From positions 3,223,501 to 3,287,500 of the forward strand of contig NZ_CP141059.1 of NCBI RefSeq assembly GCF_034661235.1: a DNA stretch of 64,000 nucleotides. Reading direction: 5' to 3'. This DNA comes from Nocardioides bizhenqiangii. GTDB lineage: Bacteria; Actinomycetota; Actinomycetes; Propionibacteriales; Nocardioidaceae. The notes beneath the pieces were generated by a model that saw only the letters and a list, made by a program, of their open reading frames with translations, made no database searches and had not been told where the DNA came from. Shown here piece by piece: positions 1 through 64,000 of this stretch; position 1 is the stretch's first letter; every line of letters begins with the position of its first letter. The position numbers and the translations under genes were made by a program.

Positions 1-22
1 TACCGAACTGCTCCACCCCGCG
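1..22 (-). tRNA. 5' end of initiator tRNA-Met (cut by window edge)
   Basis: Read on the minus strand from position 22 the sequence is CGCGGGGTGGAGCAGTTCGG followed by TA, which matches the acceptor stem and D-arm start of bacterial initiator tRNA-fMet, including the unpaired C1. The anticodon and 3' half lie beyond the left edge, so the identity rests on 22 nt. It is transcribed in the same direction as the UPF0182 gene just upstream. A tRNA-Met gene beside this membrane-protein gene is plausible in actinobacteria, but I could not check it. Confidence 0.7.
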
Positions 23-84
23 TCGGCGAACCCAACGTTAGAGCATTGGACGAGGCCGCTCCAAATCGAAACCGGCGATCCCGA

Positions 85-3000
85 TCACTCTCCGGTCGAC
101 TCGTCGGTCGGCTCGGTCGGCTGGTCTCCGGGTTGGTCGCCCCCGTCGCGCTGCGCGGAGATCGTGAGAGCCTGCCGCACCTTCTCCTCGGCTTGCTCGA
201 GCAGCTCGGCCCACTCTGCGGTGTCATTGCGGCTCTGGGCCTCCTCGGCCCGGTCGAACAGGTCGCTGGCATCTTGCAGAAGCTCCGCGATCCGCTCTTC
301 AGGCGTCTGCTCCTCGCCTGGCTGGCCGCCCGGCCCCTGGCCGTTGTTCTGGCCGTTGTTGTCGCCCGGGTTCTGGCCGTTGTCGTTCTCGTCGTCCTGC
401 GCCTCGAGGCCGAGGGCGTCGGCGAGGGCGAGCGGGATGTCGCGGCCGATCCCGACGTCCGCTCCGTAGCGCACGATGACGTACTGAAGGATCGGGAAGC
501 TCGAGGTCGCTCCCGGCCGCACCGCGTAGACCGGCTGGATGTTGATGAGTCCGCTGCTGAGGGGCACCGTCAGCAGGTTGCCGAACACCGGTGGTGTCGC
601 GCCCTGGACGCGGAACTGCTGCAGCGTGTCGCTGACGCCCTCGTCCTGCTGCATCTCGTTCGCCACCTGACCGGGACCGTCGGCGTTGGCGTCGCTGACA
701 TTGAGCACCTGGATCTGACCGAAGCTGTCGTACTCCTCCGCGGTGTTGGCGTCGATGTCGGAGTCGACCGACACGAACGACGCCAGGTTGCCCTTGCCCC
801 GCGGCACGAACACCGAGGTGAGCGACCACTGACCACTGTCGGTCGCAGTGGTGCCGGTGAAGACCCGGTACGGCGGCTGCAGGGCGCCGGTCTGCTCCGG
901 ATCGGCCGGGACCTCCCACCGCTCGCTGCCCTCGTAGAAGTCGCTGGCGTCGGTCACGTGGTAGCGGGCGAGCTGGTAGCGCTGCACCTTGAACAGGTCC
1001 TCGGGGTAGCGCAGGTGCTCCATCAACGGGTCCGGGATCTCCGCCCGCGGCTTCACCGTGCCGGGGAAGGCACTCATCCACGTGCGGAGGATCGGGTCCT
1101 CCTCGTCCCAGGCGTAGAGCGTGACCGTGCCGTCGTAGGCGTCAACGGTCGCCTTCACGGCCGAGCGCATGTAGTTGATCTCGTCGGTCGGGATGGTCTG
1201 CAGCCCGGTGTCGTCCTGGAGCGAGTCGTCGATCATGGACTCGAACGACTCGCGCTGCGAGTTCGGGTAGCGGTCCGTGGTGGTGTAGCCGTCGAGGATC
1301 CACTGGATCCGGCCGTCGATCACTGCCGGGTAGGGGTCGCCGTCGACCGTCAGCCACGGAGCGACCTTCTCGACGCGGGTCTGCGGGTCGCGGTTGTAGA
1401 GCACGCGCGAGCTTCCGTTTACCCGGCCGGACAGCAGGAAGTTGGTCTCACCGAACTTGACGGCGTACATCAGCTGGCGGAAGGTGCTGCCGACGTCCAC
1501 GCCGCCGTCGCCGTCGTACGTCGTCGCCTGCTCCTCCTCCTCGTCGGCGCTGTTCATGCCGAGCTCGACGTCGTCGGCATCCTCCGAGGACTTGCCGACC
1601 ACGGAGTACTCCGGGCTCTGCTCGCCGTAGTAGACGCGGGGCTCGAAGCCCTCCTGCTCGGTGAAGACGTTGTCATCGGAGTCGATGCCCTCCGCCCACC
1701 GGATGTTGCCGCTGTCGCCCGTGGCCGGCACCTCGTTGGCGTACGCCGCGATGATGCCCTCGCCGTGGGTGTAGACGGTGTGCAGGTTCGACCAGTTGCG
1801 ATCGGCGATCTCGTCCTGGTCGAGCTCCCGTACGCCGAGCACCAGCGGCGTCTCGACGACCTGCCCCGACTCGGGGTCGGTGAGCTTGTAGCGGTCGACG
1901 TCGAGCACCGGCGCGACGGAGTAGTAGACCTGGGGCTGCTGGGTCTGCTCGAAGGTCTCGCGGACCTGCTTCGGGTCGACGACCGGCACCTGGTCGAGCT
2001 GGGACTGCAGGGCCGTCAGGGCCCTGGCGTCGTCGGGGATCGCACTCTCGTCGGGGATCGCCTGATAGTCCTCGGACTCGACATCGGCGATGTCGTAGGC
2101 CTGCGTCGTGGCGTCGATGTTCTCCTGGATGTACGTCTCTTCCTTGTCCGCCTCGGTCGGCTTGACCTGGAAGTTCTGGACGATCGCCGGCCAGATCATG
2201 CCGAGCAGGATCGCGGAGAGCACGAGCAGCGCGAGCCCCACGGACGGCAGCTGCCAGGTGCGGCGCCAGATGTTGAGGAAGAAGAGCACGGCGCAGATCA
2301 GCGCGACGCCCATCAGGATGTTCCGGGCAGGCAGCAGCGCGTTCTCGCCGGTGTAGTTCATCCCGGTGAAGAGCGAGTTGTCGTTGGTCACCAGGTCGAA
2401 GCGGTCCAGGTAGTAGTCCACGCCCTTGGCCAGCACGAAGATGCCGAGCAGCACGGAGAACTGCACCTGTGCCGCGCCGGAGAGGCGGTCGTGCTGCACC
2501 TGCAGCCGGATGCCGCCGTACAGGTAGTGGACGACGGCCGTGGCGAGGATCGCGACGACCGCCGCAGCCATCACGAAGTCCACGACGTAGTGCCACCACG
2601 GCAGGCTGAACACGTAGAAGCTGATGTCCTTGTCGAAGTAGGCGTCCTTCTGGTCGAACGGCTGGGAGTGCCGCCAGAGCAGGTAGGTGCGCCAGTTGCC
2701 GAGCGCGGACGTGCCGGCGAAGATGCCGACCACGGTCGCCACTCCCGCGAGCAGCCAGGTGCGGATCGGGGTGACGGCGTCGCGGTAGCGGTCGACGCTG
2801 CCGTCGCCGCCGGGGATCCGGAACAGCGGTCGGAAGCGGTAGGCGAGGTACATGTTGACGGCGACCGCCGCGGCCATGAACAGGCCGAAGACGAGGAACA
2901 GGCCGATGCGGGTCCACAGCATGGTGCTGAAGACCTGTCCGTAGCCGACCTCGTCGTACCAGAGCCGGTCGGTGTAGATCGTCGCGAACGTCGTCAGCGC

Positions 3001-3108
3001 GAAGAACCCCACCACCAGCACGACGCCGGTGATGACCAGCGCGCGGGCACGACTGCCGGGCCGCCGGGTCTCGACGTCCCCGGGCTCGTCATCGAACAGG
3101 TCGCTCAC
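85..3108 (-). CDS. UPF0182 family large membrane protein
   Basis: This 1007-residue protein has about seven hydrophobic segments in its first third (roughly residues 24-46, 68-92, 115-135, 175-198, 218-240, 262-280 and 292-312). A long soluble domain of about 600 residues follows, then an acidic Gln/Asn/Gly-rich tail (about residues 905-945) and a charged helix. This is the layout of the actinobacterial UPF0182 (COG1615) family, like M. tuberculosis Rv3193c. Its function is unknown; the soluble part is probably extracytoplasmic. The start overlaps the stop of the PPA1309 gene by 4 nt, so it is the last gene of a three-gene operon with a Lon-like protease. Confidence 0.93.
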   Translation of the reverse strand: MSDLFDDEPGDVETRRPGSRARALVITGVVLVVGFFALTTFATIYTDRLWYDEVGYGQVFSTMLWTRIGLFLVFGLFMAAAVAVNMYLAYRFRPLFRIPGGDGSVDRYRDAVTPIRTWLLAGVATVVGIFAGTSALGNWRTYLLWRHSQPFDQKDAYFDKDISFYVFSLPWWHYVVDFVMAAAVVAILATAVVHYLYGGIRLQVQHDRLSGAAQVQFSVLLGIFVLAKGVDYYLDRFDLVTNDNSLFTGMNYTGENALLPARNILMGVALICAVLFFLNIWRRTWQLPSVGLALLVLSAILLGMIWPAIVQNFQVKPTEADKEETYIQENIDATTQAYDIADVESEDYQAIPDESAIPDDARALTALQSQLDQVPVVDPKQVRETFEQTQQPQVYYSVAPVLDVDRYKLTDPESGQVVETPLVLGVRELDQDEIADRNWSNLHTVYTHGEGIIAAYANEVPATGDSGNIRWAEGIDSDDNVFTEQEGFEPRVYYGEQSPEYSVVGKSSEDADDVELGMNSADEEEEQATTYDGDGGVDVGSTFRQLMYAVKFGETNFLLSGRVNGSSRVLYNRDPQTRVEKVAPWLTVDGDPYPAVIDGRIQWILDGYTTTDRYPNSQRESFESMIDDSLQDDTGLQTIPTDEINYMRSAVKATVDAYDGTVTLYAWDEEDPILRTWMSAFPGTVKPRAEIPDPLMEHLRYPEDLFKVQRYQLARYHVTDASDFYEGSERWEVPADPEQTGALQPPYRVFTGTTATDSGQWSLTSVFVPRGKGNLASFVSVDSDIDANTAEEYDSFGQIQVLNVSDANADGPGQVANEMQQDEGVSDTLQQFRVQGATPPVFGNLLTVPLSSGLINIQPVYAVRPGATSSFPILQYVIVRYGADVGIGRDIPLALADALGLEAQDDENDNGQNPGDNNGQNNGQGPGGQPGEEQTPEERIAELLQDASDLFDRAEEAQSRNDTAEWAELLEQAEEKVRQALTISAQRDGGDQPGDQPTEPTDESTGE

Positions 3109-3671
3109 TGTGTTGTCTCCCCTGATTCATCGGACTCGTCCTCAAGTGTGGCTCGCAGCAGGGCAAGCAGGCTCGGGACGAGGTCCGGCCCGCCCATCAC
3201 CGAAGCGTCTTCGTCGTGTGCGCGCAACCGCACGGCGCAGTACGACGCGGCGTGCCGGGTCACGCCGGCAACGATCCTGACCTCCTGGCGGTCGGGGTGC
3301 TCGCGGGCGAACTCCACCGCCTCCGCCGGGTCGTCGGGGATCTGGCCGTCCGCGGCCGGCGGCAGCACCAGCCGCTCGACGACGGCGGCGCAACCGACGA
3401 CACCGTCCGGCCAGCTGATCGACGGCAGGAGCTCTTCGAGCTCCTGCCCGGCGTCCAGCGCATCCTGCTCGATCGGGGTCAGCGAGCCGCGCTCCCGGGG
3501 CTCGTCGAGACCCAAGGCGGAAGCCAGGGCCGGCTCGTGCGCCACCAGCCGGGAGGTGTCGACGAGGGCGTACAGCCGCGCCGGCTGGTCCCATCCGGCG
3601 TCGGCGTGATGCTTCTCTATCTCCAGCACGGCGGCCGCCAGCGCGGGATCGATCTCGAGCTCGAAGTCCAT
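3105..3671 (-). CDS. PPA1309 family protein (unknown function)
   Basis: A 188-residue acidic soluble protein with no catalytic motif that I recognise. It resembles the conserved actinobacterial PPA1309 family found between the PDZ-Lon protease and UPF0182 genes. I chose the ATG at 3671 (MDFELEIDP) rather than an in-frame start 54 nt upstream, because the upstream extension is Arg/Pro-rich junk that would overlap the end of the protease gene. The start lies 14 nt after the protease stop and the stop overlaps the UPF0182 start, so co-transcription is likely. Confidence 0.85.
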   Translation of the reverse strand: MDFELEIDPALAAAVLEIEKHHADAGWDQPARLYALVDTSRLVAHEPALASALGLDEPRERGSLTPIEQDALDAGQELEELLPSISWPDGVVGCAAVVERLVLPPAADGQIPDDPAEAVEFAREHPDRQEVRIVAGVTRHAASYCAVRLRAHDEDASVMGGPDLVPSLLALLRATLEDESDESGETTQ

Positions 3672-3685
3672 GTCCAGTTGTCCGC

Positions 3686-4741
3686 TCAGCAGCTCGGCAG
3701 GTCGGCGTCGCGGTCGGCGGCCCACGCCTCGAGGTCTTCGAGCGCCTGCGGCATCGTGGTGGCCTTGACCAGGGTCAGGTCGGTGTCGAGGCCGGCGACG
3801 TCGGGGCAGTTGTCAGCGGGCACGAAGAACAGCTCGGCATCGGCATCCTCGGCGCCCGCGATCTTCTGCTGGATGCCGCCGATCGCGCCGACGCTGCCGT
3901 CGTCGGCGAGCTCACCCGTGCCGGCGATGATCTCGCCGTCGGTCAACGAGCCCGGCGTGAGCGTGTCGTAGATCGCCAGTGAGAACATCAGGCCCGCGCT
4001 CGGGCCGCCGATCGAGTCGTCGACCCGGATCGACACGTCGAACGGGAAGTCGTAGCCGAGTCCCGGGGTGATGCCGATCCGCATCTGTCCGTCGACCTCG
4101 CGCGGCTCGATCTCGACCGTGAGTTTCGTGTCGCCGCGTTCGACGAGCAGCTCGACCGGGTCGCCGGGGCCGTGGCGCTGGATGCCGTCCACGAGCTGCT
4201 GTGCGACATCTTTCTCCCCGGTGGCGTCCAGCGGCTCGCCATCGATCTCCAAGAGCTTGTCGCGGACGCGCAGCTCCCCGAACGCGGCGCCGTCCTCCTC
4301 GACGAAGGCGACCTGCAGCGCGGTCGGCACCTCGTAGTCGAGCTCGCGCAGGGCGGTCGCCACGGCGGTGTCCTGGGAGCCGACCATCGACACCGCGCCC
4401 TGACGTCGCTCGTCCTCGGCGGTCTGGTCGGGCGGGTGAGCGATGTCGTACGGGATCACGGCCTGGTCGCCGTCGATCCACGCCGCGAGCGCCTCGACAA
4501 GCGACTTCTTGTCGTCGCGCCCGGAGGTCTGGACGGTGGTGAACCGGATCTCGCCGTCGTCGCGGAAGGTCTCGTGCCCGTCGACCTGGATGATCTCCGA
4601 CTCGTTGCCGTCCTTCGCGAGCACGTCGAAGGTCGGGCCGGGACTGTAGACGGAGTACGGAAGCGGCACGAACGCCGCCAGCACCAGGAGGAGGAGGGTC
4701 AGCGGCGCCGCGAAGGCGAAGGCGATCCACCGCTGGGTCAT
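3686..4741 (-). CDS. Membrane-anchored PDZ / Lon-like serine protease
   Basis: This 351-residue protein starts with one membrane segment (about residues 7-28). A PDZ-like region (about 130-215) and a C-terminal Lon S16 protease domain follow. The catalytic Ser is visible in GGPSAG (Ser248) and the Lys of the dyad in GGIQQKIAGA (Lys293). The family (YlbL in Bacillus, Rv3194c in M. tuberculosis) has no AAA+ domain and works at the outer membrane face. A purine-rich GAAGG sits about 7 nt before the ATG. It is the first gene of the operon with the PPA1309 and UPF0182 genes; its substrate is unknown. Confidence 0.92.
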   Translation of the reverse strand: MTQRWIAFAFAAPLTLLLLVLAAFVPLPYSVYSPGPTFDVLAKDGNESEIIQVDGHETFRDDGEIRFTTVQTSGRDDKKSLVEALAAWIDGDQAVIPYDIAHPPDQTAEDERRQGAVSMVGSQDTAVATALRELDYEVPTALQVAFVEEDGAAFGELRVRDKLLEIDGEPLDATGEKDVAQQLVDGIQRHGPGDPVELLVERGDTKLTVEIEPREVDGQMRIGITPGLGYDFPFDVSIRVDDSIGGPSAGLMFSLAIYDTLTPGSLTDGEIIAGTGELADDGSVGAIGGIQQKIAGAEDADAELFFVPADNCPDVAGLDTDLTLVKATTMPQALEDLEAWAADRDADLPSC

Positions 4742-4798
4742 GGCGATACCTTCTCACCCGACGCCAAGGCGGCCGGGACCGGATCTCCGATGGTTCGG

Positions 4799-5119
4799 CT
4801 AGGAGGCGCGGCGGTCGCCGGTCGGGGGCTCTTCCTCGATGGGAGCCGTCGACGGCTCCGCCGGCTCGCTCAGGGTCGGCAGCACGGTCGGGCGCATCCG
4901 TGACGGACGGAGCGCGACGCCGGTGCTGCGGTCGGGGGTACGACGGGCCACGGCGTAGCCAGGACGCCGCTTCTGCTCGCGGCCCAGCGCCTCACCCAAC
5001 CGACGCGCGGCGGTCTCGCGGTCGACCTCACCGCGTCCCTCACGACCCCACCAGCCGACCCACAGCATCGTCACGAGCGTGACGACGCCGGCGGGCACCA
5101 GCCAGAAGAGGATCTCCAC
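4799..5119 (-). CDS. Small single-pass membrane protein, unknown
   Basis: A 106-residue protein with one N-terminal membrane helix (about residues 4-24) and then a charged, Pro/Arg/Glu-rich cytoplasmic tail with no known domain. The GTG at 5119 was chosen because a TANNNT box (TACTCT) ends 6 nt before it, as expected for a leaderless message, and because the longer reading frame upstream runs over moaE. It lies between moaE and the protease operon on the same strand. No function can be assigned. Confidence 0.75.
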   Translation of the reverse strand: MEILFWLVPAGVVTLVTMLWVGWWGREGRGEVDRETAARRLGEALGREQKRRPGYAVARRTPDRSTGVALRPSRMRPTVLPTLSEPAEPSTAPIEEEPPTGDRRAS

Positions 5120-5153
5120 CTGGCGAGAGTACGTCGGCGCTCGGGCCGGTCGA

Positions 5154-5582
5154 CTACGGCGCGCCGACCCACTCTTCCGTGCCATCGGTGAACAGCTGGT
5201 GCTTCCAGATCGGCACCTCGGCCTTGAGGGTGTCGATGAGCGCACGGCTCGCCTCGAACGAGCTCCCGCGGTGTCCGGCCGTCGTTGCCACCACGACCGC
5301 GAGGTCGCCGATGGCCAGGTCGCCGACCCGGTGGACGGCGGCGACACCGCTGACGTCGTACTCCTCGGCGACGCGGGCGCAGACCTCCTGCAGCCGGTCG
5401 AGCGCGCTCGGGTGCGCCGAGTAGGACAGCCCGGTCACGCCCTTGCCCTGGTCGTGGTCGCGGACCCGGCCGACGAAGACGACCAGGCCGCCGGACGCGT
5501 CGTCGTCGAGGCTCTTCAACACGTCGTCGACCGAGAGCGGCGTCTCCTGGATGCCCACGAGGCGGACGGCGGGGTTGCTCAT
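5154..5582 (-). CDS. moaE: Molybdopterin synthase catalytic subunit MoaE
   Basis: MoaE transfers sulfur from thiocarboxylated MoaD to precursor Z (cPMP) to make molybdopterin. The 142-residue length is typical. The signature HRVGDLAIGD is at about 84-93 and the active-site lysines lie in KAEVPIWKHQ (Lys120 and Lys127, equivalent to Lys119 and Lys126 of E. coli MoaE). A TAGGCT box ends 6 nt before the ATG, so the message is probably leaderless. No moaD is seen in the window; moeZ at 30407-31606 could activate a distant MoaD. It is divergent from the DUF2342 gene with a 50-bp gap. Confidence 0.95.
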   Translation of the reverse strand: MSNPAVRLVGIQETPLSVDDVLKSLDDDASGGLVVFVGRVRDHDQGKGVTGLSYSAHPSALDRLQEVCARVAEEYDVSGVAAVHRVGDLAIGDLAVVVATTAGHRGSSFEASRALIDTLKAEVPIWKHQLFTDGTEEWVGAP

Positions 5583-5632
5583 GGGGACAGCCTAGAGGCG
5601 TCTGAGTTGGCGATCCCGCGTAGTTTGGAGGC

Positions 5633-7051
5633 ATGAGCAACGATCCCGACCCCGGCGATCCCGCACAGCCCGAGGAGCCCAATCCGTTCAAGGGCACGCC
5701 GTTCGAGCACCTCTTCGCGGCCGGCGGACCACTCAGCGGGATGGCCGGCCTGGGCAACCTCGGCAACCTGGCCGGCGGCGCCGGCGGCATGGACTTCAAC
5801 CAGATCATCAGCCAGTTCAAGGCGATGATGGAGCCCCACGAGGGTCCGCTGAACTGGAAGGTCGTCGACGACCTTGCCCGGTCGGCGGTCGCGCAGCAGC
5901 CCGACCCCTCCCCCGGCCGGCGCGACCACGACCGGGTCGCCGACGCGGTCCAGCTCGCCGACCACTGGCTCGACGTGGCGACCGAGTTCCCCTCCGGGGT
6001 GACGTCGACCGCGGCCTGGAGCCGCGCCGAGTGGGTCGTCGAGACCCGCCCGGTGTGGAAGGTGCTGGTCGAGCCGGTCGCGGCGAAGTCGGTCAGCGGC
6101 ATCGGCAACGCACTCCCCCAGGAGATGCAGGGGGCAGCCGGACCGCTGCTCGGCATCATCGGCCAGGCGGTGGGCGGCATGCTCGCCTCGCAGATCGGAC
6201 AGGGTCTCGGCGGCCTCGCCGGCGAGGTGCTGACCGCCTCCGACATCGGCCTCCCGCTCGGCTCGCACGGCAAGGCGGCGCTGGTGATGAGCAACGTCCG
6301 GGAGTTCGCCGACGGCCTCGACGTCTCCGAGGACGACGTCCTCCTCTACCTCGCGCTGCGCGAGGCCGCCCACCAGCGCCTGTTCGCCCACGTGCCGTGG
6401 CTGCGGGAGCACCTGGTCGGCGCGGTGACGGACTACGCGCAGGGCCTCGAGCTCGACATGCAGCAGATGCAGGAGCGCATCCAGGAGCAGATGGGTGGCA
6501 TCAACCCGATGGACCCCGCGTCGACGCAGGGCCTGCTCGAGGGCGGGCTGTTCGAGCCGCCGGTCTCGCCCCAGCAGGAGGCGGCGCTGTCCCGGCTCGA
6601 GATCGCGCTGGCGCTGGTCGAGGGCTGGGTCGACGAGGTGGTCGGGCAGGCGACGGCCGAGCGGATGCCCGCGGCGACCAAGCTGCGCGAGGCGGTACGC
6701 CGGCGCCGCGCCGCCGGTGGCCCGGCCGAGCAGACGTTCGCTGCGCTCGTGGGCCTCGAGCTGCGGCCGCGCCGGCTGCGCGACGCCTCGACCCTGTGGG
6801 GCGGGCTGCGGACCCGGTCCGGCGCGGAGGCGAGGGACGGCGTGTGGATGCACCCCGACCTGCTGCCGACCGCTGCCGACCTCGACGACCCGTTGTCCTT
6901 CCGCGCCGAGGCCACCCAGCCCGACGACCTCACCGAGGAGGCGTTCGACGAGGAGCTGCGCAAGCTGCTCGACGGCGACGTCCCGGACGCACCCGAGGCA
7001 CCCGAGGCACCCGAGGCACCCGAGTCCTCCGACTCCCCCGACGGCGAGTGA
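5633..7051 (+). CDS. DUF2342 zinc-dependent metalloprotease-like protein
   Basis: A 472-residue protein matching the actinobacterial DUF2342 family annotated as zinc-dependent metalloprotease or putative hydrolase (like Rv3195). A Gly/Asn-rich linker near residues 40-60 is followed by an alpha-helical domain. The conserved REAAHQRLFAHVPWL segment is at about residues 242-256. The C-terminus has four 9-bp repeats (6989-7024) coding Ala-Pro-Glu, so the tail may vary in length. A TAGTTT box sits exactly 6 nt (GGAGGC) before the ATG, which suggests a leaderless start. Protease activity is inferred by family name only. Confidence 0.88.
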   Translation: MSNDPDPGDPAQPEEPNPFKGTPFEHLFAAGGPLSGMAGLGNLGNLAGGAGGMDFNQIISQFKAMMEPHEGPLNWKVVDDLARSAVAQQPDPSPGRRDHDRVADAVQLADHWLDVATEFPSGVTSTAAWSRAEWVVETRPVWKVLVEPVAAKSVSGIGNALPQEMQGAAGPLLGIIGQAVGGMLASQIGQGLGGLAGEVLTASDIGLPLGSHGKAALVMSNVREFADGLDVSEDDVLLYLALREAAHQRLFAHVPWLREHLVGAVTDYAQGLELDMQQMQERIQEQMGGINPMDPASTQGLLEGGLFEPPVSPQQEAALSRLEIALALVEGWVDEVVGQATAERMPAATKLREAVRRRRAAGGPAEQTFAALVGLELRPRRLRDASTLWGGLRTRSGAEARDGVWMHPDLLPTAADLDDPLSFRAEATQPDDLTEEAFDEELRKLLDGDVPDAPEAPEAPEAPESSDSPDGE

Positions 7052-7587
7052 CCCTCCGAGACGACGCGCTGGCGACGCTGCGTGCCTGGAGTGCGCCCGA
7101 CGCCGCACAGGGCGTACTGCGCACTCGGTTCGTCGCGCACCTCGAGCGCGCGGGCGACGGCATGTGGCGCTCGTCGTACCCCGACCACATCACGGCCGGC
7201 GCGCTGGTGATCGACGGCGCGGGCGAGCGGGTACTGCTCAACCTGCACGGCAAGGCCAGGCGGTGGTTCGCGTTCGGTGGGCACGCCGAGCCGGGCGACC
7301 CGACCCTGGCCGAGGTGGCGGCGCGGGAGGCGCGGGAGGAGTCCGGGATCCCCGACCTCCGTCTGGTGCCGGTGCCCGCGCAGCTCGACGTGCACCCGGT
7401 GCCGTTCTGCGATCCGCGGGGAGAGGTGCACCACCTCGACGTCCGTTACGTCGCGATCGCGCCGCCGGCCGCGCGGGAGGTCACCAGCGACGAGTCGCTC
7501 GACGTGCGCTGGTGGCCGGTCGACGCGCTCCCGGAGCTGGAGCCGGGGATGGTGGACCTGGTCGGGATCGCGCGCTCGCTGGTCTGA
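7048..7587 (+). CDS. Nudix hydrolase
   Basis: A 179-residue protein with a Nudix fold. The core of the box, REAREESGI (about residues 92-100), is intact, while the upstream Gly-x5-Glu part is altered (GHAEPGDPTLAEVAA), so metal binding should still be possible. These enzymes hydrolyse nucleoside diphosphates linked to another group; the substrate cannot be told here. The GTG start overlaps the stop of the DUF2342 gene (GTGA), so the two are translationally coupled. It is convergent with the YgjP-type gene. Confidence 0.85.
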   Translation: MTLRDDALATLRAWSAPDAAQGVLRTRFVAHLERAGDGMWRSSYPDHITAGALVIDGAGERVLLNLHGKARRWFAFGGHAEPGDPTLAEVAAREAREESGIPDLRLVPVPAQLDVHPVPFCDPRGEVHHLDVRYVAIAPPAAREVTSDESLDVRWWPVDALPELEPGMVDLVGIARSLV

Positions 7588-7599
7588 CTCGTCGACGTC

Positions 7600-8139
7600 C
7601 TAGTCGGCGTCGGTGGAGATCGGCTCGCTGCCCGGCGGCGGGTCGAGCCGCGCCGCCTCGGACCAGCCGAGCAGGTAGCCCTTCGCCTTGTCGGTGTGGG
7701 GGTAGTGCCCCACCCAGCCCCAGAACGCCTCGTTGTGGCCCGGCTCGAGCAGGTGGGCGAGCTCGTGCACCAGGACGTAGTCGACGACCCAGTCCGGCAT
7801 CCGCTGCAGCCGTTCGCTCAGGCGGATGGTGCGGTCCCCGGGCGTGCACGACCCCCACCGCGACCGCTGGTTGGCCACCCACGTGACCGACGTCGGCTGG
7901 GCCAGCCCGCCGAGGTAGCGGTCGTTGAGCTCGTGCGCCCGCTGCATCAGACCCTCGTCGGTGCGCCGGCCGCGCTCCTCACGCCGCTGGAGCCGGGCCA
8001 CCATCTTGCGCACCCAGTCGCGCTCCTCGGCCTTCGACAGGTTGTCGGGCAGCAGCACGACGATCCGGTCGTCCTCCAGATAGGCCGACACGGTCCGGCG
8101 CCGCCGCCGCGAGCGGCGTACCTCAACGTCCGGCTCCAT
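7600..8139 (-). CDS. YgjP/DUF45-type M48-like metallopeptidase
   Basis: A 179-residue protein with the zincin motif HELAH (residues 125-129), a likely third ligand in GHNEAFW (His135) and the family segment RSRWGSC (about 92-98). This is the YgjP-like DUF45 family, related to SprT/WLM peptidases. Its substrate is unknown. A TAGCGT box ends 6 nt before the ATG (TTCGGC between), supporting a leaderless start at 8139. It is convergent with the Nudix gene 12 nt away. Confidence 0.9.
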   Translation of the reverse strand: MEPDVEVRRSRRRRRTVSAYLEDDRIVVLLPDNLSKAEERDWVRKMVARLQRREERGRRTDEGLMQRAHELNDRYLGGLAQPTSVTWVANQRSRWGSCTPGDRTIRLSERLQRMPDWVVDYVLVHELAHLLEPGHNEAFWGWVGHYPHTDKAKGYLLGWSEAARLDPPPGSEPISTDAD

Positions 8140-8298
8140 GCCGAAACGCTACCTGTGCCCCAGCCCGCGAGCACGCAAGCGCAGCGAGGCGCAGCCGACC
8201 CGGCGCAAATCCGCAGAGCGAGCGCAGCGAGCGGAGCGGATCTGCGCCGTGTCGGCGGAGCAAAGCTGCCTCGTGCGGAAGAGACGCAACTGCCGACC

Positions 8299-9375
8299 TC
8301 AGCCCCGCCCACCAGCCGCCCAGGCCAGCAACCGGTCCACCGGCCAGGTGTTGACGATCCGGTCCGGCTCGATGCCCGCGGCCTCCGCCCGTTCGCAGCC
8401 GTACAGGAGGAAGTCGAGCTGGCCGGGTGCATGGGCATCGCTGTCGATCGAGAACAGGCACCCGATGTCGCGCGCCAGCTCCAGCAGCTCCATCGGTGGA
8501 TCGCGTCGCTCCGGACGCGAGTTGATCTCGACCGCCACGTCGTGCTCCGCGCACGCCTCGAAGACGGCGCGGGCGTCGAACTGCGACGGCGGCCGCTTGC
8601 CGCGATTGCCGGTCACCAGGCGGCCGGTGCAGTGGCCGAGCACGTTCATCCACGGGTTGCGGATCGCCGTGAGCATCCGCTTCGTCATCACCGCGCGCTC
8701 GGCACGCAGCTTGGAGTGGACGCTGGCCACCCGTACCTCGAGCCGGCCCAGCATCTCCTCGGTCTGGTCGAGGCCGCCGTCCTCGAGGATGTCGACCTCG
8801 ATGCCCTTGAGCAGCCGGAACTGGTTCGACGGCTCCGGCCCGGCGAGCACGGACAGGTGGTTGTTGACCGCCTCGACCACGTCGAGCTGACGGGTCAGCC
8901 GCTCGACGCTCAGGCCCCGGGCGATCGTGAGCCGCGGGGAGTGGTCGGTGAGCACCAGGTAGTCGTGGCCGAGCTCGATCGCGGTCATCGCCATCTCCTC
9001 GATGGGCGAGCCGCCGTCGGACCAGTCGGAGTGGGAGTGCAGGTCACCGCGGAGGGCGCCGCGGAGGAGCTCGCCCCCGGCCGCGGGGAGAGCGCCGTAC
9101 TGCTCCTCGGCCTCGGCCAGCCGCTCCGGGACCCGCCCGGCAACGGCGTCGCTGATCACCCGCGCGGTGCTGTTGCCGACACCGGCCAGCTCGGTCAGGG
9201 TGCCGTCGGCCGCCCGCCGCGCCACCTCGTCGGCCGGCAGCGGCAGGATCGCGGCTGCCGCCTTGCGGTAGGCCTGCACCTTGTAGGTGTCGGCACGGCC
9301 CCGCTCGAGCAGGAACGCGATCCGGCGCAGCGCGGCGACCGGGCTGCCGTCGTACGGGTCGCCTGCGGTGGTCAC
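8299..9375 (-). CDS. PHP-domain phosphoesterase with N-terminal helix-hairpin-helix
   Basis: A 358-residue protein. Residues 15-95 resemble the helix-hairpin-helix region of PolX-type polymerases (ELAGVGNSTARVISDAVAG). The rest is a PHP domain with DLHSHSDWSDG (about 113-123), TDHS (about 144), a KGIEVDI segment and SDAHAPGQL (about 317), the usual set of metal-binding His/Asp positions. The polymerase domain of PolX is missing, so it is a stand-alone HhH-PHP enzyme, probably a phosphoesterase or nuclease on DNA. AAGGG lies a few nucleotides before the GTG start. Confidence 0.85.
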   Translation of the reverse strand: MTTAGDPYDGSPVAALRRIAFLLERGRADTYKVQAYRKAAAAILPLPADEVARRAADGTLTELAGVGNSTARVISDAVAGRVPERLAEAEEQYGALPAAGGELLRGALRGDLHSHSDWSDGGSPIEEMAMTAIELGHDYLVLTDHSPRLTIARGLSVERLTRQLDVVEAVNNHLSVLAGPEPSNQFRLLKGIEVDILEDGGLDQTEEMLGRLEVRVASVHSKLRAERAVMTKRMLTAIRNPWMNVLGHCTGRLVTGNRGKRPPSQFDARAVFEACAEHDVAVEINSRPERRDPPMELLELARDIGCLFSIDSDAHAPGQLDFLLYGCERAEAAGIEPDRIVNTWPVDRLLAWAAGGRG

Positions 9376-9428
9376 CGGATCACCCTTGCAGCCGACCCCG
9401 ACAACCGAAAATCAGGCACAAATATGTT

Positions 9429-9601
9429 TTGTCCACAGCCGGTGGAGGAGCGGGGGACGGCGTCGTTGCTGGTCACACGGAGGTACGGCGTCCGCCGGGT
9501 GCTCGATTTCCCCACCTCGTCCACAGCCCGAACAGCCATTTCCCCCGTCTCTCCACGGCGGTTCCGCATCGTCCACATCCTCATCCACAGGCTCGTCCAC
9601 A
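9429..9601 (+). repeat. Cluster of five DnaA-box-like 9-mers
   Basis: Five copies of T(T/C)(G/A)TCCACA occur in the same orientation: TTGTCCACA at 9429-9437, TCGTCCACA at 9517-9525 and 9569-9577, TCATCCACA at 9581-9589, and TCGTCCACA at 9593-9601. TTGTCCACA is the preferred DnaA box of high-GC actinobacteria. There is no dnaA or dnaN nearby, so this is not the canonical origin. It could bind DnaA away from oriC; that is inference. Confidence 0.5.
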
Positions 9602-9745
9602 GGACGGGGTCCCCGTGGATTGACCGGGTTCCCCGTGCTGCCTAGCGTTGCCCGCAGATGGGGCCCCCGGGTCGCCACCGCCGTTCGCAAGGGGAAGGCA
9701 AGCGGCGCGAAGCGAACCGGGGGTCACTTCATTTTTCACTGGCCG

Positions 9746-9836
9746 AGCGTGTCGCAGACGGTGCTTGCCACCCGGGCCATCGCAAGCTCGGCCCAGGGGC
9801 TGCGCACCGTGCGGCTTCGCCGCGGTGCGACACGCT
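9746..9836 (+). repeat. Structured dispersed element, copy A
   Basis: A multi-arm inverted repeat. The outer arms AGCGTGTCGCA (9746-9756) and TGCGACACGCT (9826-9836) pair perfectly over 11 bp. Inside are a 7-bp stem ACGGTGC/GCACCGT (9758-9764 with 9804-9810) enclosing a GGGCC/GGCCC hairpin, and a GCGGC-TTC-GCCGC hairpin (9811-9823). A second copy is at 56589-56681 in the opposite orientation. It lies 69 nt past the stop of the crotonase-fold gene. Confidence 0.8.
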
Positions 9837-9905
9837 GCCGGCCGCGCGGTCGAGGCGGTCAGGGGTTGCGGCTGCATGGCGACTTACGAACCCGGCGCGG
9901 GTGGG

Positions 9906-10706
9906 TCATCGGCCTTCGAACGCCGGCGCCCGCTTCTCCTGCGCCGCCCGGATGCCCTCCTGCAGGTCGGCGGTCGCCAGCGTCACCGGTTGCGCGAGCG
10001 CCTCCCAGTCCAGGCAGGCCTCGATGCTCGCGTGCCCCCGCGCCAGCGCAGTCTTGGTCAGCCGCGCGGCGATCGGCGCGGTCGCGGCGACCTCCGCCGC
10101 CGTCGCGACGACCTGGTCGCGGAAACCGTCGGGCTCCAGCACCCGCGACACCAGGCCGAGGGCGAGCGCCTCGTCGGCGTCGACCAGACGGCCGGTCAGC
10201 AGCAGGTCACGGGCCGCGGCCGGGCCGACCACGTCCGGCAGGAGGTACGTCGTCGCCATGCCCGGGTGCATGCCGAGCCGGAGGAACGGCACTCCCATCC
10301 GGGCCCCGCGAGCGGCGTACCGGATGTCGCACGCCAGCGCCATCGCCAGCCCGGCGCCGATGGCCGGTCCGTTGATCGCGGCGATGGTCGGCACCTCGAG
10401 CCGGCGGATCGACAGCCAAGCGCGGTAGAACGGCAGCATCCGCGACCGGAGCTGGTCGACGGTGGCGTCCGGCTCCCCCGCGATCCAGGACGTGTTGCCG
10501 CCGGCGCAGAACGCGCTGCCCTCCCCGGTCACCACGACCGCCCGTACTTCGGGGTCGTCGGCGAGGTGGTCGACCGCCCGGACCCACGACGCGGTCATCT
10601 CGTCGCTCATCGCGTTGCGCATCTCCGGGAGGTCCAGGACGAGCATCGCGACCCCCGAAATGGGCCGTTCGAGCCGCAGATGGGTCAGCGCACTGATTTC
10701 AGACAT
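9906..10706 (-). CDS. Crotonase-fold protein lacking hydratase glutamates
   Basis: A 266-residue enoyl-CoA hydratase/isomerase-family protein. The oxyanion-hole region is clear: TGEGSAFCAGGNTSW (about 60-74) and NGPAIGAGLAMALACDI (about 112-128). The position of the first catalytic Glu of true hydratases (usually PE-x-x-LG) is Phe in VPFLRLGMHPG. The second (usually MEM-x-LTG) is Asp in ARDLLLTG. It should bind acyl-CoA but may not hydrate enoyl-CoA; isomerase, hydrolase or lyase activity is possible. The ATG at 10706 follows TACCGT by 7 nt, so I prefer it to an in-frame GTG 9 nt upstream. Confidence 0.85.
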   Translation of the reverse strand: MSEISALTHLRLERPISGVAMLVLDLPEMRNAMSDEMTASWVRAVDHLADDPEVRAVVVTGEGSAFCAGGNTSWIAGEPDATVDQLRSRMLPFYRAWLSIRRLEVPTIAAINGPAIGAGLAMALACDIRYAARGARMGVPFLRLGMHPGMATTYLLPDVVGPAAARDLLLTGRLVDADEALALGLVSRVLEPDGFRDQVVATAAEVAATAPIAARLTKTALARGHASIEACLDWEALAQPVTLATADLQEGIRAAQEKRAPAFEGR

Positions 10707-10832
10707 ACCGGGCACGGTACTGCGCCTGGAGTTGAGCGTGCCGTAGCCTCAGAGAGGTTCGCGGTCGCGTGCCGTGAACCCCGGCGGGCTTCCCCATACC
10801 CTCCCGTCGCGACGACCGAAGTGAAGATGAGC

Positions 10833-10839
10833 AAGGAGG
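10833..10839 (+). promoter_or_regulatory. Ribosome binding site that decides the DUF5679 start
   Basis: AAGGAGG lies 5 nt before the ATG at 10845. It lies inside the extension that would result from the upstream ATG at 10827, so the shorter protein is the likely product. Confidence 0.75.
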
Positions 10840-10844
10840 CCGTC

Positions 10845-11003
10845 ATGGCGGAGACCTGGAGCGGTGAGTTCTACTGCGTGAAGTGCAAGGAGAAGCGCGA
10901 GGCGAGCGGTGAGGTCAAGGTCAACGACAAGGGCACCCGCATGGCGAAGGCCGTCTGCCCCGTGTGTTCGACCAACCTGAACCGCATCCTCGGCAAGGCC
11001 TGA
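10845..11003 (+). CDS. DUF5679 small zinc-ribbon protein
   Basis: A 52-residue protein with two Cys pairs, FYCVKCKEK and CPVCSTNLNRILGK, forming a small zinc ribbon and matching the actinobacterial DUF5679 family. The function is unknown; such short zinc ribbons often bind nucleic acid or a protein partner, but nothing here shows which. It is monocistronic, with a strong hairpin terminator 18 nt after the stop. Confidence 0.85.
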   Translation: MAETWSGEFYCVKCKEKREASGEVKVNDKGTRMAKAVCPVCSTNLNRILGKA

Positions 11004-11020
11004 GCACCCCTCAGACAACC

Positions 11021-11061
11021 GCAGCGGGCGGCCCCACCCTCGTGGTGGTGCCGCCCGCTGC
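11021..11061 (+). terminator. Strong hairpin after the DUF5679 gene
   Basis: GCAGCGGGCGGC (11021-11032) pairs perfectly with GCCGCCCGCTGC (11050-11061), and a further CCACC/GGTGG pair closes the top. No T-run follows, as is common for actinobacterial terminators. Confidence 0.7.
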
Positions 11062-11122
11062 CGTGTCGAGACCCTGTGGATGACGACCGACGGCGGCCGC
11101 CGATCCGTGTCAGCCTGCATCC

Positions 11123-11980
11123 ATGGCTCCCGTACCGACGTCCGCCACGACCGTCGAGCTGCGGCTCCGGCCCGGCGCACCGGTCGTACGGCGGGATGAG
11201 GACACCCTCCAGGTCGGCCTGCACCCGCCCCACGCGGTCCGGGTGCCGGACCAGCCCGAGGTTCGGGCTCTCCTCGACGCGCTCCGCGCCGGCGCGGATC
11301 CCGGTGAGCTGGCCCCGGTCGCCGTCCGCGCCCTCGACAGCCTGCTGACGGCCGGCCTGGCGTTCCGTACCGCAGCGGGGGTCACCCCGGACCTGGACGT
11401 CGCCCAGGCCCAGCACGGCGCCGACGGCCAGCGTCGCCTGGCCGAACGCGCCCGTCACCGGGTCGGTGTCCGCGCCGGCGAGGCGTCTCGTGCGATCCTC
11501 GACGACCTGATGGCGCTGGCCGGGCTCGGCGTGGACGACGCCTCACCGTCGGTGTGGCTGGTGGTCACCTCCGGTCCGATCACCCGCGGGACCATCGATC
11601 CACTGGTCCGGGCCGGCGCACCGCACCTGTTGGTCTGTGGCGACGGCATCGGCCGCCGGATCGGCCCGTTCGTCGAGCCGGGCCGTACCGCCTGCCTGCG
11701 CTGCATCGACGCCCACGAGGCCGAGGCCGACCCACGCCGGCCGTTCCTGGTGGAGCAGGCGGCGCTCGCCTCCACCGGCGACGAGCCGGTCGACCCGGTG
11801 CTCGACCGGCTCGCACTGGCGTGGGCGGTGCGCGACCTCTGCCGCTACTTCGAGGGCGACGAGCCGAGCACCTGGTCCGCCACGGTCGACCTCGGCCCGA
11901 CCGAAGCACCGCGGGTCGTTCGCTGGCTGCGGCACCCTCACTGCGGTTGCGCGTGGGACCTGCTGTTCGACCTGCCATGA
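11123..11980 (+). CDS. TOMM leader-binding / cyclodehydratase-like protein (orphan)
   Basis: A 285-residue protein resembling the ThiF/E1-like, leader-peptide-binding half of thiazole/oxazole (TOMM) cyclodehydratases. It has an N-terminal winged-helix-like region (about 1-85), a degenerate Rossmann region, and a Cys-rich end with GRTACLRCIDAHEAEADP (about 187-204) and HPHCGCAW near the C-terminus, which should bind zinc. No YcaO partner, oxidase or precursor peptide is seen nearby, and no nucleotide-binding GxGxxG is visible. It may be a conserved actinobacterial protein with another role. Confidence is good for the family and low for the function. Confidence 0.7.
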   Translation: MAPVPTSATTVELRLRPGAPVVRRDEDTLQVGLHPPHAVRVPDQPEVRALLDALRAGADPGELAPVAVRALDSLLTAGLAFRTAAGVTPDLDVAQAQHGADGQRRLAERARHRVGVRAGEASRAILDDLMALAGLGVDDASPSVWLVVTSGPITRGTIDPLVRAGAPHLLVCGDGIGRRIGPFVEPGRTACLRCIDAHEAEADPRRPFLVEQAALASTGDEPVDPVLDRLALAWAVRDLCRYFEGDEPSTWSATVDLGPTEAPRVVRWLRHPHCGCAWDLLFDLP

Positions 11981-11987
11981 GGATCCG

Positions 11988-12206
11988 CCTCGCTCGTCGA
12001 TAGCCCGAGCCGCCAGGCGAGGGCGTATCGAGACGCCCGCACGCGAACGCACACCGCGGAACCCCAGGCACCTCACCGCGTCTCGATACGCCCTCGCTCG
12101 TCGATAGCCCGAGCCGCCAGGCGAGGGCGTATCGAGACGCCCGCACGCGAACGCACACCGCGGAACCCCAGGCACCTCACCGCGTCTCGATACGCCCTCG
12201 CTCGTC
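11988..12206. repeat. Two 104-bp tandem repeats, each with a 20-bp perfect inverted repeat
   Basis: The unit starting CCTCGCTCGTCGATAGCCC occurs at 11988 and 12092 with a third start at 12196 that soon diverges. In each unit GCGAGGGCGTATCGAGACGC pairs with GCGTCTCGATACGCCCTCGC across a loop of about 40 nt. The arms belong to the dispersed TCGAGTAGC...GTATCGAGAC family found elsewhere in the window. The repeats sit between convergent genes and could act as a bidirectional terminator. Confidence 0.85.
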
Positions 12207-12231
12207 CCTCGCGACGGCTACTCGACGACCG

Positions 12232-12396
12232 CTACCACCACTCGGACTCGAGCTTGCTCTCCATCGCACGGAGGTGCTCGCGCGAGCAGGTGTCGCAGTA
12301 GCGGCGGGTCCGGCCGCGCTCGACCGCCGCGGTCCAGGTCAGCGGGGGTTCGTCGCCCGGAGCCACGCTCCCGCAGTAGTCGCAGGTCACCGGCAC
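12232..12396 (-). CDS. Small zinc-ribbon protein, unknown
   Basis: A 54-residue protein with CDYCGS and RYCDTCSREH Cys pairs, a probable zinc ribbon, ending in an acidic helix (AMESKLESEWW). I chose the GTG at 12396 because TAGATT lies 7 nt before it. The longer frame would run into the terminator hairpin at 12423-12463. Function unknown. Confidence 0.7.
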   Translation of the reverse strand: MPVTCDYCGSVAPGDEPPLTWTAAVERGRTRRYCDTCSREHLRAMESKLESEWW

Positions 12397-12422
12397 GGGG
12401 ATCAATCTATTTGAAAAATGTC

Positions 12423-12463
12423 GAAGGCCGGAGCACGACGGGTTGCGTCGTGCTCCGGCCTTC
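12423..12463 (-). terminator. Rho-independent terminator
   Basis: GAAGGCCGGAGCACGAC (12423-12439) pairs perfectly over 17 bp with 12447-12463, with a 7-nt loop. On the minus strand the stem is followed by GACATTTTTC, a proper T-run, so it ends transcription of the small Arg/Ala-rich gene at 12521-12682. Confidence 0.92.
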
Positions 12464-12520
12464 TTACTTGTCACCCGCGATCAGGTGCCCGGAGGAGGTC
12501 CTCCGAGGTACTGCCTCTCG

Positions 12521-12682
12521 TCAGAGAGCGCGAGCAAGGGCGAGGCGAGCCTGCTGCGCTGCGCGCTCAGCCTTGCGGCTGACGCGACGGGCGCGGGCCA
12601 ACTTGGCCTCGCGCAGCTGCTGCGCCTCTCCCAGGCGCGCGGACATATGCGCGCGTGCCAGGTCTTCATTCATGAGGTTCAT
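12521..12682 (-). CDS. Small Ala/Arg-rich helical protein, unknown
   Basis: A 53-residue basic protein (MNLMNEDLARAHMSARLGEA at the start) that should form one long helix. I chose the ATG at 12682 because GGAG lies 7 nt before it; an in-frame ATG at 12712 has no ribosome site. It lies just downstream of whiB7 on the same strand and ends before a strong terminator, so it may be co-transcribed with whiB7. It has no known domain. Confidence 0.65.
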   Translation of the reverse strand: MNLMNEDLARAHMSARLGEAQQLREAKLARARRVSRKAERAAQQARLALARAL

Positions 12683-12749
12683 CTGATTGCTCCAGTTCAA
12701 GGTCTGAGTCATTGGGTTCGTTGTTGATTCCGGTTCGGAGGATGGGTGG

Positions 12750-13061
12750 CTACGCCGCGGTGGCGTCCTTGCGGGGCCGGCCGCGGGGCCGCTTGCGGGG
12801 GATCACCGCTCCCTGCAGGAAGAGCTCACCGCCCCAGACACCCCAGGGCTCACGCCGCTCGAGCGCTCCGGTCAGGCACATCTGCTGGACCGGGCAGTCC
12901 TTGCACAGGGTCTTGGCGAACTCCACGTCGCTGGGAAGCTCCGCGAACCACAGTTCCGGGTCGTTGATCCGGCACGGCAGTCGGTCGGCGTCCAGCTCGA
13001 CGTAGATCTCGGCCTCGTCGTGCAAGTTGCTCAGCGTGGGCTCGAGAACACTGGTCGTCAT
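12750..13061 (-). CDS. whiB7: WhiB7-type iron-sulfur transcription regulator
   Basis: A 103-residue WhiB protein. Cys30, Cys53, Cys56 and Cys62 form the 4Fe-4S site; GVWGGE (74-79) is the WhiB turn, and RPRGRPRK (91-98) is an AT-hook, the mark of WhiB7. WhiB7 binds AT-rich DNA next to the -35 element with SigA and turns on resistance to ribosome-targeting antibiotics and stress genes. The site next to uvrD2 matches M. tuberculosis. AGGAGGTGAAAC precedes the ATG. A leader of about 490 nt with a promoter, upstream ORF and terminator lies ahead of it. Confidence 0.93.
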   Translation of the reverse strand: MTTSVLEPTLSNLHDEAEIYVELDADRLPCRINDPELWFAELPSDVEFAKTLCKDCPVQQMCLTGALERREPWGVWGGELFLQGAVIPRKRPRGRPRKDATAA

Positions 13062-13165
13062 GTTTCACCTCCTCGTTTCTGACCTGATCGCGTTGGTCGT
13101 TTCATCGGATCCGGGTCTGCGGCGATTCGTTTTCTCTGGGTTTGTCAGGCCCTGAGAAACACGAA

Positions 13166-13197
13166 GGCCGCGGATCCCGGTTTCGGGTTCCGCGGCC
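13166..13197 (-). terminator. Attenuator-like terminator in the whiB7 leader
   Basis: GGCCGCGGA (13166-13174) pairs with TCCGCGGCC (13189-13197), extended by CCCG/CGGG across one mismatch, with a 4-nt loop. On the minus strand it is followed by TTCGTGTTTCTC. It lies between the upstream ORF (ends 13227) and the whiB7 start (13061), where a conditional terminator would act. Confidence 0.75.
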
Positions 13198-13226
13198 TGG
13201 AGGCTGCCGAGCTGAGTCTTGTGAGA

Positions 13227-13478
13227 TCAGATCGGTGGGCTCCAGGTCCTAGAACCCGGGACGGTGCCGGCGAAGCCGACGTGTCCCATGACGGGGGTTG
13301 CGGTCACGCGAACGCGCTTCGCCCAAATCGCCTGGGCGGCCGCACCCTGCGCCGTGCCGAAACGCACGTCGCTCCGGACGTCGTACGTCCGGAGATCGGT
13401 GGCCGGGGTGGCACACGGGAGCGCGAGCGCGCGAGCAGACTGCGGCGCTGCGGTGATTCGCATCGTGTTGTTCTCCAC
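13227..13478 (-). CDS. Upstream ORF in the whiB7 leader
   Basis: An 83-codon ORF starting at GTG 13478 behind a strong AAGGAGGTG (13486-13494, 9-nt spacing). The deduced peptide begins VENNTMRITAAPQSA and has no known domain. It ends 30 nt before the terminator hairpin. A perfect 10-bp hairpin (CTCCGGACGT at 13372-13381 with 13385-13394) lies within it. In mycobacteria whiB7 is controlled by translation of an upstream ORF that decides whether a leader terminator forms; this looks like the same design with a longer ORF. Confidence 0.6.
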   Translation of the reverse strand: MENNTMRITAAPQSARALALPCATPATDLRTYDVRSDVRFGTAQGAAAQAIWAKRVRVTATPVMGHVGFAGTVPGSRTWSPPI

Positions 13479-13557
13479 TGTGGCCACCTCCTTCGGGGCT
13501 ATCGGGCGCGGGCCTTGCCAGGGCCTGGAAGCGCAAGGTCTTCAGTACGTGAGCAGT

Positions 13558-13605
13558 ACGCTAGCGGCGGTTCCGCGTAAGGAGCAAACCATTTAATGAC
13601 TATTT
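13558..13605 (-). promoter_or_regulatory. Candidate autoregulated whiB7 promoter
   Basis: On the minus strand TTGCTC (-35, 13582-13587) and TAGCGT (-10, 13558-13563) are separated by 18 nt. An AT-rich block (13591-13605, ATTTAATGACTATTT on the plus strand) starts 3 nt upstream of the -35. This is the arrangement known for WhiB7-activated promoters. Confidence 0.7.
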
Positions 13606-13651
13606 CGGAGTTTTCTTTCCGAAGTGGTCTGGACCACCGGCGGCGCAGCAC

Positions 13652-15721
13652 TCACACGTCGTTGCTGAGGAGCGACAGAACCTCGTCGCCGTACTTCTCG
13701 ATCTTGCTCGGGCCCACCCCGTTGATCGCCCGCAGCGCCTGCTCGTCGCCCGGCTTGTGCTCGGCGATCAGCTCGAGGGTGGCGTCGGTGAAGACGACGT
13801 ACGCCGGCACCTCGTCGTCGCGTGCCCGCTCCAGCCGCCAGGCCTTGAGCCGGTCGAAGAGTCCCTCGTCGTAACGCACGGGGTGGTGGGAGCACCGTCC
13901 CCGCTTCTTCTCCGCGGCCGTGCCGAGCGGCTGGCTGCACTCGCGGCAGCGAGCGACCTTGCTGCGGGCCCGACCACCCGGCTGCGCCTGCTCGCGCTCG
14001 GGCAGCAACGGCGTGAGGAACCGGGACGGCTGCCGGCGCGCGGCCTGACCCGGGTTGCGGGCCGCGGCCCAGGTGACGGTGAGGTCGCGGCGCGCCCGGG
14101 TCATGCCGACGTAGAGCAGCCGTCGCTCCTCCTCGACGGTCGCGTCGCGATCGGCGTAGGTGATCGGCAGCGTGCCGTCCTGGACGCCGGCGCAGAACAC
14201 GGCGTCCCACTCGAGGCCCTTGGCCGCGTGGAAGGTCGCCAGCGTGACACCGTCGGCGGCCGGGGCGTGCTGCTCGGCGGCGCGACGGTCCAGGTCCTCG
14301 ACGAAGGCAGCGAGGTCTGCGCCGGTGTGCTCGCTCCCGAACTCCTCGGCCTGGGTGACCAGCGCCTGCCACGACTCCCAGCGGTCGCGCACCTGGCCGC
14401 GGCCGGTCGGCGGTTCGGCCGTCCAGCCCATGCCGCCGAGCACGCCGCGCACCGCCTCGAGCCACGGCAGCTCGTCGGTCTCACCCGAGCGCGCGGCGCC
14501 ACGGAGCCGGACGACGGCCTCCCGCACCTCGGCCCGCTCGAAGAAGCGGGCGGCGCCGCGGACGACGTAGGGGATGCCGCGGTCGCTCAGCGCGTCCTCG
14601 AAGTGCTCGGACTGCGCGTTGATCCGGAACAGCACGGCGATCTGGCCGGGCGGCGTGCCCTTGCGCTGGAGGGCGGCGACCTGGTCGGCGACGTACGTCG
14701 CCTCGGCGACCTCGTCGGGATGCCCGACGCACCGCACCGCCGGGCCGGCCTGCTGCTGGGAGCGCAGCTCGACGCCGGCGCTGGGGCTCCCCTTGAGGAG
14801 CGTGTTGGCGGACGCGACGACCTGCGGGGTGGAACGGTAGTTGCGGACCAGCTCGACCGAGGTCGTGCCGGGGTAGCGCTTCGGGAAGTCCCGGAGGTAC
14901 GACGCGTCGGCGCCCGCGAACGAGTAGATCGTCTGTGCCGGGTCGCCCACCACGCAGAGCTCGTCGCGGCCACCGAGCCACAGGTCGAGCAGCGCGGACT
15001 GCAGCGGCGAGACGTCCTGGAACTCGTCGACCACGAACCACTTGTACTGCCGCCGGACCTGCGCGGCGACCCGCTCGTCGGACGCGAGCACGCCTGCGGT
15101 GAACAGCAGCACGTCCTCCATGTCCATCCGCGACTGCTCGCGCTTGACGTCCTCGTAGTTGCTGAAGACCTTGCTGACGGTCTCGGGCGGCTGGTCGGAG
15201 ACGCCGCGACCATGCTGCGCCGCGATCGGCGGGTAGTCGTCGGGCCCGACGTTGCTCACCTTGGCCCACTCGATCTCGGACGCGAGGTCGCGCAGCAGCG
15301 CCTGGTCGGCCCGCAGCCCCAGCCGGCGGGTGGCGACGGCGAGCATGCCGAGCTTCGACTCGGTCAGCGTCGGCAGCTCGGTGCCGTTGACGTGGGGCCA
15401 GAAGTAGCGCAGCTGTCGGAGCGCCGCGCTGTGGAAGGTGCGGGCCTGGACGCCGGGGGCGCCGAGCTGGCGCAACCGGTGGCGCAGCTCGCCGGCGGCG
15501 CGGGTCGTGAACGTCACGGCCAGCACCTCGGTCGGCGCGTAGACGCCCGTCTGGACGCCGTGCGCGATTCGATGGGTGATCGCGCGGGTCTTGCCGGTGC
15601 CGGCACCTGCGAGCACGCGCACCGGGCCACGGAGCGCCTCCGCGACCTGGCGCTGCTCGGGGTCGAGTGCGCTCAGCAGCTCCTCGGCCTGTGACCCGTG
15701 CCTCGTCACGATCAGGAACAT
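13652..15721 (-). CDS. uvrD2: ATP-dependent DNA helicase UvrD2 with HRDC domain
   Basis: A 689-residue superfamily 1A helicase. Walker A is GAGTGKT (near residue 40); DEFQDVSPLQ is the Walker B region, RNYRSTPQ motif IV, FHAAKGLEWDAVF motif V and VGMTRARRDLTV motif VI. A four-Cys linker (CRECSQPLG and nearby) and a C-terminal HRDC domain (about 610-689, with AINGVGPSKIEKYG) are the marks of mycobacterial UvrD2, a 3'-5' helicase of DNA repair and replication. The order whiB7-uvrD2-mrx1-nudC matches M. tuberculosis. Confidence 0.95.
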   Translation of the reverse strand: MFLIVTRHGSQAEELLSALDPEQRQVAEALRGPVRVLAGAGTGKTRAITHRIAHGVQTGVYAPTEVLAVTFTTRAAGELRHRLRQLGAPGVQARTFHSAALRQLRYFWPHVNGTELPTLTESKLGMLAVATRRLGLRADQALLRDLASEIEWAKVSNVGPDDYPPIAAQHGRGVSDQPPETVSKVFSNYEDVKREQSRMDMEDVLLFTAGVLASDERVAAQVRRQYKWFVVDEFQDVSPLQSALLDLWLGGRDELCVVGDPAQTIYSFAGADASYLRDFPKRYPGTTSVELVRNYRSTPQVVASANTLLKGSPSAGVELRSQQQAGPAVRCVGHPDEVAEATYVADQVAALQRKGTPPGQIAVLFRINAQSEHFEDALSDRGIPYVVRGAARFFERAEVREAVVRLRGAARSGETDELPWLEAVRGVLGGMGWTAEPPTGRGQVRDRWESWQALVTQAEEFGSEHTGADLAAFVEDLDRRAAEQHAPAADGVTLATFHAAKGLEWDAVFCAGVQDGTLPITYADRDATVEEERRLLYVGMTRARRDLTVTWAAARNPGQAARRQPSRFLTPLLPEREQAQPGGRARSKVARCRECSQPLGTAAEKKRGRCSHHPVRYDEGLFDRLKAWRLERARDDEVPAYVVFTDATLELIAEHKPGDEQALRAINGVGPSKIEKYGDEVLSLLSNDV

Positions 15722-15817
15722 CCCCTCATGGCTTCAGGTTGGGCGGTGTGAGAGCGGAGCGACCGGGCAGGTTCCCCGACGTTCCGAGACCCTAGACCGC
15801 GGAGGCGACACTTCCCG

Positions 15818-16066
15818 ATGAGCTCGTTCACGATGTACACGACCCCCTGGTGCGGCTACTGCCGTCGCCTGAAGGGCCAGCTCGACCGTGAGGGCATCGC
15901 CTACGAGATCGTCGACATCGAGCGGTACCCGGAAGCCGCGCAGGTCGTGGAGGCCGCCAACAACGGCAACCAGACGGTGCCGACCCTGGTCTTCCCCGAC
16001 GGTACGGCGCTGACCAACCCCTCGGTCGCCCAGGTCAAGGACAAGGTCGCCGCACCGGCCGCTTGA
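15818..16066 (+). CDS. mrx1: Mycoredoxin (glutaredoxin family)
   Basis: An 82-residue thioredoxin-fold protein with the CGYC active site (Cys12, Cys15) and the TVPTLVFPDG cis-Pro loop. Mycoredoxin 1 uses mycothiol to reduce mixed disulfides in the cytoplasm of actinobacteria. It is divergent from uvrD2 (96-bp gap) and convergent with nudC, as in M. tuberculosis. Confidence 0.92.
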   Translation: MSSFTMYTTPWCGYCRRLKGQLDREGIAYEIVDIERYPEAAQVVEAANNGNQTVPTLVFPDGTALTNPSVAQVKDKVAAPAA

Positions 16067-16074
16067 TCTTCTCG

Positions 16075-16986
16075 TCACCAGCTGCCCGGCAGCGGGCCGC
16101 CGTACCAGTGCTCGACGAGTGACCGGCTGATCGACACTCCTCCGGGCAGCACCAGGGTGCCGGCCTCGGCCTGCTCGCGCATGTCGGCGCGGGTGAACCA
16201 GCGCGCCTCGACGACGTCGTCGTCCTCGAGCCGGATCTCCTCGGTGACCGCGCGGCCGAGGAACCCCAGCATCAGGCTGCTCGGCAGCGGCCACGGCTGG
16301 TTGCCGAAGTAGCTCACCTCGCTCACGACCACACCCGTCTCCTCGAGGACCTCGCGCCGGACCGCGTCCTCGAGCGTCTCGCCCGGCTCGCAGAAGCCGG
16401 CCAGGGTCGAGAACCTGCCCTCGGGCCACTGCGGCCCGCGCCCGAGCAGGCAGCGCTCCTCGTCGCTTCCCGGGTCGCCTGCCGCGATCAGCATGATCAC
16501 CGCCGGGTCGGTCCGCGGGAACTGCGGCTTGCCGCACTGCTCGCAGACCAGCTCGTGCCCGGCGGCGCGCGGGGTGAGGGTGCCGCCGCAGCGAGCGCAG
16601 TGACGGGTGACCCAGTGCCACTCCGCCAGGCCGAGTGCATGGAACACGAGCGGCGCCGCGCCGATCGCGTCGCCGCTCAAGTACGGCAGCAGCCCCCGCA
16701 GGGGGAACCACTGGTCCGGCTCGGCCTTCGCGAGCCCCGCGTCGACGATCACCGCCCACCAGGTGGTGCCGTCGCGGTCGCCGAGCAGGACCCGTACGCC
16801 GTCCGGCGCCTCCGCGGTGGGCAACCACTCGATCCCGCCGTCGCGCGGCCGGACCCGGGTGCCGGAGATCACCAGCACCCGCCCCGTCGGGTCGGCCCAC
16901 CGCGCGTCGATCCACGCGTCGTCGGTGCGGTGCAGACCGAGCCGGTCGTGCGGGTCGCGGGTGAGGGCGAGGTGCGCGAAGTCCAC
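16075..16986 (-). CDS. nudC: NAD(+) diphosphatase NudC
   Basis: A 303-residue NADH pyrophosphatase. A four-Cys zinc ribbon (CARCGG and CEQCGKPQF) precedes a complete Nudix box, GFCEPGETLEDAVRREVLEE followed by TGV, and the NudC-specific NQPWPLPSSLMLGF segment. It hydrolyses NAD(H) to NMN(H) and AMP and can decap NAD-capped RNA. TAGGCT lies 7 nt before the GTG at 16986, so I preferred it to an ATG at 17031 that would overlap the divergent oxidoreductase gene. Confidence 0.93.
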   Translation of the reverse strand: MDFAHLALTRDPHDRLGLHRTDDAWIDARWADPTGRVLVISGTRVRPRDGGIEWLPTAEAPDGVRVLLGDRDGTTWWAVIVDAGLAKAEPDQWFPLRGLLPYLSGDAIGAAPLVFHALGLAEWHWVTRHCARCGGTLTPRAAGHELVCEQCGKPQFPRTDPAVIMLIAAGDPGSDEERCLLGRGPQWPEGRFSTLAGFCEPGETLEDAVRREVLEETGVVVSEVSYFGNQPWPLPSSLMLGFLGRAVTEEIRLEDDDVVEARWFTRADMREQAEAGTLVLPGGVSISRSLVEHWYGGPLPGSW

Positions 16987-17029
16987 GGAGCCGAGCCTAG
17001 GTCCCGGTGCCGGTGCGCCATGATCAGGC

Positions 17030-18403
17030 ATGGTCATCAACGGCGGCGTCTCGCTCTGGTGGCAGCAGCTCGGGTCGCCGGGCGCCACGCGACCCCCGCT
17101 GCCCGGGTCCACCGACGCCGACGTGTGCATCGTCGGCGGCGGCTTCACCGGCCTGTGGACGGCCTACTACCTCCAGCGCGCCCAGCCCGACCTGCGGGTC
17201 GTGGTGCTGGAGAGCCGGTTCGTCGGCTTCGGGGCATCGGGTCGCAACGGCGGCTGGGTGACCAACACGGTGACCGGCGGGCGGGAGCGGTACGAGCGCA
17301 CCCACGGTCGGGCCGCGGCCATCGAGCAGCAGCGCGCCATGAACGCAACCGTCGACGAGATCATCGCGGTGGCGCAGCGCGCGGGCATCGACGCGGACAT
17401 CCACAAGGGTGGCGAGCTCACCGTCGCCCGGACCGCAGCACAGCTCGAGCGGGCCCGAGCCTGGGCATCGTCCGAGGCGGCCTGGCCGGCGACCGACGTA
17501 CGACTCATGGAGGCCGAGGAGACCGCTGCTCGGGTCGGCGTCGCCGGCGCCCTGGGGGCGGCGTGGCATCCGCACTGCGCCCGGATCCATCCCGCCAAGC
17601 TGGTGGCCGGCCTCGCAGCCGCGGCCGAGCGGCTCGGCGTCGTGATCCACGAAGAGACCACGGTCGACGAGATCCTGCCCGGCCAGGCGCGGACCGCGCG
17701 GGGCACGGTCCGCGCCGAGCACGTCATCCGAGCGACCGAGGGTTTCACCGCGCGCATCCGGGGTGAGCACCGCACCTGGCTGCCGATGAACTCCTCCATG
17801 ATCGCCACCGCTCCGATCCCGCAGGAGGTGTGGGACCGGATCGGTTGGCAGGGCAGGGAGACCCTGGGCGACCTGGCGCACGTCTACGTGTACGCCCAGC
17901 GCACCGCGGACGACCGGATCGCCTTCGGGGGCCGGGGGGTGCCCTACCGGTACGGCTCGCGCGTCGACGCCGACGGCCGGACCCATGACCGCACGATCGA
18001 GAGCCTGACCCGGTTGCTCCGGCAGTTCTTCCCGCCGCTCGCCGACGTGCCGGTGAGCCATGCCTGGTCCGGCGTCCTCGGCGTGCCCCGGGACTGGTCG
18101 TCGACCGTCAGCCTGGACCGGGCGACCGGCCTCGGCTGGGCAGGCGGCTACGTCGGGACCGGCGTCGCAACGAGCAACCTCGCCGGTCGCACCCTCGCCG
18201 ACCTGGTCCTCGGGCGCGACACCGACCTGACCCGCCTGCCCTGGGTCGGCCACCGCACCCGGCGCTGGGAGGTCGAACCGCTGCGCTGGCTGGCCGTCCA
18301 GGCGATCTACGGCGCCTACCGCGCCGCGGACCGGTCCGAGGGAAGGGGCCGGGCGACGACGTCCGCGCTCGCCAAGGTCGCCGACCTGATCTCGGGGCAC
18401 TGA
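17030..18403 (+). CDS. FAD-dependent amine/amino acid oxidoreductase
   Basis: A 457-residue DAO-family flavoprotein with an N-terminal dinucleotide site VCIVGGGFTGLWTAYYL (32-48), the GASGRNGGW motif (about 70-78) and a C-terminal GYVGTGVATSNLAGRTLADL FAD-contact segment. The set is like gamma-glutamylputrescine oxidase (PuuB/OrdL), so an amine substrate is likely but unproven. The start shares the sequence GATCAGGCATGG with the OsmC gene downstream, with an ATGAT box 5 nt before the ATG. Confidence 0.85.
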   Translation: MVINGGVSLWWQQLGSPGATRPPLPGSTDADVCIVGGGFTGLWTAYYLQRAQPDLRVVVLESRFVGFGASGRNGGWVTNTVTGGRERYERTHGRAAAIEQQRAMNATVDEIIAVAQRAGIDADIHKGGELTVARTAAQLERARAWASSEAAWPATDVRLMEAEETAARVGVAGALGAAWHPHCARIHPAKLVAGLAAAAERLGVVIHEETTVDEILPGQARTARGTVRAEHVIRATEGFTARIRGEHRTWLPMNSSMIATAPIPQEVWDRIGWQGRETLGDLAHVYVYAQRTADDRIAFGGRGVPYRYGSRVDADGRTHDRTIESLTRLLRQFFPPLADVPVSHAWSGVLGVPRDWSSTVSLDRATGLGWAGGYVGTGVATSNLAGRTLADLVLGRDTDLTRLPWVGHRTRRWEVEPLRWLAVQAIYGAYRAADRSEGRGRATTSALAKVADLISGH

Positions 18404-18450
18404 CCGGAGAGGAACGGCGCGGGCGTCGAGGTCGTGGGCGATGATCAGGC

Positions 18451-18954
18451 ATGGACGCAGCAGCACTGCGGGCCGCGCAGGCCCCGGTCAAGGAGAAGTA
18501 CCGGACCGACCCCGAGTCGGCGCGTACGCCGGCCGCCGCGCGCGGTGACTACCGCGACCACGGCGTGACGGCGACCGTCGACGGCTTCGCCGGCCCGGTG
18601 CGAGCGGGCCTCCACCCCGCAGCGGGTGGCGACGGCGAGGACGCCTGCTCGGCCGACCTGCTGCTCGAGGCGCTGCTGGCCTGCGCCGGAGTCACCCTGC
18701 GCGCGGTCGCCACCGCGATGGGGATCGAGATCCGCTCGGCCTCGTTGGCCGCCGACGGCTGGTGGGACGCCCGCGGCACCCTCGGCGTCGACCGCGCCGC
18801 CCCGATCGGCGTCCAGGAGATCGTGCTCACCCTGACCGTCGCCACCGACGCCGACGACGCCACCCTCGAACGGCTGGCGAAGGCAACGGACCGCTACTGC
18901 GTGGTCGGCCAGTCGCTGGCCTCGCCGCCGGCGATCAGGGTCGTGCGGGAGTGA
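18451..18954 (+). CDS. OsmC/Ohr family peroxide-detoxifying protein
   Basis: A 167-residue OsmC-type protein. The two reactive cysteines of the family are present: Cys78 in LLACAGVTLR and Cys150 in DRYCVVGQSL. OsmC proteins reduce organic hydroperoxides with thiols. Its last 20 nt overlap the end of adnB tail to tail. It follows the oxidoreductase by 47 nt and may share its transcript or use its own leaderless start. Confidence 0.85.
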   Translation: MDAAALRAAQAPVKEKYRTDPESARTPAAARGDYRDHGVTATVDGFAGPVRAGLHPAAGGDGEDACSADLLLEALLACAGVTLRAVATAMGIEIRSASLAADGWWDARGTLGVDRAAPIGVQEIVLTLTVATDADDATLERLAKATDRYCVVGQSLASPPAIRVVRE

Positions 18955-21900
18955 CCAGCCGCTCCAGCTCTGCGCGACCCGGCAGGTCGTCCGGCTCGAC
19001 CAGCTCGCCGGAGCGCACGTAGTAGAACGCGGCGCGCACCTGCTCGAGGGCCACGCCTCGCAGCTCGGCCCACGCCAGCCGGTAGAGCGCGAGCTGGAGC
19101 GGGTCGGCGGTCTGGCTGGTGTTCGTCTTCCAGTCCACCACCAGGTAGCGGCCGTCGCCCTCGTCGTAGACGGCGTCGATCCGGCCACGGACCACCTGCC
19201 CGGCGAGCACGAGCGCGAACGGCGCCTCGATCTGGAACGGTGGACGGGTGGCGAAGGGGCCGGCCTCGAAGGCGGCGATGACCTCCTTGAGCGCCTCGTC
19301 GTCCTCGATGCCCGCGTCGGCACGCCCGGGGAGGTCGTCGGGGTCGAACAGCTCCTGCTGCCCGAACCTCGCCTCGACCCAGGCGTGGAACCGGGTGCCG
19401 AACCGCGCCGCCGGTGACGGCTGCCGAGGCATCGGACGGGCCCGGTCGGCGGCGAACGCCGCCGGGTCGTCGCGCAGCCGCGCGAGCGCGGTCGCGGAGA
19501 TGCTCGTCGGCATCGGCACCTCGGTCTCGGGCGCGCGCTCACGTGCCGCCTCGTCGAGCAACCGGGCGATCTCGTCGTCCCACTGCTGGACCTGCTCGAG
19601 CAGCAGCACGTCGTCGAGCATCGGATCCTCGGCGGTGCGGACCAGCTCGGCCGCGGCCAGCCGGCGGTCGACCTCCTGGGTGTGGTGCAAGATCGGCCAC
19701 GGCAGGTCGACCGAGCGATCGGCGTACGGGTTGGGCTCGCCCTTCTCCACGACATCGGCCCACCGCTCCGGCACCCCGCCCCACGTCTCGATCGCGTCGT
19801 GTGTGTCGACGACGTAGGGCGACGGGCCCAGTCCGCCCTTCAGGTGGGGCGCCCATCGCCAGCAGGACACCGCGTGGTGGTGGCGGGCGCGGGTCCAGGC
19901 GACGTACGCGAGCCGCAGCTCCTCGACCTGCTGGTGCCGCTTGCGGCGCTCCTTGAGGTCGGTGATCGCGTCGGCGTCGTGGCCGGCGAGCTGGGGCAGG
20001 TCGACGGAGTCGCCCCGCAGCGCCGCCGGCATCACCTCCGGGCTCTTGAGCCACGACGAGCGGCCGCGGTTGGCGGGGAACCTGTCCTTGACCACGCCGA
20101 CCAGGAAGACCGCGTCCCACTCCAGTCCCTTGGCGCGGTGCACGGTCAGCAGCTTGACCGAGTCGGCTTCCGACGGCGTCGCCACGTCGAGGCCCTGCCC
20201 GAACTCGTCCTCGGCGTCGAGCCAGGCGAGCAGGGCGGGCAGGGTGACCTGGCCGTCGATCGCCTGGAAGTCGGCGACCGCCTGGACGAACAGATCGAGG
20301 TTCTCGCGCCGGGCGGCGGCGGCCGGCGACACCGACGAGGCCAGCTCGACGTCGATGCCGTTGACGTCGATGATCCGGCGGACCAGGTCGAGGATCGGTT
20401 CCCCGATCGACCGGCGCAGCACCCGGAGCTCCTCGGCCAGCAGCGCGAACCTCGCCCGCGCCTCGGGCGAGTAGTCGAGGTCACCGGGGTCCTCCAGCGC
20501 GTCGCACAGCGACGGGATCTCGAGCGGGTCTGCACCCTCGACGGCCGCAGCGAGCTGGCTCTCGAGGTCGGCGAAGCTCTGCTGGCCCTGCTGGCCGACC
20601 AGCTCGCCGCTGCGCCTGCCGAGCAGGGCCAGGTCACGAACGCCGATGGCCCACCGGGGCCCCGCCAGCAGCGTCAGCAGTGCGGGGTTGGCCGTCACGT
20701 CCTGGACGAGCTCGAGCGTCGCGACCACCTCGGCGACCTCGGGCAGACGGAGCAGCCCCTTGAGGCCGACGATCTCGACGGGTATCTCGCGGTCGGTCAG
20801 CGCGTCGAACACCAGCGCGGCCGACGCGTTGTCGCGGGTCAGGACGCCGATCTCCTTCCACGGCACCTGGTCGTGGGCGGCGAGCACCTGGTCGGCGAGC
20901 CACGCCAGCTCGTCGTCGGAGGTCTCGTGCACGGCCACCCGCACCTCGCCGTCCGCCACGCCGTCGTCGGGCCGCAGCCGGTCGTGCTCGCGGCCGGCGT
21001 AGAGCTCGCGCGCGAGGTGGTTGGCGGTGGCGAGGATCCGGGCGTCGGAGCGCCGGTTGACCGTCAGGGAGTATGACGGGCGCCGGCCGTCGACCGTCGG
21101 GAAGTCCCTGCCGAACTCCTGGATGTTGGACACCGACGCCCCGCGCCAGCCGTAGATCGCCTGGTTGGGGTCGCCGACCGCCGTGACCGGATGGCCGTCT
21201 CCGAAGATCCGGGACAGCATCGTGGCCTGCGCGACCGAGGTGTCCTGGTACTCGTCGAGCAGCACCACCTTGAACTTGCCGCGCTCGATCGCACCGACCT
21301 CGGGACAGTCACGCGCCAGCCGGCCGGCGAGCGCGATCTGGTCGGAGAAGTCCATGAGCCCCAGCCGGGCCTTGAGGGCGCGGTAGTCGTCGACGAGACC
21401 GAGCAGCTCGGCCCGCTTGTCGATCGCCGCGATCGCGTCGCGGACCAGGTCGGACTTGCCCTTGACCCGTTTCCCCTCGGCGAGCTGCGCCTCCAGAGCC
21501 TCCAGCTCGACAGCGAAGCGGGGCCGCTCGGCGGCGTCATAGGCGCGGACCTCATCGGGGCTGACCAGGTGCTCGGCCATCTCGGCGTCCAGGGCGAGGA
21601 GGTAGCGCACCGCGTGCGTCGGGCTGTCGGTCAGCAGCCCGATCGGTCGCTGGTGCCGCTGGATCGCCCGAGCCGCCAGCTGGTAGCGCGACGCGTCCGC
21701 GATCAACCGGGTGTCGGGCTCGTGACCGATCCGGAGGCCGTGCTCGGAGAGCAGCGCCGCGGCGTAGGCGTGGTACGTCGCGACGGTCGGCTCCTCGGCG
21801 TCCTCCTCGACATCGGTCTCGTCGGGGGCGAGGAGCCGCGGCCCCCTCTCGGGCAGCAGGCCGGCCTGGAGCAGGCTGGAGCGGATCCGGTGCTGCAGCT

Positions 21901-22132
21901 CGGCCGTGGCCTTCGTCGTGAAGGTCAGGCCGAGCACCTCACCCGGCGCGACCTGTCCCGTGGCGACCAGCCAGACCACGCGTGCCGCCATCACCGCCGT
22001 CTTGCCCGACCCGGCACCGGCGATCACGACGGCGGGCTCGAGGTCGGCCGTGATCGCCGCGAACTGCTCCTCGCTGTAGAGCCAGTCGTGGCCCATGAGA
22101 GCGGCGAGCTGCGCCGGGGTGTCGACGTTCAC
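18935..22132 (-). CDS. adnB: AdnB subunit of AdnAB helicase-nuclease
   Basis: A 1065-residue UvrD-like motor with Walker A VIAGAGSGKTAVM (near residue 35), DEYQDTSVAQ, VNRRSDARI and TVHRAKGLEWDAVFLVGV motifs. A RecB-type nuclease domain with VVDWKTNTSQTADP lies about 85 residues from the end. AdnAB resects double-strand ends for recombination in actinobacteria in place of RecBCD or AddAB. The GTG at 22132 overlaps the adnA stop (GTGA), so the subunits are translated as a pair. Confidence 0.93.
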   Translation of the reverse strand: MNVDTPAQLAALMGHDWLYSEEQFAAITADLEPAVVIAGAGSGKTAVMAARVVWLVATGQVAPGEVLGLTFTTKATAELQHRIRSSLLQAGLLPERGPRLLAPDETDVEEDAEEPTVATYHAYAAALLSEHGLRIGHEPDTRLIADASRYQLAARAIQRHQRPIGLLTDSPTHAVRYLLALDAEMAEHLVSPDEVRAYDAAERPRFAVELEALEAQLAEGKRVKGKSDLVRDAIAAIDKRAELLGLVDDYRALKARLGLMDFSDQIALAGRLARDCPEVGAIERGKFKVVLLDEYQDTSVAQATMLSRIFGDGHPVTAVGDPNQAIYGWRGASVSNIQEFGRDFPTVDGRRPSYSLTVNRRSDARILATANHLARELYAGREHDRLRPDDGVADGEVRVAVHETSDDELAWLADQVLAAHDQVPWKEIGVLTRDNASAALVFDALTDREIPVEIVGLKGLLRLPEVAEVVATLELVQDVTANPALLTLLAGPRWAIGVRDLALLGRRSGELVGQQGQQSFADLESQLAAAVEGADPLEIPSLCDALEDPGDLDYSPEARARFALLAEELRVLRRSIGEPILDLVRRIIDVNGIDVELASSVSPAAAARRENLDLFVQAVADFQAIDGQVTLPALLAWLDAEDEFGQGLDVATPSEADSVKLLTVHRAKGLEWDAVFLVGVVKDRFPANRGRSSWLKSPEVMPAALRGDSVDLPQLAGHDADAITDLKERRKRHQQVEELRLAYVAWTRARHHHAVSCWRWAPHLKGGLGPSPYVVDTHDAIETWGGVPERWADVVEKGEPNPYADRSVDLPWPILHHTQEVDRRLAAAELVRTAEDPMLDDVLLLEQVQQWDDEIARLLDEAARERAPETEVPMPTSISATALARLRDDPAAFAADRARPMPRQPSPAARFGTRFHAWVEARFGQQELFDPDDLPGRADAGIEDDEALKEVIAAFEAGPFATRPPFQIEAPFALVLAGQVVRGRIDAVYDEGDGRYLVVDWKTNTSQTADPLQLALYRLAWAELRGVALEQVRAAFYYVRSGELVEPDDLPGRAELERLVTPARP

Positions 22133-25100
22133 GAGAGCACAGACCCCGACGCGTGGGCGGGACAGATCGGGTCGAACGGGCAACGCTCGCAGTGCGCGCC
22201 GGGTCGCGCGACGAACGCCTCGCTGCGCACCGCCGCGAGCGCCTGCTGCAGCTGCCCCTCGATCTGTGGCGGCGAGGGCGGCTGCTGCTGCACCTTCGGT
22301 TGCGCGTCGCCGTGCCGCAGCTGGACCAGCTCCGCGCCGCCCGCGGTGACCGGTCGGCCGACCAGCTCGTTGGCGGCGCCGTGGTCGACGGCGAGCTGGT
22401 AGAGGCCGAGCTGCGGGTGCTCCGGGAGCGACTTGTCGGAGGGCGGGTACTTGCCGGTCTTGAGGTCGACGACCACCACCCGGTCCTGCTCGTCGAGCTC
22501 CAGACGGTCGGCATAGCCGTGCAGCGCGACCACCTGGCCGTCGGGAAGGGTGACCTCGGCGCGCAGCCGGGGCTCGAGCGCGATGACCGTGCGCGCCCCC
22601 GGACGGTGGTGCCAGGCGAGGAAGCGCGCCAACACCTGCTGGACCGCCTCGCGCTCGCGAGCCCGCGACCACGGGGTGCGGAACTCCATCCGCTCCCAGA
22701 CCTCGTCGACGTAGGGCATCAGGTCGTCGACCGAGGTCGCGTCGATCTCGTCCTTGGCGACCCGCTCGGCCAGGGCGTGGACCACCTTGCCGAACCCCTG
22801 GCTGGCCGTGGAGACGACACTGCCGCCCGCCTCGCGGGTCAGGAACCACTGGGCGGGGCAGGTGAGCAGGCCCTCGAGCGCGCTCGCCGACAGCGTGACC
22901 GGAACGTCCTCGGGCCGCACCGACCGCAGCGATCGCGACGGGCTGCGGAGCCCCCACCAGGTCGCCGGGTCAGCGAACGGCGCCACCGGTCGGCCGTGCA
23001 CCTCCGTCGTCGCGAGCAGCCGGAGCCGGGCAGCGGCCGCCTCGCGGAGGTGTGGCGGTCGCTCCGGATCGGCGACGGTACGGCGGAGCTCGGCGACGAG
23101 CCCCTGCATCGACAGCGGTCGGCGGGGCCGGCCGACCCGGTGCTGCACCTCGTGCCCGAGCTCGGCGAGGAACCGCGAGGGCTGCTCGCCGTCGTCGTCC
23201 GGTGACTGCACCGACGTCACCACCAGCCGTTGGCGGGGCCGGGTCACCGCGACGTAGAACAGCCGCCGCTCCTCGGCGAGCATCGCCGCCCGGGTCAGCG
23301 GCGGGAGCAGTCCCCCGTGCTCGACCGGGCCGATCCGGTCGGCACCCAGCAGGGTGTCGCGCCGGCGCAGGTCGGGCCAGCTCCCCTCCTGGACGCGCGT
23401 CACGACGACGAGCCGCCACTCCTGTCCCTTGGCGCGGTGCGCCGTGAGCAGCCGCACCGACTCCCCACGCACGCCGCGCTCCGCCAGCGTGTCGGCGGGG
23501 ATTTCCTGCGCGGTCAGGGTGGCCAGGAACGTCGCCACACTCGTGTGGTCGCGCTGCTCCTCTGACCTCGCGGCGGTCTCGAACAACGCGCACAGCGCGT
23601 CGAGGTCGCGGTGGGCCAGCCGGGCCGCCTGGCCGCCGCGGAGGCTGGCGGCGCGCAGTCGCTCACCCCAGGAGGTCCCGCTCCACAGCGTCCAGAGCAC
23701 CTGCTCGGCCGAGGCGCCTTCGCCGATGCCGGCACGGGCACGCTCGAGCAGCTGCGCCAGCGCCCGGGTCCGTGACGCCGGTTGTCCTTCGACACCGTCG
23801 AGCAGGGCCGGGTCGAGCACCGCCCGGCGGACCAGCTCGCGCGGACCGACCTCGGGGTGCACGGCACGGAGGGCTCGGGTGAGGGCGCGCACCTCGGTCG
23901 CGTCGAGACCGCCCAGCGGCGAGATGAGCAGCTCCTCGATCCGGTCGCGCGGCACGTCGTCGGAGACCAGCAGCTCGAGCGCGGACAGCAGTACGGCGAC
24001 CGCCGGCTCACGCACCAACGGGGTCTCGTCTCCCGCGACCTCGACCGGGACGCCCGCGGCGGTCAGCGCGCGACGGAGCACCGGGATCGACGTGCGGCCG
24101 GAGCGCACCAGCACCGCCATCTCGCCCCACCCGACGCCGTCCTCGAGATGGGCCCGGCGGAGCAGGTCGGCGATGTGCTCGACCTCGGCCCGCGCGGTGT
24201 CGAAGGTGAGCACCTCGATCGTGCCCGGCCCGAACTCCGATGCCGCGGGCTCGGGATGGCGGAACGCGTCATAGGTCGACCGCGGGATGGCGCCGCGCAT
24301 CGAGATGCCCGCCGCGATCGAGCGCGAGGCGCGCAGCAGCCGCGATCCGAACCGCCGCGTGGTGCCGAGCGCGTGGACCGGCGCCTCCTCCCCCGCGGCC
24401 GTCGGGAACTGGCGGGGGAACTCGAGGATCCCGCGCACGTCCGCGCCGCGAAACCCGTAGATCGACTGGTCGGGGTCGCCCACCGCGACCAGGTCGCGCC
24501 CGTCGCCGGCGATGGCCTCGAGCAGCGCGACCTGACTGGGGTCGGTGTCCTGGTACTCGTCCACGAACACGCAGGAGTACGACGCCCGCAGCTCGGCCTG
24601 GTGGACCCGCGCCTCGATCACGCCCCTGGTGATCAGGTCGGGGTAGTCGATCGCGGACTGGCCGCCGAGGACGTCGAGGTACTGCTCGAGGAACAGGCCG
24701 GCCGCCTCGAACTCCGGCACTCCCTCGTCGCGGCCGAGCGCGACGAGCTGGCCCGGATCGAGCCCGCGCTCGCGGGCCCGCGCGATCACGGCCTGCACCT
24801 CGCGGGCGAAGCCGCGGGTGCCGACCGCCGCCCGCAGCGGCTCGGGCCAGCGGATCGACTCGGGCGCGTGGGTGAGCAGCTCCTGCAGCACGACGTCCTG
24901 CTCCGGCGCCGACAGCAGCCGCAGCGGCGCCGCGTAGAGCTCCGCCGGCGCGTAGCGCCGGACCAAGCCGTAGGCGAAGGAGTGGAACGTCGACGACAGG
25001 CCGCTCGACAGGGTGCGCCCCAGCCGGGAGGTCACCCGGTCGCGCAGCTGCTCGGCGGCCTTCCGGGAGAAGGTCAGCGCGAGGACCGAGTCGGGATCGA

Positions 25101-25296
25101 CGCCGCGCCGCTCGATCCGGTCGACGATCGCCTCGACCATCGTCGTGGTCTTGCCCGTGCCGGGCCCGGCGAGGACGAGCAGCGGCCCACCGGGGTGGTC
25201 GACGACGCGCTGCTGGTGCTCGTCGAGCTCGGGCGGCGGGTCGGTGGCGCGCGGCGGCGCGAGCCGGTAGCGCGCGGTCGAGGAGGCAGCGGTCAT
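22129..25296 (-). CDS. adnA: AdnA subunit of AdnAB helicase-nuclease
   Basis: A 1055-residue helicase-nuclease with Walker A LAGPGTGKTTTMV (near residue 45), DEYQDTDPSQ, TAHRAKGQEW and VAVTRPRQRLVV motifs. A C-terminal RecB-family nuclease has VVVVDLKTGKYPPSD. Cys residues in LLTCPAQWF and in the C-terminal CERCPFDPIC make the C-x(n)-CxxCxxxxxC pattern that binds 4Fe-4S in related nucleases. Length and order match mycobacterial AdnA followed by AdnB. The cupin gene lies 40 nt upstream. Confidence 0.93.
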   Translation of the reverse strand: MTAASSTARYRLAPPRATDPPPELDEHQQRVVDHPGGPLLVLAGPGTGKTTTMVEAIVDRIERRGVDPDSVLALTFSRKAAEQLRDRVTSRLGRTLSSGLSSTFHSFAYGLVRRYAPAELYAAPLRLLSAPEQDVVLQELLTHAPESIRWPEPLRAAVGTRGFAREVQAVIARARERGLDPGQLVALGRDEGVPEFEAAGLFLEQYLDVLGGQSAIDYPDLITRGVIEARVHQAELRASYSCVFVDEYQDTDPSQVALLEAIAGDGRDLVAVGDPDQSIYGFRGADVRGILEFPRQFPTAAGEEAPVHALGTTRRFGSRLLRASRSIAAGISMRGAIPRSTYDAFRHPEPAASEFGPGTIEVLTFDTARAEVEHIADLLRRAHLEDGVGWGEMAVLVRSGRTSIPVLRRALTAAGVPVEVAGDETPLVREPAVAVLLSALELLVSDDVPRDRIEELLISPLGGLDATEVRALTRALRAVHPEVGPRELVRRAVLDPALLDGVEGQPASRTRALAQLLERARAGIGEGASAEQVLWTLWSGTSWGERLRAASLRGGQAARLAHRDLDALCALFETAARSEEQRDHTSVATFLATLTAQEIPADTLAERGVRGESVRLLTAHRAKGQEWRLVVVTRVQEGSWPDLRRRDTLLGADRIGPVEHGGLLPPLTRAAMLAEERRLFYVAVTRPRQRLVVTSVQSPDDDGEQPSRFLAELGHEVQHRVGRPRRPLSMQGLVAELRRTVADPERPPHLREAAAARLRLLATTEVHGRPVAPFADPATWWGLRSPSRSLRSVRPEDVPVTLSASALEGLLTCPAQWFLTREAGGSVVSTASQGFGKVVHALAERVAKDEIDATSVDDLMPYVDEVWERMEFRTPWSRAREREAVQQVLARFLAWHHRPGARTVIALEPRLRAEVTLPDGQVVALHGYADRLELDEQDRVVVVDLKTGKYPPSDKSLPEHPQLGLYQLAVDHGAANELVGRPVTAGGAELVQLRHGDAQPKVQQQPPSPPQIEGQLQQALAAVRSEAFVARPGAHCERCPFDPICPAHASGSVLS

Positions 25297-25336
25297 GTCA
25301 CTGCACAGCCAACCATCCGCGCCCGACAGATCGGTC

Positions 25337-25741
25337 TCAGACGAGCTCGAAGTCGGCGAAGTCGAAACCCGGCGAGACCAGGCAGCTCACCAGCGCGTCC
25401 GCGGCGGACGGGAGCGTCCGCTGCCAGACCCCGGCCCGTACCAGTGCCTGGGGCGCGTGGGCATCGACCTCGACTGTGGTCGGCTCGTCGGCCGGCGCGG
25501 CGCCCGAGCCGCCGAGCTCGACGGTCACCGCACCGGTGTGCGCCAGCCAGATCTCGTCGGAGGCGACCCGGTGCCAGGCCGAGGAGTCGCCGGCGGGGAG
25601 CAGGAAGTAGATCAACGTGGCTGTCGGCCGGACCCGTCCGTCCGGCAGCGTGACCGTCACCGGCGAGACCCAGGTCTGCCGGTACCAGCCGCCTTCGGGG
25701 TGCGGCGCGAGGTCGAGGGCGGCGGCGAGCGGCGGGCGCAT
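25337..25741 (-). CDS. Cupin domain protein (DUF985 / cupin_5)
   Basis: A 134-residue single cupin with the family's early HPEGGWYRQTW segment (about 14-24), LLPAGDSSAWHRVASDEIW metal-site region and the SPGFDFADFELV ending typical of cupin_5 (DUF985) proteins. The enzymatic role is unknown. It lies between plsC and adnA on the same strand with 31 and 40 nt gaps, so it is probably part of that transcript. Confidence 0.85.
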   Translation of the reverse strand: MRPPLAAALDLAPHPEGGWYRQTWVSPVTVTLPDGRVRPTATLIYFLLPAGDSSAWHRVASDEIWLAHTGAVTVELGGSGAAPADEPTTVEVDAHAPQALVRAGVWQRTLPSAADALVSCLVSPGFDFADFELV

Positions 25742-25772
25742 GCGCCGATCCTGCCAGCGGTACGTCGAACGG

Positions 25773-26444
25773 TCAGTCGTCGAGTGCCGGACGGTCGTTG
25801 TAGACGCCGGCCTCGACCTGGCCGGTGAGCTCGCTGATGGCGCTCATGATCCGGTCGGTGAGGTCCCGGCGCGCGCGGCCGAGCGCGATGCCGTCGTACT
25901 CGCCGGCGACGGTGATCGGTGCGCCGAACGCCACCGTGACCCGCGCCAGCCGCGGAAGCGTGGAGCCGATCGGCTGCAGCCGGTCGGTGCCGGTGAGACC
26001 GACCGGCACGACCGGAGCACCCGAGGTGAGGGCGAGGTGCGCGACACCGGTCCGCCCGCGGTAGAGCCGTCCGTCGCGGGAGCGGGTGCCCTCGGGATAG
26101 ATGCCGAACGCCTCCCCGCGACCGAGCACGTCGAGGGCCGTCTGCAGCGAGCCGATCGCCGCCGCGGTGTCGTCCCGGTCGACGGGCAGCATGCCCATCC
26201 CCTGGAACCACGCCTTCGACAACGCGCCGCGCACGCCGGTGCCGGTGAAGTAGTCGGACTTGGCGAGGAAGACGACCTTCCGGGGCACCACGATCGGGAT
26301 CACCATCGAGTCGGCGAAGCTCAGGTGGTTGCTCGCGAGGATCACCGGTCCGGTGGCCGGCACGTGCTCCAGGCCGCGCACTGTCGGCCGCCACACGGCC
26401 TTCGCGGCCGGAGGGACGACGGTGTGGAGCACCTGGTAGAGCAC
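25773..26444 (-). CDS. Lysophospholipid acyltransferase (PlsC family)
   Basis: A 223-residue acyltransferase that makes phosphatidic acid or a related lipid at the membrane. The catalytic NHLSFAD (His40 and Asp45) and the phosphate-binding YPEGTRS (Glu118 to Arg121) are intact. TAGCGT lies 7 nt before the GTG at 26444, so I chose this over a longer frame that starts in repeat-rich intergenic DNA. It heads the transcript with the cupin and adnAB genes. Confidence 0.9.
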   Translation of the reverse strand: MLYQVLHTVVPPAAKAVWRPTVRGLEHVPATGPVILASNHLSFADSMVIPIVVPRKVVFLAKSDYFTGTGVRGALSKAWFQGMGMLPVDRDDTAAAIGSLQTALDVLGRGEAFGIYPEGTRSRDGRLYRGRTGVAHLALTSGAPVVPVGLTGTDRLQPIGSTLPRLARVTVAFGAPITVAGEYDGIALGRARRDLTDRIMSAISELTGQVEAGVYNDRPALDD

Positions 26445-26537
26445 GCCATGGACGCTAGGGGTTACCCGCGGGTCCACCGAATCGAGCGCTCGGTAGCCGT
26501 CCGAGGCACGAGGACGGATTCCGGCCGAGCGCGAAGG

Positions 26538-26587
26538 TCGAGTAGCGCCGCGGGTGAGGAACGAACCCGCGACGCGCGTATCGAGAC
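26538..26587 (+). repeat. TCGAGTAGCG hairpin repeat
   Basis: The arm TCGAGTAGCGCCG is followed by a CGCGGGT/ACCCGCG hairpin with the loop GAGGAACGA, then GACGCGCGTATCGAGAC. The copy at 48126-48176 keeps the loop (GAGGGACGA) while the stem changes to CGCGGC/GCCGCG. Confidence 0.75.
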
Positions 26588-26639
26588 CCGGTGACACGGT
26601 CGCCCGACGGTGGGGACGGCCGAAGCCATGGTTGCGACG

Positions 26640-26678
26640 TCTCGATACGCCCTCGCCTAGCGGCTCGGGCTACTCGAC
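26640..26678 (-). repeat. TCGAGTAGCCCGAGCC dispersed repeat
   Basis: Read on the minus strand this begins GTCGAGTAGCCCGAGCCG and ends in CGTATCGAGA. It matches 32680-32718 (plus strand) with one difference near the middle, and matches the arms of the 104-bp tandem repeats at 11988-12206. Confidence 0.8.
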
Positions 26679-26691
26679 GACCGGCGCGGCC

Positions 26692-26755
26692 GGCGCTCGG
26701 GCTACTCGACCTCCCGCCCAGGATCTTCGACCTCGCAAGCTCGGTCGAAGGGGCG
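26692..26755 (+). repeat. CTACTCGACCTCCCG composite repeat
   Basis: The sequence running from CTACTCGACCTCCCG to CGCAAGCTCGGTCGAAGG recurs, with changes, at 30198-30246 upstream of the moeZ terminator region. Both copies are directly followed by a GC-rich hairpin. Confidence 0.65.
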
Positions 26756-26769
26756 TGAAAAAGGTGAAA

Positions 26770-26800
26770 GGCCCCTTGCAAGTATGAGTCGCAAGGGGCC
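26770..26800. terminator. Terminator-like hairpin
   Basis: GGCCCCTTGC (26770-26779) pairs perfectly with GCAAGGGGCC (26791-26800) across an 11-nt loop. On the plus strand it is followed by CTTCGGTT and on the minus strand by TTTCACCTTTTT, so a minus-strand transcript would end here. No gene lies directly upstream on that strand. Confidence 0.6.
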
Positions 26801-27045
26801 CTTCGGTTGACCGGTACTGGTGACGCTCCCGATCGATCCGGCCGGTCTGCCAGGTTCCCACGGACCTCGTCACCCGGTCCGTGCGGCGCGCGTTCCCGTG
26901 AGGGATCGTCTGCCGTGTGGATCCTCGCCTTCCGGCTGATCCCGCTCTCCCGGAGGAGAACGTGAGAGCAGTTGTATGCCGCGGTGACAGGCGGGCGCAA
27001 GGGGTTCGCCCCAACAAAATCGAGGAGTTTCGTAGTTCCGGCGTG

Positions 27046-27122
27046 TCGTCCACAAGCACACCCGATCGTCTCCACAGATCGGTGGCGCTTCATCCACAAA
27101 CTGCGGGCATGGCTGTGGATGA
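27046..27122. repeat. Three DnaA-box-like 9-mers
   Basis: TCGTCCACA at 27046-27054, TCATCCACA at 27090-27098 and the reverse TGTGGATGA at 27114-27122. They lie 110-185 bp upstream of the SCO7613-like gene and use the same 9-mers as the larger cluster at 9429-9601. Confidence 0.45.
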
Positions 27123-27230
27123 GGGGCCGGGCGCGGCGCCGGGGAGCCCACCCGGTTGAGTAGGCGTACTCAGCCGGGTCGAGTAGCGCCGCGATGTGCG
27201 GCCCCGGCCCTTCGTGGGGAGATGGATGAC

Positions 27231-29795
27231 ATGCGCTACGCCGACCCGGATCTGTGCCCCGACTGCCGCTCCGACCTCCACAGCGGCGTCTCCACCTGCC
27301 CGACCTGCGCGCTGCCGGTCCGGCACGCGCTCGCGGTCGAGCTCTTCGCGACGCTGACCCGCGCCGACACCCTGGTCGCGCAGCTCCGCTCGGTCGCCGC
27401 CGCCGCGACCGCGCCGGCAGCGCGTACGGCGACCGCGCTGGTGCCACCCGCGCCCGACCCGACGGCAGGCCCGACCGCCGCCCCGCCGCGTCCGGCGGCG
27501 GCACCGGCTGCTCCGGCCGCTGGTCCTTCGACACCCACCCCGCCGCCTCCGCCGCCTCCGCCACCTCCAGCCCCCCAGCAGCCGACCGGCGGCGCGGCGC
27601 CGTACCCGGCTCCTGCCGGTGGCGGCGTCGGGGTCTCCGCGATCCCGAAGATCCTGCTCGGCCTCGGCGCGCTGTGCCTCCTGGTCGCCGCGATCGCGTT
27701 CCTCGCGGTGTCGTGGTCGATCCTCGGAGTAGGCGGCCGCACCGCGGTGCTGCTCACCCTGACCGCCGCCGCGACCGGTGGCGCGCTGTTGCTGAACCGG
27801 TTCCAGCTGCGGATCGCCGGCGAGTCGATGAGCGTGGTCGCGCTGGGGATGCTCGGCCTGGACGTGCTCGGCGCCAACGCCGCCGGCTGGTTCGGCGACT
27901 CGTCGGCCGGTTGGGCAGTAGCCGCCGGCGGCGCCGTGATGGCGCTCGGGGGCACCGGGCTGGCCCTCCCCAGGTTCGGCGACGGACCTCGCCTGGTGGC
28001 GCCCCAGGTCTTCGTCGGCGTCGGATACCTGGTCGGTTGGGGCGGCCTGCTCGCCGCGATGGACCACGAGCTGATCGCCGGTCACGCGCTGGTGGTGCTC
28101 GGCGCCGGGGTCACCTGGCTGTCGCGGACCGCGTTGCCGGTCCGGGCGTGGAGCGTCGGCATCGCGACCTCGGTGGTGTGGAGCGCGACGGCCCTGCTCG
28201 GCGTGGTGCTCGCGTTCGCGGAGCCGTCGCTGCACGGCGTGTGGGTGGACGGTGCCGGCTGGTCGCTGCTGGCGTCGGCCGCGACGCTGCTGGCACCCGG
28301 CCTCGTCCTGCGCAGGCGCGAGCTGGTCGTCGGCGGCGCATCCGTCGGTGCCCTGCTCGTCACGATCGCGCTGATCGCCCCGAGCGTCGACGAGTCGGCC
28401 CGGATCGCCGGCGCCGTCACGCTCGCGGTGACAGCGGCGTGGGTCGCCGCCTACCGGCTCCTCCCGACGACGCTGCGCCTGGTCGCCACGGCCCCGGCCG
28501 CCATCGGGTCCCTGGCGCTGCTGGCGTTCGACGCGGTCGCCGGGTTGGTCGTCCTCGCCCGGATCGCCGAGGTCGGCTCCGACAGCTCGTTCACCGTGCT
28601 CCTCGACGAGCCCAACCCGGTCACCGAGCCGCTGCTGACAGTCCCGTCCGCGCTGGTGCCGGTGGTGTTCCTGGCCCTGCTCCTCGAGCGCGACGGCCGC
28701 GTCGGCGCCCCGTGGTGGCGGATCGGCGCCCTCGTCGGCGGGGTGGCGGCGGTCGCGACACTGGCGTCGTACGACGTCCCGCTCGCCGTCGTGGTGGCCT
28801 GCCTCGGCGTGGTCGCGATCGGCAGCCTGGCGCTCGGCCTGGCCGATTCCGGCGCCCGGCAGACCGGGTTCGGCCTGGTGGCCCTCGGGATCAGTGCGGC
28901 GGGAGTGCTGCTGGCGCTGCCGAGCACGCCGATCGTCGCCGTCGCCTCCGGCATCGTGCTGGGCTTGGCGCTGATCGCCCACTTCGTCGGGCGGACGAGC
29001 GAGCTGCGCGGTTTCGCCGCCGTGACGCTCGCGCCCGCCCTCGCGGTCCTCGTCTGGACCACCGGGCTGGCCAACGACGTCGACGCGGGTCGGCTCGGCA
29101 TCCCGGTCCTGGTCCTGCTCGGCGTGCTCGCGATCGCACGACCGAGGCTCGAGGTCGAGATCCCAGCGGTCCTGGTCGCGGCGGTCGCGGTACCGCCGGC
29201 GATCTTCGCCGCGACCGACGCGGGCGGCTCTCTCGCCCTGCACCTGGTCGTCGCCGGAGCCCTGCTCTCCGCGTCCGCCCTCATCCACGAGTCGCGCCGC
29301 GACCTGGTCTGGGCGGCGGTCCCGGTGTTCGCGCTGGCGTCGTGGGTGTGGTTCGGCGACAAGGGCGTGACCGACCCCGAGCCCTACACGCTCCCGATCG
29401 CGGCGGCGCTCACCCTGCTCGGCCTCGTGCACCTGCGCCGGCACCCGGACGCCGGCACCGAGCTCGCGCTGCTCCCCGGGCTGCTGCTCGGCACCCTCCC
29501 CTCCCTCGTCTGGGTGCTCGGCGATCCGGTGTCCCTGCGTGCCTTGATCCTCGGCGGCGCGTGCCTCGCGCTCACGATCGTCGGTGCCGCGCTCCGGTGG
29601 AGCGCGCCGCTGATCGTGGGTTCGGTGGTCGGCGCGGTCGTCGTGCTGCGCGAGATCGGCCCCTACGCCGGCGACGTGCCGCAGTGGGTGTGGATCGGCC
29701 TGGCCGGTGCGCTGCTCACCACGATCGGCATCACCTGGGAGCGGCGGCTGCTGGAGATCCGGCAGGCGGTCGGCATGCTCGGCCGACTCCGCTGA
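27231..29795 (+). CDS. SCO7613-like polytopic membrane protein with zinc ribbon
   Basis: An 854-residue protein. It begins with a zinc ribbon (Cys9, Cys12, Cys23, Cys26), then a helix and a low-complexity Ala/Pro linker with a run of 11 prolines (about 104-120). About 25 hydrophobic segments fill the rest, matching the actinobacterial SCO7613 C-terminal family. Function is unknown; the layout suggests a cytoplasmic zinc-binding head tethered to a large membrane domain. I chose the ATG at 27231 since GGGGA lies 10 nt upstream; an ATG at 27222 is too close to it. Confidence 0.82.
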   Translation: MRYADPDLCPDCRSDLHSGVSTCPTCALPVRHALAVELFATLTRADTLVAQLRSVAAAATAPAARTATALVPPAPDPTAGPTAAPPRPAAAPAAPAAGPSTPTPPPPPPPPPPAPQQPTGGAAPYPAPAGGGVGVSAIPKILLGLGALCLLVAAIAFLAVSWSILGVGGRTAVLLTLTAAATGGALLLNRFQLRIAGESMSVVALGMLGLDVLGANAAGWFGDSSAGWAVAAGGAVMALGGTGLALPRFGDGPRLVAPQVFVGVGYLVGWGGLLAAMDHELIAGHALVVLGAGVTWLSRTALPVRAWSVGIATSVVWSATALLGVVLAFAEPSLHGVWVDGAGWSLLASAATLLAPGLVLRRRELVVGGASVGALLVTIALIAPSVDESARIAGAVTLAVTAAWVAAYRLLPTTLRLVATAPAAIGSLALLAFDAVAGLVVLARIAEVGSDSSFTVLLDEPNPVTEPLLTVPSALVPVVFLALLLERDGRVGAPWWRIGALVGGVAAVATLASYDVPLAVVVACLGVVAIGSLALGLADSGARQTGFGLVALGISAAGVLLALPSTPIVAVASGIVLGLALIAHFVGRTSELRGFAAVTLAPALAVLVWTTGLANDVDAGRLGIPVLVLLGVLAIARPRLEVEIPAVLVAAVAVPPAIFAATDAGGSLALHLVVAGALLSASALIHESRRDLVWAAVPVFALASWVWFGDKGVTDPEPYTLPIAAALTLLGLVHLRRHPDAGTELALLPGLLLGTLPSLVWVLGDPVSLRALILGGACLALTIVGAALRWSAPLIVGSVVGAVVVLREIGPYAGDVPQWVWIGLAGALLTTIGITWERRLLEIRQAVGMLGRLR

Positions 29796-29807
29796 CCATC
29801 GGCTTCC

Positions 29808-30134
29808 TCACTCGTCGGGTTCCGCGGGGTCCCAGAAGGCGTCGCGCATCCGGACCCGGCCCGCACTGGTGCACGGGGTGCCCTCCTCCGCGTAGCGGGC
29901 ACGGGCCTCGCCGTCGTGGCTCGGCGGCAGCGAGGCGTCGGCCCGCACCACTCGCCACCACGGCACCGGGCCGCCGTGGCGCGACATCACCGCTCCGACC
30001 TGCCGCGGTCCGCCGCCCACCACCGCGGCGATCGCGCCGTACGTCGTGACCCGGCCCGCCGGGACCTGCTCGACCCACGACAGCACCTGCTCGACGTACT
30101 CCTCGTTCGCGGGATCCACGGCCTCATCGTGCAC
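29808..30134 (-). CDS. Alkyltransferase-like protein (ATL, MGMT fold)
   Basis: A 108-residue protein with the DNA-binding half of O6-alkylguanine transferase. It has the helix-turn-helix with GGPRQVGAVM (Arg44 as the likely arginine finger) and VPWWRVV, where the PCHRV active-site Cys is replaced by Trp59. ATL proteins bind O6-alkylguanine, flip it and hand the lesion to nucleotide excision repair without repairing it themselves. It is convergent with the SCO7613-like gene and corresponds in position to Rv3204. Confidence 0.9.
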   Translation of the reverse strand: MHDEAVDPANEEYVEQVLSWVEQVPAGRVTTYGAIAAVVGGGPRQVGAVMSRHGGPVPWWRVVRADASLPPSHDGEARARYAEEGTPCTSAGRVRMRDAFWDPAEPDE

Positions 30135-30150
30135 GAAGGTCGGTGACCTG

Positions 30151-30210
30151 GTCTCGATACGGCGGTGGCGGGCGCTCGCAAGCTCGCTCCCTCGCGCCTA
30201 CTCGACCTCC
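30151..30210 (+). repeat. Diverged member of the TCGATAC/CTACTCGAC repeat family
   Basis: The arm GTCTCGATAC (30151-30160) and the inner CCTACTCGACCTCCCGGCC (30197-30215) frame a GCGCTCGCAAGC region. This is a looser copy of the repeat at 26640-26755. Confidence 0.6.
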
Positions 30211-30263
30211 CGGCCAATTCTTCGGCTTCGCAAGCTCAGCCGAAGGGCCGTGAGCGCCGAGGA

Positions 30264-30284
30264 CCCCGTCGCTTGGCGACGGGG
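30264..30284. terminator. GC-rich hairpin in the moeZ downstream region
   Basis: CCCCGTCGC (30264-30272) pairs perfectly with GCGACGGGG (30276-30284) with a 3-nt loop. No T-run follows on either strand, so the terminator role is tentative. Confidence 0.5.
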
Positions 30285-30339
30285 CCCTCAGGTGCTCCCT
30301 CGGTGCGGTAACGCTCCAAAGACAGGCGGCGGCGGCCCG

Positions 30340-30393
30340 GTAACCCGGAGCCACTGCCACCAAACTCAACGACCGTGGCTGGGCCCGGGTTAC
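30340..30393 (-). terminator. Long hairpin just after moeZ
   Basis: GTAACCCGG-AGCCAC (30340-30354) pairs with GTGGCT and CCGGGTTAC (30375-30393) over 15 bp, with a GGGC bulge and a 20-nt loop. It starts 14 nt after the moeZ stop, so it probably ends that transcript. Confidence 0.6.
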
Positions 30394-30406
30394 GCGCCGC
30401 GCAGTC

Positions 30407-31606
30407 TCAGTACGCCGGCTGGCTCGGGTCGATCTGGTTGACCCAGGCCACCACGCCGCCACCCACGTGGACGGCGTCGGAGTACCCCGCGCCCTTGACG
30501 ATCGCGAGCGTCTCCGCGGACCGCACCCCGGTCTTGCAGTACATGACGACCTGCTTGTCGGCCGGCAGCTGCTCCAGCGCGGAGCCGTTGAGGAAGTCGC
30601 CCTTCGGGATCAGGACGGAGCCGGGGACCTTGTTGATCTCGTACTCGACGGGCTCGCGGACGTCGACGAGGACGAAGTCGCGGCTGCCCTCCTCGCGCTC
30701 CTTGAGCATGTGCTCGAGCTGGACGACGGAGATCGTCGAGTCGGCGGCCGCATCGGCGGCCTCCTCGGAGATCGCGCCGCAGAAGACGTCGTAGTCGATG
30801 AGCTCGGTGACCGTCGGGTTGTCGCCGCAGAGCGCGCAGTTGGGGTCCTTGCGGACCTTGAGCTTGCGGTACTCCATCTCCAGGGCGTCGTAGATCATCA
30901 GCTTGCCGACGAGCGGGTCACCGATCCCGGCCAGGAGCTTGATCGCCTCGTTGACCTGGATCGAGCCGATGCTGGCGCAGAGCACGCCGAGCACGCCGCC
31001 CTCGGCGCAGCTCGGGACCATGCCCGGCGGCGGCGGCTCGGGGTAGAGGCAGCGGTAGCAGGGAGCGTCGTCGGCCAGGGTCGGCGCGAACACGGAGGCC
31101 TGCCCGTCGAAGCGGTAGATCGAGCCCCAGACGTAGGGGATGCCGAGGAAGTACGCCGCGTCGTTGACCATGTAGCGGGTGGCGAAGTTGTCGGTGCCGT
31201 CGACGATGAGGTCGTAGCCGCGGAAGACCTCGAAGACGTTGTCGTTGTCGAGGCGCTCCTCGTGCAGGACCACGTTGACGTAGGGGTTGATCTCGGCGAT
31301 CGACTCCTTGGCCGACTGGCCCTTCGGCTTGTCGATGTCGCTGACGCCGTGGATGACCTGGCGCTGGAGGTTGGACTCGTCGACGGTGTCGAACTCCGCG
31401 ATGCCGAGGGTGCCGACGCCCGCCGCCGCCAGGTAGAGCAGCGCGGGACTGCCGAGACCGCCGGCGCCGATGACCAGCACCTTGGCGTTCTTGAGCCGCT
31501 TCTGCCCGGCCATGCCCACGTCGGGAATGATCAGGTGGCGGCTGTAGCGGCGTACCTCGTCGATGGTCAGCTCGGCGGCCGGCTCGACCAGCGGCGGAAA
31601 GCTCAC
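30407..31606 (-). CDS. moeZ: MoeZ adenylyltransferase / sulfurtransferase
   Basis: A 399-residue two-domain protein. The N-terminal ThiF/MoeB domain has the ATP site VIGAGGLGSPALLYL (about 40-54), DNFATR, and paired zinc cysteines (CYRC and CALC). The C-terminal rhodanese domain carries its persulfide Cys in VVMYCKTGVRS (about residue 360). MoeZ activates MoaD and other small sulfur carriers (thiamine, cysteine pathways in actinobacteria) by adenylation and then sulfuration. GTG 31606 follows GAGGAGCACATCC. The order moeZ-TetR-DUF3107 matches M. tuberculosis. Confidence 0.94.
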   Translation of the reverse strand: MSFPPLVEPAAELTIDEVRRYSRHLIIPDVGMAGQKRLKNAKVLVIGAGGLGSPALLYLAAAGVGTLGIAEFDTVDESNLQRQVIHGVSDIDKPKGQSAKESIAEINPYVNVVLHEERLDNDNVFEVFRGYDLIVDGTDNFATRYMVNDAAYFLGIPYVWGSIYRFDGQASVFAPTLADDAPCYRCLYPEPPPPGMVPSCAEGGVLGVLCASIGSIQVNEAIKLLAGIGDPLVGKLMIYDALEMEYRKLKVRKDPNCALCGDNPTVTELIDYDVFCGAISEEAADAAADSTISVVQLEHMLKEREEGSRDFVLVDVREPVEYEINKVPGSVLIPKGDFLNGSALEQLPADKQVVMYCKTGVRSAETLAIVKGAGYSDAVHVGGGVVAWVNQIDPSQPAY

Positions 31607-31771
31607 GGATGTGCTCCTCGTCAGGGGGTGGTCTGGAGGTAACAGCGACCTGTTGGTTGGTGTTCCCAGGTCCATCCATCGTCCCCGGCCGTGCCCGGCG
31701 AACCTGACACGTCCCGCGATCCGGACCCGGGCGTTCCCTGACGTCCTGCTACCCGGGAGTAGGCTCGGCGC

Positions 31772-32407
31772 GTGGTCAGCAGTTCGTACGACGTCGATGA
31801 GCCCCGCCGCGCCCGCGGGGTCCGGCTGCCGCGCCGTGAGCGCCGCGCCCAGCTGCTCACGTCCGCGCTGGAGGTGTTCGTCGCGCAGGGCTACCACGCC
31901 GCTGCGATGGACGACATCGCCGAGCGGGCGGGCGTCTCCAAGCCCGTGCTCTACCAGCACTTCCCGGGCAAGCTCGAGCTCTACCTCGCGCTGCTCGACG
32001 ACGCCTGCGACACCATCATCGCCAACTGCCGCGCCGCGCTCGAGTCGACCAACGACAACAAGCAGCGCGTCAAGGCCGCGATGGACGCGTTCTACGAGTA
32101 CGTCGCGCACGACGCCGGCGCGTTCCGCCTGGTGTTCGAGTCCGACCTCACCAGCGAGCCCGCGGTCCGGGACCACGTCGACCGGGTGACCATCGAGTGC
32201 GCGGGCATGATCACCGAGGTGATCCAGGAGGACACCGGGCTGCCGGCGGCCGCGGCGCGGCTGCTCGCGGTCTCCCTGGTCGGGATCAGCCAGGTGAGCG
32301 CGCGGTTCTGGCTGACCGACTCCGGCGGGCTCTCGCGGGAGCAGGCGGTCGAGCTGGTGTCGGGGCTGGCCTGGCGCGGCATCCGGGGCTATCCGCTCAC
32401 CGACTAG
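31772..32407 (+). CDS. TetR/AcrR family transcription regulator
   Basis: A 211-residue regulator with an N-terminal TetR helix-turn-helix (RRAQLLTSALEVFVAQGY, then IAERAGVSKPVLYQHFPGK, about residues 24-68) and a C-terminal ligand/dimer domain. TAGGCT lies 6 nt before the GTG start, so the mRNA is probably leaderless. The position before the DUF3107 gene matches Rv3208 of M. tuberculosis. The effector is unknown; it could control its divergent neighbour moeZ. Confidence 0.9.
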   Translation: MVSSSYDVDEPRRARGVRLPRRERRAQLLTSALEVFVAQGYHAAAMDDIAERAGVSKPVLYQHFPGKLELYLALLDDACDTIIANCRAALESTNDNKQRVKAAMDAFYEYVAHDAGAFRLVFESDLTSEPAVRDHVDRVTIECAGMITEVIQEDTGLPAAAARLLAVSLVGISQVSARFWLTDSGGLSREQAVELVSGLAWRGIRGYPLTD

Positions 32408-32445
32408 GCTCGAAGTATTCGCATCACGAACCTGAAGGAGCCTCA

Positions 32446-32667
32446 GTGGAGGTCAAGATCGGCGTGCAGAACGCCGCCCGCGAGCTGACTGTCGACACGG
32501 ACGAGACCACCGACGCGATCGAGAAGCTCGTCACCGAGGCCATCGCCGGCAGCGGCGTGCTGGTCCTCACGGACACGAAGGGCCAGCGCACCGTGGTGCC
32601 GGCCGACAAGCTCGCCTACGTGCACATCGGCCGCAGCTCCGTCGGCCAGGTGGGCTTCCGGTCCTGA
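32446..32667 (+). CDS. DUF3107 small protein (TB9.4-like)
   Basis: A 73-residue protein, EVKIGVQNAARELTVDTD at its start and KLAYVHIGRSSVGQVGF at its end, matching the actinobacterial DUF3107 family (M. tuberculosis TB9.4, Rv3208A). AAGGAG lies 8 nt before the GTG. It is 38 nt after the TetR gene. Function is unknown. Confidence 0.88.
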   Translation: MEVKIGVQNAARELTVDTDETTDAIEKLVTEAIAGSGVLVLTDTKGQRTVVPADKLAYVHIGRSSVGQVGFRS

Positions 32668-32679
32668 CCCCTTCGGTGG

Positions 32680-32718
32680 TCGAGTAGCCCGAGCCGCCAG
32701 GCGAGGGCGTATCGAGAC
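32680..32718 (+). repeat. TCGAGTAGCCCGAGCC dispersed repeat
   Basis: The plus-strand form of the repeat seen at 26640-26678, from TCGAGTAGCCCGAGCC to CGTATCGAGAC. It lies in the 125-bp gap between the DUF3107 and PP2C genes. Confidence 0.8.
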
Positions 32719-32792
32719 CCGGGAACTCTTCGACGGCTCCCAGCCGTTCCTCAGGGAACGCGGGCAGAGTCGCTCGTGAAGGGGTGAGGGTC

Positions 32793-33602
32793 ATGCTGCA
32801 GTTCCGCTTCGCCGCCGAGAGCGACACCGGCCGGGTCCGGGAGAACAACGAGGACGCCGGTTTCGCCGGGCCCTACCTGCTCTGCGTCGCCGACGGGGTC
32901 GGCGGCGCCGCCGCCGGCGAGGTGGCCTCGGCCACGACGTCGTACGTCGTCAGCGCCCGCGCGCTCGCGGCCCCCGGTTACGACCCGCTGCGGCTGCTCG
33001 CGGCCGCGACAGAGGAGGCGCACCACCAGCTGGTCATCGGGGTCGACGCCGACCCCGATCGGCTCGGGATGGCGACCACGCTGACGGCGATCCTCACCGA
33101 CGGCGTCCGCACCGCGATGGCCCATGTCGGCGACTCGAGGGCCTACCTGCTACGCGACGGCGGGTTCACCCAGCTCAGCCACGACCACACGATGGTGCAG
33201 GCGATGGTCGACGCCGGACGGATGACGCCCGAGGAGGCCACGGCGTCGCCCCACCGCAACGTCGTGCTCCAGGCCGTCGACGCACTGAGCACACCGACGC
33301 CCGACCTGCTGTGGCTCGACCTGCGGCCCGGCGACCGGCTGCTCCTGTGCAGCGACGGGCTGAGCGACGTGCTCCAGGAGTCGGCGCTCGCCACGCTCCT
33401 CACCGTGCCGTCGCGACGACTGGCGACGTCGAACCTGATCCAGGCGGCGCTCGACGGTGGCAGCCGCGACAACGTCACCGCGATCGTCGCGGACGTGATC
33501 GACGGTTCCCCGGTCGCGGGCAACGGGATGGTCCTCGGCGCGGCCACCGACCCGTACCACCTGGTCGACCCCGCGGCGGTCCGCCCCCTCCGCTCGGCCT
33601 GA
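32793..33602 (+). CDS. PP2C-family Ser/Thr protein phosphatase
   Basis: A 269-residue metal-dependent phosphatase with the PP2C motifs RENNEDAG, VADGVGG, HVGDSRAYLL, LCSDGLSD and SRDNVTAIVADV in order, with Asp residues for two metals. It has no membrane segment or extra domain. I chose the ATG at 32793 because AAGGGG lies 8 nt before it, while the GTG at 32784 overlaps that site. No protein kinase lies in the window, so its substrate is unknown. Confidence 0.9.
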   Translation: MLQFRFAAESDTGRVRENNEDAGFAGPYLLCVADGVGGAAAGEVASATTSYVVSARALAAPGYDPLRLLAAATEEAHHQLVIGVDADPDRLGMATTLTAILTDGVRTAMAHVGDSRAYLLRDGGFTQLSHDHTMVQAMVDAGRMTPEEATASPHRNVVLQAVDALSTPTPDLLWLDLRPGDRLLLCSDGLSDVLQESALATLLTVPSRRLATSNLIQAALDGGSRDNVTAIVADVIDGSPVAGNGMVLGAATDPYHLVDPAAVRPLRSA

Positions 33603-33655
33603 TCCCGGCCGAAAAGTCTGGTGTCGCTGTCCGCTCGCGGTCCTATGCTGGAGGC

Positions 33656-33994
33656 ATGACCACGTCGTCGTACGAGTACGCGCGCCTCTGGGTGCCGCTC
33701 TACGACGCCATGACGCTCTCCGTCGCGCGACCGGTCTTCCTGCTCGAGGCGGCCGACGGGTTCGAGGGGATCGTCGCGGAGAAGAACACCACGCTGATCG
33801 GTGTCCTCAACGTGTTCGGCCGCGAGGGGTGGCGCATCGACACGACGCCGATTCGGGTGACCGCGCCGTCGCCCGAGTTCCAGCTGCTGATCGACGCCAC
33901 CCTCGACGAGGTCGACGGCGGCTCGCTGAGCGAGGCCGACTCCGGCGCGGTCAACGAGTTCGACGTCTACGGGATGCGGCGCAGGCTCAGCTAG
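33656..33994 (+). CDS. Small conserved-looking protein, unknown
   Basis: A 112-residue soluble protein with no domain that I recognise. The first part (YARLWVPLYDAMTLSVARP) looks like a beta/alpha fold core. TATGCT lies exactly 6 nt (GGAGGC) before the ATG, the same arrangement as the DUF2342 gene, which supports both the start and real expression. Confidence 0.7.
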   Translation: MTTSSYEYARLWVPLYDAMTLSVARPVFLLEAADGFEGIVAEKNTTLIGVLNVFGREGWRIDTTPIRVTAPSPEFQLLIDATLDEVDGGSLSEADSGAVNEFDVYGMRRRLS

Positions 33995-34012
33995 TCCGAC
34001 GTCCGGTTCCGT

Positions 34013-34345
34013 TCAGCCGCGATGCCAGGGCCGGTCCGTCAGCTCACGCCGTTGACCCCAGGCGAAGCGCGACTCCGAGATGAAGTCCTCGAGCCCGTCA
34101 GTGAAGACGTCCAGTGCTTCCGCGACGGGGCACATCGCATTCTCCTGATACAGGTAGCCCATGTAGGGCTCACCCGCCGCCACCACGTCGACGACCAAGG
34201 AGCGGGTGTCAGGGTCGTCGTCGTCTCGGGTCCAGCGAAAGCTCCAACCATCAACCTCATCGGGTCGCAGCAGGTGCCGGATGGCGTGGTCGACGTGCGC
34301 GCGCACGGGCGGCGGCATCTCAGGCCCATCGGTTGGTGAGCTCAC
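34013..34345 (-). CDS. Hypothetical protein
   Basis: A 110-residue acidic soluble protein; its middle reads DEVDGWSFRWTRDDDDPD and its C-terminal part is Trp/Arg-rich. No domain is recognised. It is convergent with the preceding gene (18-nt gap) and separated by 138 bp from the polymerase-domain gene. Confidence 0.6.
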   Translation of the reverse strand: MSSPTDGPEMPPPVRAHVDHAIRHLLRPDEVDGWSFRWTRDDDDPDTRSLVVDVVAAGEPYMGYLYQENAMCPVAEALDVFTDGLEDFISESRFAWGQRRELTDRPWHRG

Positions 34346-34483
34346 ACGGCCACGATCCCGCCAGTCCCATCCCCGGGCAAAGAGGTTTCCGTACCGGAGC
34401 CCGCTACTGCCCGCTCGACGCCCGTCGGCGTGGCGGTGATTGCTCCGTGCGGGCGCCGTCGCTGGATTGCCCGCGACCGCTCG

Positions 34484-35404
34484 CTAGTCGAGAGCGTCGG
34501 CGGCGAAGAGGTCGCCGTACTCCTCGACCCGCTGGAGCACGTCGGACATCGCGAACTGCTCGATGCCCAGCTCGTCCTCGGCGCCGGCCTCGACCTCCTC
34601 CCAGGTGAGCGGGGTCGCGACGGTCGGTCGGTCCCGGCCCCGGAGGGAGTACGGCGAGATGGTGGTCTTCGACCCGGCGTTCTGCGACCAGTCGAGGAAG
34701 ACCTTGCCGCGCCGTCGGGCCTTCGTCATCGTTGCCGTGATCAGCGTCGGGTGGGCCGCCGCGAGCTCTTCGGCGACCTCCTTCGCCACACCGGTCACCT
34801 CGTCGGACGGCAGGTAGGACGACAGGTCGGCGTAGAGGTGCAGGCCCTTGCTGCCGCTGGTCACCGGTCGTGCGTCGAGGCCGCGGGAGGCGAGCGCGTC
34901 GCGGGCGTGGAGGGCGACCTGGCAGCACTCGTGCAGGCCGGCCGGCTCGCCCGGGTCGAGGTCGACGACCAGTCGGTCCGCGCCGAGCGGCTCCCCCGAG
35001 GCGTCGACCGTCCACTGGTGCACGTGCAGCTCCAGCGCCGCCAGGTTGACCATCCACATCAGGGTGGCGAGGTCCTCGACGATCGGGAACACCAGGGTGT
35101 CGCCGTGCCGGCTCGGTCCCCGGGAGCCCGTGGTCGGCACCTCCGCGGTGCGCACCCACGACGGTGTGCCGGCCGGCACGTTCTTCTCGAAGAAGCTCAT
35201 CGTCTGCACACCGTGCGGCCACCGGATCCGGGTCACCGGCCGGCCGGCGAGGTGCGGGAGCAGCACCGGAGCGATCCGGGCGTAGTAGTCGAGGACCTCG
35301 CCCTTGGTCGTCGCGGTCGCGGGGTAGAGCACCTTCTGCAGGTTGCTGAGCTTGACGGTGCGGCCCTCGACGTCGACGTGGACCTCGTCGCCTGTCGCGG
35401 TCAT
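34484..35404 (-). CDS. NHEJ primase-polymerase (LigD PolDom, stand-alone)
   Basis: A 306-residue archaeo-eukaryotic primase-fold polymerase equal to the PolDom of LigD. The metal site VVDLDPGE, the nucleotide site TSGSKGLHLY and the SPYSLRGRDRPTVATPLTW ending are clear. It fills gaps and adds nucleotides at broken ends in Ku-dependent end joining. Here it is a separate gene rather than fused to ligase and nuclease. The ATG overlaps the stop of the L,D-transpeptidase-like gene (ATGA). Ku and a ligase gene lie within 4 kb. Confidence 0.92.
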   Translation of the reverse strand: MTATGDEVHVDVEGRTVKLSNLQKVLYPATATTKGEVLDYYARIAPVLLPHLAGRPVTRIRWPHGVQTMSFFEKNVPAGTPSWVRTAEVPTTGSRGPSRHGDTLVFPIVEDLATLMWMVNLAALELHVHQWTVDASGEPLGADRLVVDLDPGEPAGLHECCQVALHARDALASRGLDARPVTSGSKGLHLYADLSSYLPSDEVTGVAKEVAEELAAAHPTLITATMTKARRRGKVFLDWSQNAGSKTTISPYSLRGRDRPTVATPLTWEEVEAGAEDELGIEQFAMSDVLQRVEEYGDLFAADALD

Positions 35405-36141
35405 CGGCCCACCGCGATCACCGGCACCCGCTCCGGGTCGAGCCGGAACATGAGTCGGCGGATGAACCCACGCTGGGCACTCACGCAGCCGGCCGTGGCC
35501 CCGCTGCCGTTGACGTGCAGGAAGATCCCGGAGCCGCGACGTCGTACCTGGTCCCAGTTGAAGTCCATGACGATCGACCACTCGTACTGCCGGCGGTAGT
35601 CCAGCAGGCGCTCGGAGGAGTTGGGGTCGCTGGCCGGCAGCCACCACCGGAAGCCGCCCTGACGCTTGTTGCGGTAGCGGTTGTAGAACGCCGAGCGGTT
35701 GTCCTGGACCCAGTAGTCGCCGCGCCTCACCTCCCGGTAGCGCAGCTGCCAGCGCTCGCGCTCCTCGTGCATGCCGAACGCCGAGATCAGGCCGTAGGTG
35801 CCGAGCGGCGTGGTGCCGGTGCCTTGCCGACGACGGTGCGGCGCGACCACGCCGCCGTAGCCGATCCGGCCGTCCGCGGCCGTGAGCACCCTGCGCCAGG
35901 TTTCGCCACGCGGCACCCAGAAGGACACGCGGGCGTGGTGGCCACCACGGCGGTTGACCGTCACCACCTGGCGGGTGCCGCTGCGGAGCCGCACCCGGAC
36001 CCCGCCGAGGGTCACCGCAGCGCGAGCCGGCGCGGGCTCCGCCTCGGCCGGTCGGACACCGACCGGCTGGGGGCGGGCCACGGCGACGTCGGGTGAGGTC
36101 AGCAGCGGTGCCAGGAGGACGGCCAGGGCGAGTCGTCGCAC
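35401..36141 (-). CDS. L,D-transpeptidase-like secreted protein
   Basis: A 246-residue exported protein with a signal peptide (VRRLALAVLLAPLL then SPDVAVARP). Its C-terminal L,D-transpeptidase-like domain has the HVNGSGATAGCVS signature (His about 209, Cys about 219). This form (with KRQGGFRWW and WSIVMDFNW) is the actinobacterial type annotated as L,D-transpeptidase catalytic domain. It should act on peptidoglycan outside the membrane. Placement between ligase and polymerase genes of an NHEJ operon is unexpected. GTG 36141 follows the ligase stop by 1 nt. Confidence 0.82.
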   Translation of the reverse strand: MRRLALAVLLAPLLTSPDVAVARPQPVGVRPAEAEPAPARAAVTLGGVRVRLRSGTRQVVTVNRRGGHHARVSFWVPRGETWRRVLTAADGRIGYGGVVAPHRRRQGTGTTPLGTYGLISAFGMHEERERWQLRYREVRRGDYWVQDNRSAFYNRYRNKRQGGFRWWLPASDPNSSERLLDYRRQYEWSIVMDFNWDQVRRRGSGIFLHVNGSGATAGCVSAQRGFIRRLMFRLDPERVPVIAVGR

Positions 36142-36142
36142 G

Positions 36143-37093
36143 CTAGGAGCCTCGCAGATCATCGGCGTTGAGGTCACTACGCAGACCTTGGTACGACGGC
36201 TGCCGGAGCCGCTCGTAGCCGCTCCCGTGGGTGTCGACGTCCACCACCAGCACGGGATCGAGCCAGGTCGTGCCCTGGGCGTCGACCTTCGGCACCTCGT
36301 CCGCGAACGGGCTGGTGCTGCGGGTCAGCGGCGCGACCAGCTCGGCCAGCACGCGCGACTGCTTCGGCCCGATCCCGCTGCCGACGCGGCCGCGGTAGAG
36401 CAGGCCGTCGGCGGTGGGCTGGCCCACGAGCAGCGCGGCGAGGTGGGTGCCGCCGGTCTGCCGCCGCCACCCACCGACGACGTACGACGCCCGGTGCCGG
36501 TGCGCGAACTTCAGCCAGTGCTGGGTCCGCTCCCCCGGCCGGTAGCGCGAGTCCAGGCGCTTGCTGACGATGCCCTCGAGGCCCTGGGACCGGGTGGCGT
36601 CGAAGAGCATCGCGCCGTCGTCGTACGTACTCGGCACCTGCCAGCCGGAGCCGGCGAGGTCGAGCTCGGCGAGCCGAGCCCGGCGCTCCGTCAGCGGCAG
36701 CCTGGTGAGGTCGTCGCCGTCGTGGCGGAGCAGGTCGAAGGCCATGTACGTCGCCGGGACCCGCTCCGCCAGGCGGGCGACCGCCGTCGCCTTGCGCACG
36801 TGGATCCGCTCGGCGAGCACCCGGAAGTCGGGGAGGCCGCGCTCGTTGAGCGCGATGATCTCCCCGTCGACCACGGTGTCCATGTTCTCTCGGCCTGTCG
36901 GAGGGGCGGTCAGCTCCGGCCAGGCGCCGGTGATGTCGTTGCCGCTGCGGCTGGTGAGCCTGACACCGGACGTGCTGACCACGGCGAGGGCGCGGACGCC
37001 GTCCCACTTCACCTCGTGGCACCAGTCCTCGCCGGTCGGCACGTTCGTGCCGGAGGTGGCGAGCATCGGGAGCAGAGGCACGGTGCTCATCAT
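36143..37093 (-). CDS. ATP-dependent DNA ligase (NHEJ type)
   Basis: A 316-residue ligase with the adenylation Lys in EVKWDGVR (Lys29) and motifs SRSGNDIT, VDGEIIAL, YMAFDLLRHDG, EGIVSKRLDSRYRPG and WLKFAH. An OB-fold domain follows, with VVGGWRRQTGG. It matches the ligase domain of LigD or LigC-type enzymes. The start overlaps the stop of the LhgO gene (ATGA). With the PolDom gene and Ku it makes a split form of the bacterial end-joining machine; I saw no phosphoesterase domain. Confidence 0.92.
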   Translation of the reverse strand: MMSTVPLLPMLATSGTNVPTGEDWCHEVKWDGVRALAVVSTSGVRLTSRSGNDITGAWPELTAPPTGRENMDTVVDGEIIALNERGLPDFRVLAERIHVRKATAVARLAERVPATYMAFDLLRHDGDDLTRLPLTERRARLAELDLAGSGWQVPSTYDDGAMLFDATRSQGLEGIVSKRLDSRYRPGERTQHWLKFAHRHRASYVVGGWRRQTGGTHLAALLVGQPTADGLLYRGRVGSGIGPKQSRVLAELVAPLTRSTSPFADEVPKVDAQGTTWLDPVLVVDVDTHGSGYERLRQPSYQGLRSDLNADDLRGS

Positions 37094-38316
37094 GCCGGTC
37101 CGGGCAGAGCCATCCGGTCCACGACGTACGCGGCGATGGCCAGGCTGGACGTGGCGGCCGGCGACGGAGCGTTGCGCACGCTGGTCACCCCGTTGCCGCT
37201 GACGACCACGAAGTCGTCGACGAGCGACCCGTCGCGGGCGACGGCCTGCGCCCGGACGCCCGCACCGGCGCGCACCACGTCGTCGGGCCCGATGCCCGTC
37301 ACGTAGCGCTGCGCGAACCGCAGGTAGGCGCGCGTGGACAGCGATCCGCGCACCTCGCGGGCGCCGGTGCGCCAGTGGGTCCGAGCCATCCGCCAGAACC
37401 CGGGATGGGCGAGGGTGGCGGCCGCGTCGGCGAGACGGAGGCCGGGGCGGACGCCGTACCCCTCACGGTCGAGCGCGAGCACAGCGTTGGGACCGACCTC
37501 GAGGCTGCCGTCGACCCGACGGGTGAAGTGCACACCGAGGAACGGGTAGCGGGGGTCGGGCACCGGATAGACCATGCCGCGCACGAGGTCGCGCTTGGCG
37601 CCGACGACCTCGAGGTACTCGCCGCGGAACGGGACGATCCGCGGTTCACGCTCCCCGTCGACCCGCCGCCCGAGACGGTCGGCCTGGAGGCCGGCGCACA
37701 GCACCAGGTGGTCGACGTGGTGCACCTCTCCGGCGGTGACCACCTGCACCCGGCTGCCGCGGCCGGACCGGGAGACGTCGGTGACCGTCGTCGACAGACG
37801 TACGACGCCGCCTGCAGCCTCGACCTCCTGCGCCAGCTGTCGTGCGATCGCGGCGTAGTCGGTGATCGCGGTGCGGGGCGAGTGGAGGGCGGCCAGCCCG
37901 GTCGCGTGCGGCTCGATCTCCCCGATTTCGTCGGAGCCGATGCGACGCAGGCCGGGGACGCCGTTCGCGGTGGCGGTGCGCTCGAGGTCGTCGAGCCTGC
38001 CCAGCTCGTCGGGGTCCACCGCGACGACCAGCTTGCCGCACTCGACGTACGGGAGGTCGTGCTCGAGGCAGTAGGCACGGATCAGCTCCCGTCCGCGTGC
38101 GCACAGCTCGGCCTTGAGGCTGCCCGGGCGGTAGTAGATGCCCGCGTGGACGACGCCCGAGTTGTGGCCCGTCTGGTGGGCCGCGAGGCGGTCCTCCTTC
38201 TCGAGGACCAGCACGTTCGTCCCGGGTCGGCGGCGGGTGATCTCGCGGGCGACGGCGAGGCCGATGATGCCACCGCCGACGACGCCGACGGTGTGCTCTC
38301 GTGCTGGCTCCGCCAC
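37090..38316 (-). CDS. lhgO: L-2-hydroxyglutarate oxidase
   Basis: A 408-residue FAD-dependent oxidase with the dinucleotide site VGVVGGGIIGLAVARE (10-25), HQTGHNSGVVHAGIYY (about 49-64) and VEVGPNAVLALDREGY-like C-terminal segments (here LEVGPNAVLALDREGY), the marks of LhgO. It oxidises L-2-hydroxyglutarate to 2-oxoglutarate at the membrane. I took the GTG at 38316 because longer frames overlap the divergent Ku gene. It is the first gene of a run of four overlapping genes that continues with ligase, L,D-transpeptidase-like and PolDom. Confidence 0.9.
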   Translation of the reverse strand: MAEPAREHTVGVVGGGIIGLAVAREITRRRPGTNVLVLEKEDRLAAHQTGHNSGVVHAGIYYRPGSLKAELCARGRELIRAYCLEHDLPYVECGKLVVAVDPDELGRLDDLERTATANGVPGLRRIGSDEIGEIEPHATGLAALHSPRTAITDYAAIARQLAQEVEAAGGVVRLSTTVTDVSRSGRGSRVQVVTAGEVHHVDHLVLCAGLQADRLGRRVDGEREPRIVPFRGEYLEVVGAKRDLVRGMVYPVPDPRYPFLGVHFTRRVDGSLEVGPNAVLALDREGYGVRPGLRLADAAATLAHPGFWRMARTHWRTGAREVRGSLSTRAYLRFAQRYVTGIGPDDVVRAGAGVRAQAVARDGSLVDDFVVVSGNGVTSVRNAPSPAATSSLAIAAYVVDRMALPGPA

Positions 38317-38359
38317 GCGATCATGGTCGCAGGTCGGTGGTGGCCCGTACCCTTGGTCC

Positions 38360-39319
38360 ATGCGTGCTATCTGGAAGGGTGCCGTCTCGTTCGGCCTGGT
38401 CAGCGTGCCGGTGAAGCTCTACTCGGCCACCGAGAGCCACGACGTGTCGTTCCGACAGGTGCACGCCAAGGACGGCGGCCGGATCAAGTACCAACGGGTC
38501 TGCTCGATCGACGGTGAAGAGGTGCCCTACGCCGACATCGCGAAGGGCTACGAGACCGAGGACGGCGAGATGGTGATCCTCACCGAGGACGACCTGGCCG
38601 AGCTGCCGTCAACGTCGTCGCGCGAGATCGCCGTCGAGAAGTTCGTCCCCAGCGACCAGATCGACCCGATGCTGTTCGAGAAGTCCTACTACCTCGAGCC
38701 CGAGTCAAGCGGTGCCAAGCCCTACGCGCTGCTGCGGCAGGCGCTCCTGGATGCCGACCGGATGGCAGTCGTCACGGTCGCGCTGCGTCAGCGCACGACC
38801 ACCGCGGTGCTGCGGGTGCGTGACGACGTGATCGTCATGCAGACGATGATGTGGCCCGACGAGATCCGCAACCCCGACTTCAAGATCGAGACCGGCGAGA
38901 TCAAGGACGCCGAGGTCAAGATGGCGCACATGCTCGTCGAGACCCTCGCCGGTGACTTCGAGCCCGAAGAGTTCGAGGACGACTACGCGGCCGCCGTGCA
39001 GGCCGTCGTGAAGGCGAAGATCGAGGGCGGCGAGATCCGTCGTACTCCCACCTCGACGAAGACGGGCGGCGAGGTCGTCGACCTCCTCGCCGCGCTCCAG
39101 CGCTCGGTCGAGGCCGCCAAGACCTCCCGCGGCGAGGAAGCCGCGGAGGAGAAGCCGACGAAGAAGCCCGCGGCCAAGAAGGCGCCCGCCAAGAAGGACG
39201 CTGCCAAGAAGGACGCTGCCAAGAAGGACGCTGCCAAGAAGGCGCCGGCGAAGAAGGCGCCCGCCAAGAAGGCCGCGAAGAAGCCGGCGAAGAAGGCTGC
39301 TGCCAAGAAGGCCAGCTAG
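38360..39319 (+). CDS. ku: Ku homodimeric DNA-end-binding protein
   Basis: A 319-residue bacterial Ku. It begins MRAIWKGAVSFGLVSVPVKL, has the Ku core to about residue 255, and ends in a 65-residue Lys/Ala-rich tail (KKAPAKKDAAKKD and so on). The tail is coded in part by three exact 15-bp repeats (AAGAAGGACGCTGCC, 39191-39235). Ku binds broken ends and recruits the polymerase and ligase; Lys-rich tails aid DNA sliding and synapsis. TACCCT lies 6 nt before the ATG, so the message is probably leaderless. Only 43 bp separate it from lhgO. Confidence 0.95.
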   Translation: MRAIWKGAVSFGLVSVPVKLYSATESHDVSFRQVHAKDGGRIKYQRVCSIDGEEVPYADIAKGYETEDGEMVILTEDDLAELPSTSSREIAVEKFVPSDQIDPMLFEKSYYLEPESSGAKPYALLRQALLDADRMAVVTVALRQRTTTAVLRVRDDVIVMQTMMWPDEIRNPDFKIETGEIKDAEVKMAHMLVETLAGDFEPEEFEDDYAAAVQAVVKAKIEGGEIRRTPTSTKTGGEVVDLLAALQRSVEAAKTSRGEEAAEEKPTKKPAAKKAPAKKDAAKKDAAKKDAAKKAPAKKAPAKKAAKKPAKKAAAKKAS

Positions 39320-39781
39320 CTCCCTCGTTCTCGAGGAGGTCGCGCTGCGACCGTCTCGAGACCCCTTGGACCTATGAGCCCTTCGTTGCGGTCCGCGGGG
39401 GTTGCGACCGAAATGGCTTTGGACGGGAGCAGGAGGGGCGCTGGTTGCTGGCCGCGTCCGGCTCACGGTGGGTTCGGAAGCGCCGCTGGTCGAGGAGGTC
39501 GCGCTGTGACCGTCTCGCGACTGCTTGGACCTATGAGCCTTGTTTGCGGTCCGCAGGGGTTGCGACCGAAACGCTTGGGAGGGGAGGAGGGGGCTGTTGG
39601 TTGCGCGCCGCGGCCGGCTCACGGTGGTGCGCGAACGCCGCTGGTTGAGGTGCGAGGCGCGCTAGCGCCGAGCCTCGAAACCAAGGCTCCGACCCACCTA
39701 CCATCCACAGGCGCCGAAAGGCGGATCACCTGTCCACAGGGGGGTTCTGAGCGTTTCGTTGTGTCGGGTGGTCGGGGTTGA
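39320..39781. other. 462-bp gap between ku and the HNH gene
   Basis: It holds the tandem repeats described at 39332-39645 and, in the last 80 bp, two DnaA-box-like sites (CCATCCACA at 39701-39709 and CTGTCCACA at 39730-39738). No gene is supported. The HNH promoter should lie in the last part. Confidence 0.7.
39332..39645 (+). repeat. Two imperfect tandem repeats of 155-159 bp
   Basis: Unit 1 (39332-39490) and unit 2 (39491-39645) both start CGAGGAGGTCGCGCTG, both contain TTGGACCTATGAGCC, a GCGGTCCGC and GGTTGCGACCGAAA segment, and both end in a CGCCGCTGGT. The first arm folds as GGTCGC-GCT-GCGACC. A third start at 39646 diverges quickly. They fill the gap between Ku and the HNH gene; I see no coding frame in them. 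Confidence 0.8.
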
Positions 39782-41131
39782 ATGGGCCTCATGGATCTCG
39801 GGACCGCACCCCTCCTCGACCTCACCGCACCCGCGGTGACCCAGGTCGTTGAGCCCGCGGTCCGCACCCGGTCTCAAGAGCTCCTCGCCGGGATCCGGGA
39901 CGACCAGCAGACCATCACCGACCGCGAGATCGCCAAGCTCCGCAAGATCGCCGAATGGGCTGCCGAGCACGTCGTGGCCGAGGACGCTGCGGATGTGGCG
40001 ACGTTGACCGAGCGGGGTCTGGACACCGGCCTCCCGCTCGCCGGCCCCGGCGCACCGCTGATCAGCGACTTCGCGGTGATGGAGCTCTCCGCGTTGTTGG
40101 GGCGGTCGCTGGACTCGGGGCGCAACTACGTCGGCCAGGTCCTCGAGCTCGCCCACCGCCTCCCCAAGACCTGGACCCGCCTCCTCGACGGGCAGGTGCC
40201 GGTGTGGAAAGCCCTCCGGGTCGCCGACGCCACCCGCCTCCTACCGCAGGACGCCGCTTCGTTTGTCGACGCCCAGCTGGCACCGTTCGCGCACGGGGTG
40301 ACCTGGGCGCAGGTCGACCGGCTGGTCGAGGAAGCCCTGGTCCGCTACGACCCCGATGCCGCCGAAGACCGCCGGCGGGAGGCCCGGGACCACCGGCACG
40401 TCCACACCGGCCTGGACCGGGTCGGCTACAACGGCACCGCCGACCTCTCCGGCACCCTGGACGCCGCCGATGCCCTCGACCTCGAACACGCCATCGCTCG
40501 CCGCGCCAAGCTCGCCGGCCAGCTCGGCGACACCGACACCCTCGACGTCCGGCGGGCCAAAGCCCTCGGTGAGATCGCCCGGGAGGACCTGGTCCTCGAC
40601 CTCGAGGTCGCCGACCCCGACACCGGAGAGATCACTAGGACCATTCCCGGGCGGAAGACCGAGCTCACCCTCCACCTGTCCGCCACCGACCAGACCGTGG
40701 GCCGGTTCGGCAACACCCGCACCCCGATCTCGGTGGAGCAGGTCAAGGAATGGCTCAACACCCCCCACACCACTGTGATCGTGCGGCCGGTGATCGACCT
40801 CGCCGGCCACCAACCGGTCGACTCCTATGAGATCCCCGACCGGATCCGCCGCCAGGTCACCGGACGCGACCACCACTGCGGCTTCCCCTACTGCACCAAA
40901 CCCGCCGAAACCTGCGACCTCGACCACATCACCCCCCACGCCGAGGGCGGGCCGACCTGTGCCTGCAACCTCTCCCCGGCCTGCCGCGGCCACCACCGGT
41001 ACAAGACATCGGGCCGAGCCAGCTACCGGATGCTCACCCCCGGCACCTACCACTGGACCCTGCCCACCGGGACCTACCTGGTCGACCCCACCGGCACCCA
41101 CCAACTCACCGCCACACCACCGGACGACTAG
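39782..41131 (+). CDS. 13E12-family HNH endonuclease protein (DUF222)
   Basis: A 449-residue protein with an N-terminal DUF222 helical domain (about 20-330) and a C-terminal HNH domain. The latter has RDHHCGFPYC, CDLDHITPHAEGGPT, a CNLSPACRGHH metal site and a short tail. The 13E12 repeat family occurs in many copies in actinobacterial genomes and is thought to be mobile or selfish, though activity is unproven. Its flanks carry tandem repeats and DnaA-box-like sites. The downstream ATG at 39791 is an alternative start. Confidence 0.88.
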   Translation: MGLMDLGTAPLLDLTAPAVTQVVEPAVRTRSQELLAGIRDDQQTITDREIAKLRKIAEWAAEHVVAEDAADVATLTERGLDTGLPLAGPGAPLISDFAVMELSALLGRSLDSGRNYVGQVLELAHRLPKTWTRLLDGQVPVWKALRVADATRLLPQDAASFVDAQLAPFAHGVTWAQVDRLVEEALVRYDPDAAEDRRREARDHRHVHTGLDRVGYNGTADLSGTLDAADALDLEHAIARRAKLAGQLGDTDTLDVRRAKALGEIAREDLVLDLEVADPDTGEITRTIPGRKTELTLHLSATDQTVGRFGNTRTPISVEQVKEWLNTPHTTVIVRPVIDLAGHQPVDSYEIPDRIRRQVTGRDHHCGFPYCTKPAETCDLDHITPHAEGGPTCACNLSPACRGHHRYKTSGRASYRMLTPGTYHWTLPTGTYLVDPTGTHQLTATPPDD

Positions 41132-41371
41132 CCACCCCGCCCCACACCCCGCCACCGGCGGGGCTTCAGGCGTGTCAGTCCACCGTGGTCCGCTCATCGG
41201 TCCGGATGCTGCCGCCGATCATCGTGACGACGAGCCAGCGCACGGCGCGAAGGGGACCGAGCCCGCGAGGGGCGCGCGGAGCGGGGGCCGGAGGCGTCTC
41301 GTCCACGGAAGGTCGGATGAAGATGGAGCCGTCCACGGCCCCGTGGTACCCACACGAGCGCCCCGCAGACC

Positions 41372-41938
41372 TCAGCCCGTCGGCGTCAGATCGACGGTGC
41401 CCGGCGCCCGCAACCGATCACTGGAGTAGACGACGGTGCCCGCGCGCCTGCCGGACGGCGTCGTGTAGGCGAGGACGGACACCTTCGCCTCACGCACGGG
41501 TAGGCACCGGCGCGGCACGTCGACCGTGAGTCGCGTGCGCCGGAGATCGACCTTCAGCACGACACGGCAGTACGTGGAGCCACCCGGTGTCGGCGCTCTT
41601 TCGAGGACCGCGGATCCACGGGACCGGCTGGCGCGTTGCTGCAACGCGCCGAACTCGCGGGAGTTCTCGAAGTAGACGAAGAAGAACTGCTCGAACGTCT
41701 CCGGTCTCGCGATCCACCGCAGGCGCAGCCGGAACCGGACGCCGCGCTCGACGTTGGTCGCGGTCAGCCGACGCAGGTCGACAGAACGACGGCGCTGCTC
41801 GGTCATGCCCTCCGCCGCGGTGAACCGGACGTCGCCGCGCGGGTCGCGCGCATCGACGATCGGGCCCGCCGCAGCTGCTGCCGGGAGCAGGGCTGCAAGG
41901 ACCGCGGTCATCACCACGACCACCATCGCCTTCTTCAC
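41372..41938 (-). CDS. Secreted protein of unknown function
   Basis: A 188-residue protein with a clear signal peptide (MVVVVMTAVLAALLPAAAAAG, about residues 5-25). A beta-rich domain follows, with two Cys (in STYCRVVL and RRCLPV) that may form a disulfide. No domain is recognised. The GTG at 41938 gives a Lys-Lys n-region. It lies downstream of rodA on the opposite side of a 45-bp gap, on the same strand. Confidence 0.72.
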   Translation of the reverse strand: MKKAMVVVVMTAVLAALLPAAAAAGPIVDARDPRGDVRFTAAEGMTEQRRRSVDLRRLTATNVERGVRFRLRLRWIARPETFEQFFFVYFENSREFGALQQRASRSRGSAVLERAPTPGGSTYCRVVLKVDLRRTRLTVDVPRRCLPVREAKVSVLAYTTPSGRRAGTVVYSSDRLRAPGTVDLTPTG

Positions 41939-41983
41939 GAGCAGAAGGACATCACACTGCGACCGTCCCCGCAGGGACTCGCC

Positions 41984-43192
41984 TCAGCCGCGTACCAGCA
42001 CCCGCTTCACCGGCTGCATCCGGGAGGCCGGCGCGGAGATCGTGCGGAGGTGGATGTTCTGCAGCAGCCCGATCGCGAGCATCCCGGCGAACATCGAGGA
42101 GCCGCCGTACGACACGAACGGGAGGGGTACGCCGGTGACGGGCATGATGCCGACGCACATCCCGATGTTCTGGAAGGCCTGGAAGCCGAACCAGCAGGCG
42201 ATGCCCGCCGCGGCGATCCGGCCGAACACGTCGTCGCTGCGGGCAGCGATCGCCAGCGCGCGCCAGATGATGATGCCGAGCAGCGCGATCACGAACGCGG
42301 CGCCGACCAGGCCGAGCTCCTCGCCGGCGACGGTGAAGACGAAGTCGGTGTGCTGCTCGGGCACGAACCCGGAGCTGGTCTGCGAGCCGTCGAAGAGTCC
42401 TTGTCCGAAGAGCCCGCCGTTGCCGACCGCGATCCGGGCCTGCTCGACGTTGTAGCCGGCGCCCCGCGGGTCCAGGCCGGGGTCGGTGAAGGCGAGGAAG
42501 CGGTCGACCTGGTACTGCTCGAGAAACCCGGTGACCACGGCGAAGATCGCGACGAGCACGCCCGAGCCGACGAGCAGCGCGAGCCAGCGGCGGTGCGCGC
42601 CGGAGGCGGCGACGACGCCGAAGACGGTGGCGCTGAGCACGAGCATGGTGCCGAGGTCCGGCTGGGCCAGGATGAGGACGGCGGGGACGGCGGCGACCGC
42701 GAGCATGAGGAGCACGTCGACGGTGCCGACCCGATCACGCCACCGGCCCTCGCTGCGCTCGGCAACGACGAGAGCCATGCCGACGACGACGGCGAGCTTC
42801 GCGAGCTCGGAGGGCTGGAGCGACAGCCCGCCGAACATCAGCCACGACTGCGAGCCGTTGACCGTGGTGCCCATCACCAGCACGAGCACCAGCCCTACGA
42901 CCGCCAGGCCGTAGGCGATCGGCGCGAGGATCCGGACCCAGCGGTGGTCGGTCGCGGCGACGACGACCATCAACCCGAGACCGATGCCGACGTTGACCAC
43001 CTGCTTGGCCAGGAACGCCCTGGAGTCACCCCCCGTGAGGTCGTCCCGGTGGATCGTGGCGGACCAGACGAGCACGCACCCCAGGATGCTGAGGAGCACG
43101 ACCGCCCCGAGCAGCAGCAGGTCGAGCTCGCGCCAGCGCGGCCGCCCGGTGCTGCCGACGCGACGTGACCGCGCCGAGGTCCGGGTAGCCAT
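41984..43192 (-). CDS. rodA: RodA peptidoglycan glycosyltransferase
   Basis: A 402-residue SEDS-family protein with about ten membrane helices (first at about 22-43). SEDS signatures are GVTFFG-like loop WLMFGGLSLQPSELAKLAVV and a C-terminal GVPLPFVSYGGSSM. RodA polymerises glycan strands for side-wall growth together with the class B PBP coded just upstream; the genes are 1 nt apart. It is the last gene of the mreBCD-pbp2-rodA operon. Confidence 0.94.
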   Translation of the reverse strand: MATRTSARSRRVGSTGRPRWRELDLLLLGAVVLLSILGCVLVWSATIHRDDLTGGDSRAFLAKQVVNVGIGLGLMVVVAATDHRWVRILAPIAYGLAVVGLVLVLVMGTTVNGSQSWLMFGGLSLQPSELAKLAVVVGMALVVAERSEGRWRDRVGTVDVLLMLAVAAVPAVLILAQPDLGTMLVLSATVFGVVAASGAHRRWLALLVGSGVLVAIFAVVTGFLEQYQVDRFLAFTDPGLDPRGAGYNVEQARIAVGNGGLFGQGLFDGSQTSSGFVPEQHTDFVFTVAGEELGLVGAAFVIALLGIIIWRALAIAARSDDVFGRIAAAGIACWFGFQAFQNIGMCVGIMPVTGVPLPFVSYGGSSMFAGMLAIGLLQNIHLRTISAPASRMQPVKRVLVRG

Positions 43193-43193
43193 C

Positions 43194-45323
43194 TCAGTCC
43201 TCCTCGCGAGCCGGCGGCAGGATGGAGCCGTCGCGTCCGAAGACCGGCAGGTCGTCGGGCGGCACGGTGCCGGGGATGACGGCCTTGCGCGGGACGACGG
43301 TCTCGCCCTCGACGCCGTACAGCGCCTCCCAGATCTTGCGGATGCCGTCACCGGTCGAGCCGGATCCGGTGCCGCCCTGGCTGATCATCATCACCACGAC
43401 GTAGTCGTCGGTGTACGACGCGACCCAGCCCGTCGACTGCTTGCCGTAGACCTCGGCGGAGCCGGTCTTGGCGCGGAGCACCACGTCGTCGAGCGGGAAC
43501 CCCCCGAGCTTCCACGACAGCGTGCCGGTGCGGGAGACCTCCTTGAGCGCGTCGTCGATGTAGCTCAGCACCGCGTTCGGTACGCCGACGGTGCCCGCCT
43601 TCGAGGGCGGGATCCGCCGGATCACCTCGCCGCTCGGCGAGACGATCGCCTTGCCGACCCGCGGCTCCCAGAGCGTGCCGCCGTTGGCGATCGCGCCGTA
43701 GGCGCGGGCCAGCTGCAGCGGCGTGACGATCGTGTCGCCCTGGCCGATCGCGAAGTTCACCGCGTCACCGGCGCGGTAGGCGTAGCCCTCGATGCAGAAC
43801 TCGTAGGCGAACTTGTACACGAAGTCGCTGGTCTTCGCGTCCTGCGGCTTGTCGGCGATCCCGCAGTAGTAGTCCTTCATCGACTTGTAGTAGTCGCGCT
43901 TCCACTTGCGGTCGGCGATCCGGCCCGAGGACTCCCCGGGGATGTCGATCCCGGTCGCGCTGCCGAAGCCGAAGTCCAGGGCCTGCTCGACCAGCGGGTC
44001 CTTGGCGTCGACGTCCGCGACGTCGGAGCCGAAGCGCTGCCAGTAGTCGTAGCCGATCCGGTAGAAGAAGGTGTTGCAGGAGACCCGCAGTGCGTCGGCG
44101 AAGGAGATGTAGCCGTAGGCGCCGGACTCGTAGTTCTTGAAGTCACGGTTGCCGACGGTGAACGCCGAGGAGCAGTTGAGGCGGGTGTCGGTCGTGTAGC
44201 CGTGGGTGAGCGCGCCCGCGGTCATGAACGGCTTCCACGTCGACCCCGGTGCGAACTGGCCCTGCATCGCGCGTCCGAGGAGCGGTGTGCCGGCGGCCTC
44301 GGAGTAGAGCCGCTTCAGCTGCATCTGGGTGATCCCGTCGGCCCAGACCTCGGGGTCGTACGTCGGCTGGCTGGCCATCGCGATGATCCGTCCGGTGTTG
44401 ACGTCCATGACGACGGCGGCGCCCGAATCTGCCTCGAACGGCCGCCCGCTCACCGGGTCGACCGTCCCCCGCGCCGTCATGATCATCTTGTGCAGCTGGT
44501 GCTCGACGATGCCCTGCACCTTCGCGTCGATGGACGTGACCAGGGTGTCGCCGGGCTGGGCCCGGACATCGGCCTCCTCGCCGATCACCTCGCCGTTGGC
44601 GTTGACCTTGACCCGCTCGTAGCCGGGCTGCCCGCGCAACCAGGCGTCGTACTCCTTCTCGACGCCCGCCCGGCCCACCACGGACGCGCCGTGGACCGAC
44701 GTGTCGCCGCCGAGCTCGGCGGCGGTCAGCTCGTCCTCGGTGATCGGGCTGAGGTAGCCGAGCAGGTGGGCGGCGTTGATGTCGAAGGGCCGGGGGTAGT
44801 CGCGCACGCTCTGCTGCACCACGACCACGCCCGGGAAGTCCTCCGGCTGCTCGTTGATGCGCAGCGCGGTGGCGTCGTCGAGGTCCTGGGCGACCGGGAC
44901 CGGCTGGTACGGCGAGCCGTTCCAGCACACGCCCTCCTTGGCGCCCTCGGTGCCGCAGAGCACCAGCTTGCGTGCGATCCGGCGGGGCTCTTCCTCGATC
45001 ACGCGCGCGACCCGGTTCAGCAGCGCGCGTCGTACCCGCGGCTCCATCCGCCCGATCAGGGTGCGGTCGATCGACGCGACCCAGGTGAGCCGGTTGGTGA
45101 CCAGCGGCCGCCCCATCGCGTCGACGATCAGCCCGCGCTGCGGCTGCACGACGACGTCACGGACGGACTGGGAAGCGGCCTTGCCCTGGTACTCCTCGCC
45201 CGTGACGACCTGCAGGTAGTAGAGACGGGCGGCCAGGGTGGCGAGCAACGAGAAGGCAAGGGCCTGGATCACGATCAGCCGGAGGCGGCTGCGGTGCGAG
45301 GAGTTGCCGGTCGACGGGGTCAT
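43194..45323 (-). CDS. mrdA: Penicillin-binding protein 2 (class B transpeptidase)
   Basis: A 709-residue elongation PBP. One N-terminal membrane segment (about 17-40) is followed by a PBP dimer domain and a transpeptidase domain with STWK (active Ser, about residue 360), SCN (about 413) and KTG (about 618). It crosslinks the glycan made by RodA. The extra loop near residues 450-510 (with YYCGIADKPQ and two more Cys) is longer than in E. coli PBP2. The ATG overlaps the mreD stop by 1 nt. Confidence 0.94.
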   Translation of the reverse strand: MTPSTGNSSHRSRLRLIVIQALAFSLLATLAARLYYLQVVTGEEYQGKAASQSVRDVVVQPQRGLIVDAMGRPLVTNRLTWVASIDRTLIGRMEPRVRRALLNRVARVIEEEPRRIARKLVLCGTEGAKEGVCWNGSPYQPVPVAQDLDDATALRINEQPEDFPGVVVVQQSVRDYPRPFDINAAHLLGYLSPITEDELTAAELGGDTSVHGASVVGRAGVEKEYDAWLRGQPGYERVKVNANGEVIGEEADVRAQPGDTLVTSIDAKVQGIVEHQLHKMIMTARGTVDPVSGRPFEADSGAAVVMDVNTGRIIAMASQPTYDPEVWADGITQMQLKRLYSEAAGTPLLGRAMQGQFAPGSTWKPFMTAGALTHGYTTDTRLNCSSAFTVGNRDFKNYESGAYGYISFADALRVSCNTFFYRIGYDYWQRFGSDVADVDAKDPLVEQALDFGFGSATGIDIPGESSGRIADRKWKRDYYKSMKDYYCGIADKPQDAKTSDFVYKFAYEFCIEGYAYRAGDAVNFAIGQGDTIVTPLQLARAYGAIANGGTLWEPRVGKAIVSPSGEVIRRIPPSKAGTVGVPNAVLSYIDDALKEVSRTGTLSWKLGGFPLDDVVLRAKTGSAEVYGKQSTGWVASYTDDYVVVMMISQGGTGSGSTGDGIRKIWEALYGVEGETVVPRKAVIPGTVPPDDLPVFGRDGSILPPAREED

Positions 45324-45895
45324 CAGACAGGCGTCCGCCGGGGAGCACGAGGGGTGACCTGGGCCGGACGCGGGCCGGGCTCACGCGTGAAGATCCAGAC
45401 GGTGACCGGGAGGACGACGAGCGCCGCCACGGTGTCGTAGGCCACCGCGGTGAGCACCACCTCGAGGAGCCGGCCCACACCGACCGCCGGGTCGCTCAGC
45501 AGCACTCCCGACAGAGCGAAGACCGACGTGCCGACGAAGGCACCGCCGGCGCCGGCAGCCAGCATCAGCGAGTACGGCGGCCGCCCGCCGCCGGACTGCG
45601 GGGCCGAGTGGTCGTGCGCCAGCCGGCCGACGACGTACCCGACGACGAGCAGCGCGAGCGCCCAACGACCGGCGGCGTGGTCGGCCGGCGGTGCCAGGTC
45701 GAGCAGCAGTCCGGCGCCGAAGCCGAGCAGGGTGGCGAAGCGGGGATCGGTGACCAGCGCCGCGCCGATGACGGCGAGCAGCACCAGGTCGGGAACGACG
45801 CCGTTCCAGGCGAAGTGCGGGAAGACAGTGACCTGGAGCAGCAGCGCCACGACCACGGTGAGCAGAGCGGCCACCAGCCGCTGGGTGCCCCTCAC
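45323..45895 (-). CDS. mreD: Rod shape-determining protein MreD
   Basis: A 190-residue membrane protein with five or six hydrophobic segments and no catalytic motif, as in MreD. The position between mreC and pbp2 fixes the assignment. The GTG at 45895 overlaps the mreC stop (GTGA). Confidence 0.88.
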   Translation of the reverse strand: MRGTQRLVAALLTVVVALLLQVTVFPHFAWNGVVPDLVLLAVIGAALVTDPRFATLLGFGAGLLLDLAPPADHAAGRWALALLVVGYVVGRLAHDHSAPQSGGGRPPYSLMLAAGAGGAFVGTSVFALSGVLLSDPAVGVGRLLEVVLTAVAYDTVAALVVLPVTVWIFTREPGPRPAQVTPRAPRRTPV

Positions 45896-46830
45896 TCGAA
45901 TGCTCCCGGCTCGATCACGCCGTCGCCGCCCGCCGGCACCACGACGCCGACCAGGTCGAGCTTCGTGAAGTCGACGTACGGCTCGAGGACGGCGCGGTAG
46001 GTGCCGAGCCGAAGCTCTTCGAAGACCTTGTCGACCTCGCCGATCGGCACGCCCGACACGTACGGCGCCCCGCCCTCGCTCCCCCAGGTCACCACCGCCT
46101 GCCCCTTCTCCGGCACCACCGTGTTGTCGAGCAGGCGGAGCTCGAGCGGCTCGTCGTCCTCGAGCCCGCCCCTGCCCTCGACCATGCCGTTCTCCATGTT
46201 GTCGCCGACCCGGCCGCCCACGGTGGAGCCGGCGTCGACGACGAGGAGCACGGTGGCGGTCTGGCTGGTGACCTCGATGATCCTGCCGACCAGGCCGTCC
46301 GCGTTGAGGACGGTCATGTCCGGCCGCAGGCCTGCGTCGGTGCCGGCACTGATGGTGACGGTGCTCGAGAAGGACTGGGCGGAGCCGTAGGAGATCACCC
46401 GCGCCGGGGCCAGCGTGTAGCCGGTCCCGTTGGCCATCTCCGCCAGGCCGGCCCATGCCTCGAGCCGGTTCTCCTCGTAGCCGGCCTTGCGGTCCTCCTG
46501 CTCGAGGGCGTCGATCCGTGCCTCGAGCTCGGCGTTCTCCTCGCGGAGCGCGTCGTTGGTGTGCAGGTTGCCGGGGAGCGCGACCAGCGGTCCGAGGACC
46601 TCGCTGACGCCCGCCTCGGCGGGGCCGAGCACCTCGCCGACGAGCCTGCGGGCCGGCGCGACGGGCGAGTCCTCGCCGCTGCCGAGGTCGACGACCATCA
46701 GCGCGACGCACGCCAGCACCAGCGCCAGCAGGAGCGAGCGCGACGGCAGCCCGCGCGCCTCGTCCCGCTCCCGCGGCGTCGCGACCTGACGAACCGGACT
46801 CTGCCGCGGCGGCCTGGTGTCGAGGCTCAT
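45892..46830 (-). CDS. mreC: Rod shape-determining protein MreC
   Basis: A 312-residue protein with one membrane helix (about 33-50), a coiled coil (about 90-120, LREENAELEARIDALEQED) and a periplasmic-type beta domain with YTLAPARVISYG and GLVGRIIEVTSQTATVLLVVD, as in MreC. It bridges MreB and the RodA/PBP2 enzymes. The ATG overlaps the mreB stop by 1 nt. Confidence 0.93.
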   Translation of the reverse strand: MSLDTRPPRQSPVRQVATPRERDEARGLPSRSLLLALVLACVALMVVDLGSGEDSPVAPARRLVGEVLGPAEAGVSEVLGPLVALPGNLHTNDALREENAELEARIDALEQEDRKAGYEENRLEAWAGLAEMANGTGYTLAPARVISYGSAQSFSSTVTISAGTDAGLRPDMTVLNADGLVGRIIEVTSQTATVLLVVDAGSTVGGRVGDNMENGMVEGRGGLEDDEPLELRLLDNTVVPEKGQAVVTWGSEGGAPYVSGVPIGEVDKVFEELRLGTYRAVLEPYVDFTKLDLVGVVVPAGGDGVIEPGAFE

Positions 46831-47861
46831 CAGAAACGCCTCGGGTTGGTGACGAGCACCTGTTGAAGAGCCTCGAACTCCTCGACGCAGCGACCGGCCC
46901 CGAGCGCCACCGACACCAGGGGCTCCTCGGCGACGTGGACCGGCATGCCGGTCTCGTGGCGGATCCGCTCGTCGAGCCCGCGGAGCAGCGCGCCGCCGCC
47001 GGTGAGCACGATGCCGCGGTCCATGATGTCGCCGGCCAGCTCGGGCGGGGTCTGGTCGAGGGTGACGCGTACGGCGTCGACGATCGAGTGCAGCGGCTCG
47101 TCGAGCGCCTTCCGGATGTCGGCGGAGGTCACGGTGACGGTGCGGGGCAGTCCGGTGACCAGGTCGCGGCCGCGGACCTCGCCCTCGGGCTCGCCCGGTG
47201 ACGGGAACGCCGTGCCGAGGGTCATCTTGACCTCCTCGGCCGTGCGCTCGCCGAGCATGAGGCCGTGCTCCTTCTTCATCCAGGCGACGATCGCGGCGTC
47301 GAGCTCGTCGCCGGCGGTGCGGATGCTGAGGCTGGTGACGATGCCGCCGAGCGAGATGACCGCGACCTCAGTCGTACCGCCGCCGACGTCGACGACCATG
47401 TTGCCCGTGGGCTCGTGGACCGGGAGCCCAGCGCCGATGGCGGCGGCCATGGGCTCCTCGACGACGTAGACCCGGCGGGCGCCGGCCTGGTAGCCGGCCT
47501 CCTTCACCGCGCGCTGCTCGACCGGCGTGATCGCGCTCGGCACGCAGATCACCATCCGCGGCTTCGCGAAGTAGCGGCGCTTGTGAACCCGCGCGATGAA
47601 GTGGCGGAGCATCTGCTCGGTCGCCTCGAAGTCGGCGATGACGCCGTCGCGCAGCGGGCGCAGCGCGGTGATGTTGTCGGGTGTGCGGCCCATCATCGCC
47701 TTCGCCTCGTGCCCGACGGCGATCACGTCGCCGGTCGAGTCGTTGAGCGCGACCACACTGGGCTCGTCGACCAGCACGCCGCGGCGCCGGACGTAGACCA
47801 GCGTGTTGGCGGTGCCGAGGTCAACGGCCAGGTCCCGACCGATGATGCTGTTCGCCCTCAA
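46830..47861 (-). CDS. mreB: Actin-like rod-shape protein MreB
   Basis: A 343-residue actin homologue with the phosphate-1 loop AVDLGTANTLVYV, phosphate-2 VVDVGGGTTEVAVISLGG and adenosine loop GIVLTGGGALLRGLD. It directs side-wall growth. The TTG at 47861 is preferred since GAGGG lies 7 nt upstream and the length is usual; an in-frame GTG at 47882 adds seven residues and cannot be ruled out. It heads the operon of five overlapping genes. MreB is not universal in actinobacteria, so this organism probably grows as a rod or makes MreB-dependent spores. Confidence 0.93.
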   Translation of the reverse strand: MRANSIIGRDLAVDLGTANTLVYVRRRGVLVDEPSVVALNDSTGDVIAVGHEAKAMMGRTPDNITALRPLRDGVIADFEATEQMLRHFIARVHKRRYFAKPRMVICVPSAITPVEQRAVKEAGYQAGARRVYVVEEPMAAAIGAGLPVHEPTGNMVVDVGGGTTEVAVISLGGIVTSLSIRTAGDELDAAIVAWMKKEHGLMLGERTAEEVKMTLGTAFPSPGEPEGEVRGRDLVTGLPRTVTVTSADIRKALDEPLHSIVDAVRVTLDQTPPELAGDIMDRGIVLTGGGALLRGLDERIRHETGMPVHVAEEPLVSVALGAGRCVEEFEALQQVLVTNPRRF

Positions 47862-48174
47862 CGTTTGCCCTCGCAGACTCACCCAAAGGCCCGACCGCTC
47901 CAGGTCAGTCCCGCCGCGCGCAGTCCGGGGAAGCCGGTGCACCCCGCACGGGCGGTACGCCGGGGCGGACCCCGCGCGCACGATCCGGGATCCCCCGCTT
48001 GCGAGCGTAGGTAAAGGTCAGCCCTTCACCACGGAGGCACGCCGTGGTATTTGGGGCCGATGTGACTAGTGTGACTGGCTCGGTGCGCTGCGAGGAACGA
48101 GCAGCGGACCGTTCAACCGGTCAGATCGAGTAGCGCCGCGGCCGAGGGACGATGCCGCGACGCGCGTAACGAGA
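47862..48174. other. 313-bp gap between ndk and mreB
   Basis: It should hold the mreB promoter. Visible features are a hairpin ACCACGG (48028-48034)/CCGTGGT (48042-48048) and the hairpin repeat at 48126-48176. I see no coding frame with support. Confidence 0.6.
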
Positions 48175-48176
48175 TC
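48126..48176 (+). repeat. TCGAGTAGCG hairpin repeat, overlapping the ndk stop
   Basis: TCGAGTAGCGCCG, then CGCGGC/GCCGCG around a CGAGGGACGAT loop, then GACGCGCGTAACGAGATC. It pairs with the copy at 26538-26587 and reaches the last base of the ndk stop codon, so it could form the ndk 3' end. Confidence 0.75.
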
Positions 48177-48582
48177 AGAGTCCGGGAAACCAGAGAGCGA
48201 TCTCGCGGGCGGCGGACTCGGGCGAGTCGGAGCCGTGGACGAGGTTCTCGCGGTTGGAGAGCGAGAGGTCGCCGCGGATGGTGCCGGGGGCGGCCTTGCG
48301 GCCGTCGGTCGCGCCGTTGAGCGCGCGGACGACCTCGATCGCCTCGTCCCCCTCGAGCACCAGCGCGACCAGCGGACCGCTGGTGACGAAGTCGCGCAGC
48401 GGCGGGTAGAAGTCCTTCTCGACGTGCTCGTGGTAGTGCGCGTCGGCCTGTGCCGCGTCGATCAGTCGCTGCTCCATCGCCACGATGGTGAGGCCCTTGG
48501 CCTCGAACCGGGAGAGCACCTCGCCCACGAGGCCGCGGCGGGTCGCGTCGGGCTTGATCAGGACCAGGGTGCGTTGGCTCAC
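48175..48582 (-). CDS. ndk: Nucleoside diphosphate kinase
   Basis: A 135-residue NDK that transfers phosphate from ATP to NDPs through the phospho-His in NLVHGSDS (His116). The start LVLIKPDATRRGLVGEVLSR and length are typical. TAGGCT lies 8 nt before the GTG. It is 313 bp upstream of the mreB operon on the same strand. Confidence 0.96.
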   Translation of the reverse strand: MSQRTLVLIKPDATRRGLVGEVLSRFEAKGLTIVAMEQRLIDAAQADAHYHEHVEKDFYPPLRDFVTSGPLVALVLEGDEAIEVVRALNGATDGRKAAPGTIRGDLSLSNRENLVHGSDSPESAAREIALWFPGL

Positions 48583-48593
48583 GACGCGTGAGC

Positions 48594-49790
48594 CTATCCA
48601 ACGGCTCCGGTGAGCTCGGCGGCGAGATCCCCCCGCGGCGCCACGACGACGTCGTCGAGCCCGAGCCAGCCCGCGAGCTGCCGCAGCTCGGCCGCGAGCG
48701 CGGCCGCCGTCTCGGGCGGAGCGCCCGGCTCGGCGTACGCACCCTGGACCAGCAGTGCCCGCATCGGGCGGTCGGCCTTGATGTCGACTCGCGCGACGAT
48801 CCGATCGCCGAGGAGGAACGGCAGCACGTAGTAGCCGTGCACCCGCTTTGCGGCCGGGGTGTAGATCTCGATGCGGTAGTAGAAGTCGAAGAGCGCCTCG
48901 GTGCGGGCGCGCTCCCACACCACCGGGTCGAACGGGCTCAGCAGGGCCCGGGCATCGATCCGGCGCGGCAGCCGCGCGTCGCGGTGGAGGTAGGCCGGGC
49001 GGCGCCACCCCTCCACGGTCACCCGCTCCAGCTCCCCGGCGGACACCAGCTCCTCCGCCGCGGTCCGGGCAGGCGCCACCTTGATCCGGAAGTAGTCGGC
49101 GAGGCAGTTGGCACTGGCGACGCCGTGGGAGCGGGCAGCGCGGCGGACCAGCTCGAGCACCGCCTCGTCCTCGGTCAGCGCCGGCGCCGCCAGCACGTCC
49201 GGTGGCAGCACCCGTTCCGGCAGGTCGTAGCGCACCTCGAACTGGCTGTTGCGGCCGGCGATGGCGATCTCGCCGGTCATGTAGAGGATGTCGAGCGCCT
49301 TGCGCGCCTCCGACCAGTTCCAGCCCCAGTGCTTCTTCTCGACTTGGGCGTCCCCGTTGACGTGCTCGAGGTCGCGTGCGGTCACCGGGCCGCGGCTCCC
49401 GACCTCCTTGAGCACCCGCTCCTTCAGCGACGCGTCGATGCCCTGCCACCACTTGAACTCGCGATCGGCGTAGTGCGCCATCCGGAACCGCATCACCGGC
49501 CAGAGCTCGACCGGCATGAACGCCTGCACGTGCGCCCAGTACTCGATCACCCGACGCGGACGCCCCTCGGCCGCGCGCCGCAGCAGGTCGACGTCGTAGG
49601 GCCCCATCCGGGAGTAGAGCGGCATGAAGTGCGCCCGCTGCAAGACGTTGACCGAGTCGACCTGCAGCACGCCCGTGCGGTTGAGGGTGCGCTGGAAGGT
49701 CCGCATGGTCGGCAGCACGTGCCGCTTGTCGGTGAAGCCCTGAGCAGCAAGCGCGATCCGGCGGGCCTGCGCGAGCGAGAGGGACTGCAC
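48594..49790 (-). CDS. YcaQ-type winged-helix DNA glycosylase family protein
   Basis: A 398-residue protein of the HTH_42 family, which includes E. coli YcaQ and Streptomyces AlkZ, DNA glycosylases that unhook interstrand crosslinks. The N-terminal RTGVLQVDSVNVLQRAHF and LYSRMGPYD segments and the C-terminal LSPFDPVVWERARTEALFDF and KRVHGYYVLPFLLGDRIVARV are the family marks. The glycosylase role here is inferred from relatives. TAGGCT lies 7 nt before the GTG at 49790, which removes a 41-residue extension with low coding quality. Confidence 0.88.
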   Translation of the reverse strand: MQSLSLAQARRIALAAQGFTDKRHVLPTMRTFQRTLNRTGVLQVDSVNVLQRAHFMPLYSRMGPYDVDLLRRAAEGRPRRVIEYWAHVQAFMPVELWPVMRFRMAHYADREFKWWQGIDASLKERVLKEVGSRGPVTARDLEHVNGDAQVEKKHWGWNWSEARKALDILYMTGEIAIAGRNSQFEVRYDLPERVLPPDVLAAPALTEDEAVLELVRRAARSHGVASANCLADYFRIKVAPARTAAEELVSAGELERVTVEGWRRPAYLHRDARLPRRIDARALLSPFDPVVWERARTEALFDFYYRIEIYTPAAKRVHGYYVLPFLLGDRIVARVDIKADRPMRALLVQGAYAEPGAPPETAAALAAELRQLAGWLGLDDVVVAPRGDLAAELTGAVG

Positions 49791-49877
49791 AGGCGCGAGC
49801 CTAGAGCGCCGCGCCGACAGCGCACCGACGCTGACCGGCTCGGGCGCACGCGGGACGATCGCCGTACCTGGACGGCA

Positions 49878-49947
49878 AAACTGTCGCTTGTAGTGCGAAG
49901 GTTCGTCGGCCAAGCGACAGTTTCACCGGCCGGCCGGTGAAACTGTC
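49878..49947 (-). terminator. Three-arm alternative hairpins after the LuxR-type gene
   Basis: A perfect 32-bp palindrome (49916-49947, half-site GACAGTTTCACCGGCC) lies directly after the stop of the response regulator gene. Its left end (49911-49923, CAAGCGACAGTTT) also pairs perfectly over 13 bp with AAACTGTCGCTTG at 49878-49890. The two hairpins share bases and exclude each other. On the minus strand the last arm runs into TTTT, so at least one form is a terminator. Confidence 0.75.
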
Positions 49948-49953
49948 ACGGCG

Positions 49954-50622
49954 TCACTCCAGCTCAACCAGCTTTTCCCGAACTGCGTACATGACCGCCT
50001 CCATCCGCGAGTGCAGCTGGAGCTTCTCCAGCATGTTGCGCACGTGGTTCTTGACGGTGTTCTCGCTGATCGCGAGCCGGTGGGCGACGTCGCGGTTGCT
50101 GAGGCCCTTGGCGACGAGCCGCAGCACGTCGAGCTCGCGCTCGGTGAGCCTCAGTGCCGGACCCTGCGAGCGGTCCGGCCGCGACATGGTCTTGAACTCG
50201 TCGATGAGCTTGGCCGCCATCGACGGGCTGATCAGCGACTGGCCCTCGGCGACGACCCGGATGCCCTGGGCGACCTCCTCGATCGAGGAGTCCTTGAGCA
50301 GGTAGCCCGAGGCGCCGTTCTTGACTGCCTCGTAGAGGTCGGCCTCCTCGTCGGACACGGTCAGCATGACGATCTTCGTCGTCGGCGACGCGGCCTTGAT
50401 GGCAACGCACGCCTCGATGCCGGACTGCTTCGGCATCCGGACGTCGAGCAGCACGACGTCGGGAGCACTGCTGACCGCCAGCTCGGTGCCCTCGGCGCCG
50501 TCGCTGGCCTCCCCGACCACCTCGATGCCCGGCTCGACGCCGAGCAGCATGGTCAGGCCACGTCGGAAGAGCTCGTGATCATCGACCACCAGCACCCGGA
50601 TCGGCTCGTTCCCACTCGACAC
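49954..50622 (-). CDS. NarL/LuxR-family response regulator (orphan)
   Basis: A 222-residue regulator with a receiver domain (phospho-acceptor Asp60 in VVLLDVRMP, acidic pair VVDDHE, Lys in YLLKD) and a C-terminal LuxR-type helix-turn-helix (LTERELDVLRLVAKGLSNRD, then ISENTVKNHVRNMLEKL). No histidine kinase gene is next to it, so the partner lies elsewhere. The target is unknown. A CATGAT box lies 6 nt before the GTG start. Confidence 0.93.
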   Translation of the reverse strand: MSSGNEPIRVLVVDDHELFRRGLTMLLGVEPGIEVVGEASDGAEGTELAVSSAPDVVLLDVRMPKQSGIEACVAIKAASPTTKIVMLTVSDEEADLYEAVKNGASGYLLKDSSIEEVAQGIRVVAEGQSLISPSMAAKLIDEFKTMSRPDRSQGPALRLTERELDVLRLVAKGLSNRDVAHRLAISENTVKNHVRNMLEKLQLHSRMEAVMYAVREKLVELE

Positions 50623-50696
50623 CCGAGCATCATGGCACGCACGGACCCCGCAAGGCGCGCGACGTCACCAGGCGTGCGCGTCGTAGCGGACGCGTT

Positions 50697-51335
50697 CTAG
50701 TGCTCCTGAGCGCCGAGGTCGAGCGAGATCACGCCGTAGTCGTAGCCCTTGCGCCGGTAGACGACCGCCGGCCGCTCACTCTCCTTGTCGAGGAAGAGGT
50801 AGAAGTCGTGACCCACCAGCTCCATCTCGTAGAGCGCCTGGTCGAGCGTCATCGGGCTGGCCGGGTGGGTCTTCTCCCGCACGACGAGCGGCCCGTCGCC
50901 GGTCACCGTGATCGGTCCGACCTGCCGCTCCTCGACGGTGTCGGCGGGCTCTGCCACCGCGATCGAGGTCAGCCCGTCGACGGGCACCCCTGCGAGCGCC
51001 TGCCCGACCGACACGGGCGCGCGCCGGCCGCGGTGCACGCGGCGCCGGTCGGCGGCGCGCCGCATCTGCGAGGCCATCTTGTCGAGGGCGAGGTCCAGCG
51101 CCGCCATCTTGTCGTCGGCAGAGGCCTCGGCGCGGATCACCGGTCCCTTGGAGAAGGCGGTGAGCTCGACGTGGACGGCGTGGTCGTGCTGGCGCGGGTT
51201 GGGTTCACTGTCGACCTCGACGTGGACCCGGATGATCCGATGATCATGCTTCTCCAACCTCGTCAGCTTCTCGGCAGCGTGCTCGCGAAAGCGATCCGAG
51301 ATCTCGCAGTGCCGACCGGTGACCACGACGTCCAT
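50697..51335 (-). CDS. hpf: Ribosome hibernation-promoting factor (long form)
   Basis: A 212-residue HPF. The N-terminal S30AE domain (about 1-105, MDVVVTGRHCEISDRFREHA) binds the 30S decoding region; the C-terminal domain (about 150-212, DQALYEMELVGHDFYLFLDK, then VVYRRKGYDYGVISL) dimerises ribosomes into 100S particles in stationary phase or hypoxia. GGGAGG lies 6 nt before the ATG. A 200-bp gap upstream should hold its own promoter; I see no clear element in it. Confidence 0.95.
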   Translation of the reverse strand: MDVVVTGRHCEISDRFREHAAEKLTRLEKHDHRIIRVHVEVDSEPNPRQHDHAVHVELTAFSKGPVIRAEASADDKMAALDLALDKMASQMRRAADRRRVHRGRRAPVSVGQALAGVPVDGLTSIAVAEPADTVEERQVGPITVTGDGPLVVREKTHPASPMTLDQALYEMELVGHDFYLFLDKESERPAVVYRRKGYDYGVISLDLGAQEH

Positions 51336-51535
51336 CTGGTACCTCCCAGGGTTGGTTGGTGGGACTTGTATTCAGCTGTGCGCACGCGTCAGTGTGCGCC
51401 GATCAGGATGGATCGGTGTGGGAGCGCCCGACCGCCTGCGAGACCCGGAGCGTCAGAGCGACGCGATCACGGATCGAGGCGAACTCCATGTTGAGACGTT
51501 AGTCGGTAGTTGGTGACGGTGAAAGGGCTGGACGA

Positions 51536-52252
51536 CTATTCCGGCCCTCGATCCCGCGGCGGGAGACGACGCGGGGTGGCGGCGACGGCGGCGACCCCGA
51601 GCACGGCCAGACCGGCTGCCTCCAGGGCCCGCTGCGCCTCGCGGGCGGTGGCACCGGTGGTGATCACGTCGTCACAGACCACCACGTGCGCGCGCCGGCC
51701 GGCCCACCGTCGTACGGCGCGGGCGGGGCTGGCCATCGAGCCCGCGAGATTGGCGTGCCGCTGGCCGGCATCGAGCCCGGCCTGGTCGGCCACGCCCGGG
51801 CGGGTGCGAAGGAGCCGCGCGACCGCCACGTCACGGTCGGTGGCACGGAGGGCGCGGGCGGCGTGGCGGGTCATGGCCAGGGTCGGGTCGTGCCCACGGG
51901 CCCGGACCGCCGCCGGGCGCGACGGCACCGGTACGAGCAGCAGCGGAGCCGACGGGCCGGCTGCTGTGAGCACGGAGGCCGCCAGCAGGTCGCCGAGCGG
52001 GCGGGTCAGCCCGAGCAGCCGACGCTCCTTGTGGCCGACCACCATCGCGCGGAGGGTTCCCTCGTAGGGGCCGGTGGCGAAGGGACGTGCGAGCCCGGCC
52101 GGGGTCGGGGTCGGCCACGCCGTGGCCGCGCCCTCCGGCAGCCCCGCCCGGCAGTCCGGGCAGAGCACCCGCCCGGGCTCGCCGCAGCCGACGCAGGCGG
52201 AGCCGAGCAGCAGGTCGGCACCGGCGTCGATGAGCACGGACAGGAGCGACAC
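51536..52252 (-). CDS. ComF-family phosphoribosyltransferase-like protein
   Basis: A 238-residue ComF relative. The N-terminal double-CxxC zinc finger (CVGCGEPGRVLCPDC) is followed by a phosphoribosyltransferase fold with the PRPP loop VVVCDDVITTGATAREA (about 200-216). ComF proteins take part in DNA uptake in competent bacteria; here the role is unknown. GTG 52252 was taken; an in-frame GTG at 52297 is possible. It follows lpqB by 68 nt, as in mycobacteria. Confidence 0.88.
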   Translation of the reverse strand: MSLLSVLIDAGADLLLGSACVGCGEPGRVLCPDCRAGLPEGAATAWPTPTPAGLARPFATGPYEGTLRAMVVGHKERRLLGLTRPLGDLLAASVLTAAGPSAPLLLVPVPSRPAAVRARGHDPTLAMTRHAARALRATDRDVAVARLLRTRPGVADQAGLDAGQRHANLAGSMASPARAVRRWAGRRAHVVVCDDVITTGATAREAQRALEAAGLAVLGVAAVAATPRRLPPRDRGPE

Positions 52253-52320
52253 CCGCCGATGCGACCACGCTTCGAGGCCGCGGACAACGGGCGGCACCCG
52301 GCCTGTGGAGAGGGCTCGTC

Positions 52321-54060
52321 TCAGCCCGCGTAGTCGAGCTCGCGGGCACGGATGTCCGTGGTCACCCGGTCGCCGCTGCTGCTGATGTCGATGAGGCCGT
52401 CCCGCGCAACCGCGTAGATGGGCGTCTCGGGCCACGGCTCGGCGGCGAGTCCGACGACCCGTCCCGACACGATGGTCGACAAGGTGTCGACGCCCACGGT
52501 GGCGCCGTCGGCGGCGACCGTCTCGAGCTCGAAGAGCTCGCCGGGTCGCGTCGGCGTGAGAACGGCGACCTGGGCCGGTCCGGCCCACGCGACGTCGGTC
52601 GCGCGGGAGCCGCGGACCGACCAGATGACCGTGGGGTCGACCGCCCCCTCGACCCTGCCGAGCGGACTGAGGACGATCCTGACCGCGACCAGCCGGTCAC
52701 CGTCCGCGTCGCCGATGAGCGCGACCAGCCGGGTGCCGTCGCGGGACACCAGGATCCGCCGCGCGTCGGTCCCGGTCACGCCGGCGACCTCCACCTCGCG
52801 AACCGTCGACCTGTCGTCCGAGACGAGCAGCCGCGCACCTCCGGGACCGCGGTCGAGCAGCCACAGCCGGCCCGACGCGTCCCACGTCGGCCGGGTGAGG
52901 TCGGTACCGTCCGTCAGGACCTCGATGCCGCGGCCGTCCTCCCGCGGCGCGCGCAGCGGACCGACGAGGGCCTGGCGGCGGTCACCGGTGACGGCGGCGA
53001 CCCTTCTGCCGCCGGGGGACACGGCGACCGACGCCAGGTCGTGGGCGACCCGGCCGAACGGACCGTTGACGGCGTCCAGCTCTCCGAAGCCGCCGACGAC
53101 CAACCGGCCGCGGCGCAGGCCGTAGAGCACACCCTCCGAACCGGTGTCCGTGGGGTCGAACTCATCGGCCGCGCCGACGTCGTACTGGGTCTCCGCGCCG
53201 GGGAGATCGAGCTCCTCGCCGTCGAGTGTGACCCGCAATGCGGTGATCGAGGGATCCTGGCGGAGGGTCGCTGCCAGCTGCGCCAGCATCAGCTCGGCCT
53301 CGGCCGCGGAGGTCCTCGGCGCCTCACCACGCAGGTCCAGCACCGCCACGCCGTCGGACACTACGACGGACAGCCCGACGCTGAGGCCCGACGGCAGGAA
53401 GGTGCTGACGACGTCCCGCAGCCGCGCCGGCGGGCCGGCCAGCAGCGCGGTGACCAGGGTGGTGGCGAAGGTCCCTCCCACCGGCACGAACACCGGCTCC
53501 GGCACCAGGACCTGGGCGGTCGGGTCGAAGTAGAAGAGCGAGGCCTGGCGGTACCGGTCCTGGAACCAGGAGGTCCGCACTACGAGGGCGTCCATCGGGT
53601 CGATGATCCGGAACTCGCCGTTCTCGACGGTCAGGCGGAACCGCAGCACGCTGCGGTCGCGCGTCAGGACGCCGCGCCAGCCCCCGGACTCGTCGAGAAG
53701 GGCAGCGTCGCCCATCCGGATGCTGACCGTGCTGCCGTCCTCGCGCGCGGTCCCCAGTTCCGTGTAGATCACGGTCGAGCCGGGGCTCCACTCCTCGGCG
53801 GCGTCATCGGTGAGGTACTCCTTCGCGACGCGGGTCGAGATCGGCCACGCCATCATCGCCTCGAGGAATCCGTTGACCACTTCCTGCCGGGAGGCGCCGG
53901 CCTGCGGAGGGCGGGGGTCGAAGTCCGATGCCCGTTCGGCCTGCTGCTCCTCCGCGCCATCGACCTCGACGACCGGACCGTTGGTCGGGAGGTCGACGCA
54001 GCCGCCGAGGAGCACCACCGCCAGGATCGTCAGTACGACAGCCGGCCGCGTCCGGTTCAT
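52321..54060 (-). CDS. lpqB: LpqB lipoprotein with GerMN domain
   Basis: A 579-residue lipoprotein: signal peptide with lipobox LLGGCVD (Cys21), then a domain with EVVNGFLEAMMAWP, a GerMN domain (about 190-290, FVPVGGTFATTLVTALLAGP) and a beta-propeller-like C-terminal half. LpqB sits outside the membrane and modulates the MtrB sensor. The ATG overlaps the mtrB stop by 4 nt, keeping the mtrA-mtrB-lpqB operon. Confidence 0.93.
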   Translation of the reverse strand: MNRTRPAVVLTILAVVLLGGCVDLPTNGPVVEVDGAEEQQAERASDFDPRPPQAGASRQEVVNGFLEAMMAWPISTRVAKEYLTDDAAEEWSPGSTVIYTELGTAREDGSTVSIRMGDAALLDESGGWRGVLTRDRSVLRFRLTVENGEFRIIDPMDALVVRTSWFQDRYRQASLFYFDPTAQVLVPEPVFVPVGGTFATTLVTALLAGPPARLRDVVSTFLPSGLSVGLSVVVSDGVAVLDLRGEAPRTSAAEAELMLAQLAATLRQDPSITALRVTLDGEELDLPGAETQYDVGAADEFDPTDTGSEGVLYGLRRGRLVVGGFGELDAVNGPFGRVAHDLASVAVSPGGRRVAAVTGDRRQALVGPLRAPREDGRGIEVLTDGTDLTRPTWDASGRLWLLDRGPGGARLLVSDDRSTVREVEVAGVTGTDARRILVSRDGTRLVALIGDADGDRLVAVRIVLSPLGRVEGAVDPTVIWSVRGSRATDVAWAGPAQVAVLTPTRPGELFELETVAADGATVGVDTLSTIVSGRVVGLAAEPWPETPIYAVARDGLIDISSSGDRVTTDIRARELDYAG

Positions 54061-55745
54061 GACGGGACCCCCCGGCTCGGCTCGCGGCCCGGTTCGGAAG
54101 CGGGCGTCTCCTCGGGCTCGGACTCGGCGAGGACGACCTCGTCGACCGGAGCGAGCGGTAGGGGGCTGCGCCGCAACGGCATGCCCGCCCGTCGCGGCAG
54201 AGTGAGCCGGAACTGTGCGCCCTCCCCTGGCCGCCCCCAGGCCTGGAGCCAGCCGCCGTGGAGGTGGGCGTCCTCGAGCGCGATCGCGAGGCCGAGACCG
54301 GTGCCGCCGCTCGCCCTGGCGCGGGCCGGGTCGGATCGCCAGAACCGGTTGAAGACCATCGCCGACTCCCCCGGCGCCAGCCCCACGCCATGGTCGCGAA
54401 CGGTGATCGCGGCCGCCTGGTCGTCGGCGGCCATCCGGACCACGATGGGATGGTCCAGGTCGTCCGGGAACGCATGGTCGATCGCGTTGGTGACGAGGTT
54501 ACGGAGGATCCGCTCGACGCGGCGCACGTCGATCTCGGCACGGACCGGCCGCTCCGGCTGCTCCACCACCACCTGTACACCCCGCTGGTCGGCCAGCGGA
54601 CGCGCGGCGTCGACGATCCGATGCGCGACGTCGAGCAGGTTGGTGTCCTCGACGTCGAGCACGGCGGCGCCCGCGTCGAACCGGCTGATCTCGAGCAGGT
54701 CGACGAGCAGGGTCTCGAACCGGTCGAGCTCGGCCTGGAGCAGCTCGGCCGCCCGCGCCGTGACGGGGTCGAAGTCGCGGCGGGCGTCGTGGAGGACGTC
54801 GCCGGCCATCCGCACCGTGGTCAGCGGCGTACGGAGCTCGTGCGAGACGTCGGACACGAACCGGCGCTGCACCCAGCTCAGCTCCTCGAGCTGCCGGATC
54901 TGCCGCTGCAGGTTCGACGCCATCTGGTTGAAGGAGGTGGCGAGGCGGGCGAGGTCGTCCTCCCCGGTGACCCGCAACCGCTCCTGCAGCCAGCCGGCGG
55001 CGAGGCGCTCCGCCACCCGCCGGGCCATCCGGACCGGCGTGACGACCTGCCGGGTCACCAGCCAGGTGATCGCCGCGACGAGCACCAGCAGCAGGCCGGC
55101 CGCCGTGAGCAACGCCCGCGTGACCAGCCCGAGCGTCTCTTCCTCCTCCGTGAGGGGGAAGAGGAAGTAGATCGTGTAGTAATCGCCGTCGGCGGGGAGC
55201 AGCACCTGCGAGCCGACGGCGATCCCCGGCTCCGATTCGGTGGTGCCGTCGGGGAGGGTCCGGACGATGTCGGTGTAGGTCCAGGCGGTGGGGCGGTTGT
55301 CGCCGTCGAAGTGCTCCTCCAGCCGCTCCGGCACGCTGCTGAGCTCCAGGCCGCTGGTGCGGTGAGCGCCCCCGTCCGCGAGCCCGGTGTCGTTGCCCTC
55401 GGGGCCGCCGAGGACGACGCCGTAGCCGCGGCTGTCGCCGGCCTCGATGATCGGCCCGATCAGGTTGGCGCGTTGGACACTGGCGTTGACCTCGGTGCCC
55501 GACGCGGCCGAGAGCCGGTCGCGGTTGAAGGCCACCTCCGCCTCCACCTCCCCGACGACCACCTCCGCGCGGTGCTCGAGGAGCCCGTCGCGAATCTGCT
55601 GCAGCAGGAACCACCCGACGGCGCTGATCACGATGGCCGACAGCAGCAGCGTGCTGACGACCACCCGCGCCTGGATCGAGCGGCGCCAGAAGGTGAGCGC
55701 CCGCCGGAGGCCGGTGGGGAGAGCGATCCGGGAGAGGCGGACCAC
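54057..55745 (-). CDS. mtrB: Sensor histidine kinase MtrB
   Basis: A 562-residue sensor with two membrane helices (about 27-50 and 205-228) around an extracellular domain. HAMP is at about 230-285, HisKA has the phospho-His in FVSDVSHELRTPLTTV (about residue 302), and the HATPase domain has RILRNLVTNAIDHAF, DHGVGLAPGE and GGTGLGLAIA. It controls MtrA and links envelope growth to division and osmotic state. The GTG is 13 nt after the mtrA stop. Confidence 0.95.
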   Translation of the reverse strand: MVRLSRIALPTGLRRALTFWRRSIQARVVVSTLLLSAIVISAVGWFLLQQIRDGLLEHRAEVVVGEVEAEVAFNRDRLSAASGTEVNASVQRANLIGPIIEAGDSRGYGVVLGGPEGNDTGLADGGAHRTSGLELSSVPERLEEHFDGDNRPTAWTYTDIVRTLPDGTTESEPGIAVGSQVLLPADGDYYTIYFLFPLTEEEETLGLVTRALLTAAGLLLVLVAAITWLVTRQVVTPVRMARRVAERLAAGWLQERLRVTGEDDLARLATSFNQMASNLQRQIRQLEELSWVQRRFVSDVSHELRTPLTTVRMAGDVLHDARRDFDPVTARAAELLQAELDRFETLLVDLLEISRFDAGAAVLDVEDTNLLDVAHRIVDAARPLADQRGVQVVVEQPERPVRAEIDVRRVERILRNLVTNAIDHAFPDDLDHPIVVRMAADDQAAAITVRDHGVGLAPGESAMVFNRFWRSDPARARASGGTGLGLAIALEDAHLHGGWLQAWGRPGEGAQFRLTLPRRAGMPLRRSPLPLAPVDEVVLAESEPEETPASEPGREPSRGVPS

Positions 55746-55758
55746 CCCTACAGCTCCA

Positions 55759-56466
55759 CTACGAGCCGGCCTTGTAGCCGACGCCGCGGACGGTCAGCAC
55801 GATCTCGGGGTGCTCCGGGTCGTGCTCGACCTTGGACCGCAGGCGCTGGACGTGGACGTTGACCAGCCGGGTGTCGGCGGCGTGGTGGTAGCCCCAGACC
55901 TCCTCCAGCAGGACCTGACGGGTGAAGACCTGCCACGGCCGCCGCGCGAGGCACAGCAGCAGGTCGAACTCCAGCGGCGTCAGCGGGATCTCCTCGTCGT
56001 CGCGGGTCACGCTGTGACCGGCGACGTCGATCGTGAGGTCCTTGAGGGTGAGCGTCTCGGACGCGACGTTGTCGGTCCGGCGTACCCGTGCCCGGATCCG
56101 AGCGATCAGCTCCTTGGGCTTGAACGGCTTGACGACGTAGTCGTCGGCCCCCGACTCCAGCCCGACGACGACGTCGACGGTGTCGCCCTTGGCGGTCAGC
56201 ATGACGATCGGCACGCCGGACTCGGCGCGGATCTCCTTGCAGACGTCGATGCCGTCACGGCCGGGCAGCATCACGTCGAGCAGCACGACGTCGGGGCGAT
56301 AGTCCCGGAACGCCGCGAGCGCGATGTCACCACGTCCGCAGACCTGGCTGTCGAACCCCTCCTGCCGGAGCACGATGCCGAGCATCTCGGCGAGCGGGGC
56401 GTCGTCGTCGACGACGAGCACGCGTCCCTTGGTCGCGTACATCGACGCAGCGGCGGTGGAGTTCAC
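55759..56466 (-). CDS. mtrA: Response regulator MtrA
   Basis: A 235-residue OmpR-family regulator: receiver domain with LVVDDDAPLAEML and phospho-acceptor Asp64 in VVLLDVMLPG, and a winged-helix domain (LTPLEFDLLLCLARRP, then RLVNVHVQRLRSKVE). TACCAT lies 6 nt before the GTG at 56466, so I took this as a leaderless start; the ATG at 56442 would give a length equal to M. tuberculosis MtrA and has no ribosome site. MtrA controls cell-wall and replication genes. Confidence 0.95.
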   Translation of the reverse strand: MNSTAAASMYATKGRVLVVDDDAPLAEMLGIVLRQEGFDSQVCGRGDIALAAFRDYRPDVVLLDVMLPGRDGIDVCKEIRAESGVPIVMLTAKGDTVDVVVGLESGADDYVVKPFKPKELIARIRARVRRTDNVASETLTLKDLTIDVAGHSVTRDDEEIPLTPLEFDLLLCLARRPWQVFTRQVLLEEVWGYHHAADTRLVNVHVQRLRSKVEHDPEHPEIVLTVRGVGYKAGS

Positions 56467-56588
56467 GTCCCAATGGTAGGCCGGGAGACGCGCAGAGCCC
56501 CGCACCGGTGGGGGTGCGAGGCTCCGCGCTACCGCCTGCAAGCCGCCAAGCAGCCTCAGGTGGCACCTACATCAACTGCGAGCGCGGC

Positions 56589-56681
56589 AGCGTGTCGCAC
56601 CGCGGCGAAGCCGCACGGTGGGGCGCCCGCGGACCGAGCGAAGCGATGGTCCGTGCGGCGCCGCACCGTCTGCGACACGCT
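56589..56681 (-). repeat. Structured dispersed element, copy B
   Basis: Same outer 11-bp arms as copy A (AGCGTGTCGCA at 56589-56599 and TGCGACACGCT at 56671-56681) and the same GCGGC-TTC-GCCGC hairpin, in opposite orientation. The inner arm is CGGACC...GGTCCG where copy A has GGGCC...GGCCC, with an added GGCGCC/GGCGCC stem. It lies 8 nt after the ahcY stop, between ahcY and mtrA. Confidence 0.8.
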
Positions 56682-56689
56682 CGCGCAAT

Positions 56690-58132
56690 CTAGTAGCGGT
56701 AGTGGTCGGACTTGTACGGACCGGCCACGTCGACGCCGAGGTACTCGGCCTGCTCCTTGGTCAGCTCGGTGAGCTCGACGCCGAGGGCGTCGAGGTGCAG
56801 GCGGGCGACCTCCTCGTCGAGATGCTTGGGCAGGACGTAGACGCCGACCGGGTAGTCGTCGGTCTTCGTGAAGAGCTCGATCTGGGCGAGCACCTGGTTG
56901 GTGAACGAGTTCGACATCACGAACGACGGGTGACCGGTCGCGTTGCCGAGGTTCAGCAGCCGGCCCTCGGACAGCACGATGATCTTCTTGCCATCCTCGA
57001 AGATCCACTGGTGGACCTGCGGCTTGATCTCGTCCTTGACGATGCCCGGGATCCTGGCCAGGCCGGCCATGTCGATCTCGTTGTCGAAGTGACCGATGTT
57101 GCCGACGATCGCCTGGTTCTTCATCTTCTCGAAGTGCTCGATCTTGATGATGTCGAAGTTGCCCGTCGTGGTGATGAAGATGTCGGCGAACTCGACGACG
57201 GACTCGAGGCGCTTGACCTCGTAGCCGTCCATCGCCGCCTGGAGCGCGCAGATCGGGTCGATCTCGGTGACGATCACCCGGGCGCCCTGGCCACGCAGCG
57301 ACTCCGCGGAGCCCTTGCCGACGTCGCCGTAGCCGCAGACGACCGCGACCTTGCCGCCGATCATCACGTCGGTGCCGCGGTTGATGCCGTCGATGAGCGA
57401 GTGGCGGCAGCCGTACTTGTTGTCGAACTTCGACTTGGTGACCGAGTCGTTGACGTTGATGGCCGGGAAGAGGAGCGAGCCCTCCTTGAACCGGTCGTAG
57501 AGACGCAGCACGCCGGTGGTGGTCTCCTCGGTGACGCCCTTGATGCCGTTGGCGATGTTGGTCCAGTGCTGCGGGCGGTTCTCCAGCGAGCGAGCGAGGA
57601 CGCGGAGCACCTCCTTGTACTCCTCGTTGTCGGTCGAGTCCTGACCGGGCACGGCGCCGGCCTTCTCGAACTCGACGCCCTTGTGGAGGAGCATGGTGAT
57701 GTCGCCGCCGTCGTCGAGCAGCATGTTGGGCCCGACCGCGTTGCCGTCGGCGTCGGTGAAGTCGAAGACCTTCTCCGCCTCGTCCCAGTACTCGGCGAGG
57801 GTCTCGCCCTTCCACGCGAACACCGGGGTGCCGGCCGGAGCGTCGACGGTGCCGTCGCGACCGACGACGACCGCCGCGGCAGCGTGGTCCTGGGTGGAGA
57901 AGATGTTGCAGGTGGCCCAGCGCACGTCGGCGCCGAGCGCGGTGAGCGTCTCGATCAGCACCGCGGTCTGGATGGTCATGTGCAGCGAGCCGGCGACGCG
58001 CGCGCCGGCGAGCGGCTTGTCGGCGCCGTAGCGCTCACGCATCGCCATCAGGCCGGGCATCTCGTGCTCGGCGAGCTCGATCTCCTTGCGGCCGTAGTCG
58101 GCCAGGCTCAGGTCAGCAACCTTGTAGTCCAT
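56690..58132 (-). CDS. ahcY: Adenosylhomocysteinase
   Basis: A 480-residue enzyme that splits S-adenosylhomocysteine to adenosine and homocysteine with bound NAD. Substrate-site segments ([53 protein letters not shown]) and the NAD site [17 protein letters not shown] are intact, and it ends in the typical [15 protein letters not shown] precedes the ATG. The 127-bp leader contains a TAGGGT box and two small hairpins; I see no known SAH or SAM riboswitch. Confidence 0.97.
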
Positions 58133-58259
58133 GAAAGTTCTTCCTCGATGACTTCCGGAGGCTGTCTCTGCGGCGCATCTGCGCTACGTCGGGATCTCCC
58201 GCACAGGACTGGTGCCACCCTACAAGCGGGCGCCGAAGCGCGAGGAATCCCCGCCGAAA

Positions 58260-59270
58260 CTAGGGGGTAGGCGGCGGCGGTGCTGCTGCGTCGTCGTCCG
58301 GAGCGGCCGCGCCGTGCACTTCGTCGTCGCCGTGGCCCTTCCCGAAGGGAAGGAGTTGGACGACCGCCAGCACGACGGCACCCACGAGGAGGCCGGCGAG
58401 CGCAGAGAAGAAGGTGTTGACCAGCCAGGCGAGGGTCGATCCGAGCACGGACACGTCCACGGCGTGGTCGACGTCCTCCTCGACGTGGTGGACCCAGTCG
58501 TACGGCGCGTGCCACCAGCCGACCTCGGCCAGGTTGACGAGCAGGATGTGGCCGCCGACCCAGAGCATCGCGACCGTGCCCACGACGGAGATCACCGCGA
58601 GCAGCTTGGGCATCGCGTCGACCAGACCGCGACCCAGCCGCTGGGCGAAGGCCGACGGTCGTTGGGTGAGCAGCAGGCCGGCGTCGTCCATCTTCACGAT
58701 GAGCGCGACCACGCCGTAGACGGCGATGGTGATCGCGAACGCGACGACGACCAGGATCGCGAGCCGCGACCAGAAGCTCTCGTCCGCGACCTCGTCGAGC
58801 GCGATCACCATGATCTCCGCGGAGAGGATCAGGTCGGTGCGGACCGCGCCGGCGACCATCTTCTTCTCGGCTTCCGGTCCGACCTCGGCCGCGGGGCGGT
58901 CGTGGTCGTGGTGGCCGGCGACCATCCCCCAGACCTTGTGAGCACCTTCATAGGCGAGGAAGGTGCCGCCGATCATCAAGATGACGGGCAACAGGTCGGG
59001 GAGCCACTGGCTGAGGGCGAGGGCCAGCGGCAGGATGATGAACAGCTTGTTGCGGATCGAGCCGAAGGCGATCTTCTTGACGATCGGCAGCTCGCGCTCG
59101 GCGGCGAGGCCGTGTACGTACTGCGGCGTCACCGCGGTGTCGTCGACGACGACACCGGCGGCCTTGGTGGTGGCGCGACCCGCCGCGGCACCGACGTCGT
59201 CGACCGATGCCGCCGCCAGCCTGGCGATCGCGGCGACGTCGTCGAGGAGCCCGAAGAGCCCGGCGCTCAT
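58260..59270 (-). CDS. DUF808 (YedI) family membrane protein
   Basis: A 336-residue membrane protein with the DUF808 start GLFGLLDDVAAIARLAAASVDD cut here to its first residues MSAGLFGLLDDVAAIA, KAAGVVVDDTAVTPQYV, and about seven hydrophobic segments including EGAHKVWG. Function is unknown. The ATG overlaps the stop of the acyltransferase gene by 4 nt. It lies 127 bp upstream of ahcY on the same strand. Confidence 0.9.
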   Translation of the reverse strand: MSAGLFGLLDDVAAIARLAAASVDDVGAAAGRATTKAAGVVVDDTAVTPQYVHGLAAERELPIVKKIAFGSIRNKLFIILPLALALSQWLPDLLPVILMIGGTFLAYEGAHKVWGMVAGHHDHDRPAAEVGPEAEKKMVAGAVRTDLILSAEIMVIALDEVADESFWSRLAILVVVAFAITIAVYGVVALIVKMDDAGLLLTQRPSAFAQRLGRGLVDAMPKLLAVISVVGTVAMLWVGGHILLVNLAEVGWWHAPYDWVHHVEEDVDHAVDVSVLGSTLAWLVNTFFSALAGLLVGAVVLAVVQLLPFGKGHGDDEVHGAAAPDDDAAAPPPPTP

Positions 59271-60355
59271 CGGATCGGTTCCTGGGTCCGCATGGCCGGA
59301 AGATTACCGGGCTGCTGCGCGACGACCGACAGCTCCACCGCCTGCTGCACCTGCCGTTCGGCCTTCCCGAACGGGTCGACGAGCAGCTCGAGCCGCCGGG
59401 ACACCGGGGGCGCTGCCAGGGCGAGGGCCAACAGCGCGGCGCCGACCAGGGTGACCGGCGGCGCGACGAGAGGATGGGCGGCTGCCCACTCGACGTAGCC
59501 GCCGTACTCCAGGCCGCGGACGACGAAGCCGTGGCACAGGTAGACGACGAGGGTGGCGGCCCCCATCCGGGTGAACCACCCGTGGACCCGCGGCACCAGC
59601 GCGAGGAACGCGAACGCTCCGGCGGCGCCGATCCCGAGCAGCGCCAGCCGGGTGACGACGCCGCGCGCGTCGGACGAACCGAGCTCGTCGTAGGGCGTCG
59701 CGTAGTAGAGCCAGTGGGTGCCGGCCAGGTCGTCGGTGCGCGCGGCGAGCAGCCACACGGCGCCGAGGGTCGCGGCGGCGATCCAGCGGGCACCGGGACC
59801 GCGGAGCCGCTCGAGCCGGTCCGGGGTCGTGTGCACACCGAGCACGAAGAACGGGAGCAGGCCGATCATCCGGGTCAGGTCGAACATCTCCGCGGTCTCA
59901 CCATCGACCGTGCCCGACCACAGGCAGAGGCCGACCGCGACCGCCAGTCCGATGACGGCCGGGGGCGCGCGAAAGACCGGCGTGCTCAGCCGCCAGCAGA
60001 TCAGCGCGGTGAGGAACCACAGTGGCCAGTGCGGATCGGTGAACAGGTCCTCGAGCTGCTCGCCGCCGACGTGGATGCGGAAGAGCGCCATCAGGCACTC
60101 GAAGACGACGTACGGCACGGCGACCGTCCGGACCAGCTGCCAGAGCCTTTCCGGCGAGTACTCGAAGGTGCGGGACAGGTAGCCGCTCACGAAGACGAAC
60201 GCCGGCATGTGCCAGGCGTAGAGGAAGTCGTAGAAGTGGCCGACCAGCCCGTCGGCGGGCAGCAGGGCGCAGGCGTGCCCGACGACGACCAGGGTGACCA
60301 GCGCCATTTTGGCGTTGTCGAGCCAGGGGTCCCGAGCGATCCGGTGCGGGGGCAT
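59267..60355 (-). CDS. Membrane acyltransferase family 3 protein
   Basis: A 362-residue polytopic protein with about ten hydrophobic segments. The acyltransferase-3 pattern is seen in RDPWLDNAKMALVTLVVVGH (His near residue 26, after the start MPPHRIA) and YAWHMPAFVFVSGYLSRTF. Such enzymes move acyl groups onto surface sugars or other envelope parts; the substrate is unknown. It is upstream of the DUF808 gene with a 4-nt overlap. Confidence 0.87.
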   Translation of the reverse strand: MPPHRIARDPWLDNAKMALVTLVVVGHACALLPADGLVGHFYDFLYAWHMPAFVFVSGYLSRTFEYSPERLWQLVRTVAVPYVVFECLMALFRIHVGGEQLEDLFTDPHWPLWFLTALICWRLSTPVFRAPPAVIGLAVAVGLCLWSGTVDGETAEMFDLTRMIGLLPFFVLGVHTTPDRLERLRGPGARWIAAATLGAVWLLAARTDDLAGTHWLYYATPYDELGSSDARGVVTRLALLGIGAAGAFAFLALVPRVHGWFTRMGAATLVVYLCHGFVVRGLEYGGYVEWAAAHPLVAPPVTLVGAALLALALAAPPVSRRLELLVDPFGKAERQVQQAVELSVVAQQPGNLPAMRTQEPIR

Positions 60356-60400
60356 CCGCCACTTGCTACCGGGTGCGGCCCCGTCAAGCCAAGTTGTCTG

Positions 60401-61426
60401 TCAATCCTCGACGAGGCCGAGGCGGAGGTACTCCGCGGCATAGGTGCCGCTGAGCAGCAGGGATGCGTAGCGCGCCACCTCTCCGTCGGCCTCGGTGGTG
60501 ACCGCCTCGACCCGGACGTCGCCGGCGCGGGCGGCCTCCTCGAGCCGGTCGCGCTGCTCCCGGGCAACCGGGTCGTCGGCACCGTCGTCGAGCACGATGA
60601 GGACCGGTCGTCGCCCACCGCTGCCGTCGGCGTAGGGGTCGGCGAACACGTTGCGGGGCCGGGCCGCCTCGATCACCGGCAGCAGGTGCTCGGCGTCGCC
60701 GGCGACTGCGGTGCGCCCGGAGGTGCGGCGGATCAGCTCGGCGACGCGACGCGCGGCACGGGCGGCGAGCACCGAGCCACCCCAGACCACCGGCGCGGCG
60801 TCGGCGAGCGAGATCGCCAGCATCTTCGCGGGGTTGATCGAGATGTCCCGCTGCGGCGAGCAGGCGATGGCGACGTCGTCGAGCGCATCGGCGACGGTGG
60901 CGGGGTCGCTGGCGGGGCCGAGGGCGACCTGGTGCAGGAACCAGAGCATCACGACCGCCGTCGCGAGCTGGTCGCCGGTCTCCGTCGGCAGGATCGTGGT
61001 CCAGCGGCCGGCGGCGTGCATGGCGACGCTCGACTCGGTGGGGCACGCCACGACCACCTGGCAGCCGCGGCGGGCCGCCTCGGCGACCGCGGAGGCGGTG
61101 CCGGTGTCGGAGCCGTCGGGCGCCAGCACGACGACCAGGTCGAGGCTGCCCGTCCAGCCGGGCAGGCCGGCCGACGGCCAGGCGACGAACGGAACCGGGC
61201 ACCACGGCTCCAGCACGGCCCGCAGCAGGCGGGAGTCCGGTCCGGCGGCGATGACCGCACGCGGGCGGGCGTCGGAGGCTCGGCCGACCGCCTCGGCGAT
61301 CGCGTCGGTGGCGGCGGACGCCTCCCGGCGGATCCGCGCCCCCGACTCGGCGAGGGTCCGCAGCCGCAGGTCGGCGCTGCCGAGCGCGATCTCGTCGTCG
61401 AGGCGGGACTCGTCGAACCAGGTCAT
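60401..61426 (-). CDS. SIS-domain sugar-phosphate isomerase-like protein
   Basis: A 341-residue protein with two SIS-type halves: AVIAAGPDSRLLRAVLEPW, LVVVLAPDGSDTGTASAVAEA and later PVVWGGSVLAARAARRVAEL, with NVFADPYADG near the C-terminus. It resembles the actinobacterial TobH/phosphoglucose isomerase-like protein beside manB and manA (Rv3256c position). It may handle mannose or glucose phosphates; not proven. It is 13 nt after the Trm112-like gene in the manB operon. Confidence 0.82.
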   Translation of the reverse strand: MTWFDESRLDDEIALGSADLRLRTLAESGARIRREASAATDAIAEAVGRASDARPRAVIAAGPDSRLLRAVLEPWCPVPFVAWPSAGLPGWTGSLDLVVVLAPDGSDTGTASAVAEAARRGCQVVVACPTESSVAMHAAGRWTTILPTETGDQLATAVVMLWFLHQVALGPASDPATVADALDDVAIACSPQRDISINPAKMLAISLADAAPVVWGGSVLAARAARRVAELIRRTSGRTAVAGDAEHLLPVIEAARPRNVFADPYADGSGGRRPVLIVLDDGADDPVAREQRDRLEEAARAGDVRVEAVTTEADGEVARYASLLLSGTYAAEYLRLGLVED

Positions 61427-61439
61427 CGGAACGCGCGGA

Positions 61440-61646
61440 TCAACGGGTGGCCCGGGCCTCGTCGACGAGGAGCACCGGGATGCCGTCGCGGACGGGGTAG
61501 GCGAGGCCACAGCCCTGGCAGACGAGCTCGGGTTGCGCGGGCTCCCCGCCCTCGGCGAGCGCGAGGTCGCCGTGGCACGCGGGGCAGACGATGATCGCGA
61601 GCAGCTCGGGCGCGATACCGGCGGTGCCGCCACCACCGGCGCTCAT
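61440..61646 (-). CDS. Trm112-family zinc-ribbon protein
   Basis: A 68-residue protein with CPAC (Cys21, Cys24) and CQGC (Cys43, Cys46) and the [11 protein letters not shown] ending of the Trm112 family. In eukaryotes Trm112 activates methyltransferases; bacterial partners are mostly unknown. The ATG overlaps the manB stop (ATGA), so it is translated with manB. Confidence 0.88.
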
Positions 61647-63013
61647 CGTGCGCCCCGGATGATCGAGAGCACCTCGTCGCGGATGGCGGCCATCGTGGTG
61701 GAGTCCTTCCCCTCGGCGTTGAGCCGCAGCAGCGGCTCGGTGTTGGACGCACGGACGTTGAACGCCCAGTCGGCGGACGCCACGCTGAGACCGTCGAGGT
61801 GGTCGACTTCGACGTCGTCGCGACCGCCGTACGTCGCCTCGAGCTCGGCCACCACCGCAGCCTGGTCGGCGACCTCGGAGTTGATCTCGCCGCTCATCGG
61901 GTAGCGCTCGTACTCCGCGAGCAGCGCCGACAGCGACCGGTCCGTCCCGGCGAGCGCGGCGAGTGCGTGGAGGGCCGCCAGCATCCCGGAGTCGGCACGC
62001 CAGAAGTCCCGGAAGTAGAAGTGACCGCTGTGCTCGCCGCCGAAGATCGCGTCCGTCTCGGCCATGGTCTCCTTGATGAAGGAGTGGCCGACCCGCGTGC
62101 GCACCGGCTTGCCGCCGCGCTCGGTGACGATCTCCGGCACGGACCGGCTGGTGATCAGGTTGTGGATGATCGTCCCGCCGGGCTCCTTCTCTAGCTCGCG
62201 GGCGGCGATCAGCGCGGTCAGCGTGGACGGCGACACCCCCTGCCCGCGCTCGTCGACGAGGAAGCAGCGGTCGGCGTCGCCGTCGAATGCGAGGCCGATG
62301 TCGGCCTGCTCGGCGAGCACCCGCTTCTGAAGGTCGACCAGGTTGGCGGCTTCGATGGGGTTCGCCTCGTGGTTGGGGAACGTGCCGTCGAGGTCGAAGT
62401 ACATCGGGACCAGCTCGACCTGGTCGGCAAGGCGCTCGAAGACCGCCGGCGCCGTGTGGCCGGCCATGCCGTTGCCCGCGTCGACCACGACCTTCAGCTT
62501 GCGACCGGAAACGGGTGCGAGCGAGAGCAGGTGCGCGGCGTACGCCTGGAGGACATCGTGGCTGGAGATCGAGCCCGGCCGGGCCGTCGTCGGCGACGCG
62601 CCCTTGACCACCAGGTCGCGGATGTCGGCCAGCCCGCTGTCGAGACCGACCGGCTGTGCGTAGGCGCGGCACATCTTGATGCCGTTGTACTGCGCCGGGT
62701 TGTGGCTCGCCGTGAACATCGCGCCGGGCAGGCCGAGGTGGCCGGATGCGAAGTAGAGCTGGTCGGTGGAGGCGAGGCCGATCATCGTGACGTCGGCACC
62801 CGAGCTGGTCGCACCGTCGGCGAACGCACCCGCGAGGTCGGGCGAGCTGGGCCGCATGTCGTAGCCGATCACGATCGACGTCGCACCCAGCACCTCGACG
62901 TAGGCCCGGCCGGTGGCGCGGGCGAAGTCCTCGTCCAGCTGGTCCGGGACGGTGCCGCGGACGTCGTACGCCTTGAAGACCGCGTTGACGTTGTCAGGCG
63001 AGGTCGTTGACAT
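61643..63013 (-). CDS. manB: Phosphomannomutase / phosphoglucomutase
   Basis: A 456-residue alpha-D-phosphohexomutase. The phospho-Ser is in [11 protein letters not shown] (Ser103), metal loop FDGDADRCF (about 246-254), sugar loop [10 protein letters not shown] and phosphate loop [12 protein letters not shown]. It supplies mannose-1-phosphate for GDP-mannose and so for glycolipids and glycoproteins. TAGGTT lies 7 nt before the ATG at 63013, so the mRNA is probably leaderless; it heads the manB-trm112-SIS operon. Confidence 0.95.
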
Positions 63014-63065
63014 GGCCGCAAACCTAGTAGATGGGCTCGCTCGCCGACACGGCGCGCTCGGTTGC

Positions 63066-63422
63066 TCAGTCGCTGGTGAGGACGCGGAGGTGGCCGCGGC
63101 GGGCGACCTCGCGGCCGGTCTCGCGCTCCGGCGGTGCCACCGGGGTGACCGGGCGGGCGGCCTCGCGCACCGCGTCGGCGAGGGCCAGCAGGTCGTCCTC
63201 GGTCGGACCGGGAAGCGTCTGGTCGAGCGCGAGCCGGAGGACCTCCCACCCGCGCGGCGCGGACAGGCGCTCGCTGTGGAAGTCGCAGAGGTCGTAGGCG
63301 TGCGGCTCGGCGTACGTCGCCAACGGACCGAGGACGGCGGTCTGGTCGGCGTAGACATAGGTGAGCGTCGCGACCGCAGCGCGGGCGCACGCGGTGCGCG
63401 AACAGCGCCGGGCGAGACTCAC
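63066..63422 (-). CDS. DUF3499 family protein
   Basis: A 118-residue protein with Cys7, Cys12 and a later YDLCDFHSERL, a likely metal site, matching actinobacterial DUF3499. Function unknown. TACCGT lies 7 nt before the GTG at 63422. It is divergent from the zincin relative with a 51-bp gap and lies 52 nt upstream of manB. Confidence 0.88.
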   Translation of the reverse strand: MSLARRCSRTACARAAVATLTYVYADQTAVLGPLATYAEPHAYDLCDFHSERLSAPRGWEVLRLALDQTLPGPTEDDLLALADAVREAARPVTPVAPPERETGREVARRGHLRVLTSD

Positions 63423-63473
63423 GCGGCAGACGGTACCCCGTGGCGGGCAGCGCGCCGGATAGGCTCGCGGCTC

Positions 63474-63923
63474 GTGGAGGACTCCCCGTCGACACAGCGC
63501 TCCCGGCGCGATCGTCGCGGCCGTGGGCTGCGGGGACCAGCCGCACTGGGACATCCCTCGGTCGGACGACCGCCGCACCCGCGCAGCCGCCGCGAGTCCT
63601 TCGACCGGTTGGTGCTCGACATCGTCACCGACATCGACGAGCGCTGGTCGGACCGGCTCGGCCTGGTGGAGTACGCCGTCGAGGACACCCCTCAACTCCC
63701 TGACGACTGGGAGTCCGGGACGGTCCCGTTGTCGTCGTTGATCCGCGGGTCCGGCGCGACCCCGACCCGGCTGGTCGTCTTCCGCCGGCCACTGGAGCAC
63801 CGGGCCGCCGACCGGGTCGAGCTCGAGGCCATGGTGCTCACCGTCGTGGTGGAGCAGGTGGCCGAGCTGCTCGGGATCCCGCCGTCGGAGGTCGACCCCC
63901 GCTACCCCGACGACCTCGACTGA
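63474..63923 (+). CDS. Metallopeptidase-family (zincin_1/DUF1025-like) protein with lost HExxH
   Basis: A 149-residue protein whose C-terminal 100 residues match the minimal metallopeptidase family: FDRLVLDIVTDIDERW, then VEYAVEDTP, then LVVFRRPLEHRA. The place of the HExxH helix before LGIPPSEVDP reads VVVEQVAELLGI, so both His are gone and zinc catalysis is unlikely. The N-terminal 45 residues are Arg/Pro-rich and disordered. TAGGCT lies 8 nt before the GTG. Confidence 0.82.
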   Translation: MEDSPSTQRSRRDRRGRGLRGPAALGHPSVGRPPHPRSRRESFDRLVLDIVTDIDERWSDRLGLVEYAVEDTPQLPDDWESGTVPLSSLIRGSGATPTRLVVFRRPLEHRAADRVELEAMVLTVVVEQVAELLGIPPSEVDPRYPDDLD

Positions 63924-63924
63924 C

Positions 63925-64000
63925 CCGACCCGGCTCATCTCAACGCCGACCCGGCTCATCTCAACACCGACCCGGCTCATCTCAACACCGACCCGGCTCA
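63925..64000. repeat. 21-bp tandem repeat running off the right edge
   Basis: Units CCGACCCGGCTCATCTCAAC plus one variable base start at 63925, 63946 and 63967, and a fourth begins at 63988 and is cut by the window end. The units start 1 nt after the stop of the zincin-like gene. Only base 21 (G or A) differs between units, so the array is young or gene-converted. Confidence 0.9.

Follow-up and report, generated by a model that had tools for sequence, protein, structure and literature searches.

Short palindromic repeats of several kinds lie between bacterial genes. YPAL (RU-2) of Yersinia is described as a 168-bp intergenic element with internal inverted repeats, transcribed with upstream genes; comparison of its filled and empty sites has given target duplications of 3–26 bp, at targets on or next to dyads (PMC2229807). 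RUP, ERIC and Correia/NEMIS are presented in the same source as non-coding elements of less than 200 bp with terminal inverted repeats, transcribed with genes and in some cases in-frame. REPs are given as palindromes of 20–40 bp with GTAG or CGTC tags, and those of the GTAG type may supply the stop codon themselves (PMC3733652); in E. coli, ribosomes reportedly stall at REPs that lie within 15 nt of a stop codon (PMC12306157). In sites of the attC type it is the folded bottom strand that recombines, with some of its bases extrahelical (PMC2727003).

The window analysed here, 64,000 nucleotides of the Nocardioides bizhenqiangii genome, contains two copies (A and B) of a repeat of ~105 nt that folds into a branched hairpin. 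As far as its description goes (PMC2229807), YPAL is the nearest in behaviour, being an intergenic inverted-repeat element with filled and empty sites, whereas the Nocardioides family differs in its branched fold, its crowding within 12 nt of stop codons, its GNA loops on one strand, its conserved tail and its host, and against the 3–26 bp given for YPAL it shows candidate target repeats at two sites only. With REPs and REPINs, as outlined in PMC3733652 and PMC12306157, the family shares dispersal as palindromes near stop codons, some of them in ORFs, but in place of a short tagged palindrome it has a 105-nt branched structure with GTTGAATTGG or variants on its 5′ side. Small size, lack of coding capacity, inverted ends and in-frame cases are shared with the bacterial MITEs named above; these are described as mostly A+T-rich with TA ends, some having a likely helper IS (PMC2229807), while the Nocardioides repeat is 71–86% G+C and no helper was found. 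Like attC sites it is palindromic, and the bottom strand, which is the working strand in attC, where extrahelical bases give polarity (PMC2727003), is the one that folds better in Nocardioides; unlike them it has no second core box, and no arrays of the attC kind were seen. A search of open-access PMC literature found no description of this Nocardioides repeat family. The family is new to the literature searched, and by fold, strand and placement it is a variant of known repeats.

Structure of the repeat

In copy A the whole structured domain spans 9741..9843 (+). It reads GGCCG, AGCGTGTCGCA (left arm of the outer stem, 9746..9756), arm 2 (9758..9810, with base ACGGTGC/GCACCGT and tip GGGCC/GGCCC at 9774–9778 and 9790–9794), arm 3 (9811..9823, GCGGC-TTC-GCCGC, a C(GAA)G loop on the opposite strand), TGCGACACGCT (right arm, 9826..9836), a GC bulge and CGGCC. 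The stretch GGTCGAGGCGGTCAGGGGTTGCGGCTGCATGGCGAC that follows at 9844..9885 (+) is tail-like, and counts as a tail by our looser rule and not by the stricter one. Copy B is on the minus strand, its structured domain (56582..56686) consisting of GCGCG, the same outer stem, arms 2 and 3, the GC bulge and CGCGC; arm 3 lies at 56602–56614, the arm 2 tip is GGACC/GGTCC (56648–56652 and 56631–56635), and an unpaired conserved tail (..GCAGTTGATGTAGGTGCC..GGCTGCTTGGCGGCTTGC) occupies 56535..56581 (−).

Alignment of copy A (9746–9836, +) with copy B (56589–56681, −) gives 78 identities in 93 columns, with 13 mismatches and 2 gaps. The perfect 11-bp outer stem and the GCGGC-TTC-GCCGC arm that an earlier note had assigned to both copies were confirmed in coordinates and sequence, and the compensatory change it had read in the middle arm (GGGCC/GGCCC in one copy, GGACC/GGTCC in the other) was found at both. 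Past the 2-nt conserved GC bulge the outer stem gains five pairs, GGCCG/CGGCC in copy A and GCGCG/CGCGC in copy B, and this block covaries among copies too. Each strand of each copy, folded as single-stranded DNA, beats 200/200 dinucleotide shuffles (z −3.65 to −5.81).

The gene 5′ of copy B is ahcY (adenosylhomocysteinase; 56690..58132, −; TIGR00936, 626.9 bits against a cut-off of 497.6). Copy B follows it in the sense direction, with its stem 3 nt 3′ of the stop codon (TAG, 56690–56692), and the three separating bases, at 56687..56689 (−), are the ATT of a 5′ box ATTG. Copy A lies ~60–70 nt behind a gene at 9906..10715 (−), which we take to be enoyl-CoA-hydratase-like, and points the opposite way, convergent with it, so that the two copies are oriented oppositely relative to their minus-strand genes as first noted.

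Across the family the repeat is a branched hairpin with two arms on a common stem. A 5′ box of ~10 nt is followed by the outermost five pairs, four of which show double changes, and then, on the right side of the outer stem, by the extrahelical GC (104 of 106 aligned rows). Ten further model pairs flank a T (105 rows), whose facing column holds C in 66 rows and A in 39. Inside the outer stem come arm 2 with its tip hairpin and then arm 3. The repeat thereby has terminal inverted repeats; the outer stem comprises 15 model pairs with 98.2% of cells paired, and it includes near-invariant bases. Many copies carry on their 3′ side a tail of ~45 nt with conserved letters (GTTGA...TGGCGGC), in which RNAalifold, run on 62 tails with a few rows visibly misaligned, found no pairs that would make a further hairpin. 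The rule for calling a tail was not uniform among our analyses, the loosest counting L007 as tailed though no clear tail is visible.

Relatives that we call type II, found at rpoA, rpmJ, infA and sepF, have the same frame with other inner arms (tip GGCAGC-AA-GCTGCC or similar), and mini forms, five of them in the own genome, consist of outer stem and tail only. The inner arms thus change completely among type I, type II and mini forms, and the frame stays constant. Stubs occur in the own genome behind recA- and guaB-like genes, identified by their C-termini, and at ahcY of N. pelophilus (L208) the 5′ box and a tail like that of copy B are kept and the hairpin is nearly all gone. The sepF region of G047 (L359) has a triple tandem array of the stem-and-tail mini form, with units 191 nt apart.

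Distribution, covariation and strand

BLAST of copy A located 25 places in its own genome (a single contig of 4,546,893 bases), of which 24 were aligned, leaving out an identical second tandem copy (L018). The covariance model built from this alignment (111 positions, 31 pairs) found 26 full copies in the own genome (E ≤3e-12), which excludes a chance origin of the likeness between copies A and B, and seven weak matches besides, six of them 45–47 nt long. In the genus, 14 of 118 genomes had a match (E ≤0.001), with 1 to 30 matches each and 139 in all; the weakest carrier (G067) has a single 43-nt match, starting 6 nt behind the rpoA stop codon. Searching the order at E ≤1e-4, with stricter filters by which weak matches are lost, gave 7 of 196 genomes in 1 of 29 genera, all from the own genus, and a two-arm pattern scan of one genome per GTDB species gave 109 stretches, the 80 listed among them being all from Nocardioides. 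As far as searched, the repeat family is special to Nocardioides. Copy A had no match in plasmids and copy B none in phages. In a tree of rpoA DNA (30 genomes, the best matches to one query) all 12 included type I carriers fall on one side of a branch, among 21 rows; on this tree the carrier label takes 8 changes or more, a number as low as that of 91 of 500 shuffles, so that no clustering beyond the shuffles is seen. Gain and loss of the element both seem frequent.

Aligned without structure, the 24 first copies show double changes at 12 of the 31 pairs. The wider alignment has 106 matches; their 92 loci cover part of the 139 genus matches. In this alignment both sides have changed at 22/31 pairs, and the double-change cells number 405 against 119 in shuffles and 19–85 in slid versions, figures to be read with the alignment having been fitted to the model and so leaning towards pairing. 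None of 500 shuffles reaches any of the five covariation measures. Both alignments strongly support the view, taken from two copies in the earlier note, of a conserved fold under changed sequence, and the covariance-model search of own genome and genus that it had proposed yielded 26 full copies, 14/118 genomes, many copies at 3′ ends and covarying pairs; there are further copies, and their pairing is kept. For a dispersed bacterial repeat, we regard this as a very clean case of structure being conserved over sequence.

Non-Watson-Crick pairs, the strand and the loops bear on whether this structure is held at the DNA or the RNA level. Among 3183 pair cells, which come from related copies and are not independent draws, 20 are G-U and 44 A·C, G-U being the rarer, and 36 of the 44 A·C cells are in arm 2, the least certain part of the alignment. 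As a control, 18 distinct tRNAs from the fetched loci had 25 G-U and no A·C in 388 stem cells. ARAGORN itself disfavours A·C pairs, which weakens this control, so that the G-U share, 0.6% in the element against 6.4% in the tRNAs, is the fairer figure. Watson-Crick pairs make up 96.0% in the 74 copies at gene 3′ ends (a class that includes L010 and L120, placed behind tRNA ends by eye), 96.0% in 19 others and 92.0% in 10 tandem followers. We folded 99 of the 106 matches, each singly; the strand opposite to the model strand, which for most copies is opposite to the mRNA, was the more stable in 94/99 copies with DNA parameters and 91/99 with RNA parameters, again among related copies. On that strand the arm 3 loop, C(TNC)G in the model sense, is C(GNA)G in 96 of 106 matches (N being A in 75, C in 15 and G in 6), and the arm 2 loop is C(GNA)G in 79 of 106; as a baseline, the 1014 GC-NNN-GC words of the window include 52 with TNC and 68 with GNA. 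On the opposite strand GCGAAGC stands in arm 3 of copy A and in both arms of copy B. DNA mini-hairpins with a GNA loop closed by G-C pairs are described as extraordinarily stable and resistant to nucleases, GCGAAGC having a melting temperature near 78 C (PMC4686876). The scarcity of G-U, the strand stability and the loop type speak for a DNA hairpin, best formed on the mRNA-complementary strand, and a test that joins wobble pairs, strand and loop type in this way can separate DNA-level from RNA-level constraint.

A known RNA family was rejected, as the window has no Rfam match at gathering score; copy A gave two weak matches (E 0.35 and 0.44) and copy B none.

Placement at gene ends and insertion

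Context was tabulated for 103 copies, three matches of 46–47 nt being left out. Seventy follow a sense stop codon, in a class limited at 24 nt, and in 67 of these the distance from stop to stem core is 0–12 nt, with a mode of 11; the other three are at 15, 17 and 20 nt. Two more stand 10–12 nt behind tRNA-Gly genes predicted by ARAGORN, 10 come second or later in a tandem array, and 21 are classed as other, some lying farther behind a gene, antisense or in an ORF, and two (L010 and L120) behind tRNA ends by eye. Where both neighbours were called (86 copies), 63 copies are behind a sense stop, against a mean of 13.7 and a maximum of 23 in 5000 draws that put each copy at a uniformly random position, in either direction, within its own gap; gene calling used third-position G+C as a simple rule, with a fallback for five of the 70. 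The stops used are TGA (49), TAG (19) and TAA (2). The tail is commoner at gene 3′ ends (57/74) than elsewhere (6/19; Fisher p 0.0005). Twelve of 20 upstream proteins chosen from 65 were named by NCBIfam above cut-off (ahcY, thiL, nusB, nucleotide-sugar dehydrogenase, guaB (IMP dehydrogenase), purH, recA, purF, dapB, rpoA, asd and dtxR), and eight were left without a name; the identities SepF, InfA, RpmJ, RplQ, YggT and ABC transporter at other element sites are our assumptions. With the origin assumed at base 1, 21 of the 26 own copies point with the leading strand, an excess that gene orientation may explain.

The crowding within 12 nt of stops, the sense bias and the tail at gene 3′ ends are not explained by uniform random insertion and would fit a function in place. 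A 3′-UTR RNA element under selection, blocking 3′ exonucleases or Rho or slowing terminating ribosomes and so tuning housekeeping genes, would draw on just these features, on the genes named upstream of it and on the same genes carrying the repeat in several species, and the E. coli REPs near stops reported as ribosome-stalling (PMC12306157) offer a parallel. We nevertheless hold it unlikely, since G-U pairs are scarcer than A·C, the better fold is that of the opposite strand, pairing is equally kept in copies away from gene 3′ ends, two tRNA-Gly genes have copies 10–12 nt behind them, where ribosomes do not terminate, and 104 of the 118 genomes are without any match. An RNA 3′ end is less likely as well: a scan for intrinsic terminators around copy B gave 0 sites and no T run, and copies separate rpoA from the following same-strand gene (presumably rplQ), so that a plain intrinsic terminator was rejected. 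The tight placement after stop codons and tRNA ends may be due to aim or to survival, and after stop codons it may also reflect an RNA role; the link of the tail with gene 3′ ends leaves room for a function in place. The family thus offers a system for testing why bacterial palindromic repeats crowd behind stop codons, be it by targeting, survival or function.

Other palindromes occupy such places as well. A sequence similar to the window repeat TCGAGGAGGTCGCGCTGCGACCGTCTCGAGACC (39331–39380 and 39490–39539) follows the stop codon of rpmJ in both G107 and G096, so that unrelated palindromes use the place behind stop codons. In the rpoA–rplQ gap of relatives without the element (L279/G119, L285/G062, L288/G015 and L289/G124) other hairpins were seen by eye behind the rpoA stop.

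Differences between filled and empty sites were found among relatives in several gaps. Behind rpoA, G105 has a type II copy and its close sister G107 none, the gap reading TTCTGATCTGATCC in G107 and TTCTGA, type II element, TCTGAATCC in G105. G055, G048 and G002 have TTCTGATCC, so that two origins are conceivable for the TCTGA (5 bp) of the G105 site, a target repeat that persists as a footprint in the empty sisters or an older duplication. The rpmJ, infA and sepF gaps likewise differ in being filled or empty. At rpmJ, G048 has GGGCTGA, a type II element and then CTGA/GCTGA, which overlaps the end of the stem; relatives have a single GCTGA here. Candidate target repeats thus stand at two type II sites (5 bp at G105 rpoA; 3–5 bp, overlapping the stem end, at G048 rpmJ), and the type II sites at infA in G069 and G077 have none. 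An excess of flank matches was seen in the tailless type I copies (36 copies; mean 4.44 against 3.67, 0/300), a value inflated by tandem copies, and none in 64 tailed copies; target duplication on flank matches alone was set aside for that inflation. Short dyads, read by eye, adjoin the stop in the empty rpoA and infA gaps.

One insertion is within a coding sequence. The linker of an ABC transporter has a type I core, antisense and in frame, in G014 and G113 (L069 1501–1609 and L098 1401–1509; a peptide of ~36 residues), which is absent in the other 15 of 17 genomes; the comparison took in 17 of 18 loci, G046 lying outside the word pattern and G122 giving no match. Rickettsia RPE elements are likewise reported to be read in frame. 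Tandem arrays of copies are also present.

The same gene end may be occupied in several genomes, type I copies being at ahcY in 3, at sepF in 4 and at rpoA in 4. Such shared addresses were picked by eye and gave 25 pairs of copies, one without background. In 19 of the other 24 the two copies were no more alike than chance pairs, more than two background pairs of the same two genomes being as alike, and mean identity was 0.73 for shared-address pairs against 0.70 for background. The five exceptions (rpoA in G046/G014, a GTPase, the ABC transporter, purH and guaB) look inherited, judging by their sequence likeness. Unlike copies at 19/24 shared addresses point to repeated insertion at the same gene ends or to conversion of copy by copy, and they speak against vertical descent as the whole story.

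Readings of the element

The repeat is probably a mobile palindrome of the REP/MITE-like, non-autonomous kind, acting as a DNA hairpin and settling at the 3′ ends of genes. The earlier note had left the choice between a mobile palindromic element (REP- or MITE-like), an RNA 3′ end and a protein-binding cruciform; the first fits best because of the many copies, the filled and empty sites, the stubs, the tandem copies and the in-frame insertion. Its narrower form, a classical REP, did not hold up, there being no RAYT domain, a length of 105 nt and often a tail of ~45 nt, and the RNA 3′ end is the less likely option.

Against mobility stands that no transposase or recombinase came to light in a domain search for Y1_Tnp and in a reading by eye of left-arm sites. 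REPs go with a Y1 transposase (RAYT). The corresponding domain, Y1_Tnp (PF01797), was found in 0/118 genus genomes, carriers included, in a search whose control was positive in 5/14 named genomes, on which ground mobilisation by a RAYT was rejected. The own genome has 19 exact 12-base left-arm sites outside full copies; 16 of them, read by eye with their neighbourhood, were mini forms, stubs or inside genes, and no larger element or autonomous IS was recognised among them.

As a mobile palindrome, the element would be recognised and copied as a folded single strand of DNA, probably the mRNA-complementary one, stabilised by its better fold and its C(GNA)G loops. Insertion would be the work of an enzyme provided in trans, and the first dozen bases after a gene would be favoured either by this enzyme or through survival of copies there. 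In place, the element would form part of the transcribed 3′ UTR and, as a secondary effect, might slow or protect the mRNA, in the way reported for E. coli REPs. If an enzyme does insert the element at gene ends, it would be a gene-end-targeting inserter that spares coding sequence. A bolder version, which we offer tentatively as a conjecture, is that of a new class of mobile DNA, moving as the folded mRNA-complementary strand with hyperstable C(GNA)G caps, in which a putative non-Y1 enzyme aims at gene ends, the element thereby landing no farther than a dozen bases from a stop codon or tRNA end and rarely doing damage.

The core box of attC sites follows the rule GTTRRRY, and the 5′ box GTTGAAT of some copies is of this form; the second box, GTTGACG, breaks the rule. 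In its position behind stop codons, its more stable bottom strand (94/99, related copies) and its near-invariant extrahelical GC, the repeat does recall an attC-like recombination site, that is, a hairpin behind a gene moved by a tyrosine recombinase as a folded bottom strand, the form in which true attC sites recombine, extrahelical bases included (PMC2727003). This reading is improbable, since no cassette arrays were seen and the copies lie dispersed behind core genes. Supercoils gather at gene ends, and a nucleoid protein or gyrase might bind the repeat there as a cruciform or as duplex DNA. Such a binding site would suit the perfect 11-bp outer palindrome and the near-invariant bases in the outer stem, and a loss of G-U on both strands would fit it too, but we think it very improbable, as the inner arms are wholly different among type I, type II and mini forms and the asymmetric GC bulge and tail give a direction that a plain dyad site does not need.

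The window has repeats of other kinds. Another dispersed palindrome, GTCTCGATACGCCCTCGCC...GAGTAGCCCGAG..., lies at 26639–26683 and 32674–32718, 6 kb apart, with arms 96% complementary, and a related sequence, GGTGGTCGAGTAGCCCGAGCG, was seen in G077 behind copy L131. A 104-bp perfect tandem duplication occupies 11988–12195, and tandem repeats of 15 bp at 39135–39312 encode a lysine/alanine-rich run, which we take to be perhaps a histone-like C-terminus.
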